Source: Polyangium fumosum
GTDB lineage: Bacteria; Myxococcota_A; Polyangia; Polyangiales; Polyangiaceae
Assembly (NCBI RefSeq): GCF_005144585.1
Contig: NZ_SSMQ01000008.1
Coordinates: forward strand, 62,001-126,000
DNA: 64,000 nucleotides
Direction of reading: 5' to 3'
Position 1 is the stretch's first letter, and every line of letters begins with the position of its first letter. A program made the translations under genes and the position numbers. The notes under the pieces are model-generated. The model was not told the DNA's origin. It saw nothing but the letters and a program-made list of their open reading frames with translations, and searched no databases. Positions 1 to 64,000 of the stretch are shown one piece after another.

Positions 1-293
1 ATCCGCACCACGGCCGCCGCGCTGCCCGTTTGCGCCCCGCCCTGGGCCCGCGCCGCGCCGATGCGCCGATTCGCCTCCTGACACAGCTCCGCGAGCGGCG
101 CGCGTGTCCGCTCGCCGAACACCTCGCTCGCGATCGCCCCGCTCCGCCCCCCGTCGAACACGCCGTACACGTGGCCCGACACGAGCAGCACGTCCTCGTT
201 CGTCGCCTCGCCCGGGGCACCGGAAGACGCGGCCGCTTCGAACAGCGTCTCGACCGTCATGGCCAGCGCTCTCCGGGGGGCCTTTCGCTTCAT
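1..293 (-). CDS. PPM/PP2C-type protein phosphatase-like, C-terminally cut by window edge
   Basis: The visible N-terminal part contains NEDVLLV followed by HVYGVFDGG, which resembles motif I/II of PPM (PP2C) Ser/Thr phosphatases, where Asp residues bind the two metal ions. It then has a stretch like GGAQTGSAAAVV, at the place of the family's GTTA motif. The glycine-histidine usually following FDG is absent, so this may be a divergent or prokaryote-specific member. An ATG at 293 and an in-frame ATG at 260 are both possible starts. The rest of the gene lies before base 1. The phosphatase call is an inference from short motifs. Confidence 0.5.
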   Translation of the reverse strand, partial: MKRKAPRRALAMTVETLFEAAASSGAPGEATNEDVLLVSGHVYGVFDGGRSGAIASEVFGERTRAPLAELCQEANRRIGAARAQGGAQTGSAAAVVR

Positions 294-344
294 GGCCTTT
301 CCATCCAACCAGGCTCGCGGCTTTCCGTCAATCGCCGGGCACGC

Positions 345-1319
345 TCACTTCTTGCTGCGAAAAGCGTCCGTCGCCGTGACGAGCTCGTGGATGATTCCAG
401 GCTCGAACGCCGAGTGCCCCGCGTCGGGCACGAGACGAAGGTTTGCCTCGGGAAAGGCGCGGTGCAGATCCCACGCGCTCTTCGCGGGACAAACCACGTC
501 GTAGCGCCCCTGCACGATGACGGTGGGGATGTGGCGAATGCGGCCCACGTCCGTGAGGAGCTGCCCGTCGTGCTCGAAGAACCCGCGGTTCACGAAGTAA
601 TGGCACTCGATACGGGCGAATGCGTCGGCGAACGTGGCGCCCGCGCAGCGCGCGATGTAATCGTGGTTCTGGAAGAGGAAGCTCGTGCTGCCCTCCCACA
701 CGCTCCACGCGCGCGCCGCGGCTTGCCGCACGGCCGGGTCGTCGCTCGTGAGGCGCCGATGATATGCGGCCACGAGATCCCCCCGCTCCGCCTCGGGGAT
801 CGCGGCGAGGTACGCGTCCCAGGCGTCGGGGAAAAACGCGCCCGCGCCGGTGTCCTGGTAAAACCAGTCGATCTCCCACTTGCGCAAAAGGAAGATCCCC
901 CGGAGCACGAGCTCCGTGACGCGCTCGGGGTGCTTCTCCGCGTAGGCGAGGGCGAGCGTCGAGCCCCACGAGCCGCCGAAGACCTGCCAGCGCTCGATCC
1001 CGAGGTGCTCGCGCAGCCGCTCGATGTCCGAGACCAGGTGCCAGGTCGTATTGTCGTCGAGCGACGCGTGGGGCGTGCTCTTGCCGCAGCCGCGCTGGTC
1101 GAAGAGGACGATGCGGTAATGGGCCGGATCGAAGAACCGCCGCTGCTTCGCGTCGCTGCCGCCGCCGGGCCCGCCGTGCAGGAAGACGACGGGTTTTCCG
1201 GTGGGATTGCCGGACTCCTCGAAATAGAGCTCGTGCACGTCGGAGACGCGCAGGCGCCCGGTACGGAAGGGCTCGATTTCGGGGTAGATGGGTCTGCGAA
1301 TGGGGAGGGATCCGGCCAT
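345..1319 (-). CDS. pip: Proline iminopeptidase (prolyl aminopeptidase), 324 aa
   Basis: An alpha/beta hydrolase of peptidase family S33 that removes N-terminal proline from peptides, expected in the cytoplasm. It shows the family oxyanion motif HGGPGGG near residues 48-54, the nucleophile elbow GGSWGS with Ser about residue 117, an acidic DVVCP strand and the final GHSAFEP carrying the catalytic His. Its length is typical for the family. A start 13 codons upstream (1358) is open, but MAGSLPIRRPIYPEIEPF matches the usual N-terminus. The gene stands alone on the minus strand, 51 bases from the end of the phosphatase-like gene's 5' side. Confidence 0.93.
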   Translation of the reverse strand: MAGSLPIRRPIYPEIEPFRTGRLRVSDVHELYFEESGNPTGKPVVFLHGGPGGGSDAKQRRFFDPAHYRIVLFDQRGCGKSTPHASLDDNTTWHLVSDIERLREHLGIERWQVFGGSWGSTLALAYAEKHPERVTELVLRGIFLLRKWEIDWFYQDTGAGAFFPDAWDAYLAAIPEAERGDLVAAYHRRLTSDDPAVRQAAARAWSVWEGSTSFLFQNHDYIARCAGATFADAFARIECHYFVNRGFFEHDGQLLTDVGRIRHIPTVIVQGRYDVVCPAKSAWDLHRAFPEANLRLVPDAGHSAFEPGIIHELVTATDAFRSKK

Positions 1320-1430
1320 GGGCGCGCGAGCTTGCCAGACGGACCCACGCCTGTCCATCGGGGGAATCTTCCGGAATCATCAGAACGCGTGGTATGTCTC
1401 GGGCCGCCCTGGGAGGGAGAACACTCCATC

Positions 1431-3272
1431 ATGAACGAACCCATTTCCTCGCACGCGGCCGATCACGAGCCGCCGCCGCCCGAGCCCATCGACGAGCTCG
1501 TGGAAGACCGCAAGAAGCGCTCGCGCCGGCTCCTCACGTTCGGGGCGCTCGCCGTCGTCCTCGGAGGCGGCGGGATCTTCGGGCTGCTCCGGTATCAGGA
1601 CGCGCAGAACACGAAGGCGATCGCCGAGGCATGGAGCGCGTTCGCAACGTGCACGATCGGCGCCGAGCTCGACGAGAAGGAGCCCGCGAGCCAGCGCTTC
1701 CGGCGCGTGCAGCTCGAAGCGATGACGATGACGGACGCCGAGCGGATGACGCCGGGCGTGGACAAACCCTGGCCGGCCGCGTGCGCGCCGCTCGGCCACG
1801 CCGTCGCCGAGGTGTGGAAGAGCGCGGGGCGCACCGAGGCAGGCGGCAAGGACCTCGGCGCCGCGGCCGAAGGCCTGGCGAAATCCCTCGGCGAGCCGAC
1901 GGCGCGCATGGGCGACCTCTCCGAGGCGATCGACGAGGCCTTCACGCAGGCCAAGAAAGCCGGCGTGCAGCGCGTCGTGGTCGAGAAGGGCCCGCGCGCG
2001 CCCGAGCCCGTGCGTCCGCTCGACGCGACGCGCCTCGACGAGCTCAGCGAGCCGCTCTCGCGCACCGCGTTCACGTTCAAGGCGGCCTACACGGACGCGC
2101 ACCCGGCCGGCGTGATGCGACTGCTCATCGAGGAGAAGGGCGTGGACAAGGCGCCGTTCCTCTGCACGTTCGCCGCGAAGGACGCGAAGGCCACGTGCAA
2201 ATCGCTGCCGGGCTCGATGCCGAAGGGCCACGGCCTGCGCCTCTGGGGCACGGCCGACGACGACTCCGCGCCGCTCGTCTTCGCGGGCGAGCGTGGCCAG
2301 GCCGGCATTTTCCGCGCGGACAGCGGCGACAAGATCGACGCCATGTACAGCTATGGCGGCTATGCCAAGAAGGACGGCGCGGCCGCGGCGCTCGGGTTCG
2401 AAGAGAAGACGAAGGACCTCCTGCTGACGCGCAGGCCCGCCGGCGGCGCGCCCGGACGCACCAAGCTCGAGCCCGATTTCCGGATCGGCAACTATTATTA
2501 CTCGACGCAGATCCTCTGGGACCACCTCATCCTGCGCGGCGTGACCAAGCAGAACGAGCGCCGCCTCTTCGTCTCGCCGTATGGCCTCGCGGGCCAGGCC
2601 GAGCCTTCGTTCGCCGACGTCGGGGAACTGCCCGAGCCGGGCCTCGTCGAGGGCGGCGCGGACGAACCCCCGCACATCGGCGGCTGCCGGTCGTCCCAGG
2701 CCATGGTCGTCCGCGTGAAGGGCTACGACAACGATTTCATGAGCTTCCTCGTCGGCGGCAAGTGGAGCCCGCCGATGTCGCCCACGGTCAGCGACGGCGT
2801 GCTCTCCTGCCACGGCACCGAGGCCGTGGTCACGCGGCTCTACCCGGGCGGCCCGGACAAAGGCTGGGCCACGAAAATCGCGCAGAGCCAGTGCACGACC
2901 GCCGGCTGCCGCGTGCACGACATCACGTTCGACAAGATCCTGAAGGGCCAATATGAGTTTGGCCCGCGCGAGCGGAAAGTCGACGCGGTCGACGTCGACG
3001 GAAAGCTGCTCGTCGTGTGGGCGGCCGGCGAGCGTGGCGGCGTGCGCATGCGTTATGCCAAGGCCGAAGACATCGAGCGCGCGGACGACGCGATCCTCTA
3101 TGACGACCTCTACAAGGACGGCCAGGTCCAGAAGCTCTCGACGCTCTTCGACCTGCGGCTCTTCTCCCGCGAGGGATTCGCGATCCTGCTCCTCTCGACG
3201 GTGACGGGCGTGTATGCGCTACGCTTCGACCCCGCGGGCGCGATGACGCCGGTCGACGTCACCTGGGAGTGA
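1431..3272 (+). CDS. Membrane-anchored protein of unknown function, 613 aa
   Basis: The family is not recognised. An acidic, proline-rich cytoplasmic N-terminus (about 25 residues) is followed by a basic stretch KKRSRR and one transmembrane helix (about residues 32-50, rich in L, V, G, A). The remainder would therefore be periplasmic. The exported part has scattered Cys residues and repeated short beta-like blocks such as DDSAPLVFAGER and SVATVTGVYALRF-like strands, which suggests a propeller or sensor-like fold. A longer open frame extends upstream to base 30 but overlaps the antisense pip gene. The ATG at 1431 gives the natural TM-anchored N-terminus. The overall plan (short tail, TM, large beta domain) recurs in the protein at 32421-34232. 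Confidence 0.8.
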   Translation: MNEPISSHAADHEPPPPEPIDELVEDRKKRSRRLLTFGALAVVLGGGGIFGLLRYQDAQNTKAIAEAWSAFATCTIGAELDEKEPASQRFRRVQLEAMTMTDAERMTPGVDKPWPAACAPLGHAVAEVWKSAGRTEAGGKDLGAAAEGLAKSLGEPTARMGDLSEAIDEAFTQAKKAGVQRVVVEKGPRAPEPVRPLDATRLDELSEPLSRTAFTFKAAYTDAHPAGVMRLLIEEKGVDKAPFLCTFAAKDAKATCKSLPGSMPKGHGLRLWGTADDDSAPLVFAGERGQAGIFRADSGDKIDAMYSYGGYAKKDGAAAALGFEEKTKDLLLTRRPAGGAPGRTKLEPDFRIGNYYYSTQILWDHLILRGVTKQNERRLFVSPYGLAGQAEPSFADVGELPEPGLVEGGADEPPHIGGCRSSQAMVVRVKGYDNDFMSFLVGGKWSPPMSPTVSDGVLSCHGTEAVVTRLYPGGPDKGWATKIAQSQCTTAGCRVHDITFDKILKGQYEFGPRERKVDAVDVDGKLLVVWAAGERGGVRMRYAKAEDIERADDAILYDDLYKDGQVQKLSTLFDLRLFSREGFAILLLSTVTGVYALRFDPAGAMTPVDVTWE

Positions 3273-3450
3273 CGCCGCCACGCGGCATGCCCCCCCCAAC
3301 GTACCCCTCATTTCTGCCGCCTTGTGTCACGTCCGGGCGGGGCAAGCAGCCACCTGAGGAAGGGCCGTAGGCACGTCGGGCCCCTCCTCGGGCGAGCGGG
3401 TCGGGATGCGACCGCGCGCTGGAAAATGCCGCCCGCGTGAGGAGACCCTC

Positions 3451-3479
3451 TTTTCACTGTCGCTGGCACTCGCTATATT
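3451..3479 (+). promoter_or_regulatory. Sigma70-like promoter for the secreted protein gene at 3566
   Basis: A -35 hexamer TTTTCA (3451-3456) and a -10 hexamer TATATT (3474-3479) are separated by exactly 17 bases, in an AT-richer patch of otherwise GC-rich DNA. Transcription would start near 3486, leaving about 80 bases of leader before the gene. The 293-base stretch 3273-3565 holds nothing else recognisable. Confidence 0.5.
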
Positions 3480-3565
3480 CGTGTTTGCCATTGGATTCGG
3501 GGACGGTTCGCCGCCTCCCACGGTCACCGGCGCGCGCGCGGCGTGCGTCCATGGAGGAGCGTGCG

Positions 3566-4027
3566 ATGGGAGCTTGCACGAAGGTGCTGGGAGCGGTCGT
3601 CGCGATCGGGATCGCGCTCGGCACGCCTGCTTTGGCTTGGGCACAGGCGCCGCTGGCGCCGCTCTCGGCAGGGAGCCAGCCCTGGCAGCCCGCCCCGGAA
3701 ATCACACCGGCCGCCCCGTTCGGGGATGGCTACCGCCGCGTCTTGCTCGATACGTTCGAGGCATTCGAGGCGTTCGCGGATCTCACGCGTTATGGCGCGC
3801 CGCCCGCCCTCACGCCGGCCGTACAGGTGAGCGTCCCCTCGCAATTGTGGGGCGCGGATATGCGGACGTTCATCCCGCAGAGCCCCGAGCAGCCCACGCT
3901 TTACGTGGGACCTGCGCGGGCCCAGCTCATGCCCATCGAGACCGCCACGACGGTGGTGGCCGAGGCACGCGGCATGCAGGGCGTGCTCGTGGGCTTTCAG
4001 CTCGAACTGCCCTGGATGATTCCGTAG
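3566..4027 (+). CDS. Secreted protein of unknown function, 153 aa
   Basis: Starts with a clear Sec signal peptide: MGACTK, hydrophobic core LGAVVAIGIALGTPAL and a likely AWA-Q cleavage site. The mature part is short, Pro/Ala-rich and without cysteines, and carries repeats of the FEAFEAFADL type. No family is recognised. The start is chosen because GGAGGAG (3553-3559) lies at ribosome-binding distance from ATG 3566. The in-frame ATG at 3551 would overlap that site. A good promoter precedes it and a hairpin terminator follows, so it appears to be a single-gene transcript. Confidence 0.75.
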   Translation: MGACTKVLGAVVAIGIALGTPALAWAQAPLAPLSAGSQPWQPAPEITPAAPFGDGYRRVLLDTFEAFEAFADLTRYGAPPALTPAVQVSVPSQLWGADMRTFIPQSPEQPTLYVGPARAQLMPIETATTVVAEARGMQGVLVGFQLELPWMIP

Positions 4028-4049
4028 GGATCCCAAAGGCTTCTGGTCG

Positions 4050-4099
4050 CCGGACGCGCGTGGTGATCCCCCTGGCCACGCGCGCCCGGTCTTTCTTTC
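4050..4099 (+). terminator. Rho-independent-type terminator after the secreted protein gene
   Basis: Arms CGCGCGTGG (4055-4063) and CCACGCGCG (4076-4084) form a perfect 9-bp stem. It is extended by CCGG/CCGG (4050-4053 with 4086-4089) across one A-C mismatch. A pyrimidine tract TCTTTCTTTC follows at 4090-4099. The placement is right for ending the plus-strand gene that stops at 4027. The antisense kinase gene ends within the tract. Confidence 0.65.
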
Positions 4100-4787
4100 A
4101 GACCGACCAGAGCCGCACGCCGCCGCGCAGGCCCATCACGTTGTCGATGAGCACGACATCCCTCGGCAGCCCCTCGGCCTCCACGTGCCGCGCGTTGCCG
4201 CCGCCGAGGTAGAGCTTGCGGTGATTGAAAATGGGGGCGATCTGGGCGATCACCCCCCGGACGCGCGTGTTCCACCGGCGCTTGCCGACCTTCTTCCGCA
4301 CCTCGTTGCTGATCCGATCCTCGTACTTCTGGCGCTTGCGGAACGGGTGATGCCCGAGCTCGATGTTCGGCACGTAATGCCCGTCCACGTAGAGCGCGAA
4401 GCCCATCCCCGTGCCGAGCGTGATCAGGATCTCGGTCCCGCGCCCCTCGATGACCCCGAACCCGTGCAGCCCCGCGTCGTTGATCACCCGGGCCGGCTTC
4501 CCCGTGCGCCGCTCGATCTCCTTCGCGAGCGGAAAACCGGCCCAGGCCGCGTCGAGGTGCGGCGCGGTGCGCGTCGTCCCCTCCGTCACCACGCCGGGGA
4601 ATCCCACCGACACGCGATCGAAGTCGCCGAGCCCGCGGATCAGCTCGGCGATCGCGGTGAGCACCGCCTCGGGATCGGCGGGCGCGGGCGTGCGGACGCG
4701 GACCCGCTCGGTGAGCGCGTTTCCCTCGCCGTCGAGGACCCTTCCCTTGAGACCCGTGCCGCCGATGTCGAGGACCAACGTACGCAT
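4098..4787 (-). CDS. ppgK: ROK-family kinase, polyphosphate glucokinase-like, 229 aa
   Basis: Phosphorylates a sugar, most likely glucose, in the cytoplasm. The N-terminal phosphate loop is DIGGTGLKG and a second nucleotide-binding loop is LGTGMGFALYVDG. ELGHHPFRK plus YEDRI occupies the place of the motif that distinguishes strictly polyphosphate/ATP glucokinases (PpgK) from other ROK proteins, and the ROK zinc-site cysteines are missing, as in PpgK. At 229 aa it is slightly shorter than typical PpgK (about 250). It lies 32 bases downstream of fumC on the same strand and may be cotranscribed. Polyphosphate use is inferred from motif similarity. Confidence 0.8.
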   Translation of the reverse strand: MRTLVLDIGGTGLKGRVLDGEGNALTERVRVRTPAPADPEAVLTAIAELIRGLGDFDRVSVGFPGVVTEGTTRTAPHLDAAWAGFPLAKEIERRTGKPARVINDAGLHGFGVIEGRGTEILITLGTGMGFALYVDGHYVPNIELGHHPFRKRQKYEDRISNEVRKKVGKRRWNTRVRGVIAQIAPIFNHRKLYLGGGNARHVEAEGLPRDVVLIDNVMGLRGGVRLWSV

Positions 4788-4819
4788 GCCCTCATCGTCC
4801 CAGAGGCCGCTCGGCGTGG

Positions 4820-6217
4820 CTAGATCGATTTGTTCGGGCCGATCATGAGCTCTGGCCGCACGATCGCGTCGAAATCCGCACCCGTGAGCAGCCCGAGCGC
4901 GAGCGCCGCCTCGCGCAGCGTCGTCCCCTCGGCGTGCGCTTTTTTCGCGATACGCGCCGCCGCGTCGTAGCCGAGCCGCGGCGCGAGCGCGGTCACGAGC
5001 ATCAAGCTCTTCTGGAGGTTCTCGGTGATCCGGGCGCGGTTCGGCTCGATTCCGCGCGCGCAGTGCTCCTCGAACGAGGCCATCGCGTCGCCGAGCAGCC
5101 GGATCGACTGGAGCGTCGCGTGCAGGAGGAGGGGCTTCATCACGTTGAGCTCGAAGGTTCCGCCCGCGCCGGCGATCCCCACGGCGACGTCGTTCCCTTG
5201 CACCATGGCCGCGACCATGATCACGGCCTCGCTTTGCGTCGGGTTCACCTTGCCCGGCATGATCGAGCTGCCGGGCTCGTTCTCGGGGATCGTGATCTCG
5301 CCGAGCCCTGCGCGCGGCCCGCTCGACAACCACCGCACGTCGTTCGCGATCTTCGTCAGGCTCGCGGCGAGCGTCTTCAGCGCGCCGTGGGCGAACACGA
5401 TCGCCTCGTGCCCGGCGAGCGCCTGGAACTTGTTCGGCGCGGGCACGAACGGTAAGCCCGCAAGCGCGGCGATCTTCGCGACCGCGCGCGTGGCGAACTC
5501 CGGATGCGTGTTGAGCCCCGTCCCGACCGCGGTCCCGCCGAGCGCGAGCTCGTAGAGCGGCGAAAGCGCCCGCTCGATCATCCCCTTGGCTTGATCGAGC
5601 TGCGCGACCCAGCCCGAGATCTCCTGCCCGAGCGTGAGCGGCGTCGCGTCTTGCAGGTGCGTCCTTCCGATCTTCACGACCTCCGCGCACGCCTCGGCTT
5701 TCCGGGCGAGCGTCGCGCGCAGCGTGGCGAGCTTCGGCAGGAGGGCGGCGGTGATCTCGGACGCGATCGCGACGTGCATCGCGGTCGGAAACACGTCGTT
5801 CGAGCTTTGCCCGAGGTTCACGTGATCGTTCGGGTGGATCGGCTTCTTCGAGCCGAGCACGCCGCCGCTCGTCTCGATGGCGCGGTTCGCGATGACCTCG
5901 TTCGTGTTCATGTTCGTCTGCGTCCCGCTGCCGGTCTGCCAGATCGAGAGCGGAAAATGCGCGTCGTGCTGGCCTGCGATCACCTCGTCGGCGGCGGCCA
6001 CGATCCAGCGCGATTCCTGCGGCCCGAGCAGCCCGAGCTCGGCGTTCGTGAGCGCGGCGGCCTTCTTCACGAGGCCGAGAGCGCGGAGGAAGGGCCTCGG
6101 GAAGCGCTCGGCGCCGATCGCGAAGTGGTGCAGCGAGCGCTCTGTCTGCGCGCCCCAGTAGCGGGAGGCCTCGACCTCGATGGGTCCGAACGTGTCGGTC
6201 TCGATGCGCGTCGTCAT
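4820..6217 (-). CDS. fumC: Fumarate hydratase class II, 465 aa
   Basis: Interconverts fumarate and L-malate in the TCA cycle. It is a homotetrameric, iron-free enzyme of the aspartase/fumarase superfamily. The superfamily signature [11 protein letters not shown] is present in the flexible loop carrying the catalytic Ser. [19 protein letters not shown] (substrate site A) and the [12 protein letters not shown]-like segment [16 protein letters not shown] are also intact. The length is standard. The start ATG follows a TAAGCC hexamer by 6 bases without a ribosome-binding site, which suggests leaderless initiation. Aspartase is excluded by the conserved fumarase N-terminus [11 protein letters not shown]. 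Confidence 0.96.
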
Positions 6218-6223
6218 GCCGCT

Positions 6224-6229
6224 GGCTTA
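6224..6229 (-). promoter_or_regulatory. -10-like TAAGCC box, leaderless start of fumC
   Basis: The hexamer TAAGCC (read on the minus strand) ends 6 bases before the fumC ATG. No purine-rich ribosome-binding site fits between them. Confidence 0.4.
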
Positions 6230-6303
6230 GCAGCGTCCGCGCTTGTCATCTGTCCCGATCTTTGCCACCTTCCGCCCCCGACGATTCTTACGTGGAGTGA
6301 GTG

Positions 6304-7314
6304 ATGGCTGGACAGGGCATGGACGCGGTACCCCGGGAGATCTTGCGCGCGGCCTACGAGCGCAAGCCGATCTACCTGCTCAAGATCCCGCTGCATTATG
6401 GTCTCTGGGCGGGCCTCGCGTGGGTCCTCTACGCGACGCAGCATCACCGCTTCGCGATCCTGATTGGCATCGTGGTCGCGTTTACGATCGCGAACCTGAT
6501 CCGCGGGCTCGGGGCGGCGGGGCACGACGCCGTGCACGGAAACCTCTCGCGATCGAAGACGATCTCGTACCTGCTCGCGCTCTTGTGCTGGTCGCCCTCG
6601 GGGTTTCCGGTGACGCTTTACGCGAACTATCACCTGCACCATCACAAGATCACGAACACGTACCCCGACGTCGACAACGTCGTGGTCACCGATTACACGA
6701 AACATCCCACGCTGGCGAAGATCTTCCTCTTCGTCGTCTACACGTTCGCGTACCCGTTCTATTTCCTCGGGCAGATGCTGAAGTTCTACATGAAGCGCCT
6801 CACGCCGGCGCTCCAGGTACGAACGCATCTCGAAACGCTCGGCTACTTCTCGCTCGTGGGCCTGGCAGCCTGGTACATGCCGTTTCAGGTATGGTTCTTC
6901 TGCTTCGCCCTGCCCTTCATTTTCGGTGCGATCCTCGCCAGCGTGACGTCGATGATCGAGCATTTCGAGATGCCGGCGACAGACGACGACGCGTACAGCT
7001 CACGCACCTACGGGACGAAGAGCGATTTCCTCAATTTCTTGTGGAACAACGTCACGTATCACAACGAGCACCACAAGTACCCGGGGATCCCGTTCTACAA
7101 CCTGAAGAGCTTCCACCACGCCGCGTATCCCTATTACGACGAGCGGGTGAAGGCCGAATGTTACGGCTCGGTGCTCGGCCCGACGTTCATGCTCTGGGGC
7201 CGGATCGTGAAGCTCGACGTCGACAAGCTCGAGGCGAAGTACCAGGACCTCGACAAGCAAAAAGAGCGTGAGAAGATGCTCGCCGTGCAGGGCATTCAGC
7301 CCGGCGCGGCCTGA
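6304..7314 (+). CDS. Membrane fatty acid desaturase, 336 aa
   Basis: An integral-membrane di-iron enzyme that introduces a double bond into an acyl chain or lipid. All three histidine boxes are present: GHDAVHGN (about residues 72-79), HLHHHK (about 109-114) and HNEHHKYPG (about residue 252). Hydrophobic hairpins lie between them (residues about 25-65 and 140-225). The spacing matches the FA_desaturase family rather than the ring hydroxylases. The substrate cannot be told from sequence. The final 35 residues are a charged cytoplasmic tail. GTG at 6301 immediately precedes the ATG. GGAG at 6294-6297 is a plausible ribosome-binding site for ATG 6304. Confidence 0.88.
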   Translation: MAGQGMDAVPREILRAAYERKPIYLLKIPLHYGLWAGLAWVLYATQHHRFAILIGIVVAFTIANLIRGLGAAGHDAVHGNLSRSKTISYLLALLCWSPSGFPVTLYANYHLHHHKITNTYPDVDNVVVTDYTKHPTLAKIFLFVVYTFAYPFYFLGQMLKFYMKRLTPALQVRTHLETLGYFSLVGLAAWYMPFQVWFFCFALPFIFGAILASVTSMIEHFEMPATDDDAYSSRTYGTKSDFLNFLWNNVTYHNEHHKYPGIPFYNLKSFHHAAYPYYDERVKAECYGSVLGPTFMLWGRIVKLDVDKLEAKYQDLDKQKEREKMLAVQGIQPGAA

Positions 7315-7321
7315 CCTGCCT

Positions 7322-7771
7322 TCACGGGCTGCCGGGCACGCAGATCGCCGTCGGCCCGCCCGCCCCCAGACACGAAAATCCCGGATTGCAATCCTGCGCC
7401 GAGCCACAGGGCATCGCGCAGCGTCCGACCTGCGTATTGCAACGATGACCGCCGCACACGATCGCGGTGGCCTCGGAGCACAAGGGGGAGAGCGCGCTCG
7501 GCGGGGGCGTGGTGCCTGTCGGCGCTGCTTGTGGCTGCCCGTATCCCGCGACCTGACCTTGGGGCGTGGTGCCATAAAGCGTCGACGGCCCGTACGAGAC
7601 CTGCTGTCCGGCGACGGTCCCTTGCCCGGGCATGGGCGCGTACGCGTTGCCGCCCTCGACCGTCGGGGGCGAGCCGTCGGCCTGGCTACCGCCGCACGCC
7701 GCGAAGAAGAGCACCGCCGCGAGCCCGAGCCCGCCGCGAAAGCCGTGCTGCCCACGATGTCCTAGCCCCAT
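7322..7771 (-). CDS. Small cysteine-containing lipoprotein, 149 aa
   Basis: The signal peptide ends in a lipobox LFFAAC, so the mature protein is probably lipid-anchored in the envelope. A Gly/Pro/Gln-rich linker (about residues 35-95) leads to a C-terminal domain with about eight Cys (CSEATAIVCGGHRCN, GRCAMPCGSAQDCNPGFSC). This pattern resembles the disulfide-rich Cys modules common in myxobacterial outer-surface lipoproteins. The function is unknown. It is convergent with the desaturase gene (7-base gap). Confidence 0.75.
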   Translation of the reverse strand: MGLGHRGQHGFRGGLGLAAVLFFAACGGSQADGSPPTVEGGNAYAPMPGQGTVAGQQVSYGPSTLYGTTPQGQVAGYGQPQAAPTGTTPPPSALSPLCSEATAIVCGGHRCNTQVGRCAMPCGSAQDCNPGFSCLGAGGPTAICVPGSP

Positions 7772-7777
7772 GCCCGA

Positions 7778-7783
7778 AGCCTA
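7778..7783 (-). promoter_or_regulatory. -10-like TAGGCT box, leaderless start of lipoprotein gene 7771
   Basis: TAGGCT ends 6 bases before the ATG at 7771. A -35-like TTTCCA (minus strand, 7801-7806) sits 17 bases upstream of it. There is no ribosome-binding site. Confidence 0.45.
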
Positions 7784-7963
7784 GCGGAGACGAGGGCGGG
7801 TGGAAAACCCGAATGAGAGGCGGGGGCGTGCTCGACGCGGTGGGTCAAGATGCGTGGATCGTGGCCGCCGGGCTGTGCTGGGGACGGAGAAAGGCCCTCG
7901 GCGTGGGGTGTGTCGACGCGCGTTTTCATTTCACGAATCGACTGCGCAGGCATCACATTTCTC

Positions 7964-8001
7964 GACAAACGTTTTTCTTGACGGATCCATCGGACAAACG
8001 T
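7964..8001 (+). promoter_or_regulatory. Direct repeats around a TTGACG -35-like box upstream of the Rpn-like gene
   Basis: The 9-mer GACAAACGT occurs at 7964-7972 and 7993-8001, a 29-base period. A TTGACG hexamer (7978-7983) lies between them and TAAGCG follows 17 bases later at 8001-8006. This could be a promoter flanked by regulator half-sites. The rest of 7784-8034 shows nothing recognisable. Confidence 0.3.
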
Positions 8002-8034
8002 AAGCGTTGCGCAGCCGTCCAGGAAGGAGGTTCG

Positions 8035-8967
8035 ATGAACGATTCCGTGGAAGAGAACGACAGCGTCGACCTGATCCTCCGCCACGTCTCGCACCGTTTT
8101 CCCGAGGACCTCGCGCGGGGCTTGCTTGGCGTGAAGGGCCCGCTCTCGGCCTCCGTGCTCGAAACGCAGGTTGCCTCGCGCCATCGCGAGCTCGACCGCA
8201 CGCTCGATGTCGAGGTGAAGGGCGAGCGGAGGCTGCTCCACCTCGAATGGCAGGGCGACATGCCTGCAAATATGCCGTTCCGGAGCTACGAGTACCAGTC
8301 GTTGATGGCGTTCGCCGTGGCGGCCGAGAGCCGCGCGGGCTCGCAGCTCGTGCCGCCGATCGAGAGCGTGGTCGTGCTCCTGGGAGGCCGAGCGGAGCCC
8401 TGGCCACCGCATGGTTCGTACCGCCTCTCGCCCCCAGATGCGCCGTTCTCGGGGGTGCATTTTCGTATCGAGCCCGTGTATCAGCGGACCGTCGCCGAGC
8501 TCGCGGCGCGCGGCCCCTTCTGGCTCATTTTTGCGCCCCTCGCGGGGGATGCGGACGAGCCCTGCATTCGGCGGGTCATGGAGGATCTCCGGGCGCAGGT
8601 ATCGCCCGAGGCATTCGAGGAGCTCGGGGTGGCGATGGCGGTCCTCGCGGAAGCGGATCAGCGAGGCCGTGATCTCCGAAGTGTGGTAAGAACGATGTTA
8701 CCCAGGGAGCTGGTGATGCAGAACTGGATTTACAAGGAAGGGTTGGAGGACGGTCGGCAGAAGGGTCGTGAGGAGGGCCTCCAGACGGGCCTCGCCCCGC
8801 TCGCGCATCAGTTCGAGCGCCGCCTCCGCCGCCCGCTCACACCGACCGAACGTGCGACGTTGGCCGAGCGGCTCCTTCAACAAGGCGCCGAGCGGCTGGG
8901 CGATGTCGTCCTCGATCTATCGCCCGAGGACCTCGCCACCTGGCTCGCAACGACGAACGGGCACTGA
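8035..8967 (+). CDS. Rpn/YhgA-family recombination-promoting nuclease-like protein, 310 aa
   Basis: A PD-(D/E)XK-fold protein of the Rpn/transposase-like group. The core appears as LDVEVKGERRLLHLEWQGD (about residues 60-78), with the D...E-x-Q pattern of the active site, followed by YEYQSLMAF. The C-terminal third carries the repetitive charged helix EGLEDGRQKGREEGLQTGL typical of these proteins, then a short HTH-like end. A strong ribosome-binding site, AGGAAGGAGG (8021-8030), fixes the start. The open frame upstream of 8035 is not used. Members are commonly multicopy and associated with genome plasticity. Only one is visible here. Confidence 0.75.
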   Translation: MNDSVEENDSVDLILRHVSHRFPEDLARGLLGVKGPLSASVLETQVASRHRELDRTLDVEVKGERRLLHLEWQGDMPANMPFRSYEYQSLMAFAVAAESRAGSQLVPPIESVVVLLGGRAEPWPPHGSYRLSPPDAPFSGVHFRIEPVYQRTVAELAARGPFWLIFAPLAGDADEPCIRRVMEDLRAQVSPEAFEELGVAMAVLAEADQRGRDLRSVVRTMLPRELVMQNWIYKEGLEDGRQKGREEGLQTGLAPLAHQFERRLRRPLTPTERATLAERLLQQGAERLGDVVLDLSPEDLATWLATTNGH

Positions 8968-8982
8968 CGCCCGTCCGCTCCT

Positions 8983-10017
8983 TCACGTCCCCTCCGCCTC
9001 CTTGCAGCAGCGGAACCCCTCCTCGTAGCCGTAATCGTCTTCCTTGTGGAACCCCACCGTCGGCCGGCAGCGGCCGCGCACCGGGCCCCACCAGCCGCCT
9101 TTCAGGCCGCTCCGGTTCGGGTATTTCTGCTTCGGCCGCACCACCCATTCGTTGATGTTGCCGTTCAGGTCGTACACCCCGAACGGCGACACGCAGCGCG
9201 GCATCGAGCCCGTCGGCAAGCGCTGGTCGAGCTTCTCCAGCTCCGCCTTGCACTCCGGGCGCTTCATGCACCGTTCGTACTTGAACAGCTTCTTTTCGCG
9301 TTTTCGATAGGGTTTGTCGATGTTGCACGCCGTGGGGTCGCGCTCGTAGCCGTACGTGTACGGCAGCATCGCCTCGCCCTCGCAGGCGAAGTTGAACTCG
9401 GCCTCCGCGCAGAGCCGCTTTCCTTTCGCCTCGCAGAGCTTCTGCGCGTCGCCCCACGAGACCAGGAGCGCCGGCAGCTCGCCTTTCTGGTTTGGCCATT
9501 CATAACGGTCCATGCAGAACCGCATCGGCGTGCGCTTCTTCGAGAGGCACACCGACGGCTCCTCGTACCGCATGCAACGCTCGCTCACCGTGCTCGCCCC
9601 GGAGCCCTCGCCCTGCTCGGAAGCTTTTTTCTTCTTTGCCTCGTCCTTCTCGAATTCGTCGTGGTGCTCCGTGCACCTCTGCTGCACGAGCGGGCAATAC
9701 GCGCCAGCCACGAGCACCATGTCGCCCGGACAACCCTCGCTCGTCCCAGGCAGCGACGCAGACGCATCCGCATTCGCATCCGCAAACGCATCGGCGTCCG
9801 CGTCCGCGTCTGCATCCGCATCCAGCGCTGCATCCGCGAGCGCGGCATCGAACTCGGCAGCCGCCTCCGCGGCTTCGATCGCGGCGTCCGCAGACGCGTC
9901 GGGCGCGGCCGGCGTGGAGCCGCCCGAGCACGCAGGGGCCGTCGCCGAGGTGGCGAGCGCGACGCAGAAAAGGAAGCCGAGGCCCAGCCTCGACGACGTC
10001 GTGTACCGTTCGCTCAT
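8983..10017 (-). CDS. Lipoprotein with FGE/SUMF1-type domain, 344 aa
   Basis: The signal peptide ends at a lipobox-like TAPAC. Residues about 35-85 form a low-complexity Ala/Asp repeat linker. The C-terminal 200 residues are a formylglycine-generating-enzyme (sulfatase-modifying factor) fold: DMVLVAGAYC, FCMDRYEWPN, VSWGDAQKLCEAKGKRLC, YDLNGNINEWV and the terminal GFRCC. The first of the two catalytic cysteines is absent (GGWWGPVRGRC keeps only the second), so it is probably a non-catalytic family member. Its ATG overlaps the stop of the upstream M28 peptidase gene (ATGA), indicating coupled translation. Confidence 0.8.
   Translation of the reverse strand: MSERYTTSSRLGLGFLFCVALATSATAPACSGGSTPAAPDASADAAIEAAEAAAEFDAALADAALDADADADADADAFADANADASASLPGTSEGCPGDMVLVAGAYCPLVQQRCTEHHDEFEKDEAKKKKASEQGEGSGASTVSERCMRYEEPSVCLSKKRTPMRFCMDRYEWPNQKGELPALLVSWGDAQKLCEAKGKRLCAEAEFNFACEGEAMLPYTYGYERDPTACNIDKPYRKREKKLFKYERCMKRPECKAELEKLDQRLPTGSMPRCVSPFGVYDLNGNINEWVVRPKQKYPNRSGLKGGWWGPVRGRCRPTVGFHKEDDYGYEEGFRCCKEAEGT
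9755..9835 (-). repeat. Degenerate 6-bp codon repeat encoding an Ala-Asp linker
   Basis: Alternating Ala and Asp codons (gcatcc/gcgtcc on the plus strand) repeat about a dozen times. They produce a flexible acidic linker that separates the lipid anchor from the FGE-like domain. Confidence 0.8.
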
Positions 10018-11918
10018 CGGCCCGGGGCGGGGATGATCTTCAGCGCCACGCGCTTGCCGTCGCGCTCGACCTCGACCGTGATCTCGCGACCCGGCTCCAG
10101 ATCGCCGAGCGCGAAGGTATAGTCGTGCACGTTCGTGATCTCGTGTTTGTCGAGCTTCACGATGATGTCCCCCGCCTGCAGGCCCGCGCGCGCCGCGGGT
10201 GCGTCCGGACGCACGCCCGTGAGCTTCACGCCCTTGCCCTGCCACGCGTAGTCCGGGATCGAGCCGAGCGAGACGCGGAAGGCTCGCCCGCCGCCCCCGC
10301 CGCCACCCTTGTGCGGATCGTGCGCCGCCGGCGCCTCCACGAACGCGAGCCGCTCCGGGCGCTCCGCGACCGCTTGCGTGAGGCGCGCGGCGAGCGTCGC
10401 GGCGAGGTCGATACCGCCCACATCGACCTTGTCGGCCGTGTCGCTCGGCTTGTGGTAGTCGTCGTGCACGCCCGTGAACAGGAACGCGACGGGCACACGC
10501 GCTGCCGTGAACGAGGCGTGATCACTCGCGCCGAAGCCCTCGGCGCCGAGCTTCAGCGTGAGCGAGAGACCCGTGTTCGCCGCGTTCACGAGCTCCGGCC
10601 ACGCTGCCGCCGTCCCCGTGCCGTCGACGACCAGCGTCCGGTCACGCATCCGCCCGACCATGTCCGCGTTGATCATCGCCGTCACCGAGCCGATCGGCAC
10701 GGGCGGGTGTTCCACCCAGTGCCGCGAACCCAGCGTGCCGAGCTCCTCCGCGCCGAACGCGATGAACACGATGTTCCGCGCGGGCTTCTCGGCGAGCTTC
10801 GAGAAACGCCGCGCCACGTCGAGCAGGAGCGCCGTCCCCGAGGCATTGTCGTCCGCGCCGTGGTGAATCTCGCGCGAGCCCGGCGCGCGCGAGTGCGACG
10901 TGCCGCCCTTGCCGAGGTGATCGTAGTGCGCGCCGACGACGACGTACTCCTCGGCCGTCTTCGTCCCCGCGCGGGCAGGAAGCCGCGCGACCACGTTCCA
11001 CGCGTCCGCGAACGTCGGCTCGATCCGCGTCGCCACGGAGAGCTCCGTGCCCGCGAGCGCCTTCGGCTTCACGGCGGCCTTCGGCGCGCTCACCGCAGCG
11101 TCGTCCCACTTGATCTCCGGGAACAACGCCTTCGCCGCGCTCCGCTTGATCACCACGGCGGGGATGCCCATCCCGCTCGCGTTCTCCGGCGCGGCGGGCA
11201 GCTCCTCGCCTGCGGCCACCACGATCGCCGCGACGGCCTTGTGCTCGCGGGCCGTGCGCAGCTTGTACCGCACGCTCTTGAAGTCGCGCAGCGCCTCGGC
11301 GTTCTTGCCGCCGGACTCGGGCTTCGGCGCGCCGTCCACGATCAGCGCCACCTTCCCGGCGATCTCCTTGCCTGCGTAGTCGTCCCACGACGCCGCGGGC
11401 GCCGTCACGCCGTGTCCGACGAACACGACCTCGCCCTTCGCGTCGCCCGTCTGCGCGCCTTCCGCCGTGATCACGTCGGCCGCTGCGGGCGTCTTCGCCG
11501 CCTTCTGCCCCTTCTTCGCGAGCGAGACCGTCGGCGCTTCGACCTTCGCGCCGACGCGCGCGGAGAACTTCTGCTTGAAGCTCTTCCCGCTCCCGTCCGC
11601 ATCTCCGAACGCCTCGAGCCCGAGCTCGCGGAAGCGCTTCTCCACGTGCTCGGCGGCTTGCTGCGCGCCCGGATCGCCCGTGCCGCGACCGGCGAACGCG
11701 TCCGACGCGAGTTGCTTCACGTCCGCGTCGATCCGCTGCGGATCCCCTTTTTCGATGGGGTTTTCCGCCTTCGGCGCCGCCGCTTGGGCCAGCTCCAGCG
11801 GCACGGGCGGCGGCGGGGTGACGGGCTCGGCCGCGGGGCCACAGGCGGCGAGCAGGGCGAGGAGGGACGCGTGGATCGCGAGGCGCCCACGCAGGCGCGG
11901 CAGGAGGGTCGGCTTCAC
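10014..11918 (-). CDS. M28-family zinc metallopeptidase with PA insert and C-terminal PDZ domain, 634 aa
   Basis: A lipoprotein aminopeptidase-type enzyme of the envelope. The signal peptide ends in LLAAC. Zinc-ligand motifs of M28 are VVGAHYDHLG, HGADDNASGTA, FGAEELGTLGS, INADMVGR and SDHASF, in the right order (about residues 330-490). Before them lies a PA-type protease-associated domain (about residues 120-290). The last 95 residues form a PDZ domain (GVRPDAPAARAGLQAGDIIVKL), which may position substrates. The start is GTG, preceded 7 bases upstream by TAGAGG. The gene is coupled to the downstream FGE-like gene. Confidence 0.9.
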   Translation of the reverse strand: MKPTLLPRLRGRLAIHASLLALLAACGPAAEPVTPPPPVPLELAQAAAPKAENPIEKGDPQRIDADVKQLASDAFAGRGTGDPGAQQAAEHVEKRFRELGLEAFGDADGSGKSFKQKFSARVGAKVEAPTVSLAKKGQKAAKTPAAADVITAEGAQTGDAKGEVVFVGHGVTAPAASWDDYAGKEIAGKVALIVDGAPKPESGGKNAEALRDFKSVRYKLRTAREHKAVAAIVVAAGEELPAAPENASGMGIPAVVIKRSAAKALFPEIKWDDAAVSAPKAAVKPKALAGTELSVATRIEPTFADAWNVVARLPARAGTKTAEEYVVVGAHYDHLGKGGTSHSRAPGSREIHHGADDNASGTALLLDVARRFSKLAEKPARNIVFIAFGAEELGTLGSRHWVEHPPVPIGSVTAMINADMVGRMRDRTLVVDGTGTAAAWPELVNAANTGLSLTLKLGAEGFGASDHASFTAARVPVAFLFTGVHDDYHKPSDTADKVDVGGIDLAATLAARLTQAVAERPERLAFVEAPAAHDPHKGGGGGGGRAFRVSLGSIPDYAWQGKGVKLTGVRPDAPAARAGLQAGDIIVKLDKHEITNVHDYTFALGDLEPGREITVEVERDGKRVALKIIPAPGR

Positions 11919-11925
11919 GCCAACG

Positions 11926-11931
11926 CCTCTA
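11926..11931 (-). promoter_or_regulatory. -10-like TAGAGG box, leaderless GTG start of the M28 peptidase
   Basis: TAGAGG ends 7 bases before the GTG start codon at 11918. This spacing would place the transcription start at or beside the codon itself. Confidence 0.4.
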
Positions 11932-11988
11932 CCACGAACGGGGGTGCGGGGGCATAACTCGGCTTGTCCGAGCTATGCCCCCAGGTGA

Positions 11989-12402
11989 TCACCAGGGGGA
12001 TGACTTCTGGGCCGTGCGTACGAGCTCGACGGCGCGGCGGCCGATGTACTCCTCGACGTCGGCGGGCGCGATGTGCCGATCCTTGGCGAAGTCGAACTCG
12101 CGCGGCTTGCCGTCGCCGAACGTCACGCGCACGACGGCCGCGTCCCGGGCGAGCTCCACGCGCAGGCTGAAATCGCCGAGCTTCAGCTTGTAGTCGTCCG
12201 CCTGCTCGCCGAACGTGGGCACTTGCCCCTTGTCGCGCAGCCGGTCGCGGGTGAAGCGCAGCGCCTCGGCGCCCAGCGAGAGCGCGGCCTCGGCCGTGTG
12301 GAGCGCCTCTTGGACGCGCTTTCGATGCCGTTCCTGCTCCTCGGCGTCGCGCTCCGCTTTGGTCTTCGCTGCCTCGATGAGCTCGTCTCGCCAGCTTGCC
12401 AC
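11989..12402 (-). CDS. Conserved-looking cytoplasmic protein of unknown function, 137 aa
   Basis: No recognised family. The N-terminal half is a long charged helix (ELIEAAKTKAERDAEEQERHRKRVQEALHTAEAAL), probably a coiled coil. The C-terminal half has alternating beta-like strands (YKLKLGDFSLRVEL, AAVVRVTFGDG) and ends in a helix. There is no signal or membrane segment. It begins 26 bases downstream of the MscS-like gene on the same strand, so it may share its transcript. Coding character is supported by GC-rich third positions and lack of a better frame. Confidence 0.65.
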   Translation of the reverse strand: MASWRDELIEAAKTKAERDAEEQERHRKRVQEALHTAEAALSLGAEALRFTRDRLRDKGQVPTFGEQADDYKLKLGDFSLRVELARDAAVVRVTFGDGKPREFDFAKDRHIAPADVEEYIGRRAVELVRTAQKSSPW

Positions 12403-12427
12403 GGGGCCTCCTCGTCTCGGACTTTTG

Positions 12428-13657
12428 TCACGTATCCTTCAGATCGGTCGCGCTGTAAAGCCTCACCGCTTGGGCCTCCTTTTCGGCCGGGCGCGGCTGC
12501 GGAGGGGACGGATACGACGCCACGTGGACCGTCTGCGTCGGAAACGCAAACGCCGAGCCGTTTTTCTCGACGATTTCCATCAACCCGAGCAGGATCTCCT
12601 CCCGCCACGTAAGAAACTCCGTCCACTCGGAGGAGTCGAACCAGACCATCACCTCGATCGTCAGCGCCGACTCGCCCAAGCCGATCAGGTTCACGTTGAT
12701 CGCGTCGGGGTAGATGCCCGGCCGCTCGGCGAGATAACCGCGCATCTCCTCCACGATCCGCCGCACGACGGCGGGGCGCGTCGAATACACGAGGCCCATC
12801 TTCACGTGCAGACGCAGCCGGTCGCGGGCGCTGTAGTTCTCGATCCGCATGTCCGACAGCCGCCCGTTCGGCATCGTCACGAGCGTCCGGTCGAGCGTCC
12901 GGATCCGCGTCGAGCGCAGGCCAATCTGCTCCACGGTCCCCACGAGATCGTCGACCTTCACGTAATCGCCGATGTGCAGCGGCCGGTCCACGCCGATCGT
13001 GAACGAGCCGAACAGGTTCTCCAGCGTCTTCTGGCTCGCGAGCGCGACGGCGATGCCGCCGATCCCGAGGCCCGCGATGATCCCCGTCACCTGGAGCCCG
13101 AGCTGCCCGAGCACCACGATGAACCCGAAAACCACGAGCAGGACCTTCGCGGCCTTCGTCGAGATCGCCACGAGCGAGAGCGCGCCGCCGCGATCCTTCG
13201 TGTCGCCCGCCTTCGCGATCCGCGCCCCCACGCGGTGGGCGAGCACGTCGAGCAGGCCGAAAAGGCCCCAGAGCAGGCTCGCGACGAGCAACGCGTCGAC
13301 GCCGCGGCCCACCACGTCGCTCGCCGCGCGGCGCAGCGCGATCGCCGGCTCCACGGACCAGAACGCTGTCGTCCCGAAGAAGAGCGTCGCGGGCCCGCGG
13401 AGCGCGACGAGCAGCTCGTCGTCCCACTTCGTCGCCGTGCGCCGGGCGATCGGCATCGTGAGGCGCACGAACAGCGCGGACACGAGGGCGCCGATGAGCA
13501 TCGAGAGCACGAACGCGAGCGGCAGCGCGACCCACTGCCACATGGCCACGCCGTACACCGACTTCGTGTACGCCCAGGTGGGGAGGTTGCGGATCACCCA
13601 TCCCGGCGTCACGCCGGGCTGCGCGGCGAACAGGGGGATCGGCAGTTCGTCCAGCAT
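12428..13657 (-). CDS. MscS-family mechanosensitive ion channel, 409 aa
   Basis: An inner-membrane channel that opens under membrane tension. Hydrophobic helices span about residues 35-60, 85-105, 125-145 and 165-185. They are followed by the pore-lining helix of MscS type (GIIAGLGIGGIAVALASQKTLENLFGSF) and the cytoplasmic beta domain, with GDYVKVDDLVGTVEQIGLRSTRIRTLDRTLVTMPN typical of the family. The C-terminal 25 residues are proline-rich. The ATG is preceded 7 bases upstream by TACAGT without a ribosome-binding site. The gene diverges from the hydrolase gene at 13704, with only 46 bases between starts. Confidence 0.9.
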   Translation of the reverse strand: MLDELPIPLFAAQPGVTPGWVIRNLPTWAYTKSVYGVAMWQWVALPLAFVLSMLIGALVSALFVRLTMPIARRTATKWDDELLVALRGPATLFFGTTAFWSVEPAIALRRAASDVVGRGVDALLVASLLWGLFGLLDVLAHRVGARIAKAGDTKDRGGALSLVAISTKAAKVLLVVFGFIVVLGQLGLQVTGIIAGLGIGGIAVALASQKTLENLFGSFTIGVDRPLHIGDYVKVDDLVGTVEQIGLRSTRIRTLDRTLVTMPNGRLSDMRIENYSARDRLRLHVKMGLVYSTRPAVVRRIVEEMRGYLAERPGIYPDAINVNLIGLGESALTIEVMVWFDSSEWTEFLTWREEILLGLMEIVEKNGSAFAFPTQTVHVASYPSPPQPRPAEKEAQAVRLYSATDLKDT

Positions 13658-13664
13658 GGCGCGC

Positions 13665-13696
13665 ACTGTAGCGAAGGATGCGGCGCGTGGTAGCCT
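13665..13696. promoter_or_regulatory. Face-to-face -10 boxes of two divergent, apparently leaderless genes
   Basis: TACAGT on the minus strand (13665-13670) ends 7 bases before the MscS ATG. TAGCCT on the plus strand (13691-13696) ends 7 bases before the hydrolase ATG. The two promoters must overlap within the 46-base intergenic gap. Confidence 0.45.
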
Positions 13697-13703
13697 CGTC
13701 TCC

Positions 13704-14591
13704 ATGATCGCAATCGGGCCTGTCTCCGCCCGGACCGACGACGGCTGGCACCTGCGCGGCGAGGTCCTCGCCGAAGGCGCGCGGCCCGCGGTGGCGCTGC
13801 TCCTGCACGCGATGATGGCGAGCCGCAGGAGCATGGACAAACCACGCGGCGCGGGCCTCGCCGCGACCCTCGCCGCGGCCGGGCTCTCGGTCGTCTCCAT
13901 GGACCTGCGCGGCCACGGCGAGAGCGGCCCCTCCGCGCGGGAAGGCGCGCGGTACACGTACGACGATTGCGTCCTCTTCGACGTCCCCGCGCTCGTCGGC
14001 CTCACCCGCTCCCTGTTCCCGGACAAGCGCGTGATCGTCGTCGGCCACAGCCTCGGCGCACACGCAGCGCTCGTGTCGGCCGGCGTTTTTCCGGACAAGG
14101 CCCCCGACGCGATCGCCTCGATCGCCGGGAACTTCTGGTTCCCTTCGGACGAACCGAGCGCCGCGCGGCGCGCCGCGAAGGCGGCCACGCTCCGGACCTG
14201 GCTCGCCGCGGCGGAGGCCGTCGGCTATTTTGACCCCAAACCATTACGCATCGGCACGGACGCCGTCGCCTTGCCGTACATCCGCCAGTTCTGGAAGGTG
14301 TGGTCCTCCGATCGCTACGGCAGCATCGACGATCGGTACGATTATGCGGAGGCGCTCACCCGCGTCGCCTGCCCGGTCCTCGCCGTGGCGAGCGAGGGCG
14401 ACAAACTCCTCGCGCACCCCGCCTCCGTCACGCGTTTCTTCTCCCGCATCGGCAGCGCGGAGAAGAGGCTGCGCGTCGTGACGCACGCCGAGCACGAAGG
14501 CCGCGCGCCGGATCACATGGGGCTCGTGACCGACGCGCGCTCGCTTCCCGTCTGGCGCGAAATCGCGCAATGGGCGGCCGCGCTCGCCTGA
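13704..14591 (+). CDS. Alpha/beta-hydrolase fold protein, 295 aa
   Basis: A serine hydrolase of the esterase/lysophospholipase-like group. LLLHAMMAS precedes the oxyanion region, DLRGHGES follows strand 4, and the nucleophile elbow is VVGHSLGAH (Ser about residue 116). VACPVLAVASEGDKL gives the acidic residue, and HAEHEGRAPDH may supply the catalytic His near the C-terminus. There is no signal peptide, so it should be cytoplasmic. The substrate is unknown. It is convergent with the M15-like lipoprotein gene, 7 bases away. Confidence 0.82.
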   Translation: MIAIGPVSARTDDGWHLRGEVLAEGARPAVALLLHAMMASRRSMDKPRGAGLAATLAAAGLSVVSMDLRGHGESGPSAREGARYTYDDCVLFDVPALVGLTRSLFPDKRVIVVGHSLGAHAALVSAGVFPDKAPDAIASIAGNFWFPSDEPSAARRAAKAATLRTWLAAAEAVGYFDPKPLRIGTDAVALPYIRQFWKVWSSDRYGSIDDRYDYAEALTRVACPVLAVASEGDKLLAHPASVTRFFSRIGSAEKRLRVVTHAEHEGRAPDHMGLVTDARSLPVWREIAQWAAALA

Positions 14592-14598
14592 CGCGCCT

Positions 14599-15315
14599 TC
14601 AATCGACCTGCAAATGCCAGTGCGGCGGCGCCGACTCTTCGAGCAGGGTCACGCCTTTCGCGTCGTTCACGGCCGCGACGAATGCCTTCTTGTCGGACGA
14701 CGACATGTCGCGGCTTCGCACGTCCACGGCCCCCGCGCGGAGGTGCGCCGAAATGTACACGCCGCGGGCGATCTGCGATTTGAGCACCTCGTACATCGCG
14801 GCCACGACGTCGTCCGGCTCCTTCCGCGCCGCGCGTGCTTTCTCGTAGGCCTGCGTGATCTCGCGCGCGGCCTCCTTGTTCCGGTAGAGCCGGAGCGGAT
14901 CCCCGCCGACGCGCAGCATCTTGTACATGGCCTTGGCCTGCCGCGCCGCGTCCCGCGTCCCGCTCGTGACCGTGACGTGTTTTCCCGTCCGCCGGAAGTA
15001 CGCCTCGTCGATCGCGTCGACCTTGTCCGCGACCGGATCCGGCAGCGTCACGTCCGCGACGGCATTCCAGGCCGGCGGTTTTCCCCGTGGTGTCGACTTT
15101 TCGAGGCGCGGCGGCGATAACGGCGGACGGGCGGCTTCTTCGGGCGACAGGTTGGGCAGATCGTCGCAGTCGAGGGCGAGCGCGGCGCGTGGTTCGGCCG
15201 TGGAGAGGGGCGGCAGAAGGAAGGACGCGTCGAGCTCCGCGACCTCGCGCGAGCAGCCTGCGCCGAGGGCGAGCGCGCAGGCGAGGGCGACCGTTCGGAC
15301 GAGCGAGCTCCGCAT
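14599..15315 (-). CDS. Lipoprotein with M15-like (D-Ala-D-Ala peptidase type) domain, 238 aa
   Basis: The N-terminus MRSSLVRTVALACALALGAGC is a lipoprotein signal. The C-terminal 150 residues show the M15/VanY-like zinc pattern: SGTRDAARQAKAMY, then SAHLRAGAVDVR (S-x-H-x-x-G-x-A-x-D form) and the final PPHWHLQVD with the His-x-His pair. This suggests a peptidoglycan peptide hydrolase or binder in the envelope. A start eight codons upstream (15336) would add residues ahead of the signal peptide and is less likely. Confidence 0.72.
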   Translation of the reverse strand: MRSSLVRTVALACALALGAGCSREVAELDASFLLPPLSTAEPRAALALDCDDLPNLSPEEAARPPLSPPRLEKSTPRGKPPAWNAVADVTLPDPVADKVDAIDEAYFRRTGKHVTVTSGTRDAARQAKAMYKMLRVGGDPLRLYRNKEAAREITQAYEKARAARKEPDDVVAAMYEVLKSQIARGVYISAHLRAGAVDVRSRDMSSSDKKAFVAAVNDAKGVTLLEESAPPHWHLQVD

Positions 15316-15459
15316 GGGGCGCCCGCGATGTTGCACCGGACAGCCGGGGGCGCCAAAAAAAGCGCGGTCCTTTCGCGACGCTGCGGGATATTCTCGGCGA
15401 AATCTGCGGTAGAACGGGCAGACCGGGCTAGACTACCGGGCTGCCCAGGAGACGACGTC

Positions 15460-17022
15460 ATGAGCGCCCCTCGCACGAATGGCACCGCGGCCCCTCGCAT
15501 GCGCCCGCTCACCGGCGCGGAGTACCTCGAGAGCCTGCGCGACGGGCGTGACGTCTGGATCCGCGGCGAGCGCGTCACCGACCTGCCAAACCACCCGGTC
15601 TTCCGCAACGCCACGCGGATGCTCGCGCGCCTCTACGACGCCCTGCACGATCCCGCGCGGCAAAGCGCGCTCACGGCCGAGACGGCCCTCGGCTCGGGCG
15701 CCCGGACGCACCGCTTCTTCTGCGTCCCGCGGAGCATCGACGATCTCGTGGCGACGCGCGACGCCATCGCAGAATGGGCGCGCATCACGTACGGCTGGAT
15801 GGGGCAAAGCCCGGAGGAAGGCGCGAGCCTCGTCGCGACGCTCGGCGCCGCGCCCGAGGTCTATGGCCGCTTCGCCGACAACGCGCGGACCTGGTATCGC
15901 AATGCGAGCACGCAGGCCCTCTTTTTCCATCACGCGATGCTCGAACGACGCACGCACCCGCCGAATGCCGCGGCCCCGGCGCCTCTCTACGTCGAGCGCG
16001 AGACCGACGCGGGGATCGTCCTCAATGGCGCGACGCCCGTCCCTTCGGTCGCGGCGCTCTCCCATGGGAGCTTCGTCGTGCATCCGGGGATCGTGGGCGA
16101 CGAGGAGATCCCCCTCTCGTTCGTCGTGCCCATGGGCAGCCGCGGCGTGAAGCTGCAATGCCGCGCGAGCGCCACCACGAACACGAAGCTCCACGGCAGC
16201 CCCTTCGACCACCCGCTGACGAGCCGCCTCGAAGAGGACGACGCCGTCCTTTCGTTCGACGAGGTCCTCGTCCCCTGGGAAAACGTATTTCTGTATCGCG
16301 ACGAAGGCGGCCGAGCCGCGGCCATCCAGCGCGCCTCCTTCGCCGCGCGCGCGAGCTTCCAGGAGTGCACGCGCCTCAGCATCAAGCTCGAATTCCTCGC
16401 GGGCCTGCTTTTGCGCTCCGTCGAGGCGGCGGGCACGGGCGGCTCGCCGGAGGTACGCGCCGCGCTCGGCGAAGTCCTCTCCTACCGCAATCTGTTCTGG
16501 GGCCTGACCGAGGCGCAGGCGCGGGTCCCGGCGCCCTGGGCGAACGGCGCCTTGCTCCCGAACCCCGAACATGGTTTGTCCTTCCGCATCTTTTCGACCC
16601 TCGCTTATCCGCGGCTGCGCGACGTCATCGAGCGGGCGGTGGGCACCGGCCAGGTCTTCCTCTCCGCGAACGCGAGCGACTTCATGAACCCCGAGACGCG
16701 GGCGTACCTCGAGCGCTTCGTGCGTGGCGAGAATGGCTACACCGCGCTCGATCGGGTCAAGCTCACGAAGCTGCTCTGGGACGCGCTCGGCGGCCAGATC
16801 GACAGCCATTTCGCCTCGGGCGACCGCCTGGAGAGCGCCGACGACATGCGCATCGACGTGCTCTCCGCGGCCACCACGAGTGGCCTCGCCGAGCGCTGCA
16901 AGGCCTTCGCGGGCCGCTGCCTCGACGAGTACGACCTCCAAGGTTGGCGCACCAAGGATCTCTTCACGCCGAACGAGCTCGTCCCGGTCGTCTCCTCGCG
17001 GAGGCGGCCGTCGTCGTGGTGA
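15460..17022 (+). CDS. HpaB/PvcC-family FADH2-dependent aromatic hydroxylase, 520 aa
   Basis: Oxygenase component family of two-component flavin monooxygenases, acting on phenolic substrates with FADH2 from a separate reductase. The N-terminal LTGAEYLESLRDGRDVWIRGERV is characteristic. The family's central HAMLERRTHPPN, SFVVPMGSRGVKLQCR and FDEVLVPWENVFLYRD segments are present, and the length matches. Regulation is unclear; CAGGAG at 15447-15452 serves as ribosome-binding site. No reductase gene (HpaC) lies nearby. The substrate is unknown: 4-hydroxyphenylacetate and secondary-metabolite phenols are both possible. Confidence 0.85.
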   Translation: MSAPRTNGTAAPRMRPLTGAEYLESLRDGRDVWIRGERVTDLPNHPVFRNATRMLARLYDALHDPARQSALTAETALGSGARTHRFFCVPRSIDDLVATRDAIAEWARITYGWMGQSPEEGASLVATLGAAPEVYGRFADNARTWYRNASTQALFFHHAMLERRTHPPNAAAPAPLYVERETDAGIVLNGATPVPSVAALSHGSFVVHPGIVGDEEIPLSFVVPMGSRGVKLQCRASATTNTKLHGSPFDHPLTSRLEEDDAVLSFDEVLVPWENVFLYRDEGGRAAAIQRASFAARASFQECTRLSIKLEFLAGLLLRSVEAAGTGGSPEVRAALGEVLSYRNLFWGLTEAQARVPAPWANGALLPNPEHGLSFRIFSTLAYPRLRDVIERAVGTGQVFLSANASDFMNPETRAYLERFVRGENGYTALDRVKLTKLLWDALGGQIDSHFASGDRLESADDMRIDVLSAATTSGLAERCKAFAGRCLDEYDLQGWRTKDLFTPNELVPVVSSRRRPSSW

Positions 17023-17037
17023 AGCCGCGGCCTCGCC

Positions 17038-17892
17038 TCAGAAAAACCCTTCCAGCGCGATCGCGCAAAGCTCCGCAGGCCGCTCGGGATCGTCGGGATC
17101 GGTGACGGCCCAGATCGTCTTTCGCTCCGGATCGAACGTGATCCCCTCGACCTTGCGGCACGAGCCCTCCCCCGAGGGTTCTTCGAGCATGGCATAACGC
17201 GCCTGCTCGCCCGTGACAAACCCAACGGCGGCGCCCACGACCGGTCCGTCGTCGATTGCGTTCGGCGTCCCCTCGGCGACGGCGAGGTAAAGCGTCCGCC
17301 CGCCGAACGCCGACGCGTCCGTGAAATGCAGCGGCACGCCCTCCGCGAATCCGAGGTCGTACGACGTGTGCCCGAAAATCTCCACCGCGTGGCCTTGGAG
17401 CACGCTCCCGGCCACATCCACGGTCGCGCTCGCCCCGGGCCCCGCGCCGCGATGAAAGAGGCGCAAGACCTCGCCCGCCAGCAACGCGCCCTCGATGTTC
17501 GGCCGGACGCCGATCCGCGCCTCGACGGCGTCGAAGAGCGGCCCGAGGTCCGTGACCTGCACGCGGCCCGAATCGAGATCCACCGACGCCTTGTGCCGAC
17601 GCACAGCCGCGGAGCCCGACCCGAGCACGGTCACGACCCGCCCCGGCCCCACGAACGCAGCCTCGAAATCCGGTTTTTTGGATTTCGGCAGCTCGTCCCC
17701 GCTCCCTTCGAGCCTCACGCGCGACATCACCCCCGACGCCGGATCGACCCACACCACGGAGAAGGCGTCGTCCTGGATCACGAGCAATCGTTGGTCGTGC
17801 CAAACCAGCGCCGATCCCGCTCGCACCCCGGGCAGGGGCCGGGACGTGAGGATGCGGGCGCGCAAATGGGGATCCAGGGAGGCTTTGATCAC
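17038..17892 (-). CDS. Predicted beta-propeller-like protein of unknown function, 284 aa
   Basis: No signal peptide or TM is seen. Short beta-rich blocks repeat (SALVWHDQRLLVIQDD, FAVVWVDPASGVMSRV-like, FEAAFVGPGRVVTVLG, VEGITFDPERKTIWAVTDPDDP), consistent with a propeller of the phytase/SdiA-regulated type. The last block, KVEGITFDPE..IWAVTDPDDPERPAEL, is typical of proteins grouped as uncharacterised domain families in myxobacteria. The GTG start follows a TAAGAG box by 8 bases. The gene is divergent from glgE with a 104-base gap. Function unknown. Confidence 0.68.
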   Translation of the reverse strand: MIKASLDPHLRARILTSRPLPGVRAGSALVWHDQRLLVIQDDAFSVVWVDPASGVMSRVRLEGSGDELPKSKKPDFEAAFVGPGRVVTVLGSGSAAVRRHKASVDLDSGRVQVTDLGPLFDAVEARIGVRPNIEGALLAGEVLRLFHRGAGPGASATVDVAGSVLQGHAVEIFGHTSYDLGFAEGVPLHFTDASAFGGRTLYLAVAEGTPNAIDDGPVVGAAVGFVTGEQARYAMLEEPSGEGSCRKVEGITFDPERKTIWAVTDPDDPERPAELCAIALEGFF

Positions 17893-17900
17893 GACGTCCG

Positions 17901-17906
17901 CTCTTA
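17901..17906 (-). promoter_or_regulatory. -10-like TAAGAG box, leaderless GTG start
   Basis: TAAGAG ends 8 bases before the GTG at 17892, with no ribosome-binding site. It lies within the 104-base gap shared with the divergent glgE promoter region. Confidence 0.35.
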
Positions 17907-17996
17907 CCCTGGACCTCGGCCGGACGACAACCTTTCTCTTCCCGGGCCCGCCCGCTCGGACAACTCCCCTCGCCTGCGGCGCATCGAAGCGCCTCG

Positions 17997-20005
17997 GTGG
18001 ATCTCGACAAGCTCCCTGAAGAAGGCCGCCGGCGTGTGCAGATCGAGCGCGTCCGTCCCGAGATCGACGGCGGGCGCTTCCCGATCAAGCGAATCCTCGG
18101 CGATCGCATCGACGTCTCGGCCCTCGTGTACGCCGACGGGCACGACCTGCTCGCCTGCTCGCTCCTCTATCGCCCCGCGCCGTCCATCGGGGATCCCGAT
18201 CCGCCCTGGCTCTCGGCCAAGCTCGAAGCCACCGCGGAGCCCGATCGATTCGTCGCATCGTTTTCGCCCGACACGATCGGCCTCTGGCAATACACCATCG
18301 AGGCCTTGATCGATCGGTTCGGCACGTTCCGCCGCGACCTCAAGAAACGCGTCGAGGCGGCGCAGGACGTCTCCGTCGACATCCTCGACGGCGCGACTCT
18401 GCTCGAACAGGCCGCCAAGGATGCGACCGGCGACGACGCCCTCTCCTTCGCGGCCGTGGCTGCGCGCCTGCGCGACGACACGATTCCGCTCACCGAACGA
18501 ATCACGCTCGTGCTCGACAGCGGCCTGTGCGTGGCCGCCGCGCGGCACCCCGACCGCCGCCTCGCCACGCGATACCCGGGCATCCTCGAAGTCGTCGTCG
18601 ACCCCGAAAAGGCCCGCTTCTCCACCTGGTACGAGCTTTTTCCCCGCTCCTTCGGCCCCGAGGGTCGCCACGGCACCTTCGCCGACGCCGAGGCGCGCCT
18701 GCCGTACGTCGCCGAAATGGGCTTCGACGTCCTGTACCTCCCGCCGATCCATCCGATTGGCCAGACGAACCGCAAAGGAAAAAACAACACCCTCGTCGCG
18801 CAGCGGGGCGACGTCGGCAGCCCCTGGGCCATCGGCGCGCCCGAGGGCGGCCATACCGCGGTGCACCCCTCGCTCGGTACCCTCGACGATTTTGATCGCT
18901 TTTTCCAGGCCGCAGCGCGCCTCGGCATCGACGTCGCGCTCGACATCGCCTTGCAGGCCTCGCCGGATCACCCCTGGGTCCAGGAGCATCCGGGGTGGTT
19001 CCCGCGCCGCGCCGACGGCACCGCCCGGCATGCCGAGAATCCTCCCAAGAAGTACCAGGACATCCACCCCTTCGATTTCGAGGCCGAAGAGTGGCCCGAA
19101 CTCTGGCGATCGCTCGAAGGCATTTTCCGGTTCTGGATCGCCCGCGGCGTCCGCTTCTTCCGCGTCGACAACCCGCACACGAAGCCCCTGCCGTTCTGGG
19201 AGTGGGTCATCCGCTCGATCAAGCGCGACCACCCCGAGGTCATTTTCCTCTCCGAGGCATTCACGCGCCCCGCGCTCATGCATGGCCTCGCCAAACGCGG
19301 CTTCACCCAGTCGTACACCTATTTCACCTGGCGTGTCTCCAAGGACGAGATCACGTCCTACATGCACGACCTCACGAAGACCGAGGTCGCCGAGTTTTAC
19401 CGCCCGAACTTCTGGCCGAACACGCCCGACATCCTGCCCGAGCACCTCCAGAACGGCGAGCCCGCGGCATTCCTCATCCGCCTCGTCCTCGCCGCCACGC
19501 TGTCGAGCTCGTACGGCATGTATGGCCCGGCGTTCGAGCTCATGGAGCACAATCCCCCGCGCGAGGGCGCCGAGGAATATGCGAACAGCGAGAAATACGA
19601 ACTCCGCCGCTGGGACCTCCGCCGCCCGGACAGCCTGCGCCCCATGATCACGCGCATCAACCGCATCCGGATGGAGCACCCTGCGCTGGCGCGCAACGAC
19701 AATCTCCAATTTTTCCAGACGGACAGCGACCTCGTCCTCGCCTATGGCAAGACGCACGGGGACGATACGCTGATCGTCGTCGTCAACCTCGATTCGTATC
19801 ACCAGCACGGCGCGTGGGTCGAGCTCGATCTGCCGGGCCTCACGGACGCGGGCCGGGGCTTCGAGGTCCATGACCTCCTGAGCGGCGCGCGTTATACGTT
19901 CCGAGGAAAGCGAAACTGGGTCGAGCTCGATCCGCGGACCTCGCCCGCCTGTGTCTTCCATGCGCGGAGGCTCGCCCGCAGGGAGACCGATTACGAGTAT
20001 TTCCT

Positions 20006-20009
<4 letters not shown>
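17997..20009 (+). CDS. glgE: Alpha-1,4-glucan:maltose-1-phosphate maltosyltransferase, 670 aa
   Basis: A GH13 enzyme that adds maltosyl units from alpha-maltose-1-phosphate to the non-reducing end of alpha-glucan in the cytoplasm. The N-terminal Fn3/Ig-like domain is followed by the (beta/alpha)8 barrel. The catalytic nucleophile Asp lies in FRVDNPHTKP (about residue 390) and the acid/base Glu in FLSEAFTRP (about residue 419), with LPPIHPIGQTNRKGKNN near the donor site, as in known GlgE. It starts with GTG 17997 and its stop overlaps the treS-mak start (ATGA), so the two are coupled. No glgB or glgM is in the window. Confidence 0.95.
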
Positions 20010-23317
<3,308 letters not shown>

Positions 23318-23323
23318 GCCACC

Positions 23324-23707
23324 CTACAGCGTCCCCTCGCGCTTGAAGTACGCGCGCGCGTGGGCGACGATCTGCTTGTCGGTCGGGTGATCGAGGGTCT
23401 CCACCGCGACGATCCTCGATTTCAGGTCGTGGTGGTGGTTCTCCAGGTGCCGGACGAACGCGTCTTTCGCGTTCGCGGGCCCGACCACGAGGATCTCCTC
23501 GGTGCCGGCGAGGAGCATCGCGACATCGTGATAATAATGCGGGTCCTCGTTCGCGTGCCCCGACGAGGCCTTCGGGCCCGCCTTGCGGTGCAGCTTCGAA
23601 TGCGCGTGGGGTGACCTGATCACCTCCCCGGCATAACTCTCGGGCGTGAGGTGGAAAATGTGGGCCTCATTGTGATCGAGCCAAACGACGGCATGTCGGG
23701 TGGTCAT
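23324..23707 (-). CDS. Small host/translation-associated-like protein, 127 aa
   Basis: Begins MTTRHAVVWLDHNEAHIFHL and is rich in His. It has a central strand-like EILVVGPANAKDAFVRHLENHHHDLKSRIVAVETLDHPTDKQIVAHARAYF. This resembles proteins loosely annotated as translational-machinery or release-factor-domain-like in proteobacteria. The similarity to an eRF1 domain-3-like fold is an inference from that pattern and is unproven. It is cytoplasmic, without signal or TM, and convergent with treS-mak (6-base gap). Confidence 0.65.
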   Translation of the reverse strand: MTTRHAVVWLDHNEAHIFHLTPESYAGEVIRSPHAHSKLHRKAGPKASSGHANEDPHYYHDVAMLLAGTEEILVVGPANAKDAFVRHLENHHHDLKSRIVAVETLDHPTDKQIVAHARAYFKREGTL

Positions 23708-23917
23708 GGCAAAGCTGCCATCGCAACGGACGTGCCGCGGGCCAGATCCACAGAAAATCGCTCCGGAGAACGCGAAACGCGACAGATCGCGTCGTCACGA
23801 AACGCAAGGCGTGCGTGGCGGCGCAAGGCCTGCGACGGACGTGTTTGCCTGCTGGCTGGATGGCCCGCCGCGCCGCGGATGTGGTAGGGGGAGACCGTGC
23901 AGGAAGGTCGAACCCCG

Positions 23918-24691
23918 ATGCAAGAGACCCCCGAGGGCGTCGTTCGGCGCCTCGTGGCCGCGCGCGCGGCGCTCCCGCGCGAGGAGGACCTGGTCCTCGC
24001 GTTCGACGCCGACGGGACGCTCTGGAGCGGCGACGTCGGCAACGACCTCTTCGAGACGCTGATCGCCGAGTCGGCGGTGCGCGAAGAGGCGCGCGAGGCG
24101 CTCATCGTCGAAGCCCGCGCGGCCGGCGTGAAGGCTGACAGCCGCACGCTCGACATCGCGCAAGGCCTCTACCAAGCGCTCGCGGAAGGCACGTATGAAG
24201 AAGTGCGCGCCTTCGCCATGATGGCCTGGGTCTTCGCGGGGTTTTCCCTGGGTGAGGTGGCGGAGTTTGCCGCGCGTGTCGTCGCGTCGCGCGGGCTCGA
24301 AGCGCGGCTGCACCGATTTCTTTCGCCCGTCCTCGCCTGGGCCGAGGCGGAAAAGGTGCCCGTGTGGGTGGTCTCGGCTTCGCCGCGCTGGATCGTCGAG
24401 GTTGGCGTCGCGCTCCTCGGAATCCCGGCGAATCGTGTCGTCGCGATGACGCCTCGTATCCAGGACGGGCGCATTGCGGCCGAGCTCGCCGGGCGGCCTG
24501 TCTATGGGGACCACAAGCCCCTCGCGCTACGCGAGGCGTGCCCGGGCGCGACGCTGCTCGGCGCGTTCGGGGATTCGAATTACGACGTGCCCATGCTCGC
24601 TTCGTCGCACGTGCCGGTCGGGGTGCGGCCGAAGGCGGGATTGCTCGCGCGCGCGGCCGAGATGCCGAGCCTCGTCGTCGTTGGGACCTGA
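23918..24691 (+). CDS. HAD-IB family phosphatase (phosphoserine phosphatase-like), 257 aa
   Basis: A cytoplasmic Mg-dependent phosphatase. HAD motif I is AFDADGTLWSGD (nucleophile first Asp), motif II is VVSASP, and motif IV is GAFGDSNYDVPML; VYGDHKP contributes the lysine. A helical cap lies between motif I and II (about residues 40-130). AGGAAGG at 23901-23907 fits ATG 23918, while the GTG at 23897 precedes that site. It is the first gene of an operon: the ABC ATPase starts 4 bases after its stop. This position suggests the phosphatase acts on an imported phosphorylated compound such as glycerol-3-phosphate, which is an inference. Confidence 0.82.
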   Translation: MQETPEGVVRRLVAARAALPREEDLVLAFDADGTLWSGDVGNDLFETLIAESAVREEAREALIVEARAAGVKADSRTLDIAQGLYQALAEGTYEEVRAFAMMAWVFAGFSLGEVAEFAARVVASRGLEARLHRFLSPVLAWAEAEKVPVWVVSASPRWIVEVGVALLGIPANRVVAMTPRIQDGRIAAELAGRPVYGDHKPLALREACPGATLLGAFGDSNYDVPMLASSHVPVGVRPKAGLLARAAEMPSLVVVGT

Positions 24692-24695
24692 GCCC

Positions 24696-25781
24696 ATGGC
24701 GACGATCGAGCTCCGCGGACTCGTCCGAAAGCACCCCGGCACCGAAATCCCCGCCCTCGACAAACTCGACCTCGACGTGCGTGACGGCGAAATGCTCGTC
24801 CTCGTCGGCCCCTCGGGGTGCGGCAAATCGACGACACTGCGCCTCGTCTCGGGGCTCGACACGCCCGACGCCGGGACAATCCGGATCGACGGGCGCGACG
24901 TCACGCATGTCGCGCCGCAGGATCGGGACGTCGCCATGGTGTTTCAGGGGTATGCCCTGTATCCGCACATGAAGGTGCGCGAGATCTTGGCATTCCCCCT
25001 CAAAATGCGCGGCATGCCGCGTGCCGAGCAGGACAAAAAGGTCGGGGAGGCGGCGGAGATACTCGGTTTGTCGAAGCTGCTCGATCGGCGGCCCGGCGAG
25101 CTCTCGGGCGGAGAGCGGCAACGGGTCGCGATGGGGCGGGCGATCGTGCGTTCGCCGCGGGTCTTTTTGTTCGACGAGCCGCTCTCGAACCTCGACGCCG
25201 CGCTCCGGGCGGAGTTGCGCGTCGAGCTCGCTTCGCTCGTGCGCAGGCTCGGCGTCACGAGCATTTACGTCACCCACGATCAGGTCGAGGCGATGACGAT
25301 CGGCGATCGTATCGCCGTGATGAAGAGCGGCGTGCTCCAGCAGGTGGGGACGCCCAAGGAGATTTACGAGGCGCCGGCCAATGTCTTCGTGGCCTCGTTC
25401 CTCGGGACGCCGGCCATCAATCGCATCGAGGCGACGTACCACGCCGGGACGATCGAGGCGCCGAGCCTCCTTTTTTCGGTGCCGGTCACGCTCGGGCTGC
25501 CAAACCGCGTCGTCGTGGGGATCCGGCCGGAGCACGTATCGATCGAGCGTGACAAACCACGCCCCGACGACATTTCGATCACCGCGAAGGTCGTGCACGC
25601 CGAGCCCCTCGGCGCCGAGACGTATCTGTACCTCGACGCGGCGGGGACGAGGATCGCGGCGCGCATGCCGGGCTGGGGGTCCTTCGCGCCGGGCGACGCG
25701 CTCGTGGCCGCGGTCGAGCTGCGCCATTGCCTGTTTTTTGATGCCAAGACGGGCCGAAGGCTCGCGGAGGCGCGAGGATGA
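24696..25781 (+). CDS. ugpC: ABC transporter ATPase, UgpC/MalK type, 361 aa
   Basis: Energises import of a carbohydrate or glycerol-3-phosphate-type solute. Walker A is GPSGCGKST, the Q-loop is in VFQGYALYPHM, the signature is LSGGERQRV, Walker B is FLFDEPLSNLDA and the H-loop is YVTHDQVEAM. The C-terminal TOBE-type regulatory domain (about residues 235-361) is typical of MalK/UgpC. The stop overlaps the start of the binding-protein gene (ATGA). A dedicated ATPase located inside the operon means the transporter is self-sufficient. Substrate not determined by sequence. Confidence 0.9.
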   Translation: MATIELRGLVRKHPGTEIPALDKLDLDVRDGEMLVLVGPSGCGKSTTLRLVSGLDTPDAGTIRIDGRDVTHVAPQDRDVAMVFQGYALYPHMKVREILAFPLKMRGMPRAEQDKKVGEAAEILGLSKLLDRRPGELSGGERQRVAMGRAIVRSPRVFLFDEPLSNLDAALRAELRVELASLVRRLGVTSIYVTHDQVEAMTIGDRIAVMKSGVLQQVGTPKEIYEAPANVFVASFLGTPAINRIEATYHAGTIEAPSLLFSVPVTLGLPNRVVVGIRPEHVSIERDKPRPDDISITAKVVHAEPLGAETYLYLDAAGTRIAARMPGWGSFAPGDALVAAVELRHCLFFDAKTGRRLAEARG

Positions 25782-27049
25782 GCGCGCGCCTCGGGCGCAG
25801 GGACGCGCTGATCACGCTCGCCTCGTCGTTCGCCGCCCTCGCGGGGGCCGGCTGCGCGCGCGGCGGCAAGGACGGCGAGGCGTCGTTGTGGTTCGCGTAC
25901 GGCGGGACCAACCGCGAGGTGCTGCTCTCGCTGGTGAATCGGTTTAACGCCGAGCAATCCACGTATCGCATCAAGGCCATTTACCAGGGTGACTATTTCG
26001 AGGCCCTGGCGAAGCTCCGGACGGCAATCGCGGCGCGCGCGGCGCCGGCGCTCACGCACGTGGTCGGCGAAGTCGTGCCGTACCTCGCGCAGGCTGGTGC
26101 GCTCCTGCCGATCGACGAGACCCACCCGGTGACCGGGGACGTCGTCGCCGCCCTCGGGCAAACCGGGTGTTTCGTGCGGGGCGGCGAGCGGCCGATCGTC
26201 TGCGCGCCTTTCAATCGATCGACGCCGATTGCGTATTACAACCGCGCGATCTTCGACGCGCTCGGCCTGCGCCCGCCGACCACCTGGAAAGAGCTCGAAT
26301 CCGTGGCCCGCGCGGCGACCGTCCGTGCCAAGGACGGGACCGTGACCCGCCATGGATTCACTTGCCCCATCGATTGGTGGTTCTGGGTCGCGCTCGTGGG
26401 CCAAGCGGGCGGGACTGTCGTGGAGGACGACGGGACGCCCTCGCTCGGCGGCGAGGCCGGGGTGCGCGCGCTCGAATTCTGGCAGCGGCTCGTGCACGAG
26501 GAGCGCACGATGAAGCCGCCGCCCGGACGCGATTACAATGCCTGGCAAGCCACGAACACCGATTTCCTCGCGGGCCGCGTGGCGATGATCTGGACCTCGA
26601 CCGCGTTCCTCAAGTACCTCGAAACGAACGCCAAATTCCCGGTCGGCGCCGCGCCGCTGCCGGGGGACGTACGCCGGAGCGTGCCCACGGGCGGCACGAT
26701 GTTCGTCGTGCCGACCGCCTCCTCGGAGCACGAGCGCCCCGCGGCCCGCGCCTTCCTGCAATGGATGATGGAGCCGCGGCAAGCGAACGAATGGGCCACG
26801 CGGACGGGGTATTTGCCCGTCTCGCAAAAGGGGCTCGCCGAACTCGAAGCGAGCGGGTATTACCGCGAGCACCCGAACGACCGGGTCGCGCTCGATCAAT
26901 TGAAGGACGCGTTCGCGTGGCCGTGGGCGCCGTCCTTGTTCCGCATCCAGCGCGAGGCGGTGCAGCCGCGGCTCGAAGAGGCCGTCCTCGTCAGGAGGGA
27001 CGCGCGGGCGACGCTCGACGAGGCGCGCCGCGCGGCGGGGGAGCCATGA
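25778..27049 (+). CDS. ugpB: ABC solute-binding protein, UgpB-like, lipoprotein-type, 423 aa
   Basis: Captures solute in the periplasm for the permeases. The N-terminal twin-Arg-like GRRDALITLASSFAALAGAGC contains a lipobox-like Cys at about residue 27. The family 1 extracellular solute-binding fold follows (SLWFAYGGTNREVLLSLVNRFNAEQ). It carries a segment PIAYYNRAIFDALGLRPPTTWKEL and a C-terminal WMMEPRQANEWATRTGYLPV, both characteristic of UgpB/glycerol-3-phosphate and sugar binders. Phosphate-contacting residues cannot be verified, so a sugar substrate is equally possible. The stop overlaps the ugpA start. Confidence 0.85.
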   Translation: MSARLGRRDALITLASSFAALAGAGCARGGKDGEASLWFAYGGTNREVLLSLVNRFNAEQSTYRIKAIYQGDYFEALAKLRTAIAARAAPALTHVVGEVVPYLAQAGALLPIDETHPVTGDVVAALGQTGCFVRGGERPIVCAPFNRSTPIAYYNRAIFDALGLRPPTTWKELESVARAATVRAKDGTVTRHGFTCPIDWWFWVALVGQAGGTVVEDDGTPSLGGEAGVRALEFWQRLVHEERTMKPPPGRDYNAWQATNTDFLAGRVAMIWTSTAFLKYLETNAKFPVGAAPLPGDVRRSVPTGGTMFVVPTASSEHERPAARAFLQWMMEPRQANEWATRTGYLPVSQKGLAELEASGYYREHPNDRVALDQLKDAFAWPWAPSLFRIQREAVQPRLEEAVLVRRDARATLDEARRAAGEP

Positions 27050-27924
27050 AGCCGAAGCGCCCGCTCGATCCTTATCTCTTCCTCGCCCCGACGGCGCTCG
27101 TGCTCGGCCTCTTCTTTTTCTGGCCGCTCGCGCTCGTCTTCAAGAACAGCTTTTATCGCTGGGACATGCTCACGCCTCCCGAATGGGTGGGCACGGCGAA
27201 CTACGGACAGCTCCTCGCGAGCGGCGAGCTTTGGGGCACGATCGGGCGGACGCTCTCCTACAGCGTCGTGGTCGTGGTGACCTCGCTCGGCCTCGGCCTC
27301 GGCCTCGCGCTCGCGCTCGATCGCCCCGGAAAGCTGTATGCCTTCGTGCGGGGCGCGGTCTTCAGCGCGTACGTTGTCTCGTGGGTCGCCGTGGCCCTCT
27401 TGTGGATGTGGATCCTCGACGCGGACGGCGGGCTGCTCTCCACGCTTTGCCGCTCCATCGGCATCGTCCCCAAGAACTGGCTCGGGGATCCCGCGGTCGC
27501 GCTCTACACGCTCGCGGCCGTGAGCGTCTGGAAAATCACGGGGTATTCGATGGTGATTTTCCTGGCGGGCCTGCAGGACATCCCGCGCTCCTTGCACGAA
27601 GCCGCGGCGCTCGACGGGGCCGGGCCCATTTCGCGGTTCCTTCACGTCACCTGGCCCATGTTGCGCCCGAGCGCCTCGTTCGTCGGGACGACCAGCTTGA
27701 TCCTCTCGTTCCAGGCCTTCGACGTGGTCCGCGTGATGACGCAGGGCGGACCCGTGAAATCGACGACGGTCTTCGTCTACGCGATTTACGAGCACGTCTT
27801 CGTGAACCTGCGCGTCGGGCGGGCGAGCGCGATGACCGTCGCGTTTTTCGTGCTCCTGCTCGGGCTCACGGCCTTGCAGCTCGGCTCCTGGCGGCTCGGC
27901 CGCACCGGCGCGAGGCGCGCATGA
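27046..27924 (+). CDS. ugpA: ABC permease, UgpA type, 292 aa
   Basis: Integral-membrane subunit with six predicted helices. The first is LFLAPTALVLGLFFFWPLALVF near residues 10-32. The EAA motif that docks on the ATPase is present as EAAALDGAGPISRFLHVTWPML. The length and the FQAFDVVRVMTQGGP segment are typical of MalF/UgpA-type sugar permeases. Start and stop overlap those of both neighbours by 4 bases, giving strict stoichiometric coupling. Confidence 0.9.
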   Translation: MKPKRPLDPYLFLAPTALVLGLFFFWPLALVFKNSFYRWDMLTPPEWVGTANYGQLLASGELWGTIGRTLSYSVVVVVTSLGLGLGLALALDRPGKLYAFVRGAVFSAYVVSWVAVALLWMWILDADGGLLSTLCRSIGIVPKNWLGDPAVALYTLAAVSVWKITGYSMVIFLAGLQDIPRSLHEAAALDGAGPISRFLHVTWPMLRPSASFVGTTSLILSFQAFDVVRVMTQGGPVKSTTVFVYAIYEHVFVNLRVGRASAMTVAFFVLLLGLTALQLGSWRLGRTGARRA

Positions 27925-28727
27925 AGCTCGCCTTTTCGCGCATCCTGCTCGTCGTCGTGGCCCTGCTCTGGGTCGGGCCGTATGCGTGGATGGTGCTGAC
28001 CTCGCTCCGGACCTTGCCGGAAATCGTGGCGGCGCCCGCGTGGCCCCTCCCGAAATCGATCCAGTTCGACGCCTACCGCGAGGTCCTCACGGCGATCCCC
28101 GTCGGTCGGTATTTCCTCAACACGACAGTCATGGCCGTGGCCATCGCGCTCCTCCAGATCCTGCTCGCCTTGCCCGCGGGATACGCGCTCGCCAAGTTGC
28201 ATTTCGTCGGCAAGAAGGTGGCGTTTGCCCTCGTGCTCGCGTGCCTGCTCATTCCAGCGCAGGTGACATTCGTCCCGGTCTTCTCGATGCTCGGCCCGCT
28301 CGGCCTCGTGAACACGTTCGCGGCGCTCGTCTTGCCGTTCGGCGTGAGCGCGCTCGGGACGTTCCTCGTGCGGCAAGCGCTGCTCTCCGTGCCCGACGAG
28401 ATGATCGAGGCGGCGCGGCTCGACGGCGCGAGCGAGCTTCGGATCGTCTACGGCCTGCTTGCCCCGATGTTACGGCCGACGCTCGCGTCGCTCTTCCTCT
28501 TCAGCTTCGTGTTCCATTACAACGATTATTTCTGGCCGCTCGTCATGACCACCGACGACGACGTGCGCACCTTGCCCCTCGCGGTGGCCTTGCTCCGCGA
28601 GCAAGGCACGGGCGTGCGCTGGCATATCGTGATGGCGGGGAACGTGATTTTGAGCTTGCCCGTGCTCGCGCTCTTCGCGGCGGTGCAGAAGCAGATCCTG
28701 CGGGCGGTGACGGCGCGCGTGGGCTGA
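27921..28727 (+). CDS. ugpE: ABC permease, UgpE type, 268 aa
   Basis: Second permease subunit, also with six helices. The EAA motif is EAARLDGASELRIVYGLLAPMLRP. The N-terminal WVGPYAWMVLTSLRTLPEI and central RYFLNTTVMAVAIALLQILLALPAGYALA match MalG/UgpE permeases. It is the last gene of the five-gene operon. A 9-bp GC hairpin with no T tract follows at 28777-28802. Confidence 0.9.
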   Translation: MKLAFSRILLVVVALLWVGPYAWMVLTSLRTLPEIVAAPAWPLPKSIQFDAYREVLTAIPVGRYFLNTTVMAVAIALLQILLALPAGYALAKLHFVGKKVAFALVLACLLIPAQVTFVPVFSMLGPLGLVNTFAALVLPFGVSALGTFLVRQALLSVPDEMIEAARLDGASELRIVYGLLAPMLRPTLASLFLFSFVFHYNDYFWPLVMTTDDDVRTLPLAVALLREQGTGVRWHIVMAGNVILSLPVLALFAAVQKQILRAVTARVG

Positions 28728-28776
28728 AGGGCTACGGGTTTTCCGCCGATCGGTTTTGCGGGAGGGGTGAAGATTC

Positions 28777-28802
28777 GCGGCCGCGCGCTCAGTCGCGGCC
28801 GC
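28777..28802. terminator. GC hairpin between convergent genes
   Basis: GCGGCCGCG (28777-28785) and CGCGGCCGC (28794-28802) pair perfectly over an 8-base loop. It lies 50 bases past the ABC operon and overlaps the 3' end of the opposing gene. There is no T tract, so it may only be a transcript-end structure. Confidence 0.35.
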
Positions 28803-29244
28803 CGAGCGGGTCCTTGCGCGTGGAAACCAGGAACGGATTGCCGCGCGGCTGCACCGTCGTGGTCGCCGCCTGCGTGGCCGGCGTCTCGCTCACCGGCTTG
28901 CGCGGGATGCGCACCTTGGGCTTGGGGAGAGGCTGGGGCTGGGGCTTGGGGAGGGGCTGGGGCTCGACGGCCGGACTGAGGGCAAGCTCGATCGACGCCT
29001 TGGCCTTGGCGATCTGCGCGAGCGCATTCGCGCGCTCCCGCGGCCGGGCCGCTGTCGCTTGCTCGACCTCTTGCTCGGCGCGATCGAGGAACGCGAGGCC
29101 CCGCGCGAGCTTGAGCCGCGTCACCTGCTCGGCCGAGGGGAGCTCCGCGTCACACGCGGCCGACTCCTGCACCGCGCCCCTGCCGACGACGACCACGAGC
29201 GCTCCCGCGAGCACGAGCGTCGAGACCTTCCACACATTCACCAT
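28789..29244 (-). CDS. Exported or anchored protein with Pro-rich repeat, 151 aa
   Basis: The N-terminus MVNVWKVSTLVLAGALVVVVGRGAV is a signal or anchor helix. A helical segment (about residues 38-90) rich in Ala, Arg and Glu follows. Next comes a proline-rich tandem motif PQPLPKPQPQPLPKPK and a disordered C-terminus. This suggests a periplasm-spanning linker protein. Function unknown. GGAGGGAGGAACC lies right before the ATG (29245-29257), so ribosome binding is strong. A TAAGCT box lies further upstream. Confidence 0.65.
   Translation of the reverse strand: MVNVWKVSTLVLAGALVVVVGRGAVQESAACDAELPSAEQVTRLKLARGLAFLDRAEQEVEQATAARPRERANALAQIAKAKASIELALSPAVEPQPLPKPQPQPLPKPKVRIPRKPVSETPATQAATTTVQPRGNPFLVSTRKDPLGGRD
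28911..28975 (-). repeat. Tandem Pro-Gln-Pro-Leu-Pro-Lys codon repeat
   Basis: A GGGGCTTGGGG-type unit (minus: Pro-Lys-Pro-Gln-Pro-Leu) is repeated in tandem inside the coding sequence. It forms the proline-rich region of the protein above. Confidence 0.7.
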
Positions 29245-29345
29245 CGGTTCCTCCCTCCGAGCGCAAGCTTAGCGCGCTCGCCATGTGGCGAGGTCGGGCC
29301 TCGATGTGACCAACTTTTTTTCGGGACGAGGCGATCGCGGCCCGG

Positions 29346-30797
29346 TCAGGGCGAAAGTTCGAGGAAAAACGCGTCGAACCCGCCGGCGCTCTCAGGCTCG
29401 TCCAGGATACCCACGAGCTTGCTCTGGAAGCCGCCGACGAGGAGCGGACGGCCCGTCTTGGGGGAGACGTCGACGGCGGTGATCCCCTGCGCCCAGGCGT
29501 CGCCAAAGTCGTGGCCCCAGACCACGTCGAGGGTCCCGCCCCGCAGCTTGAAGGCGCAGGCGTCCGCGTCGAGCCCGCTCTCCGTTGCGAGGAGCTTGAT
29601 GCCAAGCTGGAGCTGCTGCGAGAACAGGCAGCCGATCACGACATCCCCGGCCGGATCGAACGCGACGCCGGTGCCGGCTTGGATCCCGGGTCCTTGAAAC
29701 GCCGCGCTCCGGAGGAGCGCGCCGTCCGTCGGCGAATAAAACGCGGCGAACATGTCCCATACGTGCATGTCGTCGTTCGTGTATTGCTTGCCGAGGAGGT
29801 CCATCTTCCCGCCGCGGAAATTGCCGACGAGCGCGATTTCACCGGTCTTCGGGGAGATGTCGATCGCGTCGACGATCTGGTCGCCCGACCCGCCCATCCT
29901 CTGCGCCCACGTCACATCTCCCGACGCCGCGTCGAAGCGCGCGAGAAACATGTCTTTCCACTCGGTGAGCTCTCCTTCGAGCGGCCCGAGGGAGCTCTCC
30001 CCATCCATGAGACCCGCCGCGACGACATCGCCGTCGTCCGTGATGGCGAGCGCGTAGACCGCCTGGAATCCGGCGCCGCGCACCGGCACCCTCCAGCGGA
30101 GCTTGCCGGTGCGATCGTAGGACACCAAAAACCCGTCGCCCGTCCCTGACGCCTCGAGGGCTGCCTTGTCGCCGAAATCCACCGTCCCTGCGAACGAGCC
30201 GCCGAGGTACACGTTGCCCGCCGGATCGAACGCGACGGCGTGCGCCACCTGGTAGGCCTGGTCCCCGAAGGCCTTGAGGTACACGAGCGCGCCCTGCGCA
30301 TCGAACACGGCCAGAAACGCGTCCCGCGAGTTCGCCTGCGAGGCGTACGACTCGATCCCGATCTGGAGCGTGCCATTGAAATACCCGGCCACCGCGACCT
30401 CCCCGGCCGGCGCGACCGCGAGGCTCGCGACAGTGACGAGCGTGCCTTCCTTCCCCGGCACGAACTTGCCGGACCAATCCGAGATCGCCCCATCAGGGCC
30501 GCGCCGGGTGAGCAGGACGTTGCCCTCTTTCGGCACGCCGTCGGCCTCCGTCGTCCCCGACCCGAAGCCGCCCATGAATACCACGCCGTCGTTCGAGGCC
30601 GCGACAGCATGGAAGGCATCGTCCTTCGCGGTGACGACCCCGTGCTCGACCGCGACCGGCGTCCCCTTGCAGGCCACCTCCGCCGTGCAGCCATCGCCCA
30701 GCCCCGGCGGAGGCGGAGGCTCGTACTGCGACACCGTGCATCCCCCCACGGAAGCGAGACCCGAACCGAGAACCACCGCAAGCGCAAGCTTCCTCAT
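29346..30797 (-). CDS. Lipoprotein with SBBP-like beta-propeller, 483 aa
   Basis: The signal peptide ends LGSGLASVGGC, and a Pro-rich linker (YEPPPPPGLGDG) follows. At least six similar blades occur, each with the pattern GxxAF-D-AGNVYLGGSFxGTVDFG or DAFLAVFDAQGALVYLKAFG, typical of SBBP (Seven-Bladed Beta Propeller) surface proteins in myxobacteria. They are probably exposed at the outer membrane. Function unknown. A TTGACG / GACAAT promoter with 17-base spacing lies in the 157 bases upstream, together with a leader containing inverted GC repeats. Confidence 0.82.
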   Translation of the reverse strand: MRKLALAVVLGSGLASVGGCTVSQYEPPPPPGLGDGCTAEVACKGTPVAVEHGVVTAKDDAFHAVAASNDGVVFMGGFGSGTTEADGVPKEGNVLLTRRGPDGAISDWSGKFVPGKEGTLVTVASLAVAPAGEVAVAGYFNGTLQIGIESYASQANSRDAFLAVFDAQGALVYLKAFGDQAYQVAHAVAFDPAGNVYLGGSFAGTVDFGDKAALEASGTGDGFLVSYDRTGKLRWRVPVRGAGFQAVYALAITDDGDVVAAGLMDGESSLGPLEGELTEWKDMFLARFDAASGDVTWAQRMGGSGDQIVDAIDISPKTGEIALVGNFRGGKMDLLGKQYTNDDMHVWDMFAAFYSPTDGALLRSAAFQGPGIQAGTGVAFDPAGDVVIGCLFSQQLQLGIKLLATESGLDADACAFKLRGGTLDVVWGHDFGDAWAQGITAVDVSPKTGRPLLVGGFQSKLVGILDEPESAGGFDAFFLELSP

Positions 30798-30865
30798 ACG
30801 CCATCTCCCGTGGAGCGCCGGGCCGGCGCCTTCCAAGCAGGCGTGAGCACGACGCAATGCGCCAG

Positions 30866-30894
30866 ATTGTCGAGGCGCCTGGAAGCGGCGTCAA
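30866..30894 (-). promoter_or_regulatory. Sigma70-like promoter of the propeller lipoprotein gene
   Basis: Read on the minus strand, the -35 is TTGACG (30889-30894) and the -10 is GACAAT (30866-30871), 17 bases apart. The leader before the ATG at 30797 would be about 60 bases. Confidence 0.5.
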
Positions 30895-30954
30895 CTTCTG
30901 GAAATGTGTAATCTTTTTCGCAGGGAAGGCGAAAGGGGGGCGAGGCGGCGGAGA

Positions 30955-31446
30955 TCAGCCGATGGCGGCGAGCGCGGCGTCGTAGTTCGGCTCCTGCGCG
31001 ATCTCGGGGACGAGCTCGGCGTGCAGGACCTTGTTGTCGCCGTCGAGGACGAGCACGGCGCGCGCCGCGAGGCCGGCGAGGGGGCCGTCGGTGATCTCCA
31101 GGCCGTAATCCTTGCCGAACGAGGAGCGGAACGCGGAGAGCGTCTCGACGTTGGCGAGGCCCTCGGCGCCGCAGAAGCGCTTCTGCGCGAAGGGCAGGTC
31201 CTCGGAGATGTTCAGCACGGTCACGCCCTTCTTGGACGCGAGCTCGTTGAACTTGCGGACCGAGATGGCGCAAACGGGCGTGTCGATGCTCGGGAAGATA
31301 TTGAGGATCTTCTTGCCCGAGAACGTCGCGAGCGAGGCCCGGGCGAGGTCGCCCCGGAGGAGCTGGAAATCGGGCGCCGCGCTGCCCTGCTTCGGCAGCT
31401 CGCCGGACGTGTGAATCGGATTGCCCTTCAGCGTGATCGTCGCCAT
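30955..31446 (-). CDS. tpx: Thiol peroxidase, 163 aa
   Basis: A 2-Cys peroxiredoxin of the Tpx subfamily reducing hydroperoxides with thioredoxin. The peroxidatic Cys is in [10 protein letters not shown] (about residue 59) and the resolving Cys in KRFCGAEG (about residue 92), a spacing like that of known Tpx. The N-terminus [18 protein letters not shown] is characteristic. ORF extension upstream (to 31503) would add residues not found in the family. The stress response is likely regulated, but no site is certain; a TTGTGG/TACACT promoter-like pair lies upstream. Confidence 0.93.
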
Positions 31447-31477
31447 GTGGATCGTCTCCCTGTTTGGTTTGGCGCGG

Positions 31478-31505
31478 AGTGTACACACAAGGGCGAACGC
31501 CACAA
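31478..31505 (-). promoter_or_regulatory. Promoter-like TTGTGG / TACACT pair upstream of tpx
   Basis: On the minus strand, TTGTGG (31500-31505) and TACACT (31478-31483) are separated by 16 bases. They lie about 32 bases upstream of the tpx ATG. TTGTG recurs inside the spacer. Confidence 0.35.
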
Positions 31506-31520
31506 GGGGCGAACGTGACC

Positions 31521-32351
31521 CTACGTGACGTCCGGCAGACCCTCGACGCCCACGAGCTTCGTGCTGACTTCGTAGAGCCGGCGCTGGAGCACGCGATCGT
31601 GCGACGCTTTCGACGAGGCCTCCTCGTGCTCGTCGGAGAAGTATTTGCAGGTGACCTCGGCGAGCGCAGGGTCGATCGCGAGCCGCACGGACGTCGCGGC
31701 CCCCTGCGCGACCGTGCCCCCGCCCATGCCGAAGCCGCTGCGCAAGAGCTTCGTGCCGATCACCCCCGGATGCAGCGCGTTCGAGGTGATGCGCGTCCCG
31801 GCGAGCCGCCTTCCCATTTCATACGCGAAAAGCACGTTCGCGAGCTTCGACGTGGCATACGCCGTATACCCGTGAAAATATCGCTCGGACGTGAGATCGC
31901 CGAATTCGATCTGCCCGCGGTTGTGGGCGATCGAGCTCACGGTGACGATGCGGCCGCCGTCGCTCGCGCGGAGCTTGGGGAGCAAGAGGTGCGTGAGCAG
32001 GAACGGCGCGAGGTGATTGACGGCGAACGTCATCTCGAATCCGTCCTCCGTGAGCTTCCGCTCGTGCATGAAGACGCCGGCATTGTTCAGCAGCACGTCG
32101 AGCCGCTCCACGCGGCCCGCGACCTCTGCGGCGAGCGCGCGGACGGAGGACATCGACGAGAGATCCGCGGCGACGGGCACGAGGTCGTTCGAATGGCTCT
32201 CCCGCGCGAGCGCTTCGCAGACCGCGTTCGTCTTGGCCGTGGTCCGCCCGTGCACGAGGACGCGGGCGCCGCGCCGAAGGAGCTCGAGCGCGGTCTGGCG
32301 CCCGATTCCGTCGGTCGCGCCGGTGACGAGGACGATCCGCTGCTGGGACAT
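31521..32351 (-). CDS. Short-chain dehydrogenase/reductase, retinol dehydrogenase-like, 276 aa
   Basis: A classical SDR using NAD(P)H: TGATDGIG (about residues 10-17), HGRT after strand 2, LLNNAGVF (about 88-93), catalytic Ser in VSSIAHN, and YATSK with Tyr about residue 165 and Lys about 169. The [13 protein letters not shown] segment favours NADPH. The substrate is unknown. The ATG at 32351 (MSQQRIV) is preferred over the upstream start at 32384, since it places the Rossmann strand at the usual distance. An inverted repeat lies just upstream. Confidence 0.85.
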
Positions 32352-32365
32352 GATGCCGTTTACCT

Positions 32366-32381
32366 CTCCCGCACGCGGGAG
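32366..32381 (-). promoter_or_regulatory. Inverted repeat close upstream of the SDR gene
   Basis: CTCCCGC and GCGGGAG face each other over 2 bases, 15 bases before the SDR start codon. This could be an operator or hairpin. No terminator-like T tract follows on the minus strand. Confidence 0.3.
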
Positions 32382-32420
32382 CAAAAAGGAAGAAGGGGGT
32401 AAGGAGGGGGAATCAGACCG

Positions 32421-34232
32421 TCAAGGCGCGTTCGCGGGCTCCGGCGGCCCGGCGTCCTTGACCGCGACGGAACCGATGAGCGACATCGTGCGGCGCTCGT
32501 AGTTCGGGTCGTCGCTCGTGGACTCGAAGTAGATGCGCGATCCGTCCTCGGAGAAAAGCGGATATCGCTCCTTCCAGGGGTTCTGCGTGAACCGACGGAC
32601 GTGTTTTTGCTCCACGTCGAACAGGAACACGTCCCCGTGCCGGGTGAACGTCACGAGCTTGCCGTCGGGCGAAAAACTCGGGTTCTCCACCGACCCGATG
32701 TCGAAGCGCAGGAGCTTGCCCGCCTCCATGTCGAACATCGAAAGGCCCAGGGTCTCCATGACGAGCTTTTTGCCGTCGCGGCTCGCTTCGAGCGCCGAAA
32801 AGCGGTCGTGGGGGTCCACCTCGTAGAGCCGCGTCACGGCCGGCGGCGAGGCCCCGAGGTCGGCGACGTACAACGTCTGGTGCAGAGGCTTGAACGCGGC
32901 CTCGCCCGACGCCTCCTCGCTCGGCGCGGGCGCATTCTCCTGCAACCCCGGCATGTGCAGGAACGCGAGCCGGTTCGGGTCGAGCCAGGCGAAACCCGAG
33001 AAAAAGCCGCCCTCGGGCGCGCGCTCGTAGAGCGTCTTGCCATCGTCGAGCGAGACGACGAGCAGGTTGCCCGGGCAATCGCGGCAGGGACGATCATAAA
33101 GCGCGGTCGCCTTGCCGCCCGGCGCGACCTCGGGCGACGAGAATCGGTGATCCTCGTCGATCCGCAGGCGCCGCGCCTTGCCGTCGGGCTCGACCACGGT
33201 GAGCGTCTTCGCCCAGCCGAACAAATCTTCCGCGAACACCACGCGCCCGCCGTCCGGCGCGGCCGCCGGATAACTGAAGAGGTGATACCCGCTCCAGAGC
33301 AGCTTCCGTTCGCCGCCGGGCTTTCGCCATTCGAGCGTTTCGAGCCCCGTGATCCACGAGAGGTTCATCGTGCGCGGCGCAACGAAGGGCGTGATGTCGG
33401 CCGTCTTCACGAGAAACCCGGGCGCGGCCGAACCGCCGAGCGCGTCGTCCGCCCCGAGCACGCTGTGGTAGGTGACCTTCGCGGGGCCCCTGTCGAACTC
33501 CTTGCGGCGCTTCTCCAGGTCCTCGTACGTGCGCTGCGCGTCGCCGAGGCGACCGCCGCGGACCTCGACGTATTTTTTCGCCTTGGCGACGTGATCGGCG
33601 AGCTTGATGTCGTTGCCCTGGAAAATGCTCTGGAGCGCCGGGTGCTTGACCAGGTGCGGGACGACCTGATCGAAGGCCTGGAGCGCGAGCGTGTCGGCGA
33701 GGCGGCGCAAGGCGTCGACCTTCTGCTTGCCCCCCGCCCAGCCGACGAGGCGGCCGCTCTGCGCGACCTCGTCGCGGACGTGGCGAACCTCGAACGAAGC
33801 GTCGGCGCGGACCTCGAAGTACCCGCCGGAGACCGGATGCTCGATCGTCTCGGGCGTGAGCTTCGCCTTGACGATGAACGCGGCGCGGAGCTTCTTCGCG
33901 GCCGCCTCGGGGCTCTCGGCCTCGCGCAGGACGTCGAGGACCTCGGGGTCGCCGGCGCGCACGGGCTCGAAGCCGATCGCGTCGAGGCGCTGGCAAAGCT
34001 CGTTCACGAGCCGCGCCGAGGCGCGCGAGCCGTCCCAGAAGTGCCCGTCGAGATCCACGGCGACGATGACCCGCAGCGGCTCGGGCTCGGCGAGCGAGCG
34101 CAAGCCGAAGAAGCCGGCTGCGCCCGCGAGCGCGCCGAACACGGCGACGACGGGCCAGAAGCGGCGCTTCTTGGGGACGAGCTCCGGCGGGATCTCGGTC
34201 TCGGTCTCGGCAGGCTCGGCGGGAGTGGTCAT
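32421..34232 (-). CDS. Membrane-anchored TolB/WD40-like beta-propeller protein, 603 aa
   Basis: A short acidic cytoplasmic tail (EPAETETEIPPELVPKKRR) precedes one TM helix (FWPVVAVFGALAGAAGFFGL) and a large exported domain. Residues about 55-240 form an alpha/beta unit. The C-terminal 330 residues carry six TolB-type propeller strands (FSYPAAAPDGGRVVFAEDLFG, NPSFSPDGKLVTFTRHGDVFLFD, RYPLFSEDGSRIYFESTSDDP). Such proteins read or scaffold envelope components. The specific role is unknown. It starts 82 bases from the divergent kinase-ATPase gene at 34315, so the two may share a regulatory region. Confidence 0.8.
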   Translation of the reverse strand: MTTPAEPAETETEIPPELVPKKRRFWPVVAVFGALAGAAGFFGLRSLAEPEPLRVIVAVDLDGHFWDGSRASARLVNELCQRLDAIGFEPVRAGDPEVLDVLREAESPEAAAKKLRAAFIVKAKLTPETIEHPVSGGYFEVRADASFEVRHVRDEVAQSGRLVGWAGGKQKVDALRRLADTLALQAFDQVVPHLVKHPALQSIFQGNDIKLADHVAKAKKYVEVRGGRLGDAQRTYEDLEKRRKEFDRGPAKVTYHSVLGADDALGGSAAPGFLVKTADITPFVAPRTMNLSWITGLETLEWRKPGGERKLLWSGYHLFSYPAAAPDGGRVVFAEDLFGWAKTLTVVEPDGKARRLRIDEDHRFSSPEVAPGGKATALYDRPCRDCPGNLLVVSLDDGKTLYERAPEGGFFSGFAWLDPNRLAFLHMPGLQENAPAPSEEASGEAAFKPLHQTLYVADLGASPPAVTRLYEVDPHDRFSALEASRDGKKLVMETLGLSMFDMEAGKLLRFDIGSVENPSFSPDGKLVTFTRHGDVFLFDVEQKHVRRFTQNPWKERYPLFSEDGSRIYFESTSDDPNYERRTMSLIGSVAVKDAGPPEPANAP

Positions 34233-34314
34233 GGCCGTCGTTCGCGCATAACCTCGCGGCGGGCCGGAGGCAATGGTAGCGTGGCCCGTCCGCGTCGGAG
34301 GGGGGGGGAAACCT

Positions 34315-36633
34315 ATGCTCGGGATCGGGGAGACCCTGGGGGGGCGGTACGAGCTCGTGCGGCTCGCGGGGACCGGCGGAATGGGGGAGATCTACGAAGC
34401 GCGGGAGTGCTCGACGGGCAAGCGGCTCGCCGTGAAGGTGCTCCGGGCCGGCCCGGACGACGCTGCCGCGCGCTTCGAGCGGGAGACGGCGATCCTGTCC
34501 ACGTCCTCGCACCCGCATATCGTGCGGTACGTGGCGCGCGGCGTGCTGCCGTCCGGAGAGCCTTGGCTCGTGATGGAGTGGCTCGAGGGGGAGGACCTCG
34601 CGAGCCGCCTCCGGCGGGGTCCGCTCGGCGTCGCCGAGGGCGTTCGATTGCTCCGCGCCGCGGCCGAGGCGCTCGGCGCCATGCACGCGCGGGGCGTCGT
34701 GCATCGGGACGTCAAGCCGGGCAACCTGTTCCTCGTCGGCGGGCGCATCGAGGGATTGAAGGTCCTCGATTTCGGCATTGCGCAGCTCCCCGGCGCCTCG
34801 CGGCTGACGGACACGGGGTTGATCCTCGGCACGCCCGGGTACATGGCCCCCGAGCAAGCGAGGGATCGTGAAGGGGTCGACGCCCGGGCCGACGTCTTTT
34901 CGCTCGGCGCGGTCCTCTTCGAATGCCTGACCGGGCAGCGCGCATTTCCGGGGGCGACGTTCCTGGCCGTCCTGAGCAAGACGCTCTTCGACGAACCCCC
35001 GCGGCTGCGGGCACTCGTCCCTCGGGCGCCGGAGGGGCTCGAAATGCTCCTCGCGCGAATGCTTTCGAAACACCCGGAGGGCCGGCCGGCCGATGGGCGG
35101 GCCGTCGCCGCGGCCCTCTCGACGTCGTGGCTCGTCGACGACGCCCCGGCAAAGGAGCGCCCCCGGAGCGCGCTCACCGGGAGCGAGCGGCGCACGGTCG
35201 TGCGGCGACAGATCGCGGAGGGCCCGCGTTTGCTCCTCGGAAAGCCGACGCCGTACGTGGGCCGGGAGCGCGACCTCGCGCTGGCCTTGCAGCTCTTCGA
35301 CGAATGCGTGGAGGACGGGGTCGCGCAGGGCGTGCTCGTCGTGGCGCCGCCGGGCATGGGCAAATCGCGCCTGGCCCACGAGTTCGTGCGGGAGCTGCGC
35401 GCGCGAAGCGGGTTCCTTTCGATCTGGCACGCGCGCGCCGATCTGCTCCGGCAAAGCTCGGCGCTCGGCCTGCTCGGGCAGGCCCTCCGGAGCGCGTGCG
35501 GGCTTCGCGAAGGTCTGCCGCTCGAAGCGCGGAGGGAGGCGCTGCTCGCGCGTATCACCGAGCGCATGGGCCCCGCCGGGCGGCCCGTGGCCGAGATGCT
35601 CGGCGAGATCACCTCCGCGCCCTTTCCGAACGCGGAGAGCGCACAGCTCCGCGAGGCGCGCAAGAACGCCCAGCTCCTCGCCGAGCGCATCCAGGACGCC
35701 TGGCTCTCCTTCGTGCAGGCCGAATGCAGCGCGGCACCGGTGCTGCTCGTGCTCGACGACTTGCAATGGAGCGATCGGCCGACGGTGCAGATCGTGGACG
35801 CCGCGCTGCGGGAATGCGGGAGCGCTCCGCTCTTCGTGCTCGCGCTGGCGAGGCCGGAGGTCCACGACGCCTTTCCGAACCTCTGGTCGAAGCGGCGTTT
35901 GTACGAGCTTCGGCTCCGCAAGCTCGGCCCGAAGGCGAGCGAGGAGCTCGTCCGGCACGTGCTCGGCGACGCGGCGTCCGAGGAGACCGTCACGCGCATC
36001 TGCGCCCTCTCCGACGGCAATGCGTTTTACCTGGAGGAGCTCATCCGCGCGGCAGAGGAGAAACAAACCACGCTCCCGGCGACCGTGGTGTCGATGGTGC
36101 AATCGCGGCTCGCGCAGCTCGACGGGCCGGCGCGCCGCATCCTGCGGGCGGCGAGCATCTTCGGGGAGACGTTCTGGCCCGGGGGCGTCGCGGCCTTGCT
36201 CGGCGCGAGCCTCCACGCATCCGAAATGCAGGACGCGCTTGCGCGGCTCATGGAGGGCGAGCTCATCGCAAAGGCGCACGAGAGCCGATTCCCCGGCGAG
36301 GAGGAATTCCGCTTTCGTCACGCCCTGCTCCGCGAAGGCGCGTCTTCGATGCTCCTCGGCGAGGATCGGGCGCTCGGCCACCTCCTCGCCGGAGAATGGC
36401 TCGAACGGCACGGCGAGCAGGACCCGACGGTGCTGGCCGAGCATTTCGAGCGCGGCGGCGACCTCGAACGCGCCTGCCATTACCACGCCCGCGCGGCCGA
36501 GCGGTCGACGGGAGATACGACGGCGGCGCGCATCGAAGGTCCTGCATTTCGACGGAACTCCCTCGAAGACGTGCCGGCGTATCGGAGGCTCCTCGCGCTC
36601 GCGGAGGAGCTCGGCCTCGGGGAGGCGCCTTGA
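34315..36633 (+). CDS. Ser/Thr protein kinase fused to AAA (STAND-like) ATPase, probably C-terminally truncated, 772 aa
   Basis: The N-terminal kinase (about residues 1-270) has the glycine loop RLAGTGGMGEIYEA, VAIE Lys in LAVKVL, HRDVKPGN (about 128-135), DFG (about 151) and APE. After a linker, an AAA-type domain carries Walker A APPGMGKSR (about residues 345-353), Walker B VLLVLDDLQWSD and further regulatory segments (about 480-730). Relatives usually continue into a long TPR region. Here the frame ends just after the first repeat (RACHYHARAAER...), so the output domain seems lost. GGAGGGGG precedes ATG 34315. Its stop overlaps the TTG start of the pump. Confidence 0.85.
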   Translation: MLGIGETLGGRYELVRLAGTGGMGEIYEARECSTGKRLAVKVLRAGPDDAAARFERETAILSTSSHPHIVRYVARGVLPSGEPWLVMEWLEGEDLASRLRRGPLGVAEGVRLLRAAAEALGAMHARGVVHRDVKPGNLFLVGGRIEGLKVLDFGIAQLPGASRLTDTGLILGTPGYMAPEQARDREGVDARADVFSLGAVLFECLTGQRAFPGATFLAVLSKTLFDEPPRLRALVPRAPEGLEMLLARMLSKHPEGRPADGRAVAAALSTSWLVDDAPAKERPRSALTGSERRTVVRRQIAEGPRLLLGKPTPYVGRERDLALALQLFDECVEDGVAQGVLVVAPPGMGKSRLAHEFVRELRARSGFLSIWHARADLLRQSSALGLLGQALRSACGLREGLPLEARREALLARITERMGPAGRPVAEMLGEITSAPFPNAESAQLREARKNAQLLAERIQDAWLSFVQAECSAAPVLLVLDDLQWSDRPTVQIVDAALRECGSAPLFVLALARPEVHDAFPNLWSKRRLYELRLRKLGPKASEELVRHVLGDAASEETVTRICALSDGNAFYLEELIRAAEEKQTTLPATVVSMVQSRLAQLDGPARRILRAASIFGETFWPGGVAALLGASLHASEMQDALARLMEGELIAKAHESRFPGEEEFRFRHALLREGASSMLLGEDRALGHLLAGEWLERHGEQDPTVLAEHFERGGDLERACHYHARAAERSTGDTTAARIEGPAFRRNSLEDVPAYRRLLALAEELGLGEAP

Positions 36634-39077
36634 GCACGGACGAGGGCCTCTCGCAGGCCGAAGCGTCGAAGCGCCTCGCGTCGCACGGGCGCAACGAGCT
36701 CCTCGGCGGGCGCCGCCGCGCGGCGATCGTGGAGTTCTTGGCTCGCTTCAAGAACCCCCTCCTTCTCCTTTTGCTCGCGGCGTGTGTCGTCTCGGCGGTG
36801 ACGGGGGACCTCGGGAGCTCGACGATCATCATGATCATGGTCGTGCTCAGCGTGGTGCTCGATTTCTTGCAGGAGCACCGCGCCGGCCGCGCGGTCGAGG
36901 CGCTGCGCAAAGCGACGCGGGTCCACGCGACCGTCGTGCGGGACGGCGCGCCGCGCGAGGTGCCCATCGAGGAGGTCGTGCCTGGCGACGTCGTGCTCCT
37001 CGCGGCCGGGGACCTCATCCCCGCCGATGGAACGCTGCTCGAAGCGCGCGACCTCTTCGTCAACCAGGCGCTCTTGACGGGCGAGCCTTATCCCGTGGAA
37101 AAACATCCCGGGCCGAAGACGGACGAGGTCTTCATGGGCACGTCCGTGCTCAGCGGCAGCGGCAAGGCCGTGATCACACAGACGGGGACGAAGACGGCGG
37201 TCGGCAAGATCGGCGTCGCGCTCGCGGGAAAGCCGCCGCCCACCGCATTCGAGCTCGGCACGCGGAGTTTCGGGCTGCTCATCCTGCGCTTGGCGATGTG
37301 GATGGTGCTCTTCGTGCTGCTCGTGAACCTCGTCCGCGAGCGCACGTGGCTCACGTCGTTCCTGTTCGCGCTCGCGCTCGCGGTGGGCCTCACGCCGGAG
37401 CTGCTCCCCATGGTCGTCTCGGTGACCCTGGCGCGCGGCGCGCTGCGGATGTCGAAAAAGAAGGTGCTCGTGAAGCGGCTCTCGGCCATTCACGACCTCG
37501 GCAGCATGGACGTGCTCTGCACGGACAAGACGGGCACGCTGACCGAAGCGCGCATTCGCCTGGAAAAGCACCTCGACCCGCAGGGCCGGGACAGCCCGCG
37601 GACGCTCGAGCTCGCGTACCTCAACAGCCATTTCGAGTCGGGCCTGCGGAGCCCGCTCGACGAGGCGATCCTGCGGCACGAGACGGTGGACGTCGGCGGC
37701 TGGGAGAAGCTCGACGAGGTGCCCTTCGATTTCGAGCGCCGGCGTATCTCGGTGCTGGTCCGTCGAAACGGAGACACGCGGCTCGTCGTGAAAGGCGCGT
37801 TCGAGGAGGTCCTGCGGGTCTCGACGCACTATGAGGGGAAGGGGCCCGAGGACGTCCGTCCCCTCGACGCGGCGGCGCGGCGCGCCTTTTCCGAGCGATT
37901 CGAGGCCCTCGGGCGGGAGGGATACCGCGTGCTCGGGATCGCCTGGAAAGCCGAGGCGCCCGCGTGCCAGCACGTGGTGAAAGGCGACGAGATGGAGCTC
38001 GTCTTCGCGGGGTTCGCGGCCTTCGAGGATCCGCCGAAGGAGAGCGCGGGCGCGGCGCTCCACGCGCTCGCGGGCGCGGGCGTGTCGGTCGTGATCGTGA
38101 CGGGGGACAACGAGCACGTGGCCACGCACGTCTGCCAAAAGCTCGGCATTCCGGTGCGTGGATGCTTGACGGGGGCGGAGCTCGACAAGCTCGACGTGCA
38201 CGCGCTCGGGGCGCGCGTGGAGAGCGTGAACCTGTTTTGCCGGCTGAACCCGACGCAAAAGAACCGGGTGATCCTCGCCTTGAAGAAACGAGGGCGGGTG
38301 GTCGGGTATCTCGGCGACGGGATCAACGACGCGCCGTCCTTGCATTCGGCGGACGTGGGGATTTCGGTGGACAGCGCGGTGGACGTGGCGAAGGAGGCGG
38401 CGGACATCCTCCTGCTCGAACGGGACCTCTCGGTGGTGGCGGAGGGGATCGTCGAGGGGCGCCGGACGCTCGGCAACATCCTCAAATACATCCTGATGGG
38501 GACGAGCTCGAACTTCGGCAACATGTTCAGCATGGCCGGCGCCTCGCTCTTCCTGCCGTTCCTGCCGATGCTGCCGGCGCAGATCCTCTTGAACAATTTT
38601 CTCTACGACCTCTCGGAGCTGCCGATCCCGACGGACCGGGTGGACCCGGACTTCGTGGCCCGACCGCACCGGTGGGACATGCCGTTCATTCGCCGCTTCA
38701 TGCTGGTGATCGGGCCCGTGAGCTCGCTCTTCGATTTTGCCGCCTTCGCGCTGCTGCTCCACCTCTTCCAAGGAGACGAGCGGTTGTTCCAGACGGGCTG
38801 GTTCGTCGAATCGCTGGCGACGCAGGTGCTCGTGATTTTCGTGATCCGGACGCAAGGGAGCGCGCTGCGGGGAAGGCCGAGCCGGGCGCTCTTCGGGACG
38901 AGCCTTTTCGTGGTGGCGCTGGCGGTGTTCCTTCCCTTCACATCGCTCGGGGCGAAGGTGGGCTTCGCGCCGCTGCCGCCGGCGTTTTTCTTGATGCTGG
39001 TCCCGCTCGTGGCGGCGTATCTGGGGACGGTGGAGGTCGTGAAGCGGTGGTTTTATCGGCGGTTCGGGTGGGCTTGA
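36630..39077 (+). CDS. mgtA: Magnesium-translocating P-type ATPase, MgtA type, 815 aa
   Basis: An inner-membrane P3B-type pump importing Mg2+ at the expense of ATP. Phosphorylation motif DKTGTLTE (Asp near residue 300), TGES-type loop TGEPYPVEK, hinge GDGINDAPSL and MVTGDNEHVA are present, with ten membrane spans expected. The N-terminal cation ATPase domain starts directly with DEGLSQAEASKRLASHGRNEL. The start is TTG at 36630 with GGGGAGG just upstream, and the stop of the kinase-ATPase overlaps it, so translation is coupled. No Mg2+-sensing leader is visible. Confidence 0.9.
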   Translation: MSTDEGLSQAEASKRLASHGRNELLGGRRRAAIVEFLARFKNPLLLLLLAACVVSAVTGDLGSSTIIMIMVVLSVVLDFLQEHRAGRAVEALRKATRVHATVVRDGAPREVPIEEVVPGDVVLLAAGDLIPADGTLLEARDLFVNQALLTGEPYPVEKHPGPKTDEVFMGTSVLSGSGKAVITQTGTKTAVGKIGVALAGKPPPTAFELGTRSFGLLILRLAMWMVLFVLLVNLVRERTWLTSFLFALALAVGLTPELLPMVVSVTLARGALRMSKKKVLVKRLSAIHDLGSMDVLCTDKTGTLTEARIRLEKHLDPQGRDSPRTLELAYLNSHFESGLRSPLDEAILRHETVDVGGWEKLDEVPFDFERRRISVLVRRNGDTRLVVKGAFEEVLRVSTHYEGKGPEDVRPLDAAARRAFSERFEALGREGYRVLGIAWKAEAPACQHVVKGDEMELVFAGFAAFEDPPKESAGAALHALAGAGVSVVIVTGDNEHVATHVCQKLGIPVRGCLTGAELDKLDVHALGARVESVNLFCRLNPTQKNRVILALKKRGRVVGYLGDGINDAPSLHSADVGISVDSAVDVAKEAADILLLERDLSVVAEGIVEGRRTLGNILKYILMGTSSNFGNMFSMAGASLFLPFLPMLPAQILLNNFLYDLSELPIPTDRVDPDFVARPHRWDMPFIRRFMLVIGPVSSLFDFAAFALLLHLFQGDERLFQTGWFVESLATQVLVIFVIRTQGSALRGRPSRALFGTSLFVVALAVFLPFTSLGAKVGFAPLPPAFFLMLVPLVAAYLGTVEVVKRWFYRRFGWA

Positions 39078-39090
39078 GCGGCCGCCGTGT
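39060..39090 (+). repeat. Copy R1 of a dispersed repeat, at the mgtA 3' end
   Basis: This 31-base stretch spans the last codons and stop of mgtA. It matches 41886-41916 at 28 of 31 positions, all three differences being T/C transitions. Its core GGCYTGAGCGGCCGC also occurs at 43978. The rest of the 161-base gap to 39238 holds a lone TTGACA hexamer (39204-39209) without a convincing -10. Confidence 0.65.
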
Positions 39091-39238
39091 GCACGCGCGC
39101 GGGCTGCGGGGCGCATCCGTGGGAGAGCAAGACGAGGAGGAAGAAGCGCAGGGGGCTGGATTTCATGCCGTGTGCGCCTCGCAGGGTGTGGGCACGTTTC
39201 GTCTTGACAGCACGCGCGATCTTCGTGAGCAAGGGCGG

Positions 39239-39748
39239 ATGGATGCTGCCTCCCTCTATCTCGTCGGCCGGAAACTAGCCACGCTCGCCGAGCGCGCGAT
39301 GGCCGCTCCGGAGGGGGTGCCTGACGAGCCCTCGGTCGAGCACCTCGTGCTGCGTGCCGTGGCCGAGCGGCTCGTGCTGCGCGCCGTGATCGAGCGCCCG
39401 GGACTCACCGCGAGCGACCTCGTCACGCAGCTCTCGATCGCGCAAAGCCGCATCTCTCAGGTGATCGCCGAGCTCGAGCGCAAGGGATTCGTCCGCCGCT
39501 TCCCGGACGCGGACGACCGACGCAAGCAGCGCATCGAGGCCACCGTGCATTACAAGGAGACCGTCGAACAACGCATGACACGCAGCGTCGAGGAGGCGAT
39601 CGAACCCCTCCTAACCCACGCCACCGCGCGCGAGCGAGCCCGCGTGCTCGCGGCGCTGGAGCTGGTCCACGACCTCGTCCTGCGCGCAGGCGAGCAGGAC
39701 GAGGATGGCCCCGAGGCGCCCGAGAAGAAACCGCCGCGCCGGGGGTAG
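39239..39748 (+). CDS. MarR-family transcriptional regulator, 169 aa
   Basis: A dimeric winged-helix regulator. Helix-turn-helix LTASDLVTQLSIAQSRISQVIAELERKGFVRRF (about residues 60-93) is followed by the wing DDRRKQRIEATVHY, a typical MarR pattern, with dimerisation helices on both sides. It is in position to control the flavin/copper oxidase gene that follows 128 bases downstream. Two operator-like palindromes start at its stop codon, and one overlaps it. The ligand is unknown. Confidence 0.82.
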   Translation: MDAASLYLVGRKLATLAERAMAAPEGVPDEPSVEHLVLRAVAERLVLRAVIERPGLTASDLVTQLSIAQSRISQVIAELERKGFVRRFPDADDRRKQRIEATVHYKETVEQRMTRSVEEAIEPLLTHATARERARVLAALELVHDLVLRAGEQDEDGPEAPEKKPPRRG

Positions 39749-39776
39749 ATGAATCTGTGCAGATACATCTACCCCC
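39741..39776 (+). promoter_or_regulatory. Operator-like 36-bp palindrome O1, overlapping the marR stop codon
   Basis: Arms GGGGGTAGATGAATCTG (39741-39757) and CAGATACATCTACCCCC (39760-39776) are complementary at 16 of 17 positions over a 2-base spacer. A loop of 2 bases and absence of a following T tract argue for protein binding to DNA over termination, though a dual role is possible. Confidence 0.65.
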
Positions 39777-39803
39777 TAGATGAATCTTGACAGATATATC
39801 TAG
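39776..39803 (+). promoter_or_regulatory. Operator-like palindrome O2 overlapping the promoter of the monooxygenase gene
   Basis: CTAGATGAATCT (39776-39787) and AGATATATCTAG (39792-39803) form a 10/12-complementary inverted repeat over 4 bases. It shares the TAGATGNATCT half-site with O1, centred 31 bp away (about three helical turns, same face). A TTGACA -35 lies across its centre. Confidence 0.65.
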
Positions 39804-39814
39804 CCTGATACTGT
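39787..39814 (+). promoter_or_regulatory. Promoter of the CxxCH monooxygenase gene
   Basis: A perfect -35 TTGACA (39787-39792) and TACTGT (39809-39814) lie 16 bases apart. The -35 sits within operator O2. A bound repressor would block RNA polymerase directly. Confidence 0.55.
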
Positions 39815-39876
39815 CCATGCGTGCGAGCGGGCAGGCCGTTCGTCTTTGCTTGTCGCCCTCTGCGCATGGAGGAACC

Positions 39877-41163
39877 ATGAGACGTTCCATCGTCGTGTCC
39901 TCGTTCCTGGCTCTTGGCTGCGTCGCCGGATGCGGCGCCGCCGAGAATCCCGGCGGCTCGACCGGTCCCACGTATTACAAGGACATCGCGCCGCTCGTGA
40001 ACGAAGCATGCACGAGCTGCCACGTGGCCGGCGGAATCGCGCCGTTTTCCCTGACCGACGCCGAGACCGCGGCGACGATGGCGGGGGCCATGGCGGCCGC
40101 GACCGGGTCCCGCACGATGCCGCCGATGCCGGTCAACAACGACGGCTCGTGCCATACCTACAAGAATGCTCGGTGGCTGAGCGACGAGCAGATCGCGCTC
40201 TTCCAGCGCTGGTCCGAAGCCGGCGCGCCGCTCGGGGATCCGAAGGACGCGCCCCCGCCGCCCACCTTCGACACACCGAAGCTCGCGGGCGAGCTGGCGA
40301 GCTTCGACATCGGCCTCGATTACACGCCCGAGCCTCTTCCGGGCGAGCTCGACGAATACCGTTGCTTCGTCGTCGATCCGGGCATCACCGAGGACACGTT
40401 CATCACGGGGTATGACATCCAGCCCGGGGACGCGCGCGTCGTGCACCACGTATCGCTCTTTTACCTGGCCGACGACCAGGCCGACGCCGACGCGGAGGCC
40501 CTGGACGCCGCGGATCCCGGGCCGGGGTATCGATGCTTCGGCGCCGCCGGGGTGCAGAACTCCGTCCTTTACGGCGTATGGGTCCCGGGCAGCGGGGCGA
40601 CGATCCTTCCCGCGGGCACGGGGATCTTCCACGGCGCGGGCCGCAAGATCGCCCTTCAGGTGCATTACAACGTACCACTGACGGGAGGACCCTTCTCCGA
40701 CCGCTCGAAGGTGACGTACCAGCTCGAAAAGGATCCCTCCCTGACGCGGGCGTACTTGCTACCGGTCGGGAGCTTTCAGTTCTCGCTGCCCCCCAAGGCC
40801 GCAAAAGCCAATGTCAGCGTCGATCTGCCGCTGGAGCAACTCGGGTGGTACGGCGGCGTGGATGCCTCCGGCGGCATTCGCGTCTACGGCGCGATGCCGC
40901 ACATGCACGTGATTGGCCGGGAGCAGCGCACCTCCCTGAAACGAGAGAGCGGTGAAGAGTGCCTCACCGAGGTCGACCGCTGGAATTTCCACTGGCAAGA
41001 CCTGTGGTGGTACGAGACCCCGATCGACGTGGCCCCTGGGAACACCTTCGGGATCTCGTGCGACTTCGACACGCGGGGGCGCACGACGCCGACGACGTGG
41101 GGCGAAGGGACGAATGACGAGATGTGCACGAACATCCTGTACGCGACGCTGACCGGGAAGTAG
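39877..41163 (+). CDS. Lipoprotein with heme-c site and ascorbate-type copper monooxygenase domain, 428 aa
   Basis: The signal peptide ends LALGCVAGC. Residues about 30-90 contain EACTSCHVAG, a CxxCH heme-c attachment site. The rest resembles type II copper, ascorbate-dependent monooxygenases (PHM/DBH family): RVVHHVSLFYL (copper A His pair), GRKIALQVHYN and GAMPHMHVIGREQRTSL (copper B type His-x-Met-His). The substrate is unknown. The ATG 39877 follows GGAGG. Expression is probably controlled by the adjacent MarR regulator through the O1/O2 sites. Confidence 0.82.
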   Translation: MRRSIVVSSFLALGCVAGCGAAENPGGSTGPTYYKDIAPLVNEACTSCHVAGGIAPFSLTDAETAATMAGAMAAATGSRTMPPMPVNNDGSCHTYKNARWLSDEQIALFQRWSEAGAPLGDPKDAPPPPTFDTPKLAGELASFDIGLDYTPEPLPGELDEYRCFVVDPGITEDTFITGYDIQPGDARVVHHVSLFYLADDQADADAEALDAADPGPGYRCFGAAGVQNSVLYGVWVPGSGATILPAGTGIFHGAGRKIALQVHYNVPLTGGPFSDRSKVTYQLEKDPSLTRAYLLPVGSFQFSLPPKAAKANVSVDLPLEQLGWYGGVDASGGIRVYGAMPHMHVIGREQRTSLKRESGEECLTEVDRWNFHWQDLWWYETPIDVAPGNTFGISCDFDTRGRTTPTTWGEGTNDEMCTNILYATLTGK

Positions 41164-41211
41164 CACCATGCCCTGGGCCGGGAAGCCCCTCGGCAGCGGC
41201 GCGAAGCGCGT

Positions 41212-41850
41212 TCACGCGCGCAGCCGGCTGTCCTCCTCCATGGCCTCGTAAAGCGAATAGGGAAGCGTGGGCCGTCGGCCGATGACCTGGTTCCACGCCT
41301 CCCGCATCTGCCGCGCGCAGCGCGCGGGCGGCATACGCCCGACGCCTGTCGCGAGCCCCGGACAGAGGACCGACCGAATGGGCTCGGCCGCGCTCTCGTT
41401 GTGCGAGAGCACCAAGAGCAGCGCGGCGCGCATCGCGAGATACGCATGGACCGTGTCGCTCACGTCCGCGGGGACGCGCATGGTGGGCGCGCTGATGCAC
41501 CAGGGAATGGCGGCGTGTCCCGTCGGAACGAGGATAGCCTGGCCCACGGGAAGCTCACCGCCGAACCGCGTCGCGAGCGTCGCCCGCAATCGAGCTTCGA
41601 GCTCGGGACCGAGGTGGTGCGTGTACACCGCGTCGATGCCGCCATCCATGAAGCCAAAGCTATTGGCGGGGCTCACCACGGCGTCCGCGTGTACGTCGAT
41701 GGGATCCTTCGCCGTGACCGGGCCGGGTCGATCGAAGAAAATATCCCCGTACGAGACGGTGACGCCCGGCACGCCGGCGAACTCCTCTCGCCAGGCCTGC
41801 ACGAGGGGTTCGCTCAAGGATCGGAGGTGAATGGCGAGGGTGAGGGTCAT
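41212..41850 (-). CDS. Macro-domain (ADP-ribose binding) protein, 212 aa
   Basis: Probably binds or hydrolyses ADP-ribose or derived nucleotides. The macro signature VVSPANSFGFMDGGID (about residues 60-75) and the phosphate-binding loop GLATGVGRMPP (about 165-175) are intact, with VPTGHA and the AMRAALLLV strand between. No other domain is present, and no signal peptide. Macro domains in accessory islands are often linked to ADP-ribosylation-based immunity or toxin reversal. This link is an inference from context. Confidence 0.85.
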   Translation of the reverse strand: MTLTLAIHLRSLSEPLVQAWREEFAGVPGVTVSYGDIFFDRPGPVTAKDPIDVHADAVVSPANSFGFMDGGIDAVYTHHLGPELEARLRATLATRFGGELPVGQAILVPTGHAAIPWCISAPTMRVPADVSDTVHAYLAMRAALLLVLSHNESAAEPIRSVLCPGLATGVGRMPPARCARQMREAWNQVIGRRPTLPYSLYEAMEEDSRLRA

Positions 41851-41885
41851 GGGTGGAACGAGGAGGGGAGCGGTGGTGTGATGGG

Positions 41886-41928
41886 CGGTCCGGGTGGGCC
41901 TGAGCGGCCGCCGCGTCCCGCGGGGATT
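41886..41928 (+). repeat. Copy R2 of a dispersed repeat, downstream of the ankyrin gene
   Basis: The left 31 bases (41886-41916) match R1 at the mgtA end. The 32 bases 41897-41928 match R3 in the TPR gene end (30 of 32). On the minus strand, R2 read in frame gives RDAAAAQA, the same residues as the TPR protein C-terminus. R2 therefore joins sequence shared with both other copies. Confidence 0.7.
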
Positions 41929-41949
41929 CCATGCGGTATCAGAATGCGA

Positions 41950-42885
41950 TCAAGTTTTCCGTCCCTCGTCAAGCATCTTCCACGTGTGAGCACTATGTCC
42001 ACTGGAGTTTACCTGATGGGGATCTGCTCCGAGATTCAGCAGGGCATCAAAGAGCTTCGGATCGTGAACCGCATGCATGAGCGCCGTGTTTCCCTGGTGA
42101 TTGGCCTCGTTCACACGCGCCCCATGCCGAACGAGCAGCGCGGCAGCTCGAGGCGTCGATGCGAGGAAGAGCGCCGTGAGCCCTTTTTCGTCCCTCGCAT
42201 TGGGATCGCCGCCTTTCAACAGAACAAGCTCCGCCAGCGCTTCGAGGGTCACGTTCTCCGGACGGGAGGGGGGATCGGCACGGATCTGCTCGATCAGGTG
42301 ATGAAGAGGCGTTCGTCCGATGGCGTCACGAGCGTGCACCAGCGTCGGTTCTTCTCGAATCAATCGGGCGAGAATCTCGACGTCGCTCGGCTCAGCGCGA
42401 AAGGCCCTCCTGACGAGCTTGGTCAAGAAACGCCGTAGCGACCGAGCCCGATCCGGCACGTGCGTGATTTGCGTCGCGACCGCTTCCGCATACGTCATCG
42501 GACCTTCACAGCCGTATCGCTCGATCCACCGGGCCAGATGCTCCGGCGTCGATTCGCTTACCCGTTCAGCGCTTCGAACGACACTCTCCACCAGGTCGAC
42601 CTCGAATTCGACGAACGGAAGAATGACGTTGCCCCCGACGTCGAGCTCGTCGAAGAGAGCCGGGCACTGGATGCAATGCGTGTAGATGGCGATTCGGCCG
42701 GTCAATGGCAGCTCGATTCGTTCTCCCTCCAAGCCGGGTGTTCCGTCGAGCCTCGCAGCCAAGGTCCAGGAGCCCATGGTGCAGCCGAGATCTTGCGTCT
42801 GCCACGCGGCCTGCATGAGGTCGTGTCCTTCGGAGCATGTCCAGCCCTGGAGCCCCTTCACGCGCACCGTATCGTAGAGTCCCAT
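41950..42885 (-). CDS. Ankyrin-repeat protein with N-terminal Cys module, 311 aa
   Basis: The N-terminal 75 residues start MGLYDTVRV and contain WTCSEGHD, AAWQTQDLGCTMG and YTHCIQC, a pattern like small Zn-binding (Cys/His) proteins found near phages and islands. A middle helical segment leads to three to four ankyrin repeats (about residues 195-305): GRTPLHHLI, EKGLTALFLAS, HQGNTALMHAV, GHSAHTWKML. The upstream region is a 90% copy of the AAA-ATPase gene's promoter (42893-42945). Function unknown. Confidence 0.8.
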   Translation of the reverse strand: MGLYDTVRVKGLQGWTCSEGHDLMQAAWQTQDLGCTMGSWTLAARLDGTPGLEGERIELPLTGRIAIYTHCIQCPALFDELDVGGNVILPFVEFEVDLVESVVRSAERVSESTPEHLARWIERYGCEGPMTYAEAVATQITHVPDRARSLRRFLTKLVRRAFRAEPSDVEILARLIREEPTLVHARDAIGRTPLHHLIEQIRADPPSRPENVTLEALAELVLLKGGDPNARDEKGLTALFLASTPRAAALLVRHGARVNEANHQGNTALMHAVHDPKLFDALLNLGADPHQVNSSGHSAHTWKMLDEGRKT

Positions 42886-42892
42886 GACGTCG

Positions 42893-42945
42893 CCCGCACC
42901 CTATCATGCGCCGACCGGCAGGTCCGCCTCGGCGCCGCGCAAAAC
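42893..42945 (-). promoter_or_regulatory. Promoter copy P1 shared with the AAA/TPR cassette
   Basis: These 53 bases match 46781-46833 at 48 positions. The shared TAGGGT -10-like box (42898-42903) lies 12 bases before the ankyrin ATG, whereas in the AAA gene it lies 7 bases before. The remaining 161 bases of this gap (to 43106) show nothing recognisable. Confidence 0.65.
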
Positions 42946-43106
42946 GTGCCAGGACGAACCACGCGCTCTGTGCCTTCATGATTTCCTCCCCCAGGGCACG
43001 ATGATGCCCTCCATTCTCGTCGGCCGCGCGGATGCAATCCATGGAGAGGACGGATGGGCGCACGCGTGGCTGTACCCGATCCGACCGCCCTCCAGGATTC
43101 GCGCGG

Positions 43107-43874
43107 TCAAGAAGGCAGGTTGAGGACGAGCCGCAGACCGGCGTCGTATTCGTCGAGCCTCCGCAAGTGGCCATGGCGCGCGTCCCACGTGCCGTCTGCG
43201 AGGTCGCGGCGCACCGCGGTCACCACGCGATGGACGACCGCGGGTTCCATCCGGGCAAAACCCGAGGTGGCGTTGCGCGCGTCCTCCTCGAGCACCCGCT
43301 CGGGATGCGCCCAGAACGACATCAGCGTCCAGTCGGAGGTGTCGCGCGGAATGGGCACCACCACGATCTCGGTGCGGCCGCCGAGCCAGGCGGCGAGCTG
43401 CGCGGGGCGGGGGAACGTCCGATGGTCGAGCGCCGCGACCTCGGGCAGATAATCGGCCATCAGCCACATCGCGCCGCTCACCTCCGGATCACAGGTGACG
43501 ATGACGACGGGCCCTGTCGCGACCCGTCGCAGCTCGCGCACGCCCCGCTCCTGCCCTTCGTCCCAGTGGTGGAGGGACAAGACGGTCATGGCCGCATCGA
43601 CGCTGCCATCACGCAGCGGGAGCGAATCGGCCGTCGCCCGAATCGCGGGGGCGAGCTCGCGCGGGCGCTGTCCGGCCATGACATCACTCGGCTCGATGGC
43701 CACCACGTGGCGGTCGCGCGGCTCATAGGACCCGGCCCCCGCGCCGACATTGACGACGGTGCGCGCCGGACCGAGCGCCGCGAGGATGCGATCCCGCAGG
43801 CGCGGGTCTTCCTTGCGGGTATGGGCGTAGCCTTGGCCGATGTGGTCGTAGCGGGGGGTGGAGAGGGGGGGCAT
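43107..43874 (-). CDS. SAM-dependent methyltransferase, class I, 255 aa
   Basis: A Rossmann-fold enzyme of the Methyltransferase_11/UbiE-like type. Motif I VVNVGAGAGSYEP (about residues 40-52) binds SAM. VVAIEPSDVM follows strand 2, and motif III-like ADSLPLRDGSVDAAMTVLSLHHW gives the acidic residue and substrate pocket. The target is unknown. It sits between the ankyrin cassette and the AAA/TPR cassette with the same strand orientation. Note the GGTAGT element upstream at about 43880-43900. Confidence 0.82.
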   Translation of the reverse strand: MPPLSTPRYDHIGQGYAHTRKEDPRLRDRILAALGPARTVVNVGAGAGSYEPRDRHVVAIEPSDVMAGQRPRELAPAIRATADSLPLRDGSVDAAMTVLSLHHWDEGQERGVRELRRVATGPVVIVTCDPEVSGAMWLMADYLPEVAALDHRTFPRPAQLAAWLGGRTEIVVVPIPRDTSDWTLMSFWAHPERVLEEDARNATSGFARMEPAVVHRVVTAVRRDLADGTWDARHGHLRRLDEYDAGLRLVLNLPS

Positions 43875-43950
43875 GGTGGTTGTCCGTCAGGACTACTACC
43901 GCGTCATCGTCGGTGCAACGTGCCGTGCGCCCAGGCAGAACCATTCCTTC

Positions 43951-45477
43951 TCATCCGCTGCCCTGACTCCTGCCTTCGGCCTGAGCGGCCGCAGCGTCCC
44001 GCAGGGATTGAATGTACGCGAAGCGCTTGTAGGCGCGGCTCATGTAGGGGCTCGAAAGGGAGGGGATGCCTTTTTCGATCTGGAAGGCGCGCTCGGCGAG
44101 GCGTTTGGCTTCGTCAAAGTCGCCCTTCTGGGCGAGGACGTCCGCGAGGTCGCCGTAGAGGCCGCCGAGGAAGGGGTCGTCGGGGCCGAGGCGGATTTGG
44201 GCCACGCGGATTGCCTCATGAAGATGGGACACGGCGTCGCTGAACTTTTCCTTGCGGGAATACACCAGTGCGAGCGCGCGAAGCGCATTGGTAAACTCTA
44301 CGCTGACCCGCTCGTGGATCCCTGCCGCAGAGATGATGTATGAGGAGCGAGCCCATCGGGTCGCCTCGCGGACAGTTCCGCGCTGAAGTGCGTCCTTGGT
44401 GGCGAAAAACGCCACCCAGGAAAGCGGCGTGTCCTCGTGCGGCGCGCGGAGCCACGAAGGCCACAGTCGTCCCGTGCCGCGCCACAACAGCGAGCGCCAA
44501 AACATGACCCATAACCACGGAATGTCGTCTTCGACCAGGCTCACCGCAGCGGCTCCGGGATCCTCGGCGTTTCGCATCAACCGCTCGAAGTCCGTCTCCG
44601 GAACGCCACGCCGCAAACCGAACTCGATCACTTGGACGGCTTCTGGCTCGAGCGCGGCGAGCGCAGCGATTCGTCCGGGGGCGCGCGCTCCCAGGGCCGC
44701 CAGGGCCGCGCGCGCCTCGACGAGGCCAAGGCAATGCGCTTTGAAGGTCCAAAAAATGTCCACGCTGCCAAGCCCCAGGAGGACATCAACCCAAATGACG
44801 CGCGTCCTGATCCCGAGTTCCTTGAGCGCGGCCTCGACCTTCGATGCGTCGGCCTGATCGGCAGCATCGTGCACGACAAGCCACGCGCGTCCCGCGTCGC
44901 GGATCGCCTGCACAAGCTCCTCGTGCGAAAGCTGCGCGCTCACATGAACGAGCCGCCTCCCCGGCAATGCCACCCGAAAACACGCTTCGAGGTTCTCACC
45001 CCTCCACAGAATGCCCGGCGCCCGCGCACAAAGCGCCGCCCGGATCCCATACACCGCATGCATCGGCACCCCCGGTGGACACTCGTGCCGATGCGATATC
45101 CAATCGAAAAAATCGACCGCCTTCTGCGCAAGCGCGACCGACGTCTCCGCCTCACACCACAGGATCACCCTGAGCTTCCGCCGCGCGAACACCGGCCTCT
45201 GCTGATTCAGCCAGTCCGCATCCTCCGCCCGCGGCGCCAGGACCATTACCGCGCCCTCTGGCACCTCGTACACGGCCCGCACGTCCGTATAGACCTCGAC
45301 GTCCGGATACGTCGGCAGGAGCGCGAGGACGAGGTCGCGCAGCCGCTCCGGGCGCGCGTGGTCCACGAGGACGAGCAGGCCCCGGCCCTCGCCCGCAAGC
45401 TTCAGCTCGCGGAGGATGGCGTCGAGCCAGGCTCCTTCACGAGGTGCATCGTCAGGAGGGGGTGCGGGTAGAACCAT
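43951..45477 (-). CDS. TPR protein with unknown N-terminal domain, 508 aa
   Basis: The N-terminal ~230 residues form an alpha/beta unit unlike familiar families: LLVLVDHARPERLRDL, GAVMVLAPRAEDADWLNQQRPVF, RKLRVILWCEAETSVALAQKAVDFFDWISHRHECP. A helical middle region follows, with at least three TPRs in the C-terminal 130 residues (LALVYSRKEKFSDAVSHLHEAIRVAQ, LYGDLADVLAQKGDFDEAKRLAERAF). The start lies inside the upstream AAA gene (76-bp overlap), so the two are translationally linked. This looks like the effector partner of a STAND-type pair. Function not established. Confidence 0.78.
   Translation of the reverse strand: MVLPAPPPDDAPREGAWLDAILRELKLAGEGRGLLVLVDHARPERLRDLVLALLPTYPDVEVYTDVRAVYEVPEGAVMVLAPRAEDADWLNQQRPVFARRKLRVILWCEAETSVALAQKAVDFFDWISHRHECPPGVPMHAVYGIRAALCARAPGILWRGENLEACFRVALPGRRLVHVSAQLSHEELVQAIRDAGRAWLVVHDAADQADASKVEAALKELGIRTRVIWVDVLLGLGSVDIFWTFKAHCLGLVEARAALAALGARAPGRIAALAALEPEAVQVIEFGLRRGVPETDFERLMRNAEDPGAAAVSLVEDDIPWLWVMFWRSLLWRGTGRLWPSWLRAPHEDTPLSWVAFFATKDALQRGTVREATRWARSSYIISAAGIHERVSVEFTNALRALALVYSRKEKFSDAVSHLHEAIRVAQIRLGPDDPFLGGLYGDLADVLAQKGDFDEAKRLAERAFQIEKGIPSLSSPYMSRAYKRFAYIQSLRDAAAAQAEGRSQGSG
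43978..44009 (+). repeat. Copy R3 of a dispersed repeat, inside the TPR gene 3' end
   Basis: A 32-base unit with 30/32 identity to 41897-41928. It encodes SLRDAAAAQA of the TPR protein. It shares the core GGCCTGAGCGGCCGC with R2 and, less closely, with R1. Confidence 0.7.
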
Positions 45478-46778
45478 TCCGACTCGTTGGGGTACGGGAG
45501 AAGCGTGCCATAGGTCAGGAGCTCCTGCGCGAGCGGATGCTCCGGCAAACGGTGCTCGGGCTCGGCGGCGACCTGCTCCAGCATGTGGATGTGCCCCATG
45601 TGCAGGCCCATCTCGCGCTGCCGCCGCATCGTGTCCAGCACGCCCTTCACGGTCTTCTCGGACGCGACCGGCTCATCGGCGTCCCAGGCTTGCTCTGCCA
45701 CCGCCTGCACGAAACGGATGAAATCCCGAGCCCGTCCGCCCGAACGATAGGCGAGCCGCTGAAGAAGGTCGTCGGGGATGAGCCTCTGCTTGTTCCTTTG
45801 CTGGATGTGCTCGACCCGGCGGTCGAAGAGCTTGCAGAAGAACGCGACCCCCGGGCCCGGCTTTCGGGGATCCGCTTGGAGAAGGACCGGCTCGTTCACG
45901 AGGACGCAGACCGCACTCCAGCCCCGAACCGCCGCCGTGGACGGGTGATGCCGCAGCGCAAAGGGGCCGCAGACGATGCTCGGACATTCGAGCTTCGAGA
46001 TGATCTGCGAATCGACGAAGAGCGCCTTGGCCCGCTCGATGTCACGAATCCGATCGAGGCCGTCGATGACGAAGAGCACCGGGCGGCTCTTGCGGCGCGC
46101 TTCGGTGACGAGGTTGTTCACGCACCCGAGCAGCGTCTGCATGTCGGGGTCCTGATCCGGCAATTCGCGCGCGCTGCGGCCCACGGGCAAGCTCAATTTG
46201 AGCGCGCCGAACGCCTCCGCGACGAGCTTGCCCATCACGGGCACCGCCGCGGCCGGCGCGCCCGTCGCCATCGCCACGCCGCCCGAGGCCACCGTGAGCA
46301 GCGCTTTCGTCAAGACGCCCACGTCGACCTCGGCGGCCCTCGGCGTCTCGGTCCGCCGCGCCGCCCGGGACCAGGCCTCGGCGAAATCCCGGACGAGCAG
46401 CTCCGGCAGCTCCATCCCGCATTGCCCGCGAAACTCCGCGATGAGGTGCAGGCCCGCGAGGAAACAAACCTCCCACGGGCTCACTTTCTGGAGCGCGCTC
46501 GGGTCCTGGACGACGTCCGAAAAATGCCGTTCGAGGTCGAGGAACACGACGAGCTCGATCCCGCGGCGCTGCTCGGCGAGCCGCAAAAGCTCGGTCGTCT
46601 TGCCCGTCCCCGTCGTCCCGGTGAAGAGCACGCGCGGCGTGCCGAACGTCCGCCCGAGCGCCTTCACGATCTGCGTGACGGGGCCGTCGGTCCGATCCAC
46701 GCGAATCCGGCTGTCGTACGCGGGCTGCTCGGGATCGAACAGCTTGTAGACCTCCTCCCAGTCCTGCCTCGCCGACAT
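45402..46778 (-). CDS. AAA/STAND-like ATPase, first gene of a two-gene cassette, 458 aa
   Basis: Cytoplasmic P-loop ATPase: Walker A FTGTTGTGKTTELL (about residues 52-65), Walker B VLFVIDGLDRIRD (about 234-246), and a regulatory helical C-terminal half. A Gly/Ala-rich segment (about 160-185) may contact membranes. The start ATG 46778 follows a TAGGGT box by 7 bases, without a ribosome-binding site. The final 76 bases overlap the TPR gene. Pairs of such ATPases with TPR/unknown-domain proteins are expected to act as sensor and effector, but no published system is confidently matched. Confidence 0.8.
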   Translation of the reverse strand: MSARQDWEEVYKLFDPEQPAYDSRIRVDRTDGPVTQIVKALGRTFGTPRVLFTGTTGTGKTTELLRLAEQRRGIELVVFLDLERHFSDVVQDPSALQKVSPWEVCFLAGLHLIAEFRGQCGMELPELLVRDFAEAWSRAARRTETPRAAEVDVGVLTKALLTVASGGVAMATGAPAAAVPVMGKLVAEAFGALKLSLPVGRSARELPDQDPDMQTLLGCVNNLVTEARRKSRPVLFVIDGLDRIRDIERAKALFVDSQIISKLECPSIVCGPFALRHHPSTAAVRGWSAVCVLVNEPVLLQADPRKPGPGVAFFCKLFDRRVEHIQQRNKQRLIPDDLLQRLAYRSGGRARDFIRFVQAVAEQAWDADEPVASEKTVKGVLDTMRRQREMGLHMGHIHMLEQVAAEPEHRLPEHPLAQELLTYGTLLPYPNESEWFYPHPLLTMHLVKEPGSTPSSAS

Positions 46779-46780
46779 GC

Positions 46781-46833
46781 CCCGCACCCTACCATGCCCC
46801 GACCGGCAGATCCGCCGCGGCGCCGCGCCAAAC
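46781..46833 (-). promoter_or_regulatory. Promoter copy P2 of the AAA/TPR cassette
   Basis: These 53 bases match P1 (42893-42945) at 48 of 53 positions. TAGGGT at 46786-46791 ends 7 bases before the start codon at 46778. Confidence 0.65.
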
Positions 46834-46850
46834 ACCCCGGACCGCTCGCT

Positions 46851-47172
46851 CCTCCGCACCCGGCGCCTCGCCACGTTCCACCCGGATCCCCCGGACCTCT
46901 CCGCGGCGCGCAGCCTGGCCTCCCTCCTGCTGCCCCGACCTCCGCCCGGCGCCTCGCCCGCCCCACCCCTCCCCTCCTGACCTCCCCCCGGCGCCTCGCC
47001 AAGCCCCTCCCCTTCCCTCCCGACCTCCCCCCGGCGCCTCGCCAAGCCGCCCCCCGACCGCCCCGACCTCCGCCCGGCGCCTCGCCCAGCCCCTCCCGGA
47101 CCTCCCCGACCGCCGCCTGGCGCCTCGCCGAGCCCCTCCCCTCCCCTCCAGACCTCCGCCTGGCGCTTCGCC
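46851..47172. repeat. 43-bp tandem repeat array (minisatellite) upstream of the AAA gene
   Basis: A unit containing GACCTCCGCCCGGCGCCTCGCC recurs with starts near 46894, 46937, 46979, 47022, 47065, 47108 and 47151 (steps of 42-43 bases). Eight degenerate copies lie between about 46851 and 47172. The 43-base period is not a multiple of 3, so the array is non-coding. The gap 46779-47362 contains this array, promoter P2 and two small dyads, and no gene. Confidence 0.75.
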
Positions 47173-47208
47173 GCTCCGTTCTGGAGCGCCCCGCTCCATT
47201 TTGGAGCG
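47172..47208. promoter_or_regulatory. Twin dyads between the repeat array and the gene at 47363
   Basis: CGCTCC-5-GGAGCG occurs at 47172-47188 and again at 47192-47208 (20-bp period), with a further CGCTCC at 47214. Each is a perfect 6-bp inverted repeat. It may be an operator for one of the two divergent genes. Confidence 0.4.
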
Positions 47209-47362
47209 CTCACCGCTCCGTTTCGGATCACCCGCCCCCCGCGCCCGACCCGCGCCCCCCTCTTTTCCGCCCCATTTCACGCTGGCATCCGACTTGCCAT
47301 AGCGATCCCTCGAAGCCCGCCGCGCGGCATTCCGCCGCGCTCGGTTCAACGAGGTATTTCCC

Positions 47363-48148
47363 GTGCCGACGAATCATTCTCCCGCCAAGCTCTCCCGCGC
47401 CGAAAAAGCCACCATCGGCCGCCAGGTCCACGACAACCTCCTCCTCCGCGCCCAGAAAGGCCCGCCCGAGCCCGCGCTCGACGCCTTCATCCCCCAGCTC
47501 GACGCCACGACGACGCGCCTGGAAGCGCACGTCGCCGGCAAAGACGAGACGAGCGCCGCGCGCGCCGCGCATGCCGACCGCAGCGAGAAGGCCGATATCG
47601 AGGTCGATACCATCGGCCGGCACATCGAGGGGTTCATCGACGTCGAGGGCAGCCGCCGGGCAGGTCCCTACGTCGTCTCGGCGCGCGCCCTCCATACCGC
47701 CGCGTTCCCGCGCGGACGCGCATTCCTCGACGATCACGTGCCCGACGAGAACCGGGAGGTCCGGCGAATCCTCGCCGTCCTGCGCGCGCCGGAGCACGCC
47801 GCGACGCTCGCGGGCATTTCGTTTCCCATGGAATGGATCGAGCGGCTCGAGTTCGCGGTCGGAGAGAGTGACCTCGCGCTCGCGGAGAGAGCCACGGCGC
47901 GCGGCGCGGTCGGCGACCATGTCAGCCTGGGGAAGGAGGCGGAGGCCGCGTGGGTCGACGTGGTCGGGCGGCTGCGCAAATACCTGGAGAGCCGCGTGCC
48001 GGCGGGGAACGTCGAGGTCGCCCGTGAGAATCGGGGCCTGCTCGCTCCCCTGAATGACGCGATCGCCCATGCGAAGGCCGTCGCGGCGAGCCGCGCGACG
48101 CGGCGGGGGAAGAAGGCCGCCGTGCCCGACCCCGAGACGGCCGGCTGA
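47363..48148 (+). CDS. Cytoplasmic protein of unknown function, 261 aa
   Basis: Mostly helical, charged protein without signal, TM or known motif. The first 60 residues (AEKATIGRQVHDNLLLRAQKG) look like a coiled-coil start, and residues about 130-230 are rich in Ala and Arg. It begins with GTG and has a weak ribosome-binding site (ACGAGG). It is divergent from the AAA/TPR cassette, and the array of tandem repeats lies in between. It is 65 bases ahead of the AAA/Toprim pair but separate from it. Confidence 0.6.
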   Translation: MPTNHSPAKLSRAEKATIGRQVHDNLLLRAQKGPPEPALDAFIPQLDATTTRLEAHVAGKDETSAARAAHADRSEKADIEVDTIGRHIEGFIDVEGSRRAGPYVVSARALHTAAFPRGRAFLDDHVPDENREVRRILAVLRAPEHAATLAGISFPMEWIERLEFAVGESDLALAERATARGAVGDHVSLGKEAEAAWVDVVGRLRKYLESRVPAGNVEVARENRGLLAPLNDAIAHAKAVAASRATRRGKKAAVPDPETAG

Positions 48149-48199
48149 TTCGCCTCCCCCTCCCCACCGGAATTCTTCGCCCCTGGTCTCGAAACGCGG

Positions 48200-48205
48200 T
48201 AGGCT
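48200..48205 (+). promoter_or_regulatory. -10-like TAGGCT box, leaderless start of the AAA gene 48214
   Basis: TAGGCT ends 8 bases before the ATG at 48214. Only GC-rich, non-Shine-Dalgarno sequence lies between. Confidence 0.45.
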
Positions 48206-48213
48206 GGCCCGCG

Positions 48214-49791
48214 ATGGGCCTCGAAGCGCTACGCGTCAAGAACCTCCGCTCCCTGAGCGACACGCCCCAGATCCCCATCCGCCCCATCACGGTCCTGGTC
48301 GGCCGGAACAGCTCCGGGAAGAGCACGTTCCTTCGCACGTTCCCGCTGCTGAAGCAGAGCGTGGAGAGGCCGACCGAGAGCCCGATCCTCTGGTATCTCC
48401 AACGGCGTATCGATTTCGGCACGCTGAACAACGCCATCAACGACCGCGCGACCGAGCGGACGGTGACGTTCGAGTTCACGGTCCTCTTGCCTCTGAGCAC
48501 CGAAGTCACGCTCCGGGACACGCCGCCACGGTTTCATGTCTCGATGACCCTCGCCGAGGGGCAACCGCCGCACGGCTCCTTCGTGCAGGGATATGACATC
48601 ACACAGCCGGACTTCGCGGTCACGGCGTCGCTGCGATTCTCGCCCACCGGCCGTCTCCTGAGCTTCACGGTCGACGGTGCGGACATGATGCCACAAGACC
48701 TCGATATGGCGCTGAGCGGTATCGCCTACCTCCTGCCCAACATTCGCCCAGGGAGCCACGGCAAGGTGAAGTATCAACCCGTCGTCCCGCCGCTACACCT
48801 CGACCCACCCAAATGGAGAGACACGGACTACGACGAGGCACTCTTGAACGAGCTCGCGCGCTCGTTGCGTCCGCTCTATCACGGCAAGACGCACGACAAG
48901 ACCCTCGTGGAGATCGCGGATCATGTATCGCTCGGCGGGCACGACGCGATGTGGCAACACCTGGAGAGGGACAGCGGGCTCAGCGTCAAGAAGGACGCCA
49001 GGAAAGACGGCCACTTTGGGCACGTGTTCCAGGAGATCTTCTATCGCACGTTCGCTCGCCTGGTCCCGTGGGTCCTCGACGCAGCGGACATGCAAATCGC
49101 AGATTTCATGAGCCGCGTCGCCTACCTCGCCCCGCTTCGCGCGACGGCCGATCGGTCCTATCGTCTGCAAGACATCTCCGTCGACGACGTCGACCCCGAC
49201 GGGCAAAACCTCGCCATGTTCATGTACTCTTTATCAGAGGCGGAGCGGGCGAGCTTCGCGGCGTTCACCGAAGAGCACCTCGAGTTCGAATCCAAGATAG
49301 ACATCTCCGGGCTCAATGCCGAGATCCTCGTCCGGGAGCCAGGCGGGAGCCGCCACATCAACCTCGTCGATATCGGCTTCGGATACACGGAGGTCCTGCC
49401 CCTCATGGCGATCCTCTGGTCGACCTGTTGCCGCGAGCGGGGGGCGGACGACCCGCCGACATCGTTGCTCGCGATCGAGCAACCCGAACTCCACCTGCAC
49501 CCCGCGCATCAAGTGAAGCTCGCCGGAGCCATCGCGAGCGCCTGGCGAACGAGCCGCGACGCCGGGCGAGAGGTGAAGATCATGGTCGAGACGCACAGCG
49601 AGGGGATCGTCAACGGGCTCGGCGCTCTCATCCAGAAGGGCGTGATCGGCGCCGAGGACGTGCAGATCGTCATCTTCGACCAGGATCCCGAGACGCGCCA
49701 GACCGACGTCCGCATCGCGGGATACACGCCCGACGGCGCACTGAACGACGCTTGGCCTTTCGGGTTCTTCGCCCCCGTCGCGGATGGTTGA
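48214..49791 (+). CDS. AAA-family ATPase of the OLD/COG4938 (DUF3696-like) type, 525 aa
   Basis: An ABC/RecF-like ATPase. Walker A VLVGRNSSGKSTFL (about residues 28-40), a large helical insertion (about 75-340), the signature-like NLVDIGFGYTEVLPL, Walker B LLAIEQPELHLHPAHQ (about 420-437), and D-loop/H-loop region VETHSEGIVNGL. This architecture occurs in overcoming-lysogenization-defect (OLD) and Abi-type defence pairs. Here the nuclease portion is a separate gene starting 3 bases after its stop. Codon usage is less extreme in GC than the neighbours, consistent with horizontal gain (an impression, not computed). Confidence 0.85.
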   Translation: MGLEALRVKNLRSLSDTPQIPIRPITVLVGRNSSGKSTFLRTFPLLKQSVERPTESPILWYLQRRIDFGTLNNAINDRATERTVTFEFTVLLPLSTEVTLRDTPPRFHVSMTLAEGQPPHGSFVQGYDITQPDFAVTASLRFSPTGRLLSFTVDGADMMPQDLDMALSGIAYLLPNIRPGSHGKVKYQPVVPPLHLDPPKWRDTDYDEALLNELARSLRPLYHGKTHDKTLVEIADHVSLGGHDAMWQHLERDSGLSVKKDARKDGHFGHVFQEIFYRTFARLVPWVLDAADMQIADFMSRVAYLAPLRATADRSYRLQDISVDDVDPDGQNLAMFMYSLSEAERASFAAFTEEHLEFESKIDISGLNAEILVREPGGSRHINLVDIGFGYTEVLPLMAILWSTCCRERGADDPPTSLLAIEQPELHLHPAHQVKLAGAIASAWRTSRDAGREVKIMVETHSEGIVNGLGALIQKGVIGAEDVQIVIFDQDPETRQTDVRIAGYTPDGALNDAWPFGFFAPVADG

Positions 49792-49794
49792 GCG

Positions 49795-50757
49795 GTGCTG
49801 ATCGAGATAGACTCGTCGGCGATCGACGACGCGATCGGGAAGGGCAACTCGGCGGAGAAATCCCGCGAGTGCATCGAAAACCTCCTGCTCGCCCATCGCG
49901 CCGGGAAACACGTCGTGTGGATCGACAAGGCACAAACCGCGCGACTATCGGCAGTCCACGATGCGCTCGGGCCACGCGAGAAGGGTGCACTACGGAACAT
50001 CGAAGCGAGCAGCTCGGAGATCCTCGGGCTCCGGAACCGGATGAAATGGCTCATCCAGGTGGGGCTGGGCGCGACGTTCGACGGAAGCGCGATGCAAGGC
50101 GGAAAAGAGATCATCCGCGTATCGCTGCATCACTTCGACGATCTGACGCGGTCGACGAACGGAACCATCCTGCTCGGCGAAAACCCGAAGGACGCTGTGC
50201 TTTATCGAATTCTGGGCGAGGCATTCGTCGCGCATTGCGGGTGGCGGACGCAGCTCTCCTTCGACGAGCGCGGCGGAGGCGGAAGCACCACAGCGCCAAC
50301 GTTCGCGAAGCTCTGCGCGGAGGGGAAGATCGTCCTCGCCATCGTGGACAGCGACCGGAGTCATGCCGGGGCCCCGCTGGGGCAGACGGCGGAGAATGTG
50401 CAGAAAATCGGCCACACCCCCTTGCAGCACGTTCACGTATTACATGTGCGTTATGCGGAAAATTTGATCAGCCCGCCGGTCTACGAAGAGGCATTTGCTG
50501 GGAAGAAGTCGGAGCTCACGGCGCTTGCTGAGCTGAAGCAAACCGAGAGGCAAGGAGGGACGTCTGCCTTCCACGATCACGCCAATCTGAAGGATGCACT
50601 CGGAAAAAAGGCGCTCGAGCTGGCAGTCGCGTGGATGGAAAACAAAGACCGCAAGCGTATGGCCAAGCTGCTGGGCATCGAAAAGAAGGGGCCCGTCGGC
50701 GAGCTCTGCGAAAAGCTGGTCGCCTGGGGCATCGCCCCGAACACCCGTCCCGCTTGA
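49795..50757 (+). CDS. Putative Toprim-like nuclease partner of the AAA ATPase, 320 aa
   Basis: The N-terminal ~70 residues start VLIEIDSSAID and may form a separate domain. Two Toprim-type features are visible: ILLGENPKDAVLYRIL (Glu about residue 129) and LAIVDSDRSHAGAP (Asp-x-Asp about 185-187), as seen in OLD and AbiL/PARIS-type TOPRIM nucleases. The C-terminal third is helical and Lys-rich. It starts with GTG 49795, 3 bases after the ATPase stop. The pair resembles AAA+Toprim phage-defence systems. The exact class is uncertain. Confidence 0.7.
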   Translation: MLIEIDSSAIDDAIGKGNSAEKSRECIENLLLAHRAGKHVVWIDKAQTARLSAVHDALGPREKGALRNIEASSSEILGLRNRMKWLIQVGLGATFDGSAMQGGKEIIRVSLHHFDDLTRSTNGTILLGENPKDAVLYRILGEAFVAHCGWRTQLSFDERGGGGSTTAPTFAKLCAEGKIVLAIVDSDRSHAGAPLGQTAENVQKIGHTPLQHVHVLHVRYAENLISPPVYEEAFAGKKSELTALAELKQTERQGGTSAFHDHANLKDALGKKALELAVAWMENKDRKRMAKLLGIEKKGPVGELCEKLVAWGIAPNTRPA

Positions 50758-50761
50758 GCCT

Positions 50762-52810
50762 TCAAGTCCCCCGATACCGCGCCGTCACCCACACCGTCCG
50801 CCCCGGGAGCGGAAACCCCAAAAAGTCGCTCACCGGCATCGCCACGCTCGTCCCGAGCAGCTCCGACGGCACCCCGAACGTGCGCACGTCGAAGAGGTTC
50901 TGCACCTCGATGCCGATCCGCAACACGCGCACGCGCGGCACGTCGAGCGAGGCGCCCGCGCTGTGGAAGAAGCGCGGCGGGACGAGGAGCGTGCCCGCCG
51001 TGTCCACCGTCGTGCCCGCGACTGCGTCGATGCCATACCGCAGCCGCACCGGGCCAAAGCGATACGCCGCGTCGTACGAGAGGTCGTGCAGCGGGCGGCC
51101 CGGCAGCGGGCGGCCGTAGGAGAGCGGATCCGCGCCGAGGTTTTCCGTGTGCATGAGCGTGTAGCTCAACGTGGTCGCGAGGTTCGCGGCGACGAGCGAG
51201 GCCGAGACCTCCGCGCCCACGATGCGCGCCGCGTCGACGTTGCTCGCGCGGAACGTGCTGCGCCCGAGCGGGAGGAAGACGATGAGGTCACGTGGCGCCG
51301 TGACGAACCCGACGAGCTCGTAGCGGAAGGTCGCGCGGCCCGCCGCGACGTCGCCGTGCAAGCCGACGTCCGCCGCGAGCGCGCCCTCGACACGCAAGCG
51401 CGGGTCGCCGAGCAAGCTGCCGCGATCGCCGTAGAGCTCGACGAAGCTCGGGAAGCGGCGAAGGAAGCCGCCGTGCGCCGAGAGGATCGCCGCGTCGGAG
51501 AAGCGGTACGAGGCGCCGAGGTGGCCACTCGGGACGAGGTCCGCCGCCGTGGGGCTCGTGTCGCCCGTCGGGGAGAGCGAGGGAGGGACGTCGGTCGCGC
51601 GGTCGCGGCGCGCGTCGAGGCGCGCGGTCGCGAAGAGGCGAAGCGGTTCGAACGGGCGCACTTCGAACTCGACGCCGGCGCCGCCCGCGAGGCGTGAAGC
51701 CGTGGTGCCCGCGAGGACGGCGCTCGTCTCCGGAGGCGTGAGCGACTCGCCGCGGAGGTCGAGGAAGACGCCGAGGTTCGAGCGCAAGGCGCGCGGGAGC
51801 ACGACGCGGTAACCGACGGAGCCGCCCGCCGCGAGGATCGTCTGGCGCGCGTCGACGCCGACGCGCGTGGGATCGATCTCGCCGTACGGGTCCGCGTAGG
51901 TCGCTCCCTCGCGTCGTCCCCACGCTTGCAGGCGGAGCGAGCCACGCGCGACGTCACGCACGGTGGCGTCGACGCCGAGGACGAGGCGATCCGTTTCGAG
52001 GCGCGGGAAGAGCGTGGTGTACGTGGCAGAGCCGGGCAGCCCGACGCGGCGCGCGTCGGCGAGGAAGGTCGCGCCGACCGAGCCCCACGATCGTTCGAGC
52101 GCGACGCGGCCGACCGCGCCCGCAGAGACGGCGCCCGCGTTCGTGCGCGTGCGCGCGGCGCGTTTTCCCGTGAATGGGTCGGTGACCTCGTACGAGAAGT
52201 CCCCGTCGGAGCGTGCGCCGAAGACGCCGAGGCCGAGCGTGACGTCGCCGATCTTGCGCGCGTCACCCGCGCGGACCTTGAGCGCGCCGAAGGAGCCGGC
52301 GAGCGCTTGCCACTCCGTGCGCGCGCCCGCGAGCGGCGTCGGCGGATCGATGACGAGGACGCCGCCGAGATAGCCGGTGGCGCCGAGCGAGGCCGGCGCG
52401 AAGCCGCGGTAGACGCGGAAGCTCGCGCCGGGCCAGAGCGGGAGCGCGCCGACGTCGAACGAAGGATCCGCGCCGCTCGTGAGCGGGATGCCGGCGAGCA
52501 AGACGCCGACCTGCGTGGACGCGGAGCCACGGATGGAGAGCGTGGCCTGCGCGCCGTCCGCGCCGAGGCGACGTACGTGCACGCTCGGCAGCTCGGCGAG
52601 GAGCGAAGCGGCATCCACAGGCTCGCGGGCGCGATCGTCGATCGAGGCGCGCGAGACGAACGCAGGCGTGGTGGAGCCGCGGACGGTGACGTCGAGCGCG
52701 GGCTTCGTGGGTTCGTCGGCGTCCGCATCGGCATGGCCGCGCGCGGGGATCACGAGCGCCGCGACGAGCGCGGTCGCGCCGAGACAACGTGCGCTCGTGC
52801 GAGGAGACAT
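50762..52810 (-). CDS. TonB-dependent outer-membrane receptor, BtuB-like plug, 682 aa
   Basis: Imports a large ligand (iron chelate, cobalamin or similar) using TonB energy. After a signal peptide (ATALVAALVIPARGHA) comes the plug domain (RREPVDAASLLAELPSVHVRRLGADGAQATLSIRGSAS) and a 22-strand type barrel. It ends with an aromatic-rich strand VWVTARYRGT but lacks the usual terminal Phe. The plug motif is typical. Ligand unknown. No cobalamin riboswitch or Fur box could be recognised in the 219 bases upstream (52811-53029). It shares that gap with the barrel gene. Confidence 0.85.
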   Translation of the reverse strand: MSPRTSARCLGATALVAALVIPARGHADADADEPTKPALDVTVRGSTTPAFVSRASIDDRAREPVDAASLLAELPSVHVRRLGADGAQATLSIRGSASTQVGVLLAGIPLTSGADPSFDVGALPLWPGASFRVYRGFAPASLGATGYLGGVLVIDPPTPLAGARTEWQALAGSFGALKVRAGDARKIGDVTLGLGVFGARSDGDFSYEVTDPFTGKRAARTRTNAGAVSAGAVGRVALERSWGSVGATFLADARRVGLPGSATYTTLFPRLETDRLVLGVDATVRDVARGSLRLQAWGRREGATYADPYGEIDPTRVGVDARQTILAAGGSVGYRVVLPRALRSNLGVFLDLRGESLTPPETSAVLAGTTASRLAGGAGVEFEVRPFEPLRLFATARLDARRDRATDVPPSLSPTGDTSPTAADLVPSGHLGASYRFSDAAILSAHGGFLRRFPSFVELYGDRGSLLGDPRLRVEGALAADVGLHGDVAAGRATFRYELVGFVTAPRDLIVFLPLGRSTFRASNVDAARIVGAEVSASLVAANLATTLSYTLMHTENLGADPLSYGRPLPGRPLHDLSYDAAYRFGPVRLRYGIDAVAGTTVDTAGTLLVPPRFFHSAGASLDVPRVRVLRIGIEVQNLFDVRTFGVPSELLGTSVAMPVSDFLGFPLPGRTVWVTARYRGT

Positions 52811-53029
52811 GCGGATCCGGGGACGTGGTCACCCGTGAGCCCACGGGGACGAACCCCGCCGTAGGTAGATCGATCCCCGCCGCGAGGCGAGCGTTTGCGG
52901 TGTCGGGGCCGCCCTCGACGCAAAAAGACGCGGAGAGCGGCTCGCGGCCTGGGATCTCGCGTGACCACCGGGCGAACGAGTTGATGCTGGTTCCTTCCTT
53001 CCCGGAAATTCTACTGCTACGAAGGTCCC

Positions 53030-53605
53030 ATGAAGACGCGCACGACACACCGCTTGCTTGCTGCAGGTCTCGCTGCCGCCGGGGCCTTCGTGGCGTACTC
53101 GCCGGACGCGCACGCCGTCGACTGGGTGATCAAGAACCCCTCGCAACACCCGGCGTACCGGGCCGAGCTCGAGCCGCACGCCAACTTCATCCTGTTCCGA
53201 CGTGGCTACGGCATCGGTCGGTACGGCTCGGGGGCCGAGCTCGGCGGTGGCTTCCGCGCCACGATCGAGCTCGCCGATCCGATGTTCATCAAGAAGATCA
53301 ACAACACGATCGGCATCTCGTTCGGCCTCGATTTCACCCAGTGTCGCTACTGTCGTTACTACCGCGACAACTATGCGATCTGGTCGCCCGTGGCGCTCCA
53401 GTGGAACTTCTTCCTCACGCGGAGCTGGAGCGCATTCGCCGAGTTCGGCGGCATCCTCCGCAGCGAGGGCGCCTTCCGCTACGTCGACATCGACCCGGCC
53501 ATCTGGTTCGGCACGCGTATCCACTTCAACAACGACATCGCCCTGACCTTCCGCCTCGGGTACCCGATGTTCAGCGTCGGCGTGTCCTTCTTCGTCGGGA
53601 GCTGA
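53030..53605 (+). CDS. Small outer-membrane beta-barrel protein, 191 aa
   Basis: The signal peptide MKTRTTHRLLAAGLAAAGAFVAYSPDAHA is followed by alternating amphipathic strands ending in aromatic residues (HANFILFRRGYGIG, RATIELADPMF, IGISFGLDFTQ, ALQWNFFLTRSWSAFAEFGG, IALTFRLGYPMFSVGVSFFVG). This fits an 8-strand barrel. The last residues GVSFFVGS end in a barrel-insertion-like signal. Function unknown. It is close to a TonB receptor and a site-2 protease, and all may belong to envelope homeostasis. Confidence 0.75.
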   Translation: MKTRTTHRLLAAGLAAAGAFVAYSPDAHAVDWVIKNPSQHPAYRAELEPHANFILFRRGYGIGRYGSGAELGGGFRATIELADPMFIKKINNTIGISFGLDFTQCRYCRYYRDNYAIWSPVALQWNFFLTRSWSAFAEFGGILRSEGAFRYVDIDPAIWFGTRIHFNNDIALTFRLGYPMFSVGVSFFVGS

Positions 53606-53690
53606 CCGAGCCCCCCGGGCCCGCCTTCCCGCCCCCGGGGGGACGGGCCCGCCCGCAAACGGCTCCGGGCCCCCCCGAGCGGCCCCCCTC
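53606..53690 (+). terminator. GC-hairpin transcript end after the barrel gene
   Basis: CGGGCCCG arms at 53616-53623 and 53644-53651 surround an inner CCCCCGGGGG-type stem. There is no T tract, so it is Rho-independent-like only in its stem. Confidence 0.35.
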
Positions 53691-53763
53691 ATTCGAGTCA
53701 AAAAGCACGGTAAAGCTGGTGATCCGAGCGCATCTCACGCGTGCGGATCGTCTGCCGGGCAGG

Positions 53764-53769
53764 TAGACT
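53764..53769 (+). promoter_or_regulatory. -10-like TAGACT box, leaderless start of the site-2 protease
   Basis: TAGACT ends 7 bases before the ATG at 53777. There is no ribosome-binding site. Confidence 0.5.
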
Positions 53770-53776
53770 GGCGACG

Positions 53777-54901
53777 ATGTTCGGGATCCTGGCCCTCGCC
53801 TTGTTGATGGTGGTCCACGAAGGGGGGCACTTCCTCGCGGCGCGTACGTTCGGGATGCGCGTGCTGAAGTTCTCGATCGGCTTCGGACCGACGTTCTTCA
53901 AGATCTCCCCGAAGGACGGCTACTACTGGTTCACCTCGGCCGCCGAGAAGGTGAAGCTCAGGCTCTGGAAGCACGACGCCGAGAAGCAAGGGCCGACGGT
54001 CTACCAGGTCGCGATGATCCCCTTCCTGGCGTACGTGCAGATCGACGGGATGAACCCGCTCGAAGAGGTCGACCCGAAGGACAAGGGCAACTTCTCGAAC
54101 GGGAGCCTGTGGGGCCGCATCGTGACGATCTTCAGCGGCCCGCTCGCGAACTACCTCTTCGCCTCGGTGTTCTTCTTCGGCGCGACGCTCTACGGCGGCA
54201 AAGCAGCCGAGGTCGTCATCAACAACGAGCGGCAGCTCCTCACGTACGTCGACGCATTGCCCGGCCGGCCGGCGCATAACGCAGGCGTGCAGCCCGGCGA
54301 CAAGATCGTCGAGGTCGCCGGCACGCCCGTCGGGACGTGGAACGAGATGGCGGAGCAGATCTCGAAGCGCCCGGGCGAGCCGATCAAGGTGGTGGTCGAG
54401 CGGAAGGTCGACGAGAACCACGAGGAGCGCAAGTCGCTCGACATCACGCCCTCGAACGAGGACGGCAAGGGCAAGATCGGCGTCGCGCCGCACAAGCTGC
54501 CCGTGCCGCTCAAGGAGGCGGCGATCTTCGCGCTGACCGAGCCGCCGAAGGTGGTGAAGAGCATCGGCGCAGGTCTGTCGCAGCTCTTCCGCGGCAACAC
54601 GGAGGACCTCGGCGGCCCGCTGCGGATGATGAAGGAGACCGAGGACGCCGCGAAGCAAGGGCTCGCCGCGTACCTGTGGCTGCTCGGCGTGCTGTCGGCC
54701 TACATCGGGATCTTCAACCTGCTGCCGTTCCCGGCGCTCGATGGCGGGCGGCTCGTGTTCCTCGCGTACGAGGCGGTGACGCGGCGCAAGCCGAACGCGA
54801 TGGTCGAGGTCTACACGAACGGCTTCGGCATCCTGACGCTGCTCGGACTCGCGCTGTACATCACGGTCTTCAAAGACGTGCCGCACATGCTCTCGAAGTG
54901 A
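53777..54901 (+). CDS. rseP: Site-2-protease-family intramembrane metalloprotease, RseP-type, 374 aa
   Basis: Cleaves a TM segment of a regulatory protein in the inner membrane. The zinc site HEGGH (about residues 15-19, HExxH) lies in the first TM helix, and NLLPFPALDGGR (about 317-328) supplies the third ligand. Two further TM helices surround it. A PDZ domain occupies residues about 160-230 (HNAGVQPGDKIVEVAGTPVG). The long insertion at 40-100 is larger than in Escherichia coli. The regulon target (perhaps an anti-sigma factor) is not in the window. The following lipoprotein starts 5 bases after the stop. Confidence 0.88.
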   Translation: MFGILALALLMVVHEGGHFLAARTFGMRVLKFSIGFGPTFFKISPKDGYYWFTSAAEKVKLRLWKHDAEKQGPTVYQVAMIPFLAYVQIDGMNPLEEVDPKDKGNFSNGSLWGRIVTIFSGPLANYLFASVFFFGATLYGGKAAEVVINNERQLLTYVDALPGRPAHNAGVQPGDKIVEVAGTPVGTWNEMAEQISKRPGEPIKVVVERKVDENHEERKSLDITPSNEDGKGKIGVAPHKLPVPLKEAAIFALTEPPKVVKSIGAGLSQLFRGNTEDLGGPLRMMKETEDAAKQGLAAYLWLLGVLSAYIGIFNLLPFPALDGGRLVFLAYEAVTRRKPNAMVEVYTNGFGILTLLGLALYITVFKDVPHMLSK

Positions 54902-54906
54902 TCACG

Positions 54907-55638
54907 ATGGAACGCACGCTCCTCGGCGCCACGCTCGCGGCCACGCTCTTCCTCGGCGCCACAGGATGCGTGACCCCACGCGTGAGCCTCGCCGAAGGTC
55001 CACGCGAGTACGTCGCGACGGACTACGAGAGCGTGCTGCGGAAGTGGACGCGCACCGAAGACCTGTTCGCGGTGAGCGAACTCGAAAATTACCTGACCGC
55101 GACGGCGACGTTCGAGTCGTGGGATTTTCGATGGGCCTACGTCGTGCGTTACGTGCAGGACTACCGGCTCACGATCGATCAACGGAAGAAGCTGCTCGAA
55201 CGCACGCTCGACGAGACGCGGCAGCGGCACCAGTTCTTCGTGGCGCTCTACGGCGGGGAGCGTCGGTTCAACGATCTGACGAAGGCCGACAGCGCGTGGA
55301 TCGTGCGGCTGATCGACGACACGGGCAACGAGACGGCGCCGGAAGAGATCATCGCGATCACGAAGCCAAACGCGCTCGAACGGACGTACTTCCCGTACAG
55401 CACGGTGCACAGGCAAGCGTTCCGGATCCGCTTCCCGCGCTCGACGGGGGACGGGAGGCCGACGATCTCGCCCCAAGCCAAATGGTTCGGGGTCCGCTTC
55501 GCCGGCGCCCAAGGCAACAGCGAGCTCATCTGGATGATCGAAGAGACGGGGCCCGTCGAAGGGACGAGCTCCGCGGATCCGGCAAGCCCGAACGCGCCGG
55601 CCGCGGATCCACGCGGCACGACGACGGCGGTTCGCTGA
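54907..55638 (+). CDS. Lipoprotein of unknown function, 243 aa
   Basis: The signal peptide ATLAATLFLGATGC carries a lipobox. The mature part (about residues 30-205) alternates helices and strands (YESVLRKWTRTEDLFAVSELENYLTATATFESWDFRWAYVVRYVQDYRLT) and ends in an unstructured Ser/Pro tail. It begins 5 bases after rseP, so the two are probably cotranscribed and could act in the same envelope pathway. No family known. GATC at the start codon provides a weak ribosome-binding site. Confidence 0.72.
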   Translation: MERTLLGATLAATLFLGATGCVTPRVSLAEGPREYVATDYESVLRKWTRTEDLFAVSELENYLTATATFESWDFRWAYVVRYVQDYRLTIDQRKKLLERTLDETRQRHQFFVALYGGERRFNDLTKADSAWIVRLIDDTGNETAPEEIIAITKPNALERTYFPYSTVHRQAFRIRFPRSTGDGRPTISPQAKWFGVRFAGAQGNSELIWMIEETGPVEGTSSADPASPNAPAADPRGTTTAVR

Positions 55639-55688
55639 GCGCCCTCACCCCCGACCCCTCTCCCTCGCGGGAGAGGGGAGAAGACGGC

Positions 55689-58403
55689 TCAGCGCGCGAG
55701 GAGCTCGGCGATGAGCGGGACGTCCGCCGCGAGTTCGAGCGCGAGCTTGCGATCGCCGACGAGGAGGATCACGCCGGAGGCCATCGCGCGCGACGAGAGC
55801 GGCGCAGGGACGCCGGCCCATAACGCGTCGGCGAAGAGGAGCTCGCCGGCGCGCGCCTCGCCGACGACGGCCGGCGGATCACCTTCCAGGATCTCGACGC
55901 CGCCTCCGACGACGAAGACGAGCCCAGGCATCGGCTCGTTCTCCTGCGTGATCATCTCGCCCGATTCGCGCACGCGCATGTCGAGGCGCGTGACGAGGGC
56001 GTCGCGGGTCTTGGCGTCGAGCCCGCCGAGCGCGCCGAGCGCGAGGCCGGCGCGCGCCTGCAAGCGATCCGCGCTCGCCTTGCAGTCGTCGAGCACCCAG
56101 GGGCACGAGCGCAGCGCGTGGTCGAAGGTGGCCTCGTCCCACGACGCGATCTTCGCGCCGCTCGCGCCGGTGACGAATCGCATGGAGAAGCCACCTTCGA
56201 ACGAGCCACGCGACGTCAAGAACGAGCGCGGGCCCGCGACGTGGCCCGGCACGGTCGCGTCGGTCGCGTAGACGGAGACGTCGCCCGCGATCACCAGCAT
56301 GACGCCGAGCGCGCGCGTCTGGCCGGGGCCGAGCTCCTCGAGCTTCGCAGCGCGCGAGAGGGCGCGCTGCACGTCCTCGGGCAGGTCCGTGAGCGGCTCG
56401 ATCGCTTCGAGCATCACGTCGCCGATGCGCGGCGGTCCCGAGGAGAGCGGCGCTTGCTCGGCCGCGGCCGGCGGCGCGGGCTTGGGTGCTTCGGCCTTCG
56501 GTGCTTCGGCCTTCGGCGCTTCGGCCTTCGGCGCCTCGGCGACAGGCTGCGCCGCGTCGGGCTTGAGCGCGGTGAGCGCGGCGCGACCGGCAGGCGAGGC
56601 CGCAGGCCGCGGCGGCGCGGGGGGCGGCATCGTGGTGCCGGACCGCTTCATGGCGTCGGGCACGGCGGGCGCCGTCTTCGCCGGCGGAGGCACGGCCCAG
56701 CCGGGCTCCTTGTCCGGCGCCGGTTGCGTGGCGACGGTCGGAGGCTTCGGAACCCGGAGCGCGCTCGCCGGGATGGGGCTCTGGAGCGTGTCGGCGAGGG
56801 CGCGACGCGCGGCGGGGTTGATGCCGCCGATCGCGGGCTTGGTCGGCGTAGGAGCCTTCGGAGCTTCGGGCGGCGGCGCATCCGCCTTGAGGACGGGCGG
56901 CTGCGTTTTCGCCTCGGTGCGCGGCTCGAGGACGGGCGGGGAGGGCGTCGTCGCGGGCCCCGCGGACTTCTGCACGATGGCCGGCGTGGGTGCCTTCGGA
57001 GGCACGCTCGGCGTGCGCGGGCCTTGCTTTTGCGGGACGGCGGCGGCCTGGGTGGCGAGCTGTCCCGGCTGCGGCGCGGCCGCGGGCTCGTTTGATCCGC
57101 TCGCTTCGGCCGCAGGAGCCGGCGCAGCCGCAGCCGCGGGAGCCGGCGGCTCGGGGGCCGCAGGGACCGGCGGGGGAAGCGGGGCGGCAGCTTCGTTCGG
57201 CGCTTCGGCGACGGGCGGCGGAAGCGGCGGCGGCCGCACGGACGGCGGCTGCGGAGGCACGGGCGGGCGCACCGAGGCCGGAGACGGCACGGGCGGCGCG
57301 ACCGCAGGATTCGCGGGGGACGAGGCGCGCAGCGGCGGCGGCGGCGGCTTGGCCGGCGGCGCAGCGGCCGACGCCGGCGACGCGGCGAGCGCGGTGCCGC
57401 CGGGGAGCGGCGGCGGGACGGCGCGTTTTTTCCCGAGGGTCTGCTCGAGCGGCGCAGCCGAGGTGAGGACGCCGTCGTCTTCGTGCACGGCCGGGAGACG
57501 CGGCCGCGCGAGGCTAGCGCTCGACTCGCCGGTCGGCGATTTGCGCCGCTGCACGGGCTCTTCGCCGCGCGGCAGGTTCGCGCTCTGCGGATCTCCCTCC
57601 GACCAGGGATCGAGGATCGGCGAGCGAAGCGGGGTCTTGCGGGGCGGCGCGACGGACTTGCCCGGCCCCGGCGGGGGCGTGGAGGTCGTCCGCGCGGTCG
57701 TCGCAGACATCGGCGGCGGCGTCACCGAGCGAGGCGGAGGACGCACCGAAGGCGGGCGCGACGGCGGCGCGAGGAGGTCTCCCTCGGGGAGCGGCGCCGG
57801 CGGGATGGGCGATACGGGCGGCGGGAGCGGCGCGACGCTCGGCGGGGGCGACGCGACGAACGACGCCGCCGGCGGGAGCACGGACGGTGGAGGCGGCGGT
57901 CGCAAGGAGCCGGGCGAAGGCGCGATCGGCGTGGTCTGTGGAGGAAGAGGCGGCGGCGCCATCGAGGGCGGCCGCATGGTGTGTGGTACGGCCGAGGGAG
58001 GCTGCGGTGTCGTCGCTTGGGGCGGCGGCACGGGCGGCGGCGCCATCGGCGGGAGCGGCGCCGGCGGCACGATCGCGGGCCTCACGTGCGCGGGCGGCGG
58101 CGTGCCGGTGTTGGGATCGAACTCGATGTCGAACGAGGGCAAGGGCGCACGCGGCGGAGGCGGCACGTCGGCGGCCGGCGCGGCGGCGAGCGCGTCATCG
58201 AGCTCCTGGGCGTACATCCCGAGCTCGGAGGCGCGGAAGACGTTGCCCGAGGACTCGGCGGCCTCGGCGGCGCGGCGGAGCCAGACGACCGCGTCTCTCC
58301 GCTCACCACGCGCCCACAACGTTTTCGCAGTCGACAACCCCCAGACGACATCCTCCGCGTCGTCGGGGCGCGGATCGGGAAGCGTCACCGAAAGCTCGGC
58401 CAT
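55689..58403 (-). CDS. Large Pro-rich protein with two cyclic-nucleotide-binding-like domains, 904 aa
   Basis: Residues 1-75 form a helical TPR-like segment (AEDVVWGLSTAKTLWARGERRDAVVWLRRAAEAAESSGNVFRASEL). About residues 75-640 are a low-complexity Pro/Ala-rich linker with repeated PPPSVRPPP and AEAPK units. The C-terminal about 260 residues carry two cNMP-binding-like folds: LGPGQTRALGVMLVIAGDVSVYATD and SGEMITQENEPMPGLVFVVGGGVEILEGDPPAVVGEARAGELLFADALW. The conserved phosphate loop R is not certain. A role in intracellular signalling is inferred. Third gene of an operon with 59706 and 60062. Confidence 0.75.
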   Translation of the reverse strand: MAELSVTLPDPRPDDAEDVVWGLSTAKTLWARGERRDAVVWLRRAAEAAESSGNVFRASELGMYAQELDDALAAAPAADVPPPPRAPLPSFDIEFDPNTGTPPPAHVRPAIVPPAPLPPMAPPPVPPPQATTPQPPSAVPHTMRPPSMAPPPLPPQTTPIAPSPGSLRPPPPPSVLPPAASFVASPPPSVAPLPPPVSPIPPAPLPEGDLLAPPSRPPSVRPPPRSVTPPPMSATTARTTSTPPPGPGKSVAPPRKTPLRSPILDPWSEGDPQSANLPRGEEPVQRRKSPTGESSASLARPRLPAVHEDDGVLTSAAPLEQTLGKKRAVPPPLPGGTALAASPASAAAPPAKPPPPPLRASSPANPAVAPPVPSPASVRPPVPPQPPSVRPPPLPPPVAEAPNEAAAPLPPPVPAAPEPPAPAAAAAPAPAAEASGSNEPAAAPQPGQLATQAAAVPQKQGPRTPSVPPKAPTPAIVQKSAGPATTPSPPVLEPRTEAKTQPPVLKADAPPPEAPKAPTPTKPAIGGINPAARRALADTLQSPIPASALRVPKPPTVATQPAPDKEPGWAVPPPAKTAPAVPDAMKRSGTTMPPPAPPRPAASPAGRAALTALKPDAAQPVAEAPKAEAPKAEAPKAEAPKPAPPAAAEQAPLSSGPPRIGDVMLEAIEPLTDLPEDVQRALSRAAKLEELGPGQTRALGVMLVIAGDVSVYATDATVPGHVAGPRSFLTSRGSFEGGFSMRFVTGASGAKIASWDEATFDHALRSCPWVLDDCKASADRLQARAGLALGALGGLDAKTRDALVTRLDMRVRESGEMITQENEPMPGLVFVVGGGVEILEGDPPAVVGEARAGELLFADALWAGVPAPLSSRAMASGVILLVGDRKLALELAADVPLIAELLAR
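56485..56544 (-). repeat. Tandem 15-bp (AEAPK) repeat in the Pro-rich linker
   Basis: GGTGCTTCGGCCTTC recurs as four 15-base units (56485, 56500, 56515, 56530), encoding Ala-Glu-Ala-Pro-Lys. It is inside the low-complexity linker. Confidence 0.75.
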
Positions 58404-58416
58404 GACCAGACAACCC

Positions 58417-59706
58417 CTACCACAGGCCGTTTCTGGTCGGTGCGGGAAGTGCCGCCCCCTGGATCGCGTAGAGGCGACCGTCCTCTGCGCCGGCGTACAG
58501 GACCCCGCCCGGGCCGAGGACGAGCGGCGCGTCGACGTCGCCCGTGAGCGGCACCGAGAAGAGGCGCGATCCGCGGGAATCGACGGCGTAGACGTGGTCG
58601 TCGGCCGCGCCGAAGTAGAGGCGCCCCTCCGCATCGACGAGGGGCCCGCCATGGACGCCGAGCTCCCGGGGGCCGCCCTCACGTACCCGAAAGGCAAACC
58701 GCTCGACGCCGCTCGTCGGATCCAGGGCGACAATGCCGGGCCTCGGGCCGTACACTCCCGCGATCACGCTTCCATCGCGGCCGAGCGAGAGCCCCCCACG
58801 GACGAACCCGCCGACGTCCGCGCGAAACCGAAGCGCGCCGCTCTTCTCGAACGCGAAGACCTGGCCGCCGTCGGTGCCGACGAAGATCGCGCCGTCGTCG
58901 CCGACGAGCGGGGCGCAGTCGACGTCGGCGCCAAGATCACGACGGAAGACACGCGCGCCGGCGAGCGTGAACGCGTGGAGGTGATCGTCCTGCGCGCCGA
59001 CGTAGATCGTGCCGTCGTCGTCGATCGCGGGCGAGCCGTAGATCTTGCGCTGCAAGCGGATGCGCGTGCGCAAGGCGCCGCTCGGGCGGATCACGTAGAG
59101 CGAGGTGCCGGCGGCGATCACGATCGATCCATCGGGCGCCTCCGCCGGCGAGGTGTCCGCGTCTCCGTCGACGAGGAGCTGCCAGCGGATGCGGCCATCC
59201 GAGAGGCGAACGGCGACGACACGATCGGCGTCGGAGCCGAGGACAGCGTGATCCCCGGTGACGAGCGGGCTCGCGTAGATGCGATCGCCGAGCTGGATCT
59301 TCCAGCGGAGATCCCCCGTGGGCGAGAGGCGCGTGAGCGTGCCGCCGAGCGAGGCGACGAGGAGATCGCCGCCTTCGAGGATGGCAGGCATCGCGGCGAT
59401 GGGTGCGGCGGCCTCGTGGAGGACGGAGGCAGCGGGGAGCGCGCGTGGGCCGTAGAAGGGGCTTTGATGCCGGCGTTTTGCGTCGCCGCGGAAGGTGCGG
59501 CTCGGCGGGCCGCGCACGACGACCTCGGGCGGCGGAGGCGGCGGCGGCGGCGGGAAGGCCTCCGCGAGGCGGAGCGCTGGGTCGAGGATCACTTGTTCGG
59601 TCGCGCGCGCAGTCATGCGCGTCGGCTGCGCGCGTCCGGCGGCGAGTGCGGAGACGATCGTCGCGGCGGCCACGGACGCGAGGAGCGGCCCCGGCGCGAC
59701 CCTCAC
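58417..59706 (-). CDS. PQQ-binding-like beta-propeller protein, exported, 429 aa
   Basis: The N-terminal signal (LLASVAAATIVSALAAGRA) is followed by a Pro-rich linker with (P)9 and about seven PQQ-type blades: LRWKIQLGDRIYASPLVTGDHAVLGSDADRVVAVRLSDGRIRW, KIYGSPAIDDDGTIYVGAQDDHLHAFTL, VRGGLSLGRDGSVIAGV, ADDHVYAVDSRGSRLF. It may assemble or scaffold an envelope protein, as BamB does, but BamB features are not verifiable. GTG start overlapping the upstream stop (GTGA) couples it to the small gene at 59703-60062. Confidence 0.8.
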   Translation of the reverse strand: MRVAPGPLLASVAAATIVSALAAGRAQPTRMTARATEQVILDPALRLAEAFPPPPPPPPPEVVVRGPPSRTFRGDAKRRHQSPFYGPRALPAASVLHEAAAPIAAMPAILEGGDLLVASLGGTLTRLSPTGDLRWKIQLGDRIYASPLVTGDHAVLGSDADRVVAVRLSDGRIRWQLLVDGDADTSPAEAPDGSIVIAAGTSLYVIRPSGALRTRIRLQRKIYGSPAIDDDGTIYVGAQDDHLHAFTLAGARVFRRDLGADVDCAPLVGDDGAIFVGTDGGQVFAFEKSGALRFRADVGGFVRGGLSLGRDGSVIAGVYGPRPGIVALDPTSGVERFAFRVREGGPRELGVHGGPLVDAEGRLYFGAADDHVYAVDSRGSRLFSVPLTGDVDAPLVLGPGGVLYAGAEDGRLYAIQGAALPAPTRNGLW

Positions 59707-60062
59707 CGCGCGCGACGACCGCGACTGCGCGACGAACCGCTACGCTTCTCGCCGCCGCGGATCTGCCCCGGACTCGCGCCGTTCAAACCCGACGAACCGT
59801 GCGCGCCGTTCGTGGCCGCGCCGTTCGCGCCGTGCACGCCGTTCAGCGTGTAGCCGTGCTCCACGCAGCGACGCATCATCTCTTCTTTGCCGGCGAGCGA
59901 GACGGACTCGCCGGGCATGCGCCGCGCAAGCCACGCGATCAGCGTCAGCCCCGCTTCCCGAGCGGCGGGCGGCAACGCGTTTTCCCGAAGGAGGCTCGCG
60001 ATCTGAGCGATGAGCCGTGTGCGCTCTTCTTCGCACGCCATCTCGAACGGTGTCTCTAGCAC
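59703..60062 (-). CDS. Small helical protein with Gly/Asn/Ser/Arg tail, 119 aa
   Basis: The N-terminal 60 residues form helices (RTRLIAQIASLLRENALPPAAREAGLTLIAWLARRMPGE), followed by an extended disordered region with NGxHG repeats and basic Arg-Ser tail. GTG 60062 is the longest start. ATG 60041 (MACEEERTR) is equally plausible. Function unknown. First gene of the operon ending with the cNMP-like protein. Confidence 0.6.
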   Translation of the reverse strand: MLETPFEMACEEERTRLIAQIASLLRENALPPAAREAGLTLIAWLARRMPGESVSLAGKEEMMRRCVEHGYTLNGVHGANGAATNGAHGSSGLNGASPGQIRGGEKRSGSSRSRGRRAR

Positions 60063-60086
60063 GCGGGGACGGAAAACAAATAGCGA

Positions 60087-63000
60087 TCAGAGGGGCGCGA
60101 TCAGCACCTCCCGGTCCTTCGCTCCGTTCGCAGGACCGACAATCCCACGCTTTTCCATGGCCTCGACGATTTTTGCGGCACGGTTGTATCCGACACCGAG
60201 CTTGCGCTGGATCCACGACGTCGAGCAGCGCCGCGTCTCGGCCACGATCCTTACGGCAGCGTCGTACATCGGATCGTTCTCGGCATCATTCGTGTCCGCC
60301 TCCTGGCCCTCCTCGTCGCGCGGCTTGAGGATCGCCTCGTCGTAGACGGGCTCGCCCTGGAGGCGCAGGAAGTCGGTGATTCGCTGCACCTCTTCCTCGC
60401 TCGCGAAGGGGCACTGCACGCGGCGCGTGTCGGTGGCGCCGTTCATCTTCACGAGCATGTCGCCGCGGCCGAGCAGGTGCTCGGCGCCCTGCTCGTCGAG
60501 GATCGTGCGGCTGTCGACCTTCTGCGCCACGCGGAACGCGATGCGCGTCGGGAAGTTCGCCTTGATCATGCCGGTGATCACGTCGACGCTCGGGCGCTGC
60601 GTCGCGAGGATGACGTGCATGCCCGCCGCGCGCGCCTTCTGCGCGAGGCGCGCGACGCTGGCCTCCACGTCCTTGCCCTGCTGCATCATGAGGTCGGCGA
60701 ACTCGTCGACGACGATCACGATGAACGGGATCTTCTCCGGCATGGCCACGTCGGTTCCGTCCTTCGCGGCGTCGACCTCGACCTCGAGCCCCTCGGCCGA
60801 GATCGCGGCGACCTTCTTCGGCGGCCGCGGAGGCTTGGCCTCGCCGCGCTGCACCTTCTCGACCCACGCGTTGTACGTGCCGATGTTCTTCGTGCCCGCG
60901 TTCGCGAAGAGCTGGTAGCGCCGCTCCATCTCGTCGACGGCCCACTTGAGCGCATTCGCCGCCTGCTTCATGTCCGTCACGACCGGAAGCAGCATGTGCG
61001 GGATGCGATCGAAGGGCGCGAGCTCGACGACCTTGGGATCGATCATGAGCATGCGCAGCTCGTCGGGCGTCTTGCGGAAGAGCAAGCTGACGAGCATCAC
61101 GTTGAGCCCGACGCTCTTGCCCGCGCCCGTCGCGCCCGCGACGATCACGTGCGGCATGGACGCGAGGTCGGCGAAGTACGGCGCGCCGATGATGTCGCGG
61201 CCGAGGACACAAGGCAGCGGCGCCTTCATCTCCTGGAAGCGTCGATCCTCGACGAGCTCGCGGAGCGAGACGGGCATACGCCGCTCGTTCGGCAGCTCGA
61301 AGCCGATGCGGTTCTTGCCCGGGATCGGCGCGATGATGCGCACCTTGCGCGAGAGGCCGAGCGCGAGGTCGTCGGCGAGGCTCGCGACCTTCGAGACCTT
61401 CGTGCCCGCCGCCGGCGCGACCTCGAACGTGGTCACGGTCGGCCCGGGGTGGATCTCCTCGACCTTGCCGCTCACGCCGTAGTCGGCGAGCGTCTTTTCG
61501 AGGAGCGCGGCGTTGTCGCGGAGCTGCTCTTCGTCGATGGCGAAGCGATCGCCGGGCGAGGGCGGTTCGAGCATGTCCGTCGTGGGCAAGCGGAAGCCCC
61601 TGCCCACCGCAGGCACGACCTTCACGACCTCGGGCGCGCTCGGCTTCTCGGGCGCGCGCGGAATCGCCTGCGGTGCCGCAAGCGGCGCGGCCGGCGCGAC
61701 GGCGCTCGGAGGCGTCACGGGTTTGGCGATGGACTTCGGGGCCTCGACCTTCACGGGCACGATCGGGCTCTCGTCGATCGCCTCGTCCGGTTCGTCCTCG
61801 CTCGCCGGTGCTTCGTGCTCGAGGTCGTGTTCGAAGTCGCGCTCGTCCTCGTCGTCCGCTTCGTCCTCCTCGTCGTCGATCTCCTCGTTCACGACCGCGG
61901 GCGCGGGCGTGGGCGTGGGCGGCGGAGGCGGCCGCGCGGCCGGCGTCTTCGGCGGCTCGATCGGGCGCGCCTTCGTGATCGCCTTGGGCGCTTGCGGCTT
62001 CGGCGGCGCGACGGGCGGCGTCGGCGTGGCGGCGGCCTCGAAGAACGAGTCTCCCGCGGCCATGTCGGAGACGGCCACGATCGCCGCGGGATCTGCGGGC
62101 GGCGCGAAGATCGCGGGGCCCGTCGACGCCTTGACGCTCGACGTGCTCGACGCAGCCGCGGGCGCGGGTGCAGCAGGCGCGATCGGAGCAGGCGCAGGTG
62201 CGGCAGGCGCGATCGGGGCAGGCGCGATCGCAGCGCGCGCAGCCGGAGCAGCGGGCGTGAGCGCAGCAGGTGCAGGCGCAGCCGACGCCGCAGGCGTGAT
62301 CGATCGCGCGGCCTCGATCGGCGCCGCCGACGTGTTCGACACGATCACCGCAGCCGGCGCCGCATTCTCCTTCGTCTCCGTCTCCTCGGACGCAGCCGCG
62401 GGCTTCGCCGGCTGCACGCGCCGCTTGCGTTGTTGCGGCTTCGGCGCATCCGCCTCGACGAGCGCACTCGCGATCGCGCCGCCGTCGTTCCACGCAGCGA
62501 CCGGCAGCGCCGGCTCGGATGCGCCCTTCGCGATCACCACGTTCATCGCGTCGGGCGTCGCGTCCTTCTTGATCTCGTCGCCCTCGTCACCGGCCGTCAG
62601 CGCCGCGATGATCGCGTCCGCCGCGGGCGTCGCCACGATCTTCGCGTCTGCCGCGCGCTCGGCCTTCTCGTCCTTCGTGCTCGCGCGCTCGATCTCGCGC
62701 GCCTTCTGCCACGCCGACGCGAGCGCGCGCAGGCCGAAGGCACCCTTTTCGCCGGCGTTCTCCAGCGATCGCCGCATCCGCTGCACGAGCTCGATGAACG
62801 AGAACGTCGCGCGCTGGACCAGGATCAACGAGACGACCGTCAACCCGATGATGTACGAGCCGATCGCCGAGAACAGCGAGCGCATCACCTCGCCGAACAG
62901 CTCGCCCACCGCGCCGCCGAGCGGCATCGCGCCGAACGACGTCGCCACCGGGAACGCCACGTGCGCGAGCGCCGCCAGGATCACCACGACCACCGTGTCC

Positions 63001-63416
63001 CCGCCGAAGCGCGACACGCTCGCGCGCGACGGCTTGCCCCCGAGCAGCGGCGCCGACAGCGCCACGAGCTCGATCGGAAGCGCCCACGCGACGACGCCCA
63101 CCGTGCTCGCCGCGAACCCGGCGAACGCTGCGCCCACGGGCCCGACCCAGTCCGGCCCCACGACCTCCGGTCGCAGCGGGTCTCCACGGAACGACGCCAA
63201 TGCGAGCGACGTGTAAAGTGCGGACGCGAGCAGCACGAGCGCCGCCGCCTCCCGCGCATACGTATGGCGCGCCGGCGCGGCCGTCGCCGCGGACGCGCTC
63301 TCGCCCTCGCCCCCCCGGCCTCCGCCGCCACGCGTCTTTTTCGTGGGCGACGAAACAGTTTCACCGGGACCTGGGGCGGTCTGCACACGACGCGGAGCGA
63401 AGAGGGGAACGGTCAT
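60087..63416 (-). CDS. ftsK: DNA translocase FtsK/SpoIIIE, 1109 aa
   Basis: Moves chromosome ends through the division septum. The N-terminal region (about residues 45-185) has four TM helices. An Ala/Pro/Glu-rich linker (about 200-620) follows. The motor has Walker A VAGATGAGKSVGLN (about residue 760), Walker B FIVIVVDEFADLMMQ and LILATQRPSVDVITG, and the C-terminal gamma winged-helix (PMYDAAVRIVAETRRCSTSWIQRKLGVGYNRAAKIVEAMEKRGIV) which binds orienting DNA motifs. Close to the Escherichia coli and Bacillus layout. The start is the only ATG near the TM block. Confidence 0.93.
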   Translation of the reverse strand: MTVPLFAPRRVQTAPGPGETVSSPTKKTRGGGGRGGEGESASAATAAPARHTYAREAAALVLLASALYTSLALASFRGDPLRPEVVGPDWVGPVGAAFAGFAASTVGVVAWALPIELVALSAPLLGGKPSRASVSRFGGDTVVVVILAALAHVAFPVATSFGAMPLGGAVGELFGEVMRSLFSAIGSYIIGLTVVSLILVQRATFSFIELVQRMRRSLENAGEKGAFGLRALASAWQKAREIERASTKDEKAERAADAKIVATPAADAIIAALTAGDEGDEIKKDATPDAMNVVIAKGASEPALPVAAWNDGGAIASALVEADAPKPQQRKRRVQPAKPAAASEETETKENAAPAAVIVSNTSAAPIEAARSITPAASAAPAPAALTPAAPAARAAIAPAPIAPAAPAPAPIAPAAPAPAAASSTSSVKASTGPAIFAPPADPAAIVAVSDMAAGDSFFEAAATPTPPVAPPKPQAPKAITKARPIEPPKTPAARPPPPPTPTPAPAVVNEEIDDEEDEADDEDERDFEHDLEHEAPASEDEPDEAIDESPIVPVKVEAPKSIAKPVTPPSAVAPAAPLAAPQAIPRAPEKPSAPEVVKVVPAVGRGFRLPTTDMLEPPSPGDRFAIDEEQLRDNAALLEKTLADYGVSGKVEEIHPGPTVTTFEVAPAAGTKVSKVASLADDLALGLSRKVRIIAPIPGKNRIGFELPNERRMPVSLRELVEDRRFQEMKAPLPCVLGRDIIGAPYFADLASMPHVIVAGATGAGKSVGLNVMLVSLLFRKTPDELRMLMIDPKVVELAPFDRIPHMLLPVVTDMKQAANALKWAVDEMERRYQLFANAGTKNIGTYNAWVEKVQRGEAKPPRPPKKVAAISAEGLEVEVDAAKDGTDVAMPEKIPFIVIVVDEFADLMMQQGKDVEASVARLAQKARAAGMHVILATQRPSVDVITGMIKANFPTRIAFRVAQKVDSRTILDEQGAEHLLGRGDMLVKMNGATDTRRVQCPFASEEEVQRITDFLRLQGEPVYDEAILKPRDEEGQEADTNDAENDPMYDAAVRIVAETRRCSTSWIQRKLGVGYNRAAKIVEAMEKRGIVGPANGAKDREVLIAPL
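62150..62300 (-). repeat. Low-complexity Ala/Pro/Ile codon repeat in the FtsK linker
   Basis: Units of the form GCGATCGGAGCAGGCGCA repeat irregularly. They encode the AAPAPIAPAAPAPA-type linker between membrane and motor domains. Confidence 0.7.
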
Positions 63417-63439
63417 GGCCTACCTGAACCTACCTTGCC

Positions 63440-63468
63440 TACATATTCCCACTCTTCCTTCTATGCAA
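63440..63468 (-). promoter_or_regulatory. Promoter-like TTGCAT / TATGTA of ftsK with three GTAGG repeats
   Basis: On the minus strand, TTGCAT (63463-63468) and TATGTA (63440-63445) are 17 bases apart. Between it and the start lie three direct GTAGG repeats (CCTAC on the plus strand at 63419, 63429 and 63438). Confidence 0.4.
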
Positions 63469-63582
63469 GTCCCTGGTGGCGAAGCTGGCGGGACGTGCCG
63501 GGTTCGTGGTCGAGGGCACAGAGGATCCTCCTCTTCGGCGCGGCGCGGCGCGGGTGCGCCTTTGTTAAGGACCCGAAATTCT

Positions 63583-63612
63583 TTGAGCCTGGGACGCCCC
63601 GAGCGGTACCAT
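63583..63612 (+). promoter_or_regulatory. Promoter-like TTGAGC / TACCAT before the lipoprotein at 63635
   Basis: -35 TTGAGC (63583-63588) and -10 TACCAT (63607-63612), with an 18-base spacer, lie just upstream of AAGGA (63626-63630) and the start codon at 63635. Confidence 0.35.
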
Positions 63613-63634
63613 CGCCGCCATTCTCAAGGACAGC

Positions 63635-64000
63635 ATGCGAAGCGTTGATGGAGCAGGGCCGCGCCCCAAGACCGCGAGCGTTCTCGCGACGTGCCTCGTG
63701 GCCTTGGGCATGGGGCTCGTGTCGAGCGGTTGCCGCGTCGACGACAACGACATCCACCGCTGGGAGAACACGGCCCACGGCCCGAAAAAGCTCTGCGCCG
63801 TGCTGCTGTACGACAAGTACGACACCTCGCTCCGCGTCGAGAGCGCGCTGGCGCTGATCCGCATGAAGCCGCGATCCGGCAGGCGACTCGCCTTCACGCA
63901 GATCGACAGCGAGGATCCGCCGGAGAACGAGGCCTGCAAAGGCAGCCTCGTCGACGTGCTTTCGGGCCTGCGCGCCGAGGTGCAAGGGCCGATCGTGTCG
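63635..64000 (+). CDS. Lipoprotein of unknown function, truncated by window end
   Basis: The first 33 residues (MRSVDGAGPRPKTASVLATCLVALGMGLVSSGC) form a lipoprotein signal with lipobox VSSGC. Then RVDDNDIHRWENTAHGPKKLCAVLLYDKYDTSLRVESALALIRMKPRSGRRLAFTQIDSEDPPENEACKGSLVDVLSG continues to base 64000 without a stop. AAGGA lies 5-9 bases upstream. The HEAT-like pattern seen downstream in such proteins cannot be checked. It is divergent from ftsK. Confidence 0.72.
   Translation, partial: MRSVDGAGPRPKTASVLATCLVALGMGLVSSGCRVDDNDIHRWENTAHGPKKLCAVLLYDKYDTSLRVESALALIRMKPRSGRRLAFTQIDSEDPPENEACKGSLVDVLSGLRAEVQGPIVS

Follow-up and report, generated by a model that had tools for sequence, protein, structure and literature searches.

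What controls the copper monooxygenase gene that directly follows a marR-family gene in Polyangium fumosum, and are the two palindromes lying between these genes the sites of that control? The locus was analysed within a 64-kb stretch of the genome, referred to here as the window, whose numbering is used throughout. Taken as a whole, the locus is best explained by a local MarR repressor switch acting on the monooxygenase promoter, a reading that we consider probable from sequence comparison. The features on which the discussion depends are as follows.

39185-41167, plus strand: two-gene unit (marR, O1, O2, monooxygenase), delimited by a blastn match to Polyangium sp. 15x6
39204-39209, plus strand: TTGACA, possible -35 box of marR, lying 35 bp ahead of the start of the gene, with no convincing -10
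39239-39748, plus strand: marR-family regulator gene, 169 aa, Pfam MarR models above cut-off
39741-39776, no strand assigned: putative operator O1, overlapping the marR stop codon, also present in Polyangium sp. 15x6
39776-39803, no strand assigned: putative operator O2, whose core is a perfect palindrome in Polyangium sp. 15x6
39787-39792, plus strand: -35 box TTGACA, full consensus, identical in Polyangium sp. 15x6
39809-39814, plus strand: proposed -10 TACTGT, chosen by eye, 3/6 consensus positions, spacer 16 bp; TACTCT in Polyangium sp. 15x6
39826-39876, plus strand: 5' leader of the mRNA for the monooxygenase, matching that of Polyangium sp. 15x6 at 49 of 51 positions
39877-41163, plus strand: PHM/DBH-like copper type II monooxygenase gene, 428 aa

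The regulator and the monooxygenase

The marR gene product is recognised by two Pfam models, PF01047 (42.7 bits, cut-off 24.6) and PF12802 (42.1 bits, cut-off 27). None of its 19 matches to named MarR subfamilies of NCBIfam reached the cut-off of the respective model, the best scoring 29.3 bits against a required 200. MarR-family chains in the PDB match the protein by sequence as far as residue 149, and its AlphaFold model contains predicted helices but is poor (mean pLDDT 50). OhrR, a member of the family, senses its signal through thiols. The protein encoded here contains no cysteine, which makes OhrR-like thiol-based sensing unlikely, and a small-molecule ligand is assumed by default to be the effector.

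The monooxygenase begins with a lipoprotein-like start and a CxxCH haem-c site, both recognised by eye. Its C-terminal domain matches PF03712 (Cu2_monoox_C) with 51.4 bits (cut-off 23), and the N-terminal domain model PF01082 scores 20.3 bits, under its cut-off of 30. Profile searches matched DBH (5.5e-23) and PHM (1.8e-21), and the best 31 Foldseek matches listed for the structural model (pLDDT 86.8) were all DBH or PHM; the protein thus has the two-domain PHM/DBH core. Residues H190, H191, H263, H342, H344 and M416, which we take to be the copper ligands of PHM (HH, H, HxH, M), are invariant in all 25 aligned sequences, namely that of the window and those from 24 out of 29 other loci. The remaining five (L010, L014, L015, L031 and L032) were left out because of an in-frame TGA, which in each case is simply the codon that terminates the gene, at the far end of the match. 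The additional CxxCH haem-c site suggests an electron route other than ascorbate. A limited literature search found no substrate named for bacterial DBH/PHM relatives with a haem-c domain.

Palindromes and promoter between the two genes

An earlier note on this DNA had described two palindromes with centres 31 bp apart and arms complementary at 16/17 (O1) and 10/12 (O2) positions, and all of these values were recovered on remeasurement. O1 has two arms of 17 nt (39741-39757 and 39760-39776) separated by a 2-nt gap, with its centre at 39758.5 and the core GATGAATCT-GTGC-AGATACATC at 39748-39769. The arms of O2 are 12 nt long (39776-39787 and 39792-39803) and enclose a 4-nt gap, and its core, GATGAATCT-TGAC-AGATATATC, occupies 39779-39800. 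Together the two sites form a 29-nt direct repeat of 83% identity, the second copy being offset by 31 bp, and the G+C content of 39746-39803 is 38%, compared with 69% for the whole window. The half-site said to be common to both palindromes, TAGATGNATCT, is indeed present in three of the four arms; the description fails for the right arm of O2, which reads TAGATATATCT. The reported overlap of O1 with the end of marR is accounted for by the TAG at 39746-39748. The relation of O2 to the TTGACA box is closer than the overlap originally described, since the centre of its dyad, at 39789.5, is the same point as the middle of the hexamer.

A consensus scan called no sigma-70 promoter ahead of the monooxygenase gene, and the -10 is poor. 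If the -10 chosen by eye is accepted, transcription is proposed to start near 39821, which would place O2 near -32 and O1 near -62. The leader downstream carries a GGAGG ribosome site at 39868-39872.

The hexamer TTGACA occurs twice in the 64-kb window, once ahead of marR at a distance of 35 bp and once at O2, and on the minus strand it does not occur at all, about 4.5 copies per strand being expected. Were the copy at 39204-39209 used as a -35 box, the marR message would have almost no leader.

The level of chance was estimated from 200 dinucleotide shuffles of the window. Palindromes of O1 grade (at least 16/17, gap 0-8) appeared in 8 of them. A 29-nt repeat of at least 24/29 identical positions at a spacing of 29-60 appeared in 2, a statistic to which repeats other than O1 and O2 contribute, as four spacings qualify in the real window. 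A joint statistic for the pair was zero in the real window too, because the inner arms of O2 reach only 7/9, and is uninformative. Judged from the window alone, the pair would be a rare chance event, though not an extremely rare one.

Throughout the 12.98-Mb genome, a 26-bp motif with up to three mismatches is found only at O1 and O2; about 0.03 occurrences would be expected from base composition, but the pattern was derived from these two sites themselves. The earlier note expected a genome search to return few and coherent targets, and with this strict motif the search gives one target promoter. Autoregulation is common in the MarR family. Here the genome-wide search with up to three mismatches places no operator before marR, and with O1 and O2 lying behind the gene nothing points to autoregulation.

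A looser 22-bp core yields five sites with up to two mismatches, O1 and O2 included, against about 0.4 expected, and 17 sites with up to three mismatches against about 7 expected by base composition; the reversed pattern, used as a control, gives two sites with up to three. Beyond O1 and O2 these are three places with two mismatches and twelve with three, and as such look-alikes exceed both controls, further weak targets are possible. By eye, the 2-mismatch places lie before a LysM/M23-type gene (L038), in a transposase-like frame (L039) and near a LysR-type frame (L040). They share no common theme and were set aside, without proof, as unrelated rather than counted as a wider regulon. The look-alike at L039, GACGAATCGTGATAGATTCATC (G000:C167:224407-224428), is situated at the start of the transposase-like frame as judged by eye, and the same letters are found once in genome G004 and twice in G001.

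The unit in a second Polyangium species

Comparison with Polyangium sp. 15x6 (G005) produced one blastn match of 91% identity over 1,983 columns, extending from a point 54 bp ahead of the start codon of marR to 4 bp past the stop codon of the enzyme gene. The monooxygenase genes are 93% identical. Nothing in the remainder of the 16-kb locus of this species (L035) aligns with the window. There the unit adjoins a divergent glutaredoxin gene, and its edge lies 7 or 8 bp from the point where the alignment with the glutaredoxin blocks of five other Polyangium genomes starts; in those five genomes the unit is absent from the 0.6 to 1.5 kb before the glutaredoxin gene. At the place that the unit occupies in the window, G001, G003, G004 and G005 have no such unit where their sequence continues from the ATPase gene; in G002 none was seen in the 1,052 bp remaining on the contig. 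Judged from these alignments, marR, both sites and the enzyme gene are one unit found at two unrelated chromosomal places.

Several observations concern the surroundings of the unit. A variable junction follows the P-type ATPase gene (identified by eye); it corresponds to 39087-43103 of the window and to loci L073-L078, and in the window it holds the unit together with macro-domain and ankyrin genes. It is reduced to about 36 bp in G003, holds a small secreted-looking frame (by eye) in G004, and has other content in G005 and G001. Immediately before the unit, positions 39083-39141 match contig C122 of G005 with 81% identity and on the minus strand resemble, by eye, the start of a lipoprotein gene; this segment is possibly a remnant at the unit's entry point. 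In L035, positions 8494-8813 belong to a dispersed repeat of about 320 bp with at least dozens of copies in Polyangium genomes, and a diverged inverted partner (74%) is located at 5853-6127, across the unit and the glutaredoxin gene. This repeat has no match in the window.

Close relatives of marR were found in 2 of 59 relatives searched at 1e-10 (the window's genome included) and in 3 of 108 genomes of the family at 1e-8, the third being a weak match of 38 bits. At 1e-12 they were found in 2 of 183 genomes of the order and, in a sample of 377 taken across the phylum, again in 2. Apart from the weak third match, the genomes concerned are in all four sets the window's own and G005. No more than 61, 33, 19 and 9 candidates, respectively, were scored in any one genome of these sets, which overlap, so that distant orthologues could have escaped notice. 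A search of genome contigs with two short peptides returned one locus.

The half-sites are better preserved between the two species than the bases around them. Within the four 9-bp half-sites 2 of 36 positions have changed, as against 16 of 32, gaps counted, in the adjoining non-coding blocks (Fisher p 5e-5, with blocks picked after the alignment had been seen). These blocks are the spacer of O1, the bases separating the two sites, those following O2, and 39815-39825; the O2 spacer within the -35 box (0/4 changed) and the -10 (1/6) were set aside. Both half-site changes contribute to making O2 of Polyangium sp. 15x6 a perfect palindrome, GATGTATCT-TGAC-AGATACATC. The centres of the two sites are 30 bp apart in that species, one less than in the window. 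Conservation of this degree is not peculiar to the half-sites: the marR coding sequence has changed at 47 of 507 positions, a rate not clearly above theirs, and the leader (39826-39876) has changed at 2 of 51. As the unit is present in two genomes only, the conservation amounts to a single comparison. The leader (49/51 identical) is itself better kept than the marR gene (460/507).

The distribution of the sites follows that of the regulator gene. In the six Polyangium genomes searched for the core with up to two mismatches, sites with no or one mismatch occur only at the unit, in the two genomes that carry marR. The four genomes devoid of a close marR relative yielded nothing better than places with two mismatches, of which each has one or two. 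The case that the earlier note named as contrary to its reading, sites retained in relatives that have no MarR gene, was thus looked for in Polyangium genomes and not seen.

A similar picture was obtained for the enzyme family. Upstream regions were scanned at 30 of the 39 listed monooxygenase homologues over the 1500 bases before the match (560 for L024 and 1085 for L014), the start of the match not always being the start of the gene. Both members of the unit have a core site without mismatch in this span, and in the 28 other loci the mismatches in the best match number from 5 to 7. Among the outside homologues, four of the five closest ones (L008, L009, L021 and L022) resemble the marR locus in having a regulator gene beside a related enzyme gene. 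Unlike the unit, they adjoin a divergent AraC-type regulator with Arabinose_bd and HTH_18 domains, and their 1500 upstream bases contain no core within four mismatches. At the fifth, L007, no AraC-type gene was recognised by eye in 1.5 kb.

Proposed regulation of the monooxygenase promoter

MarR dimers, we infer, would bind O2 and O1. A dimer on O2, centred on the -35 box, would block RNA polymerase sterically, and O1, situated a repeat length farther upstream near -62, would serve as a second dimer site aiding the occupancy of O2; with its longer palindrome it may be the stronger of the two. A small molecule, plausibly the substrate of the enzyme or a related compound, would release the MarR protein, whereupon the exported copper-haem monooxygenase would be made. 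The result would be a self-contained local switch of one regulator, one promoter and one enzyme. Repression by the MarR protein is supported by its Pfam assignment, by the sites travelling with marR and the enzyme gene, by the retention of the half-sites, and by the lack of any core site within one mismatch in the four congeners without a close marR. The earlier note had proposed cooperative repression. Its repression part is thus favoured by the comparison between species, and cooperativity on one face of the helix is compatible with the spacing of 31 bp in one species and 30 bp in the other. Such a spacing is close to three helical turns, which fits cooperativity without proving it, and we offer this component as a guess.

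A more elaborate version appears doubtful. According to it, the unit was transferred intact from one chromosomal position to another within Polyangium and placed under MarR control an enzyme family whose nearest relatives adjoin AraC-type regulators, so that the monooxygenase changed its regulator. Dimers could in addition alternate between O1/O2 and the two inner half-sites, giving a graded or activating switch; this inner pair, formed by the right half of O1 and the left half of O2, is 10/10 complementary in Polyangium sp. 15x6.

Returning to the simple repressor switch, adjacency is no proof of control, and O1 and O2 lie behind marR, not before it. Another cellular regulator might therefore bind them, leaving the neighbouring MarR protein to control something else. 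We regard this as unlikely, given that core sites with at most one mismatch are confined to the two of six Polyangium genomes that have marR and that genes and sites occur together at two unrelated loci; a distant regulator with this single target would be needed in both species.

It is decidedly improbable that the MarR protein is instead an activator, or a dual regulator for which O1 is the activating position and O2, on the -35 box, shuts the promoter at high protein levels. The centre of O1 lies at about -62 from the deduced start, presumably the distance of a class I activator, but the position of that start depends on the proposed -10. The TTGACA box is a full-consensus -35, which would make an activator less necessary. 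In the window O2 has lower symmetry than O1, yet its half-sites are kept as well and are perfectly symmetrical in Polyangium sp. 15x6. Some members of the MarR family do activate transcription, as stated in the CouR paper (PMC4737184).

The RNA of O1 folds strongly at the marR stop codon (96 nt, MFE -32.3, z -4.0), as would a hairpin that ends or stabilises the marR message. O1 was nevertheless rejected as a terminator, as no U run follows it, the scan calls no terminator there and the fold is different in Polyangium sp. 15x6, where the lowest-energy structure (z -4.1) pairs the right half of O1 with the left half of O2 and the left half of O1 with the right half of O2. Since the lowest-energy folds differ between the two species, the shape of the RNA is not the conserved feature, and O2 carries the same half-sites at a promoter; a role of O1 as an RNA element is very unlikely. 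Chance palindromes or a functionless repeat element are scarcely credible despite the shuffles that yielded O1-grade palindromes, because two copies with near-identical half-sites are present, one of them centred on a -35 box, both are retained in a second species in which the adjoining bases differ, and the genome holds no further copy within three mismatches, as a dispersed repeat would.

Paired palindromes near a promoter are reportedly also bound by MexR, a MarR-family protein, at mexA-mexR of Pseudomonas aeruginosa, which is said to be a divergent, autoregulated efflux operon, unlike the present unit. SCO3205 of Streptomyces coelicolor, another MarR-family regulator, is described (PMC3737563) as having two operators upstream of SCO3205, which resemble O1 and O2 in being two related sites within one intergenic region; they differ in lying ahead of the regulator's own gene and in their sequence, TTnAAnnnTCAA. 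The boxes of CouR of Rhodococcus jostii (MarR family; PMC4737184) cover the predicted -35 in four promoters and are thus comparable to O2, with an inverted repeat over a TTGACA-type -35 of enzyme promoters and a MarR-type protein. CouR has one short box per promoter, and one box is common to the divergent couR and couN genes, in contrast to the present locus, where a single promoter following marR has two longer sites. For DesR of Sphingobium sp. SYK-6 (MarR type; PMC6888825), the inverted repeat IR-M lies over the -35 region of the catabolic gene ligM, with repression lifted by the substrate, a likeness to O2; its repeats, unlike O1 and O2, are of 15 bp and spread across several promoters, including that of its own gene. 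PheR was dropped from the comparison, being of the IclR type.

The type of switch is therefore ordinary, MarR sites on -35 boxes and paired MarR operators being already in print. The locus is mildly interesting as a compact unit at unrelated places in two species, and as a case in which the nearest relatives of the enzyme adjoin another kind of regulator. It would offer a small, clean example of regulator, operators and target occurring together at unrelated places. Compounds that lift the MarR protein off O1 and O2 would be candidate substrates or products of the monooxygenase, and a dedicated MarR switch on one promoter may provide a way in to the substrate of the DBH/PHM-like haem-c enzymes.
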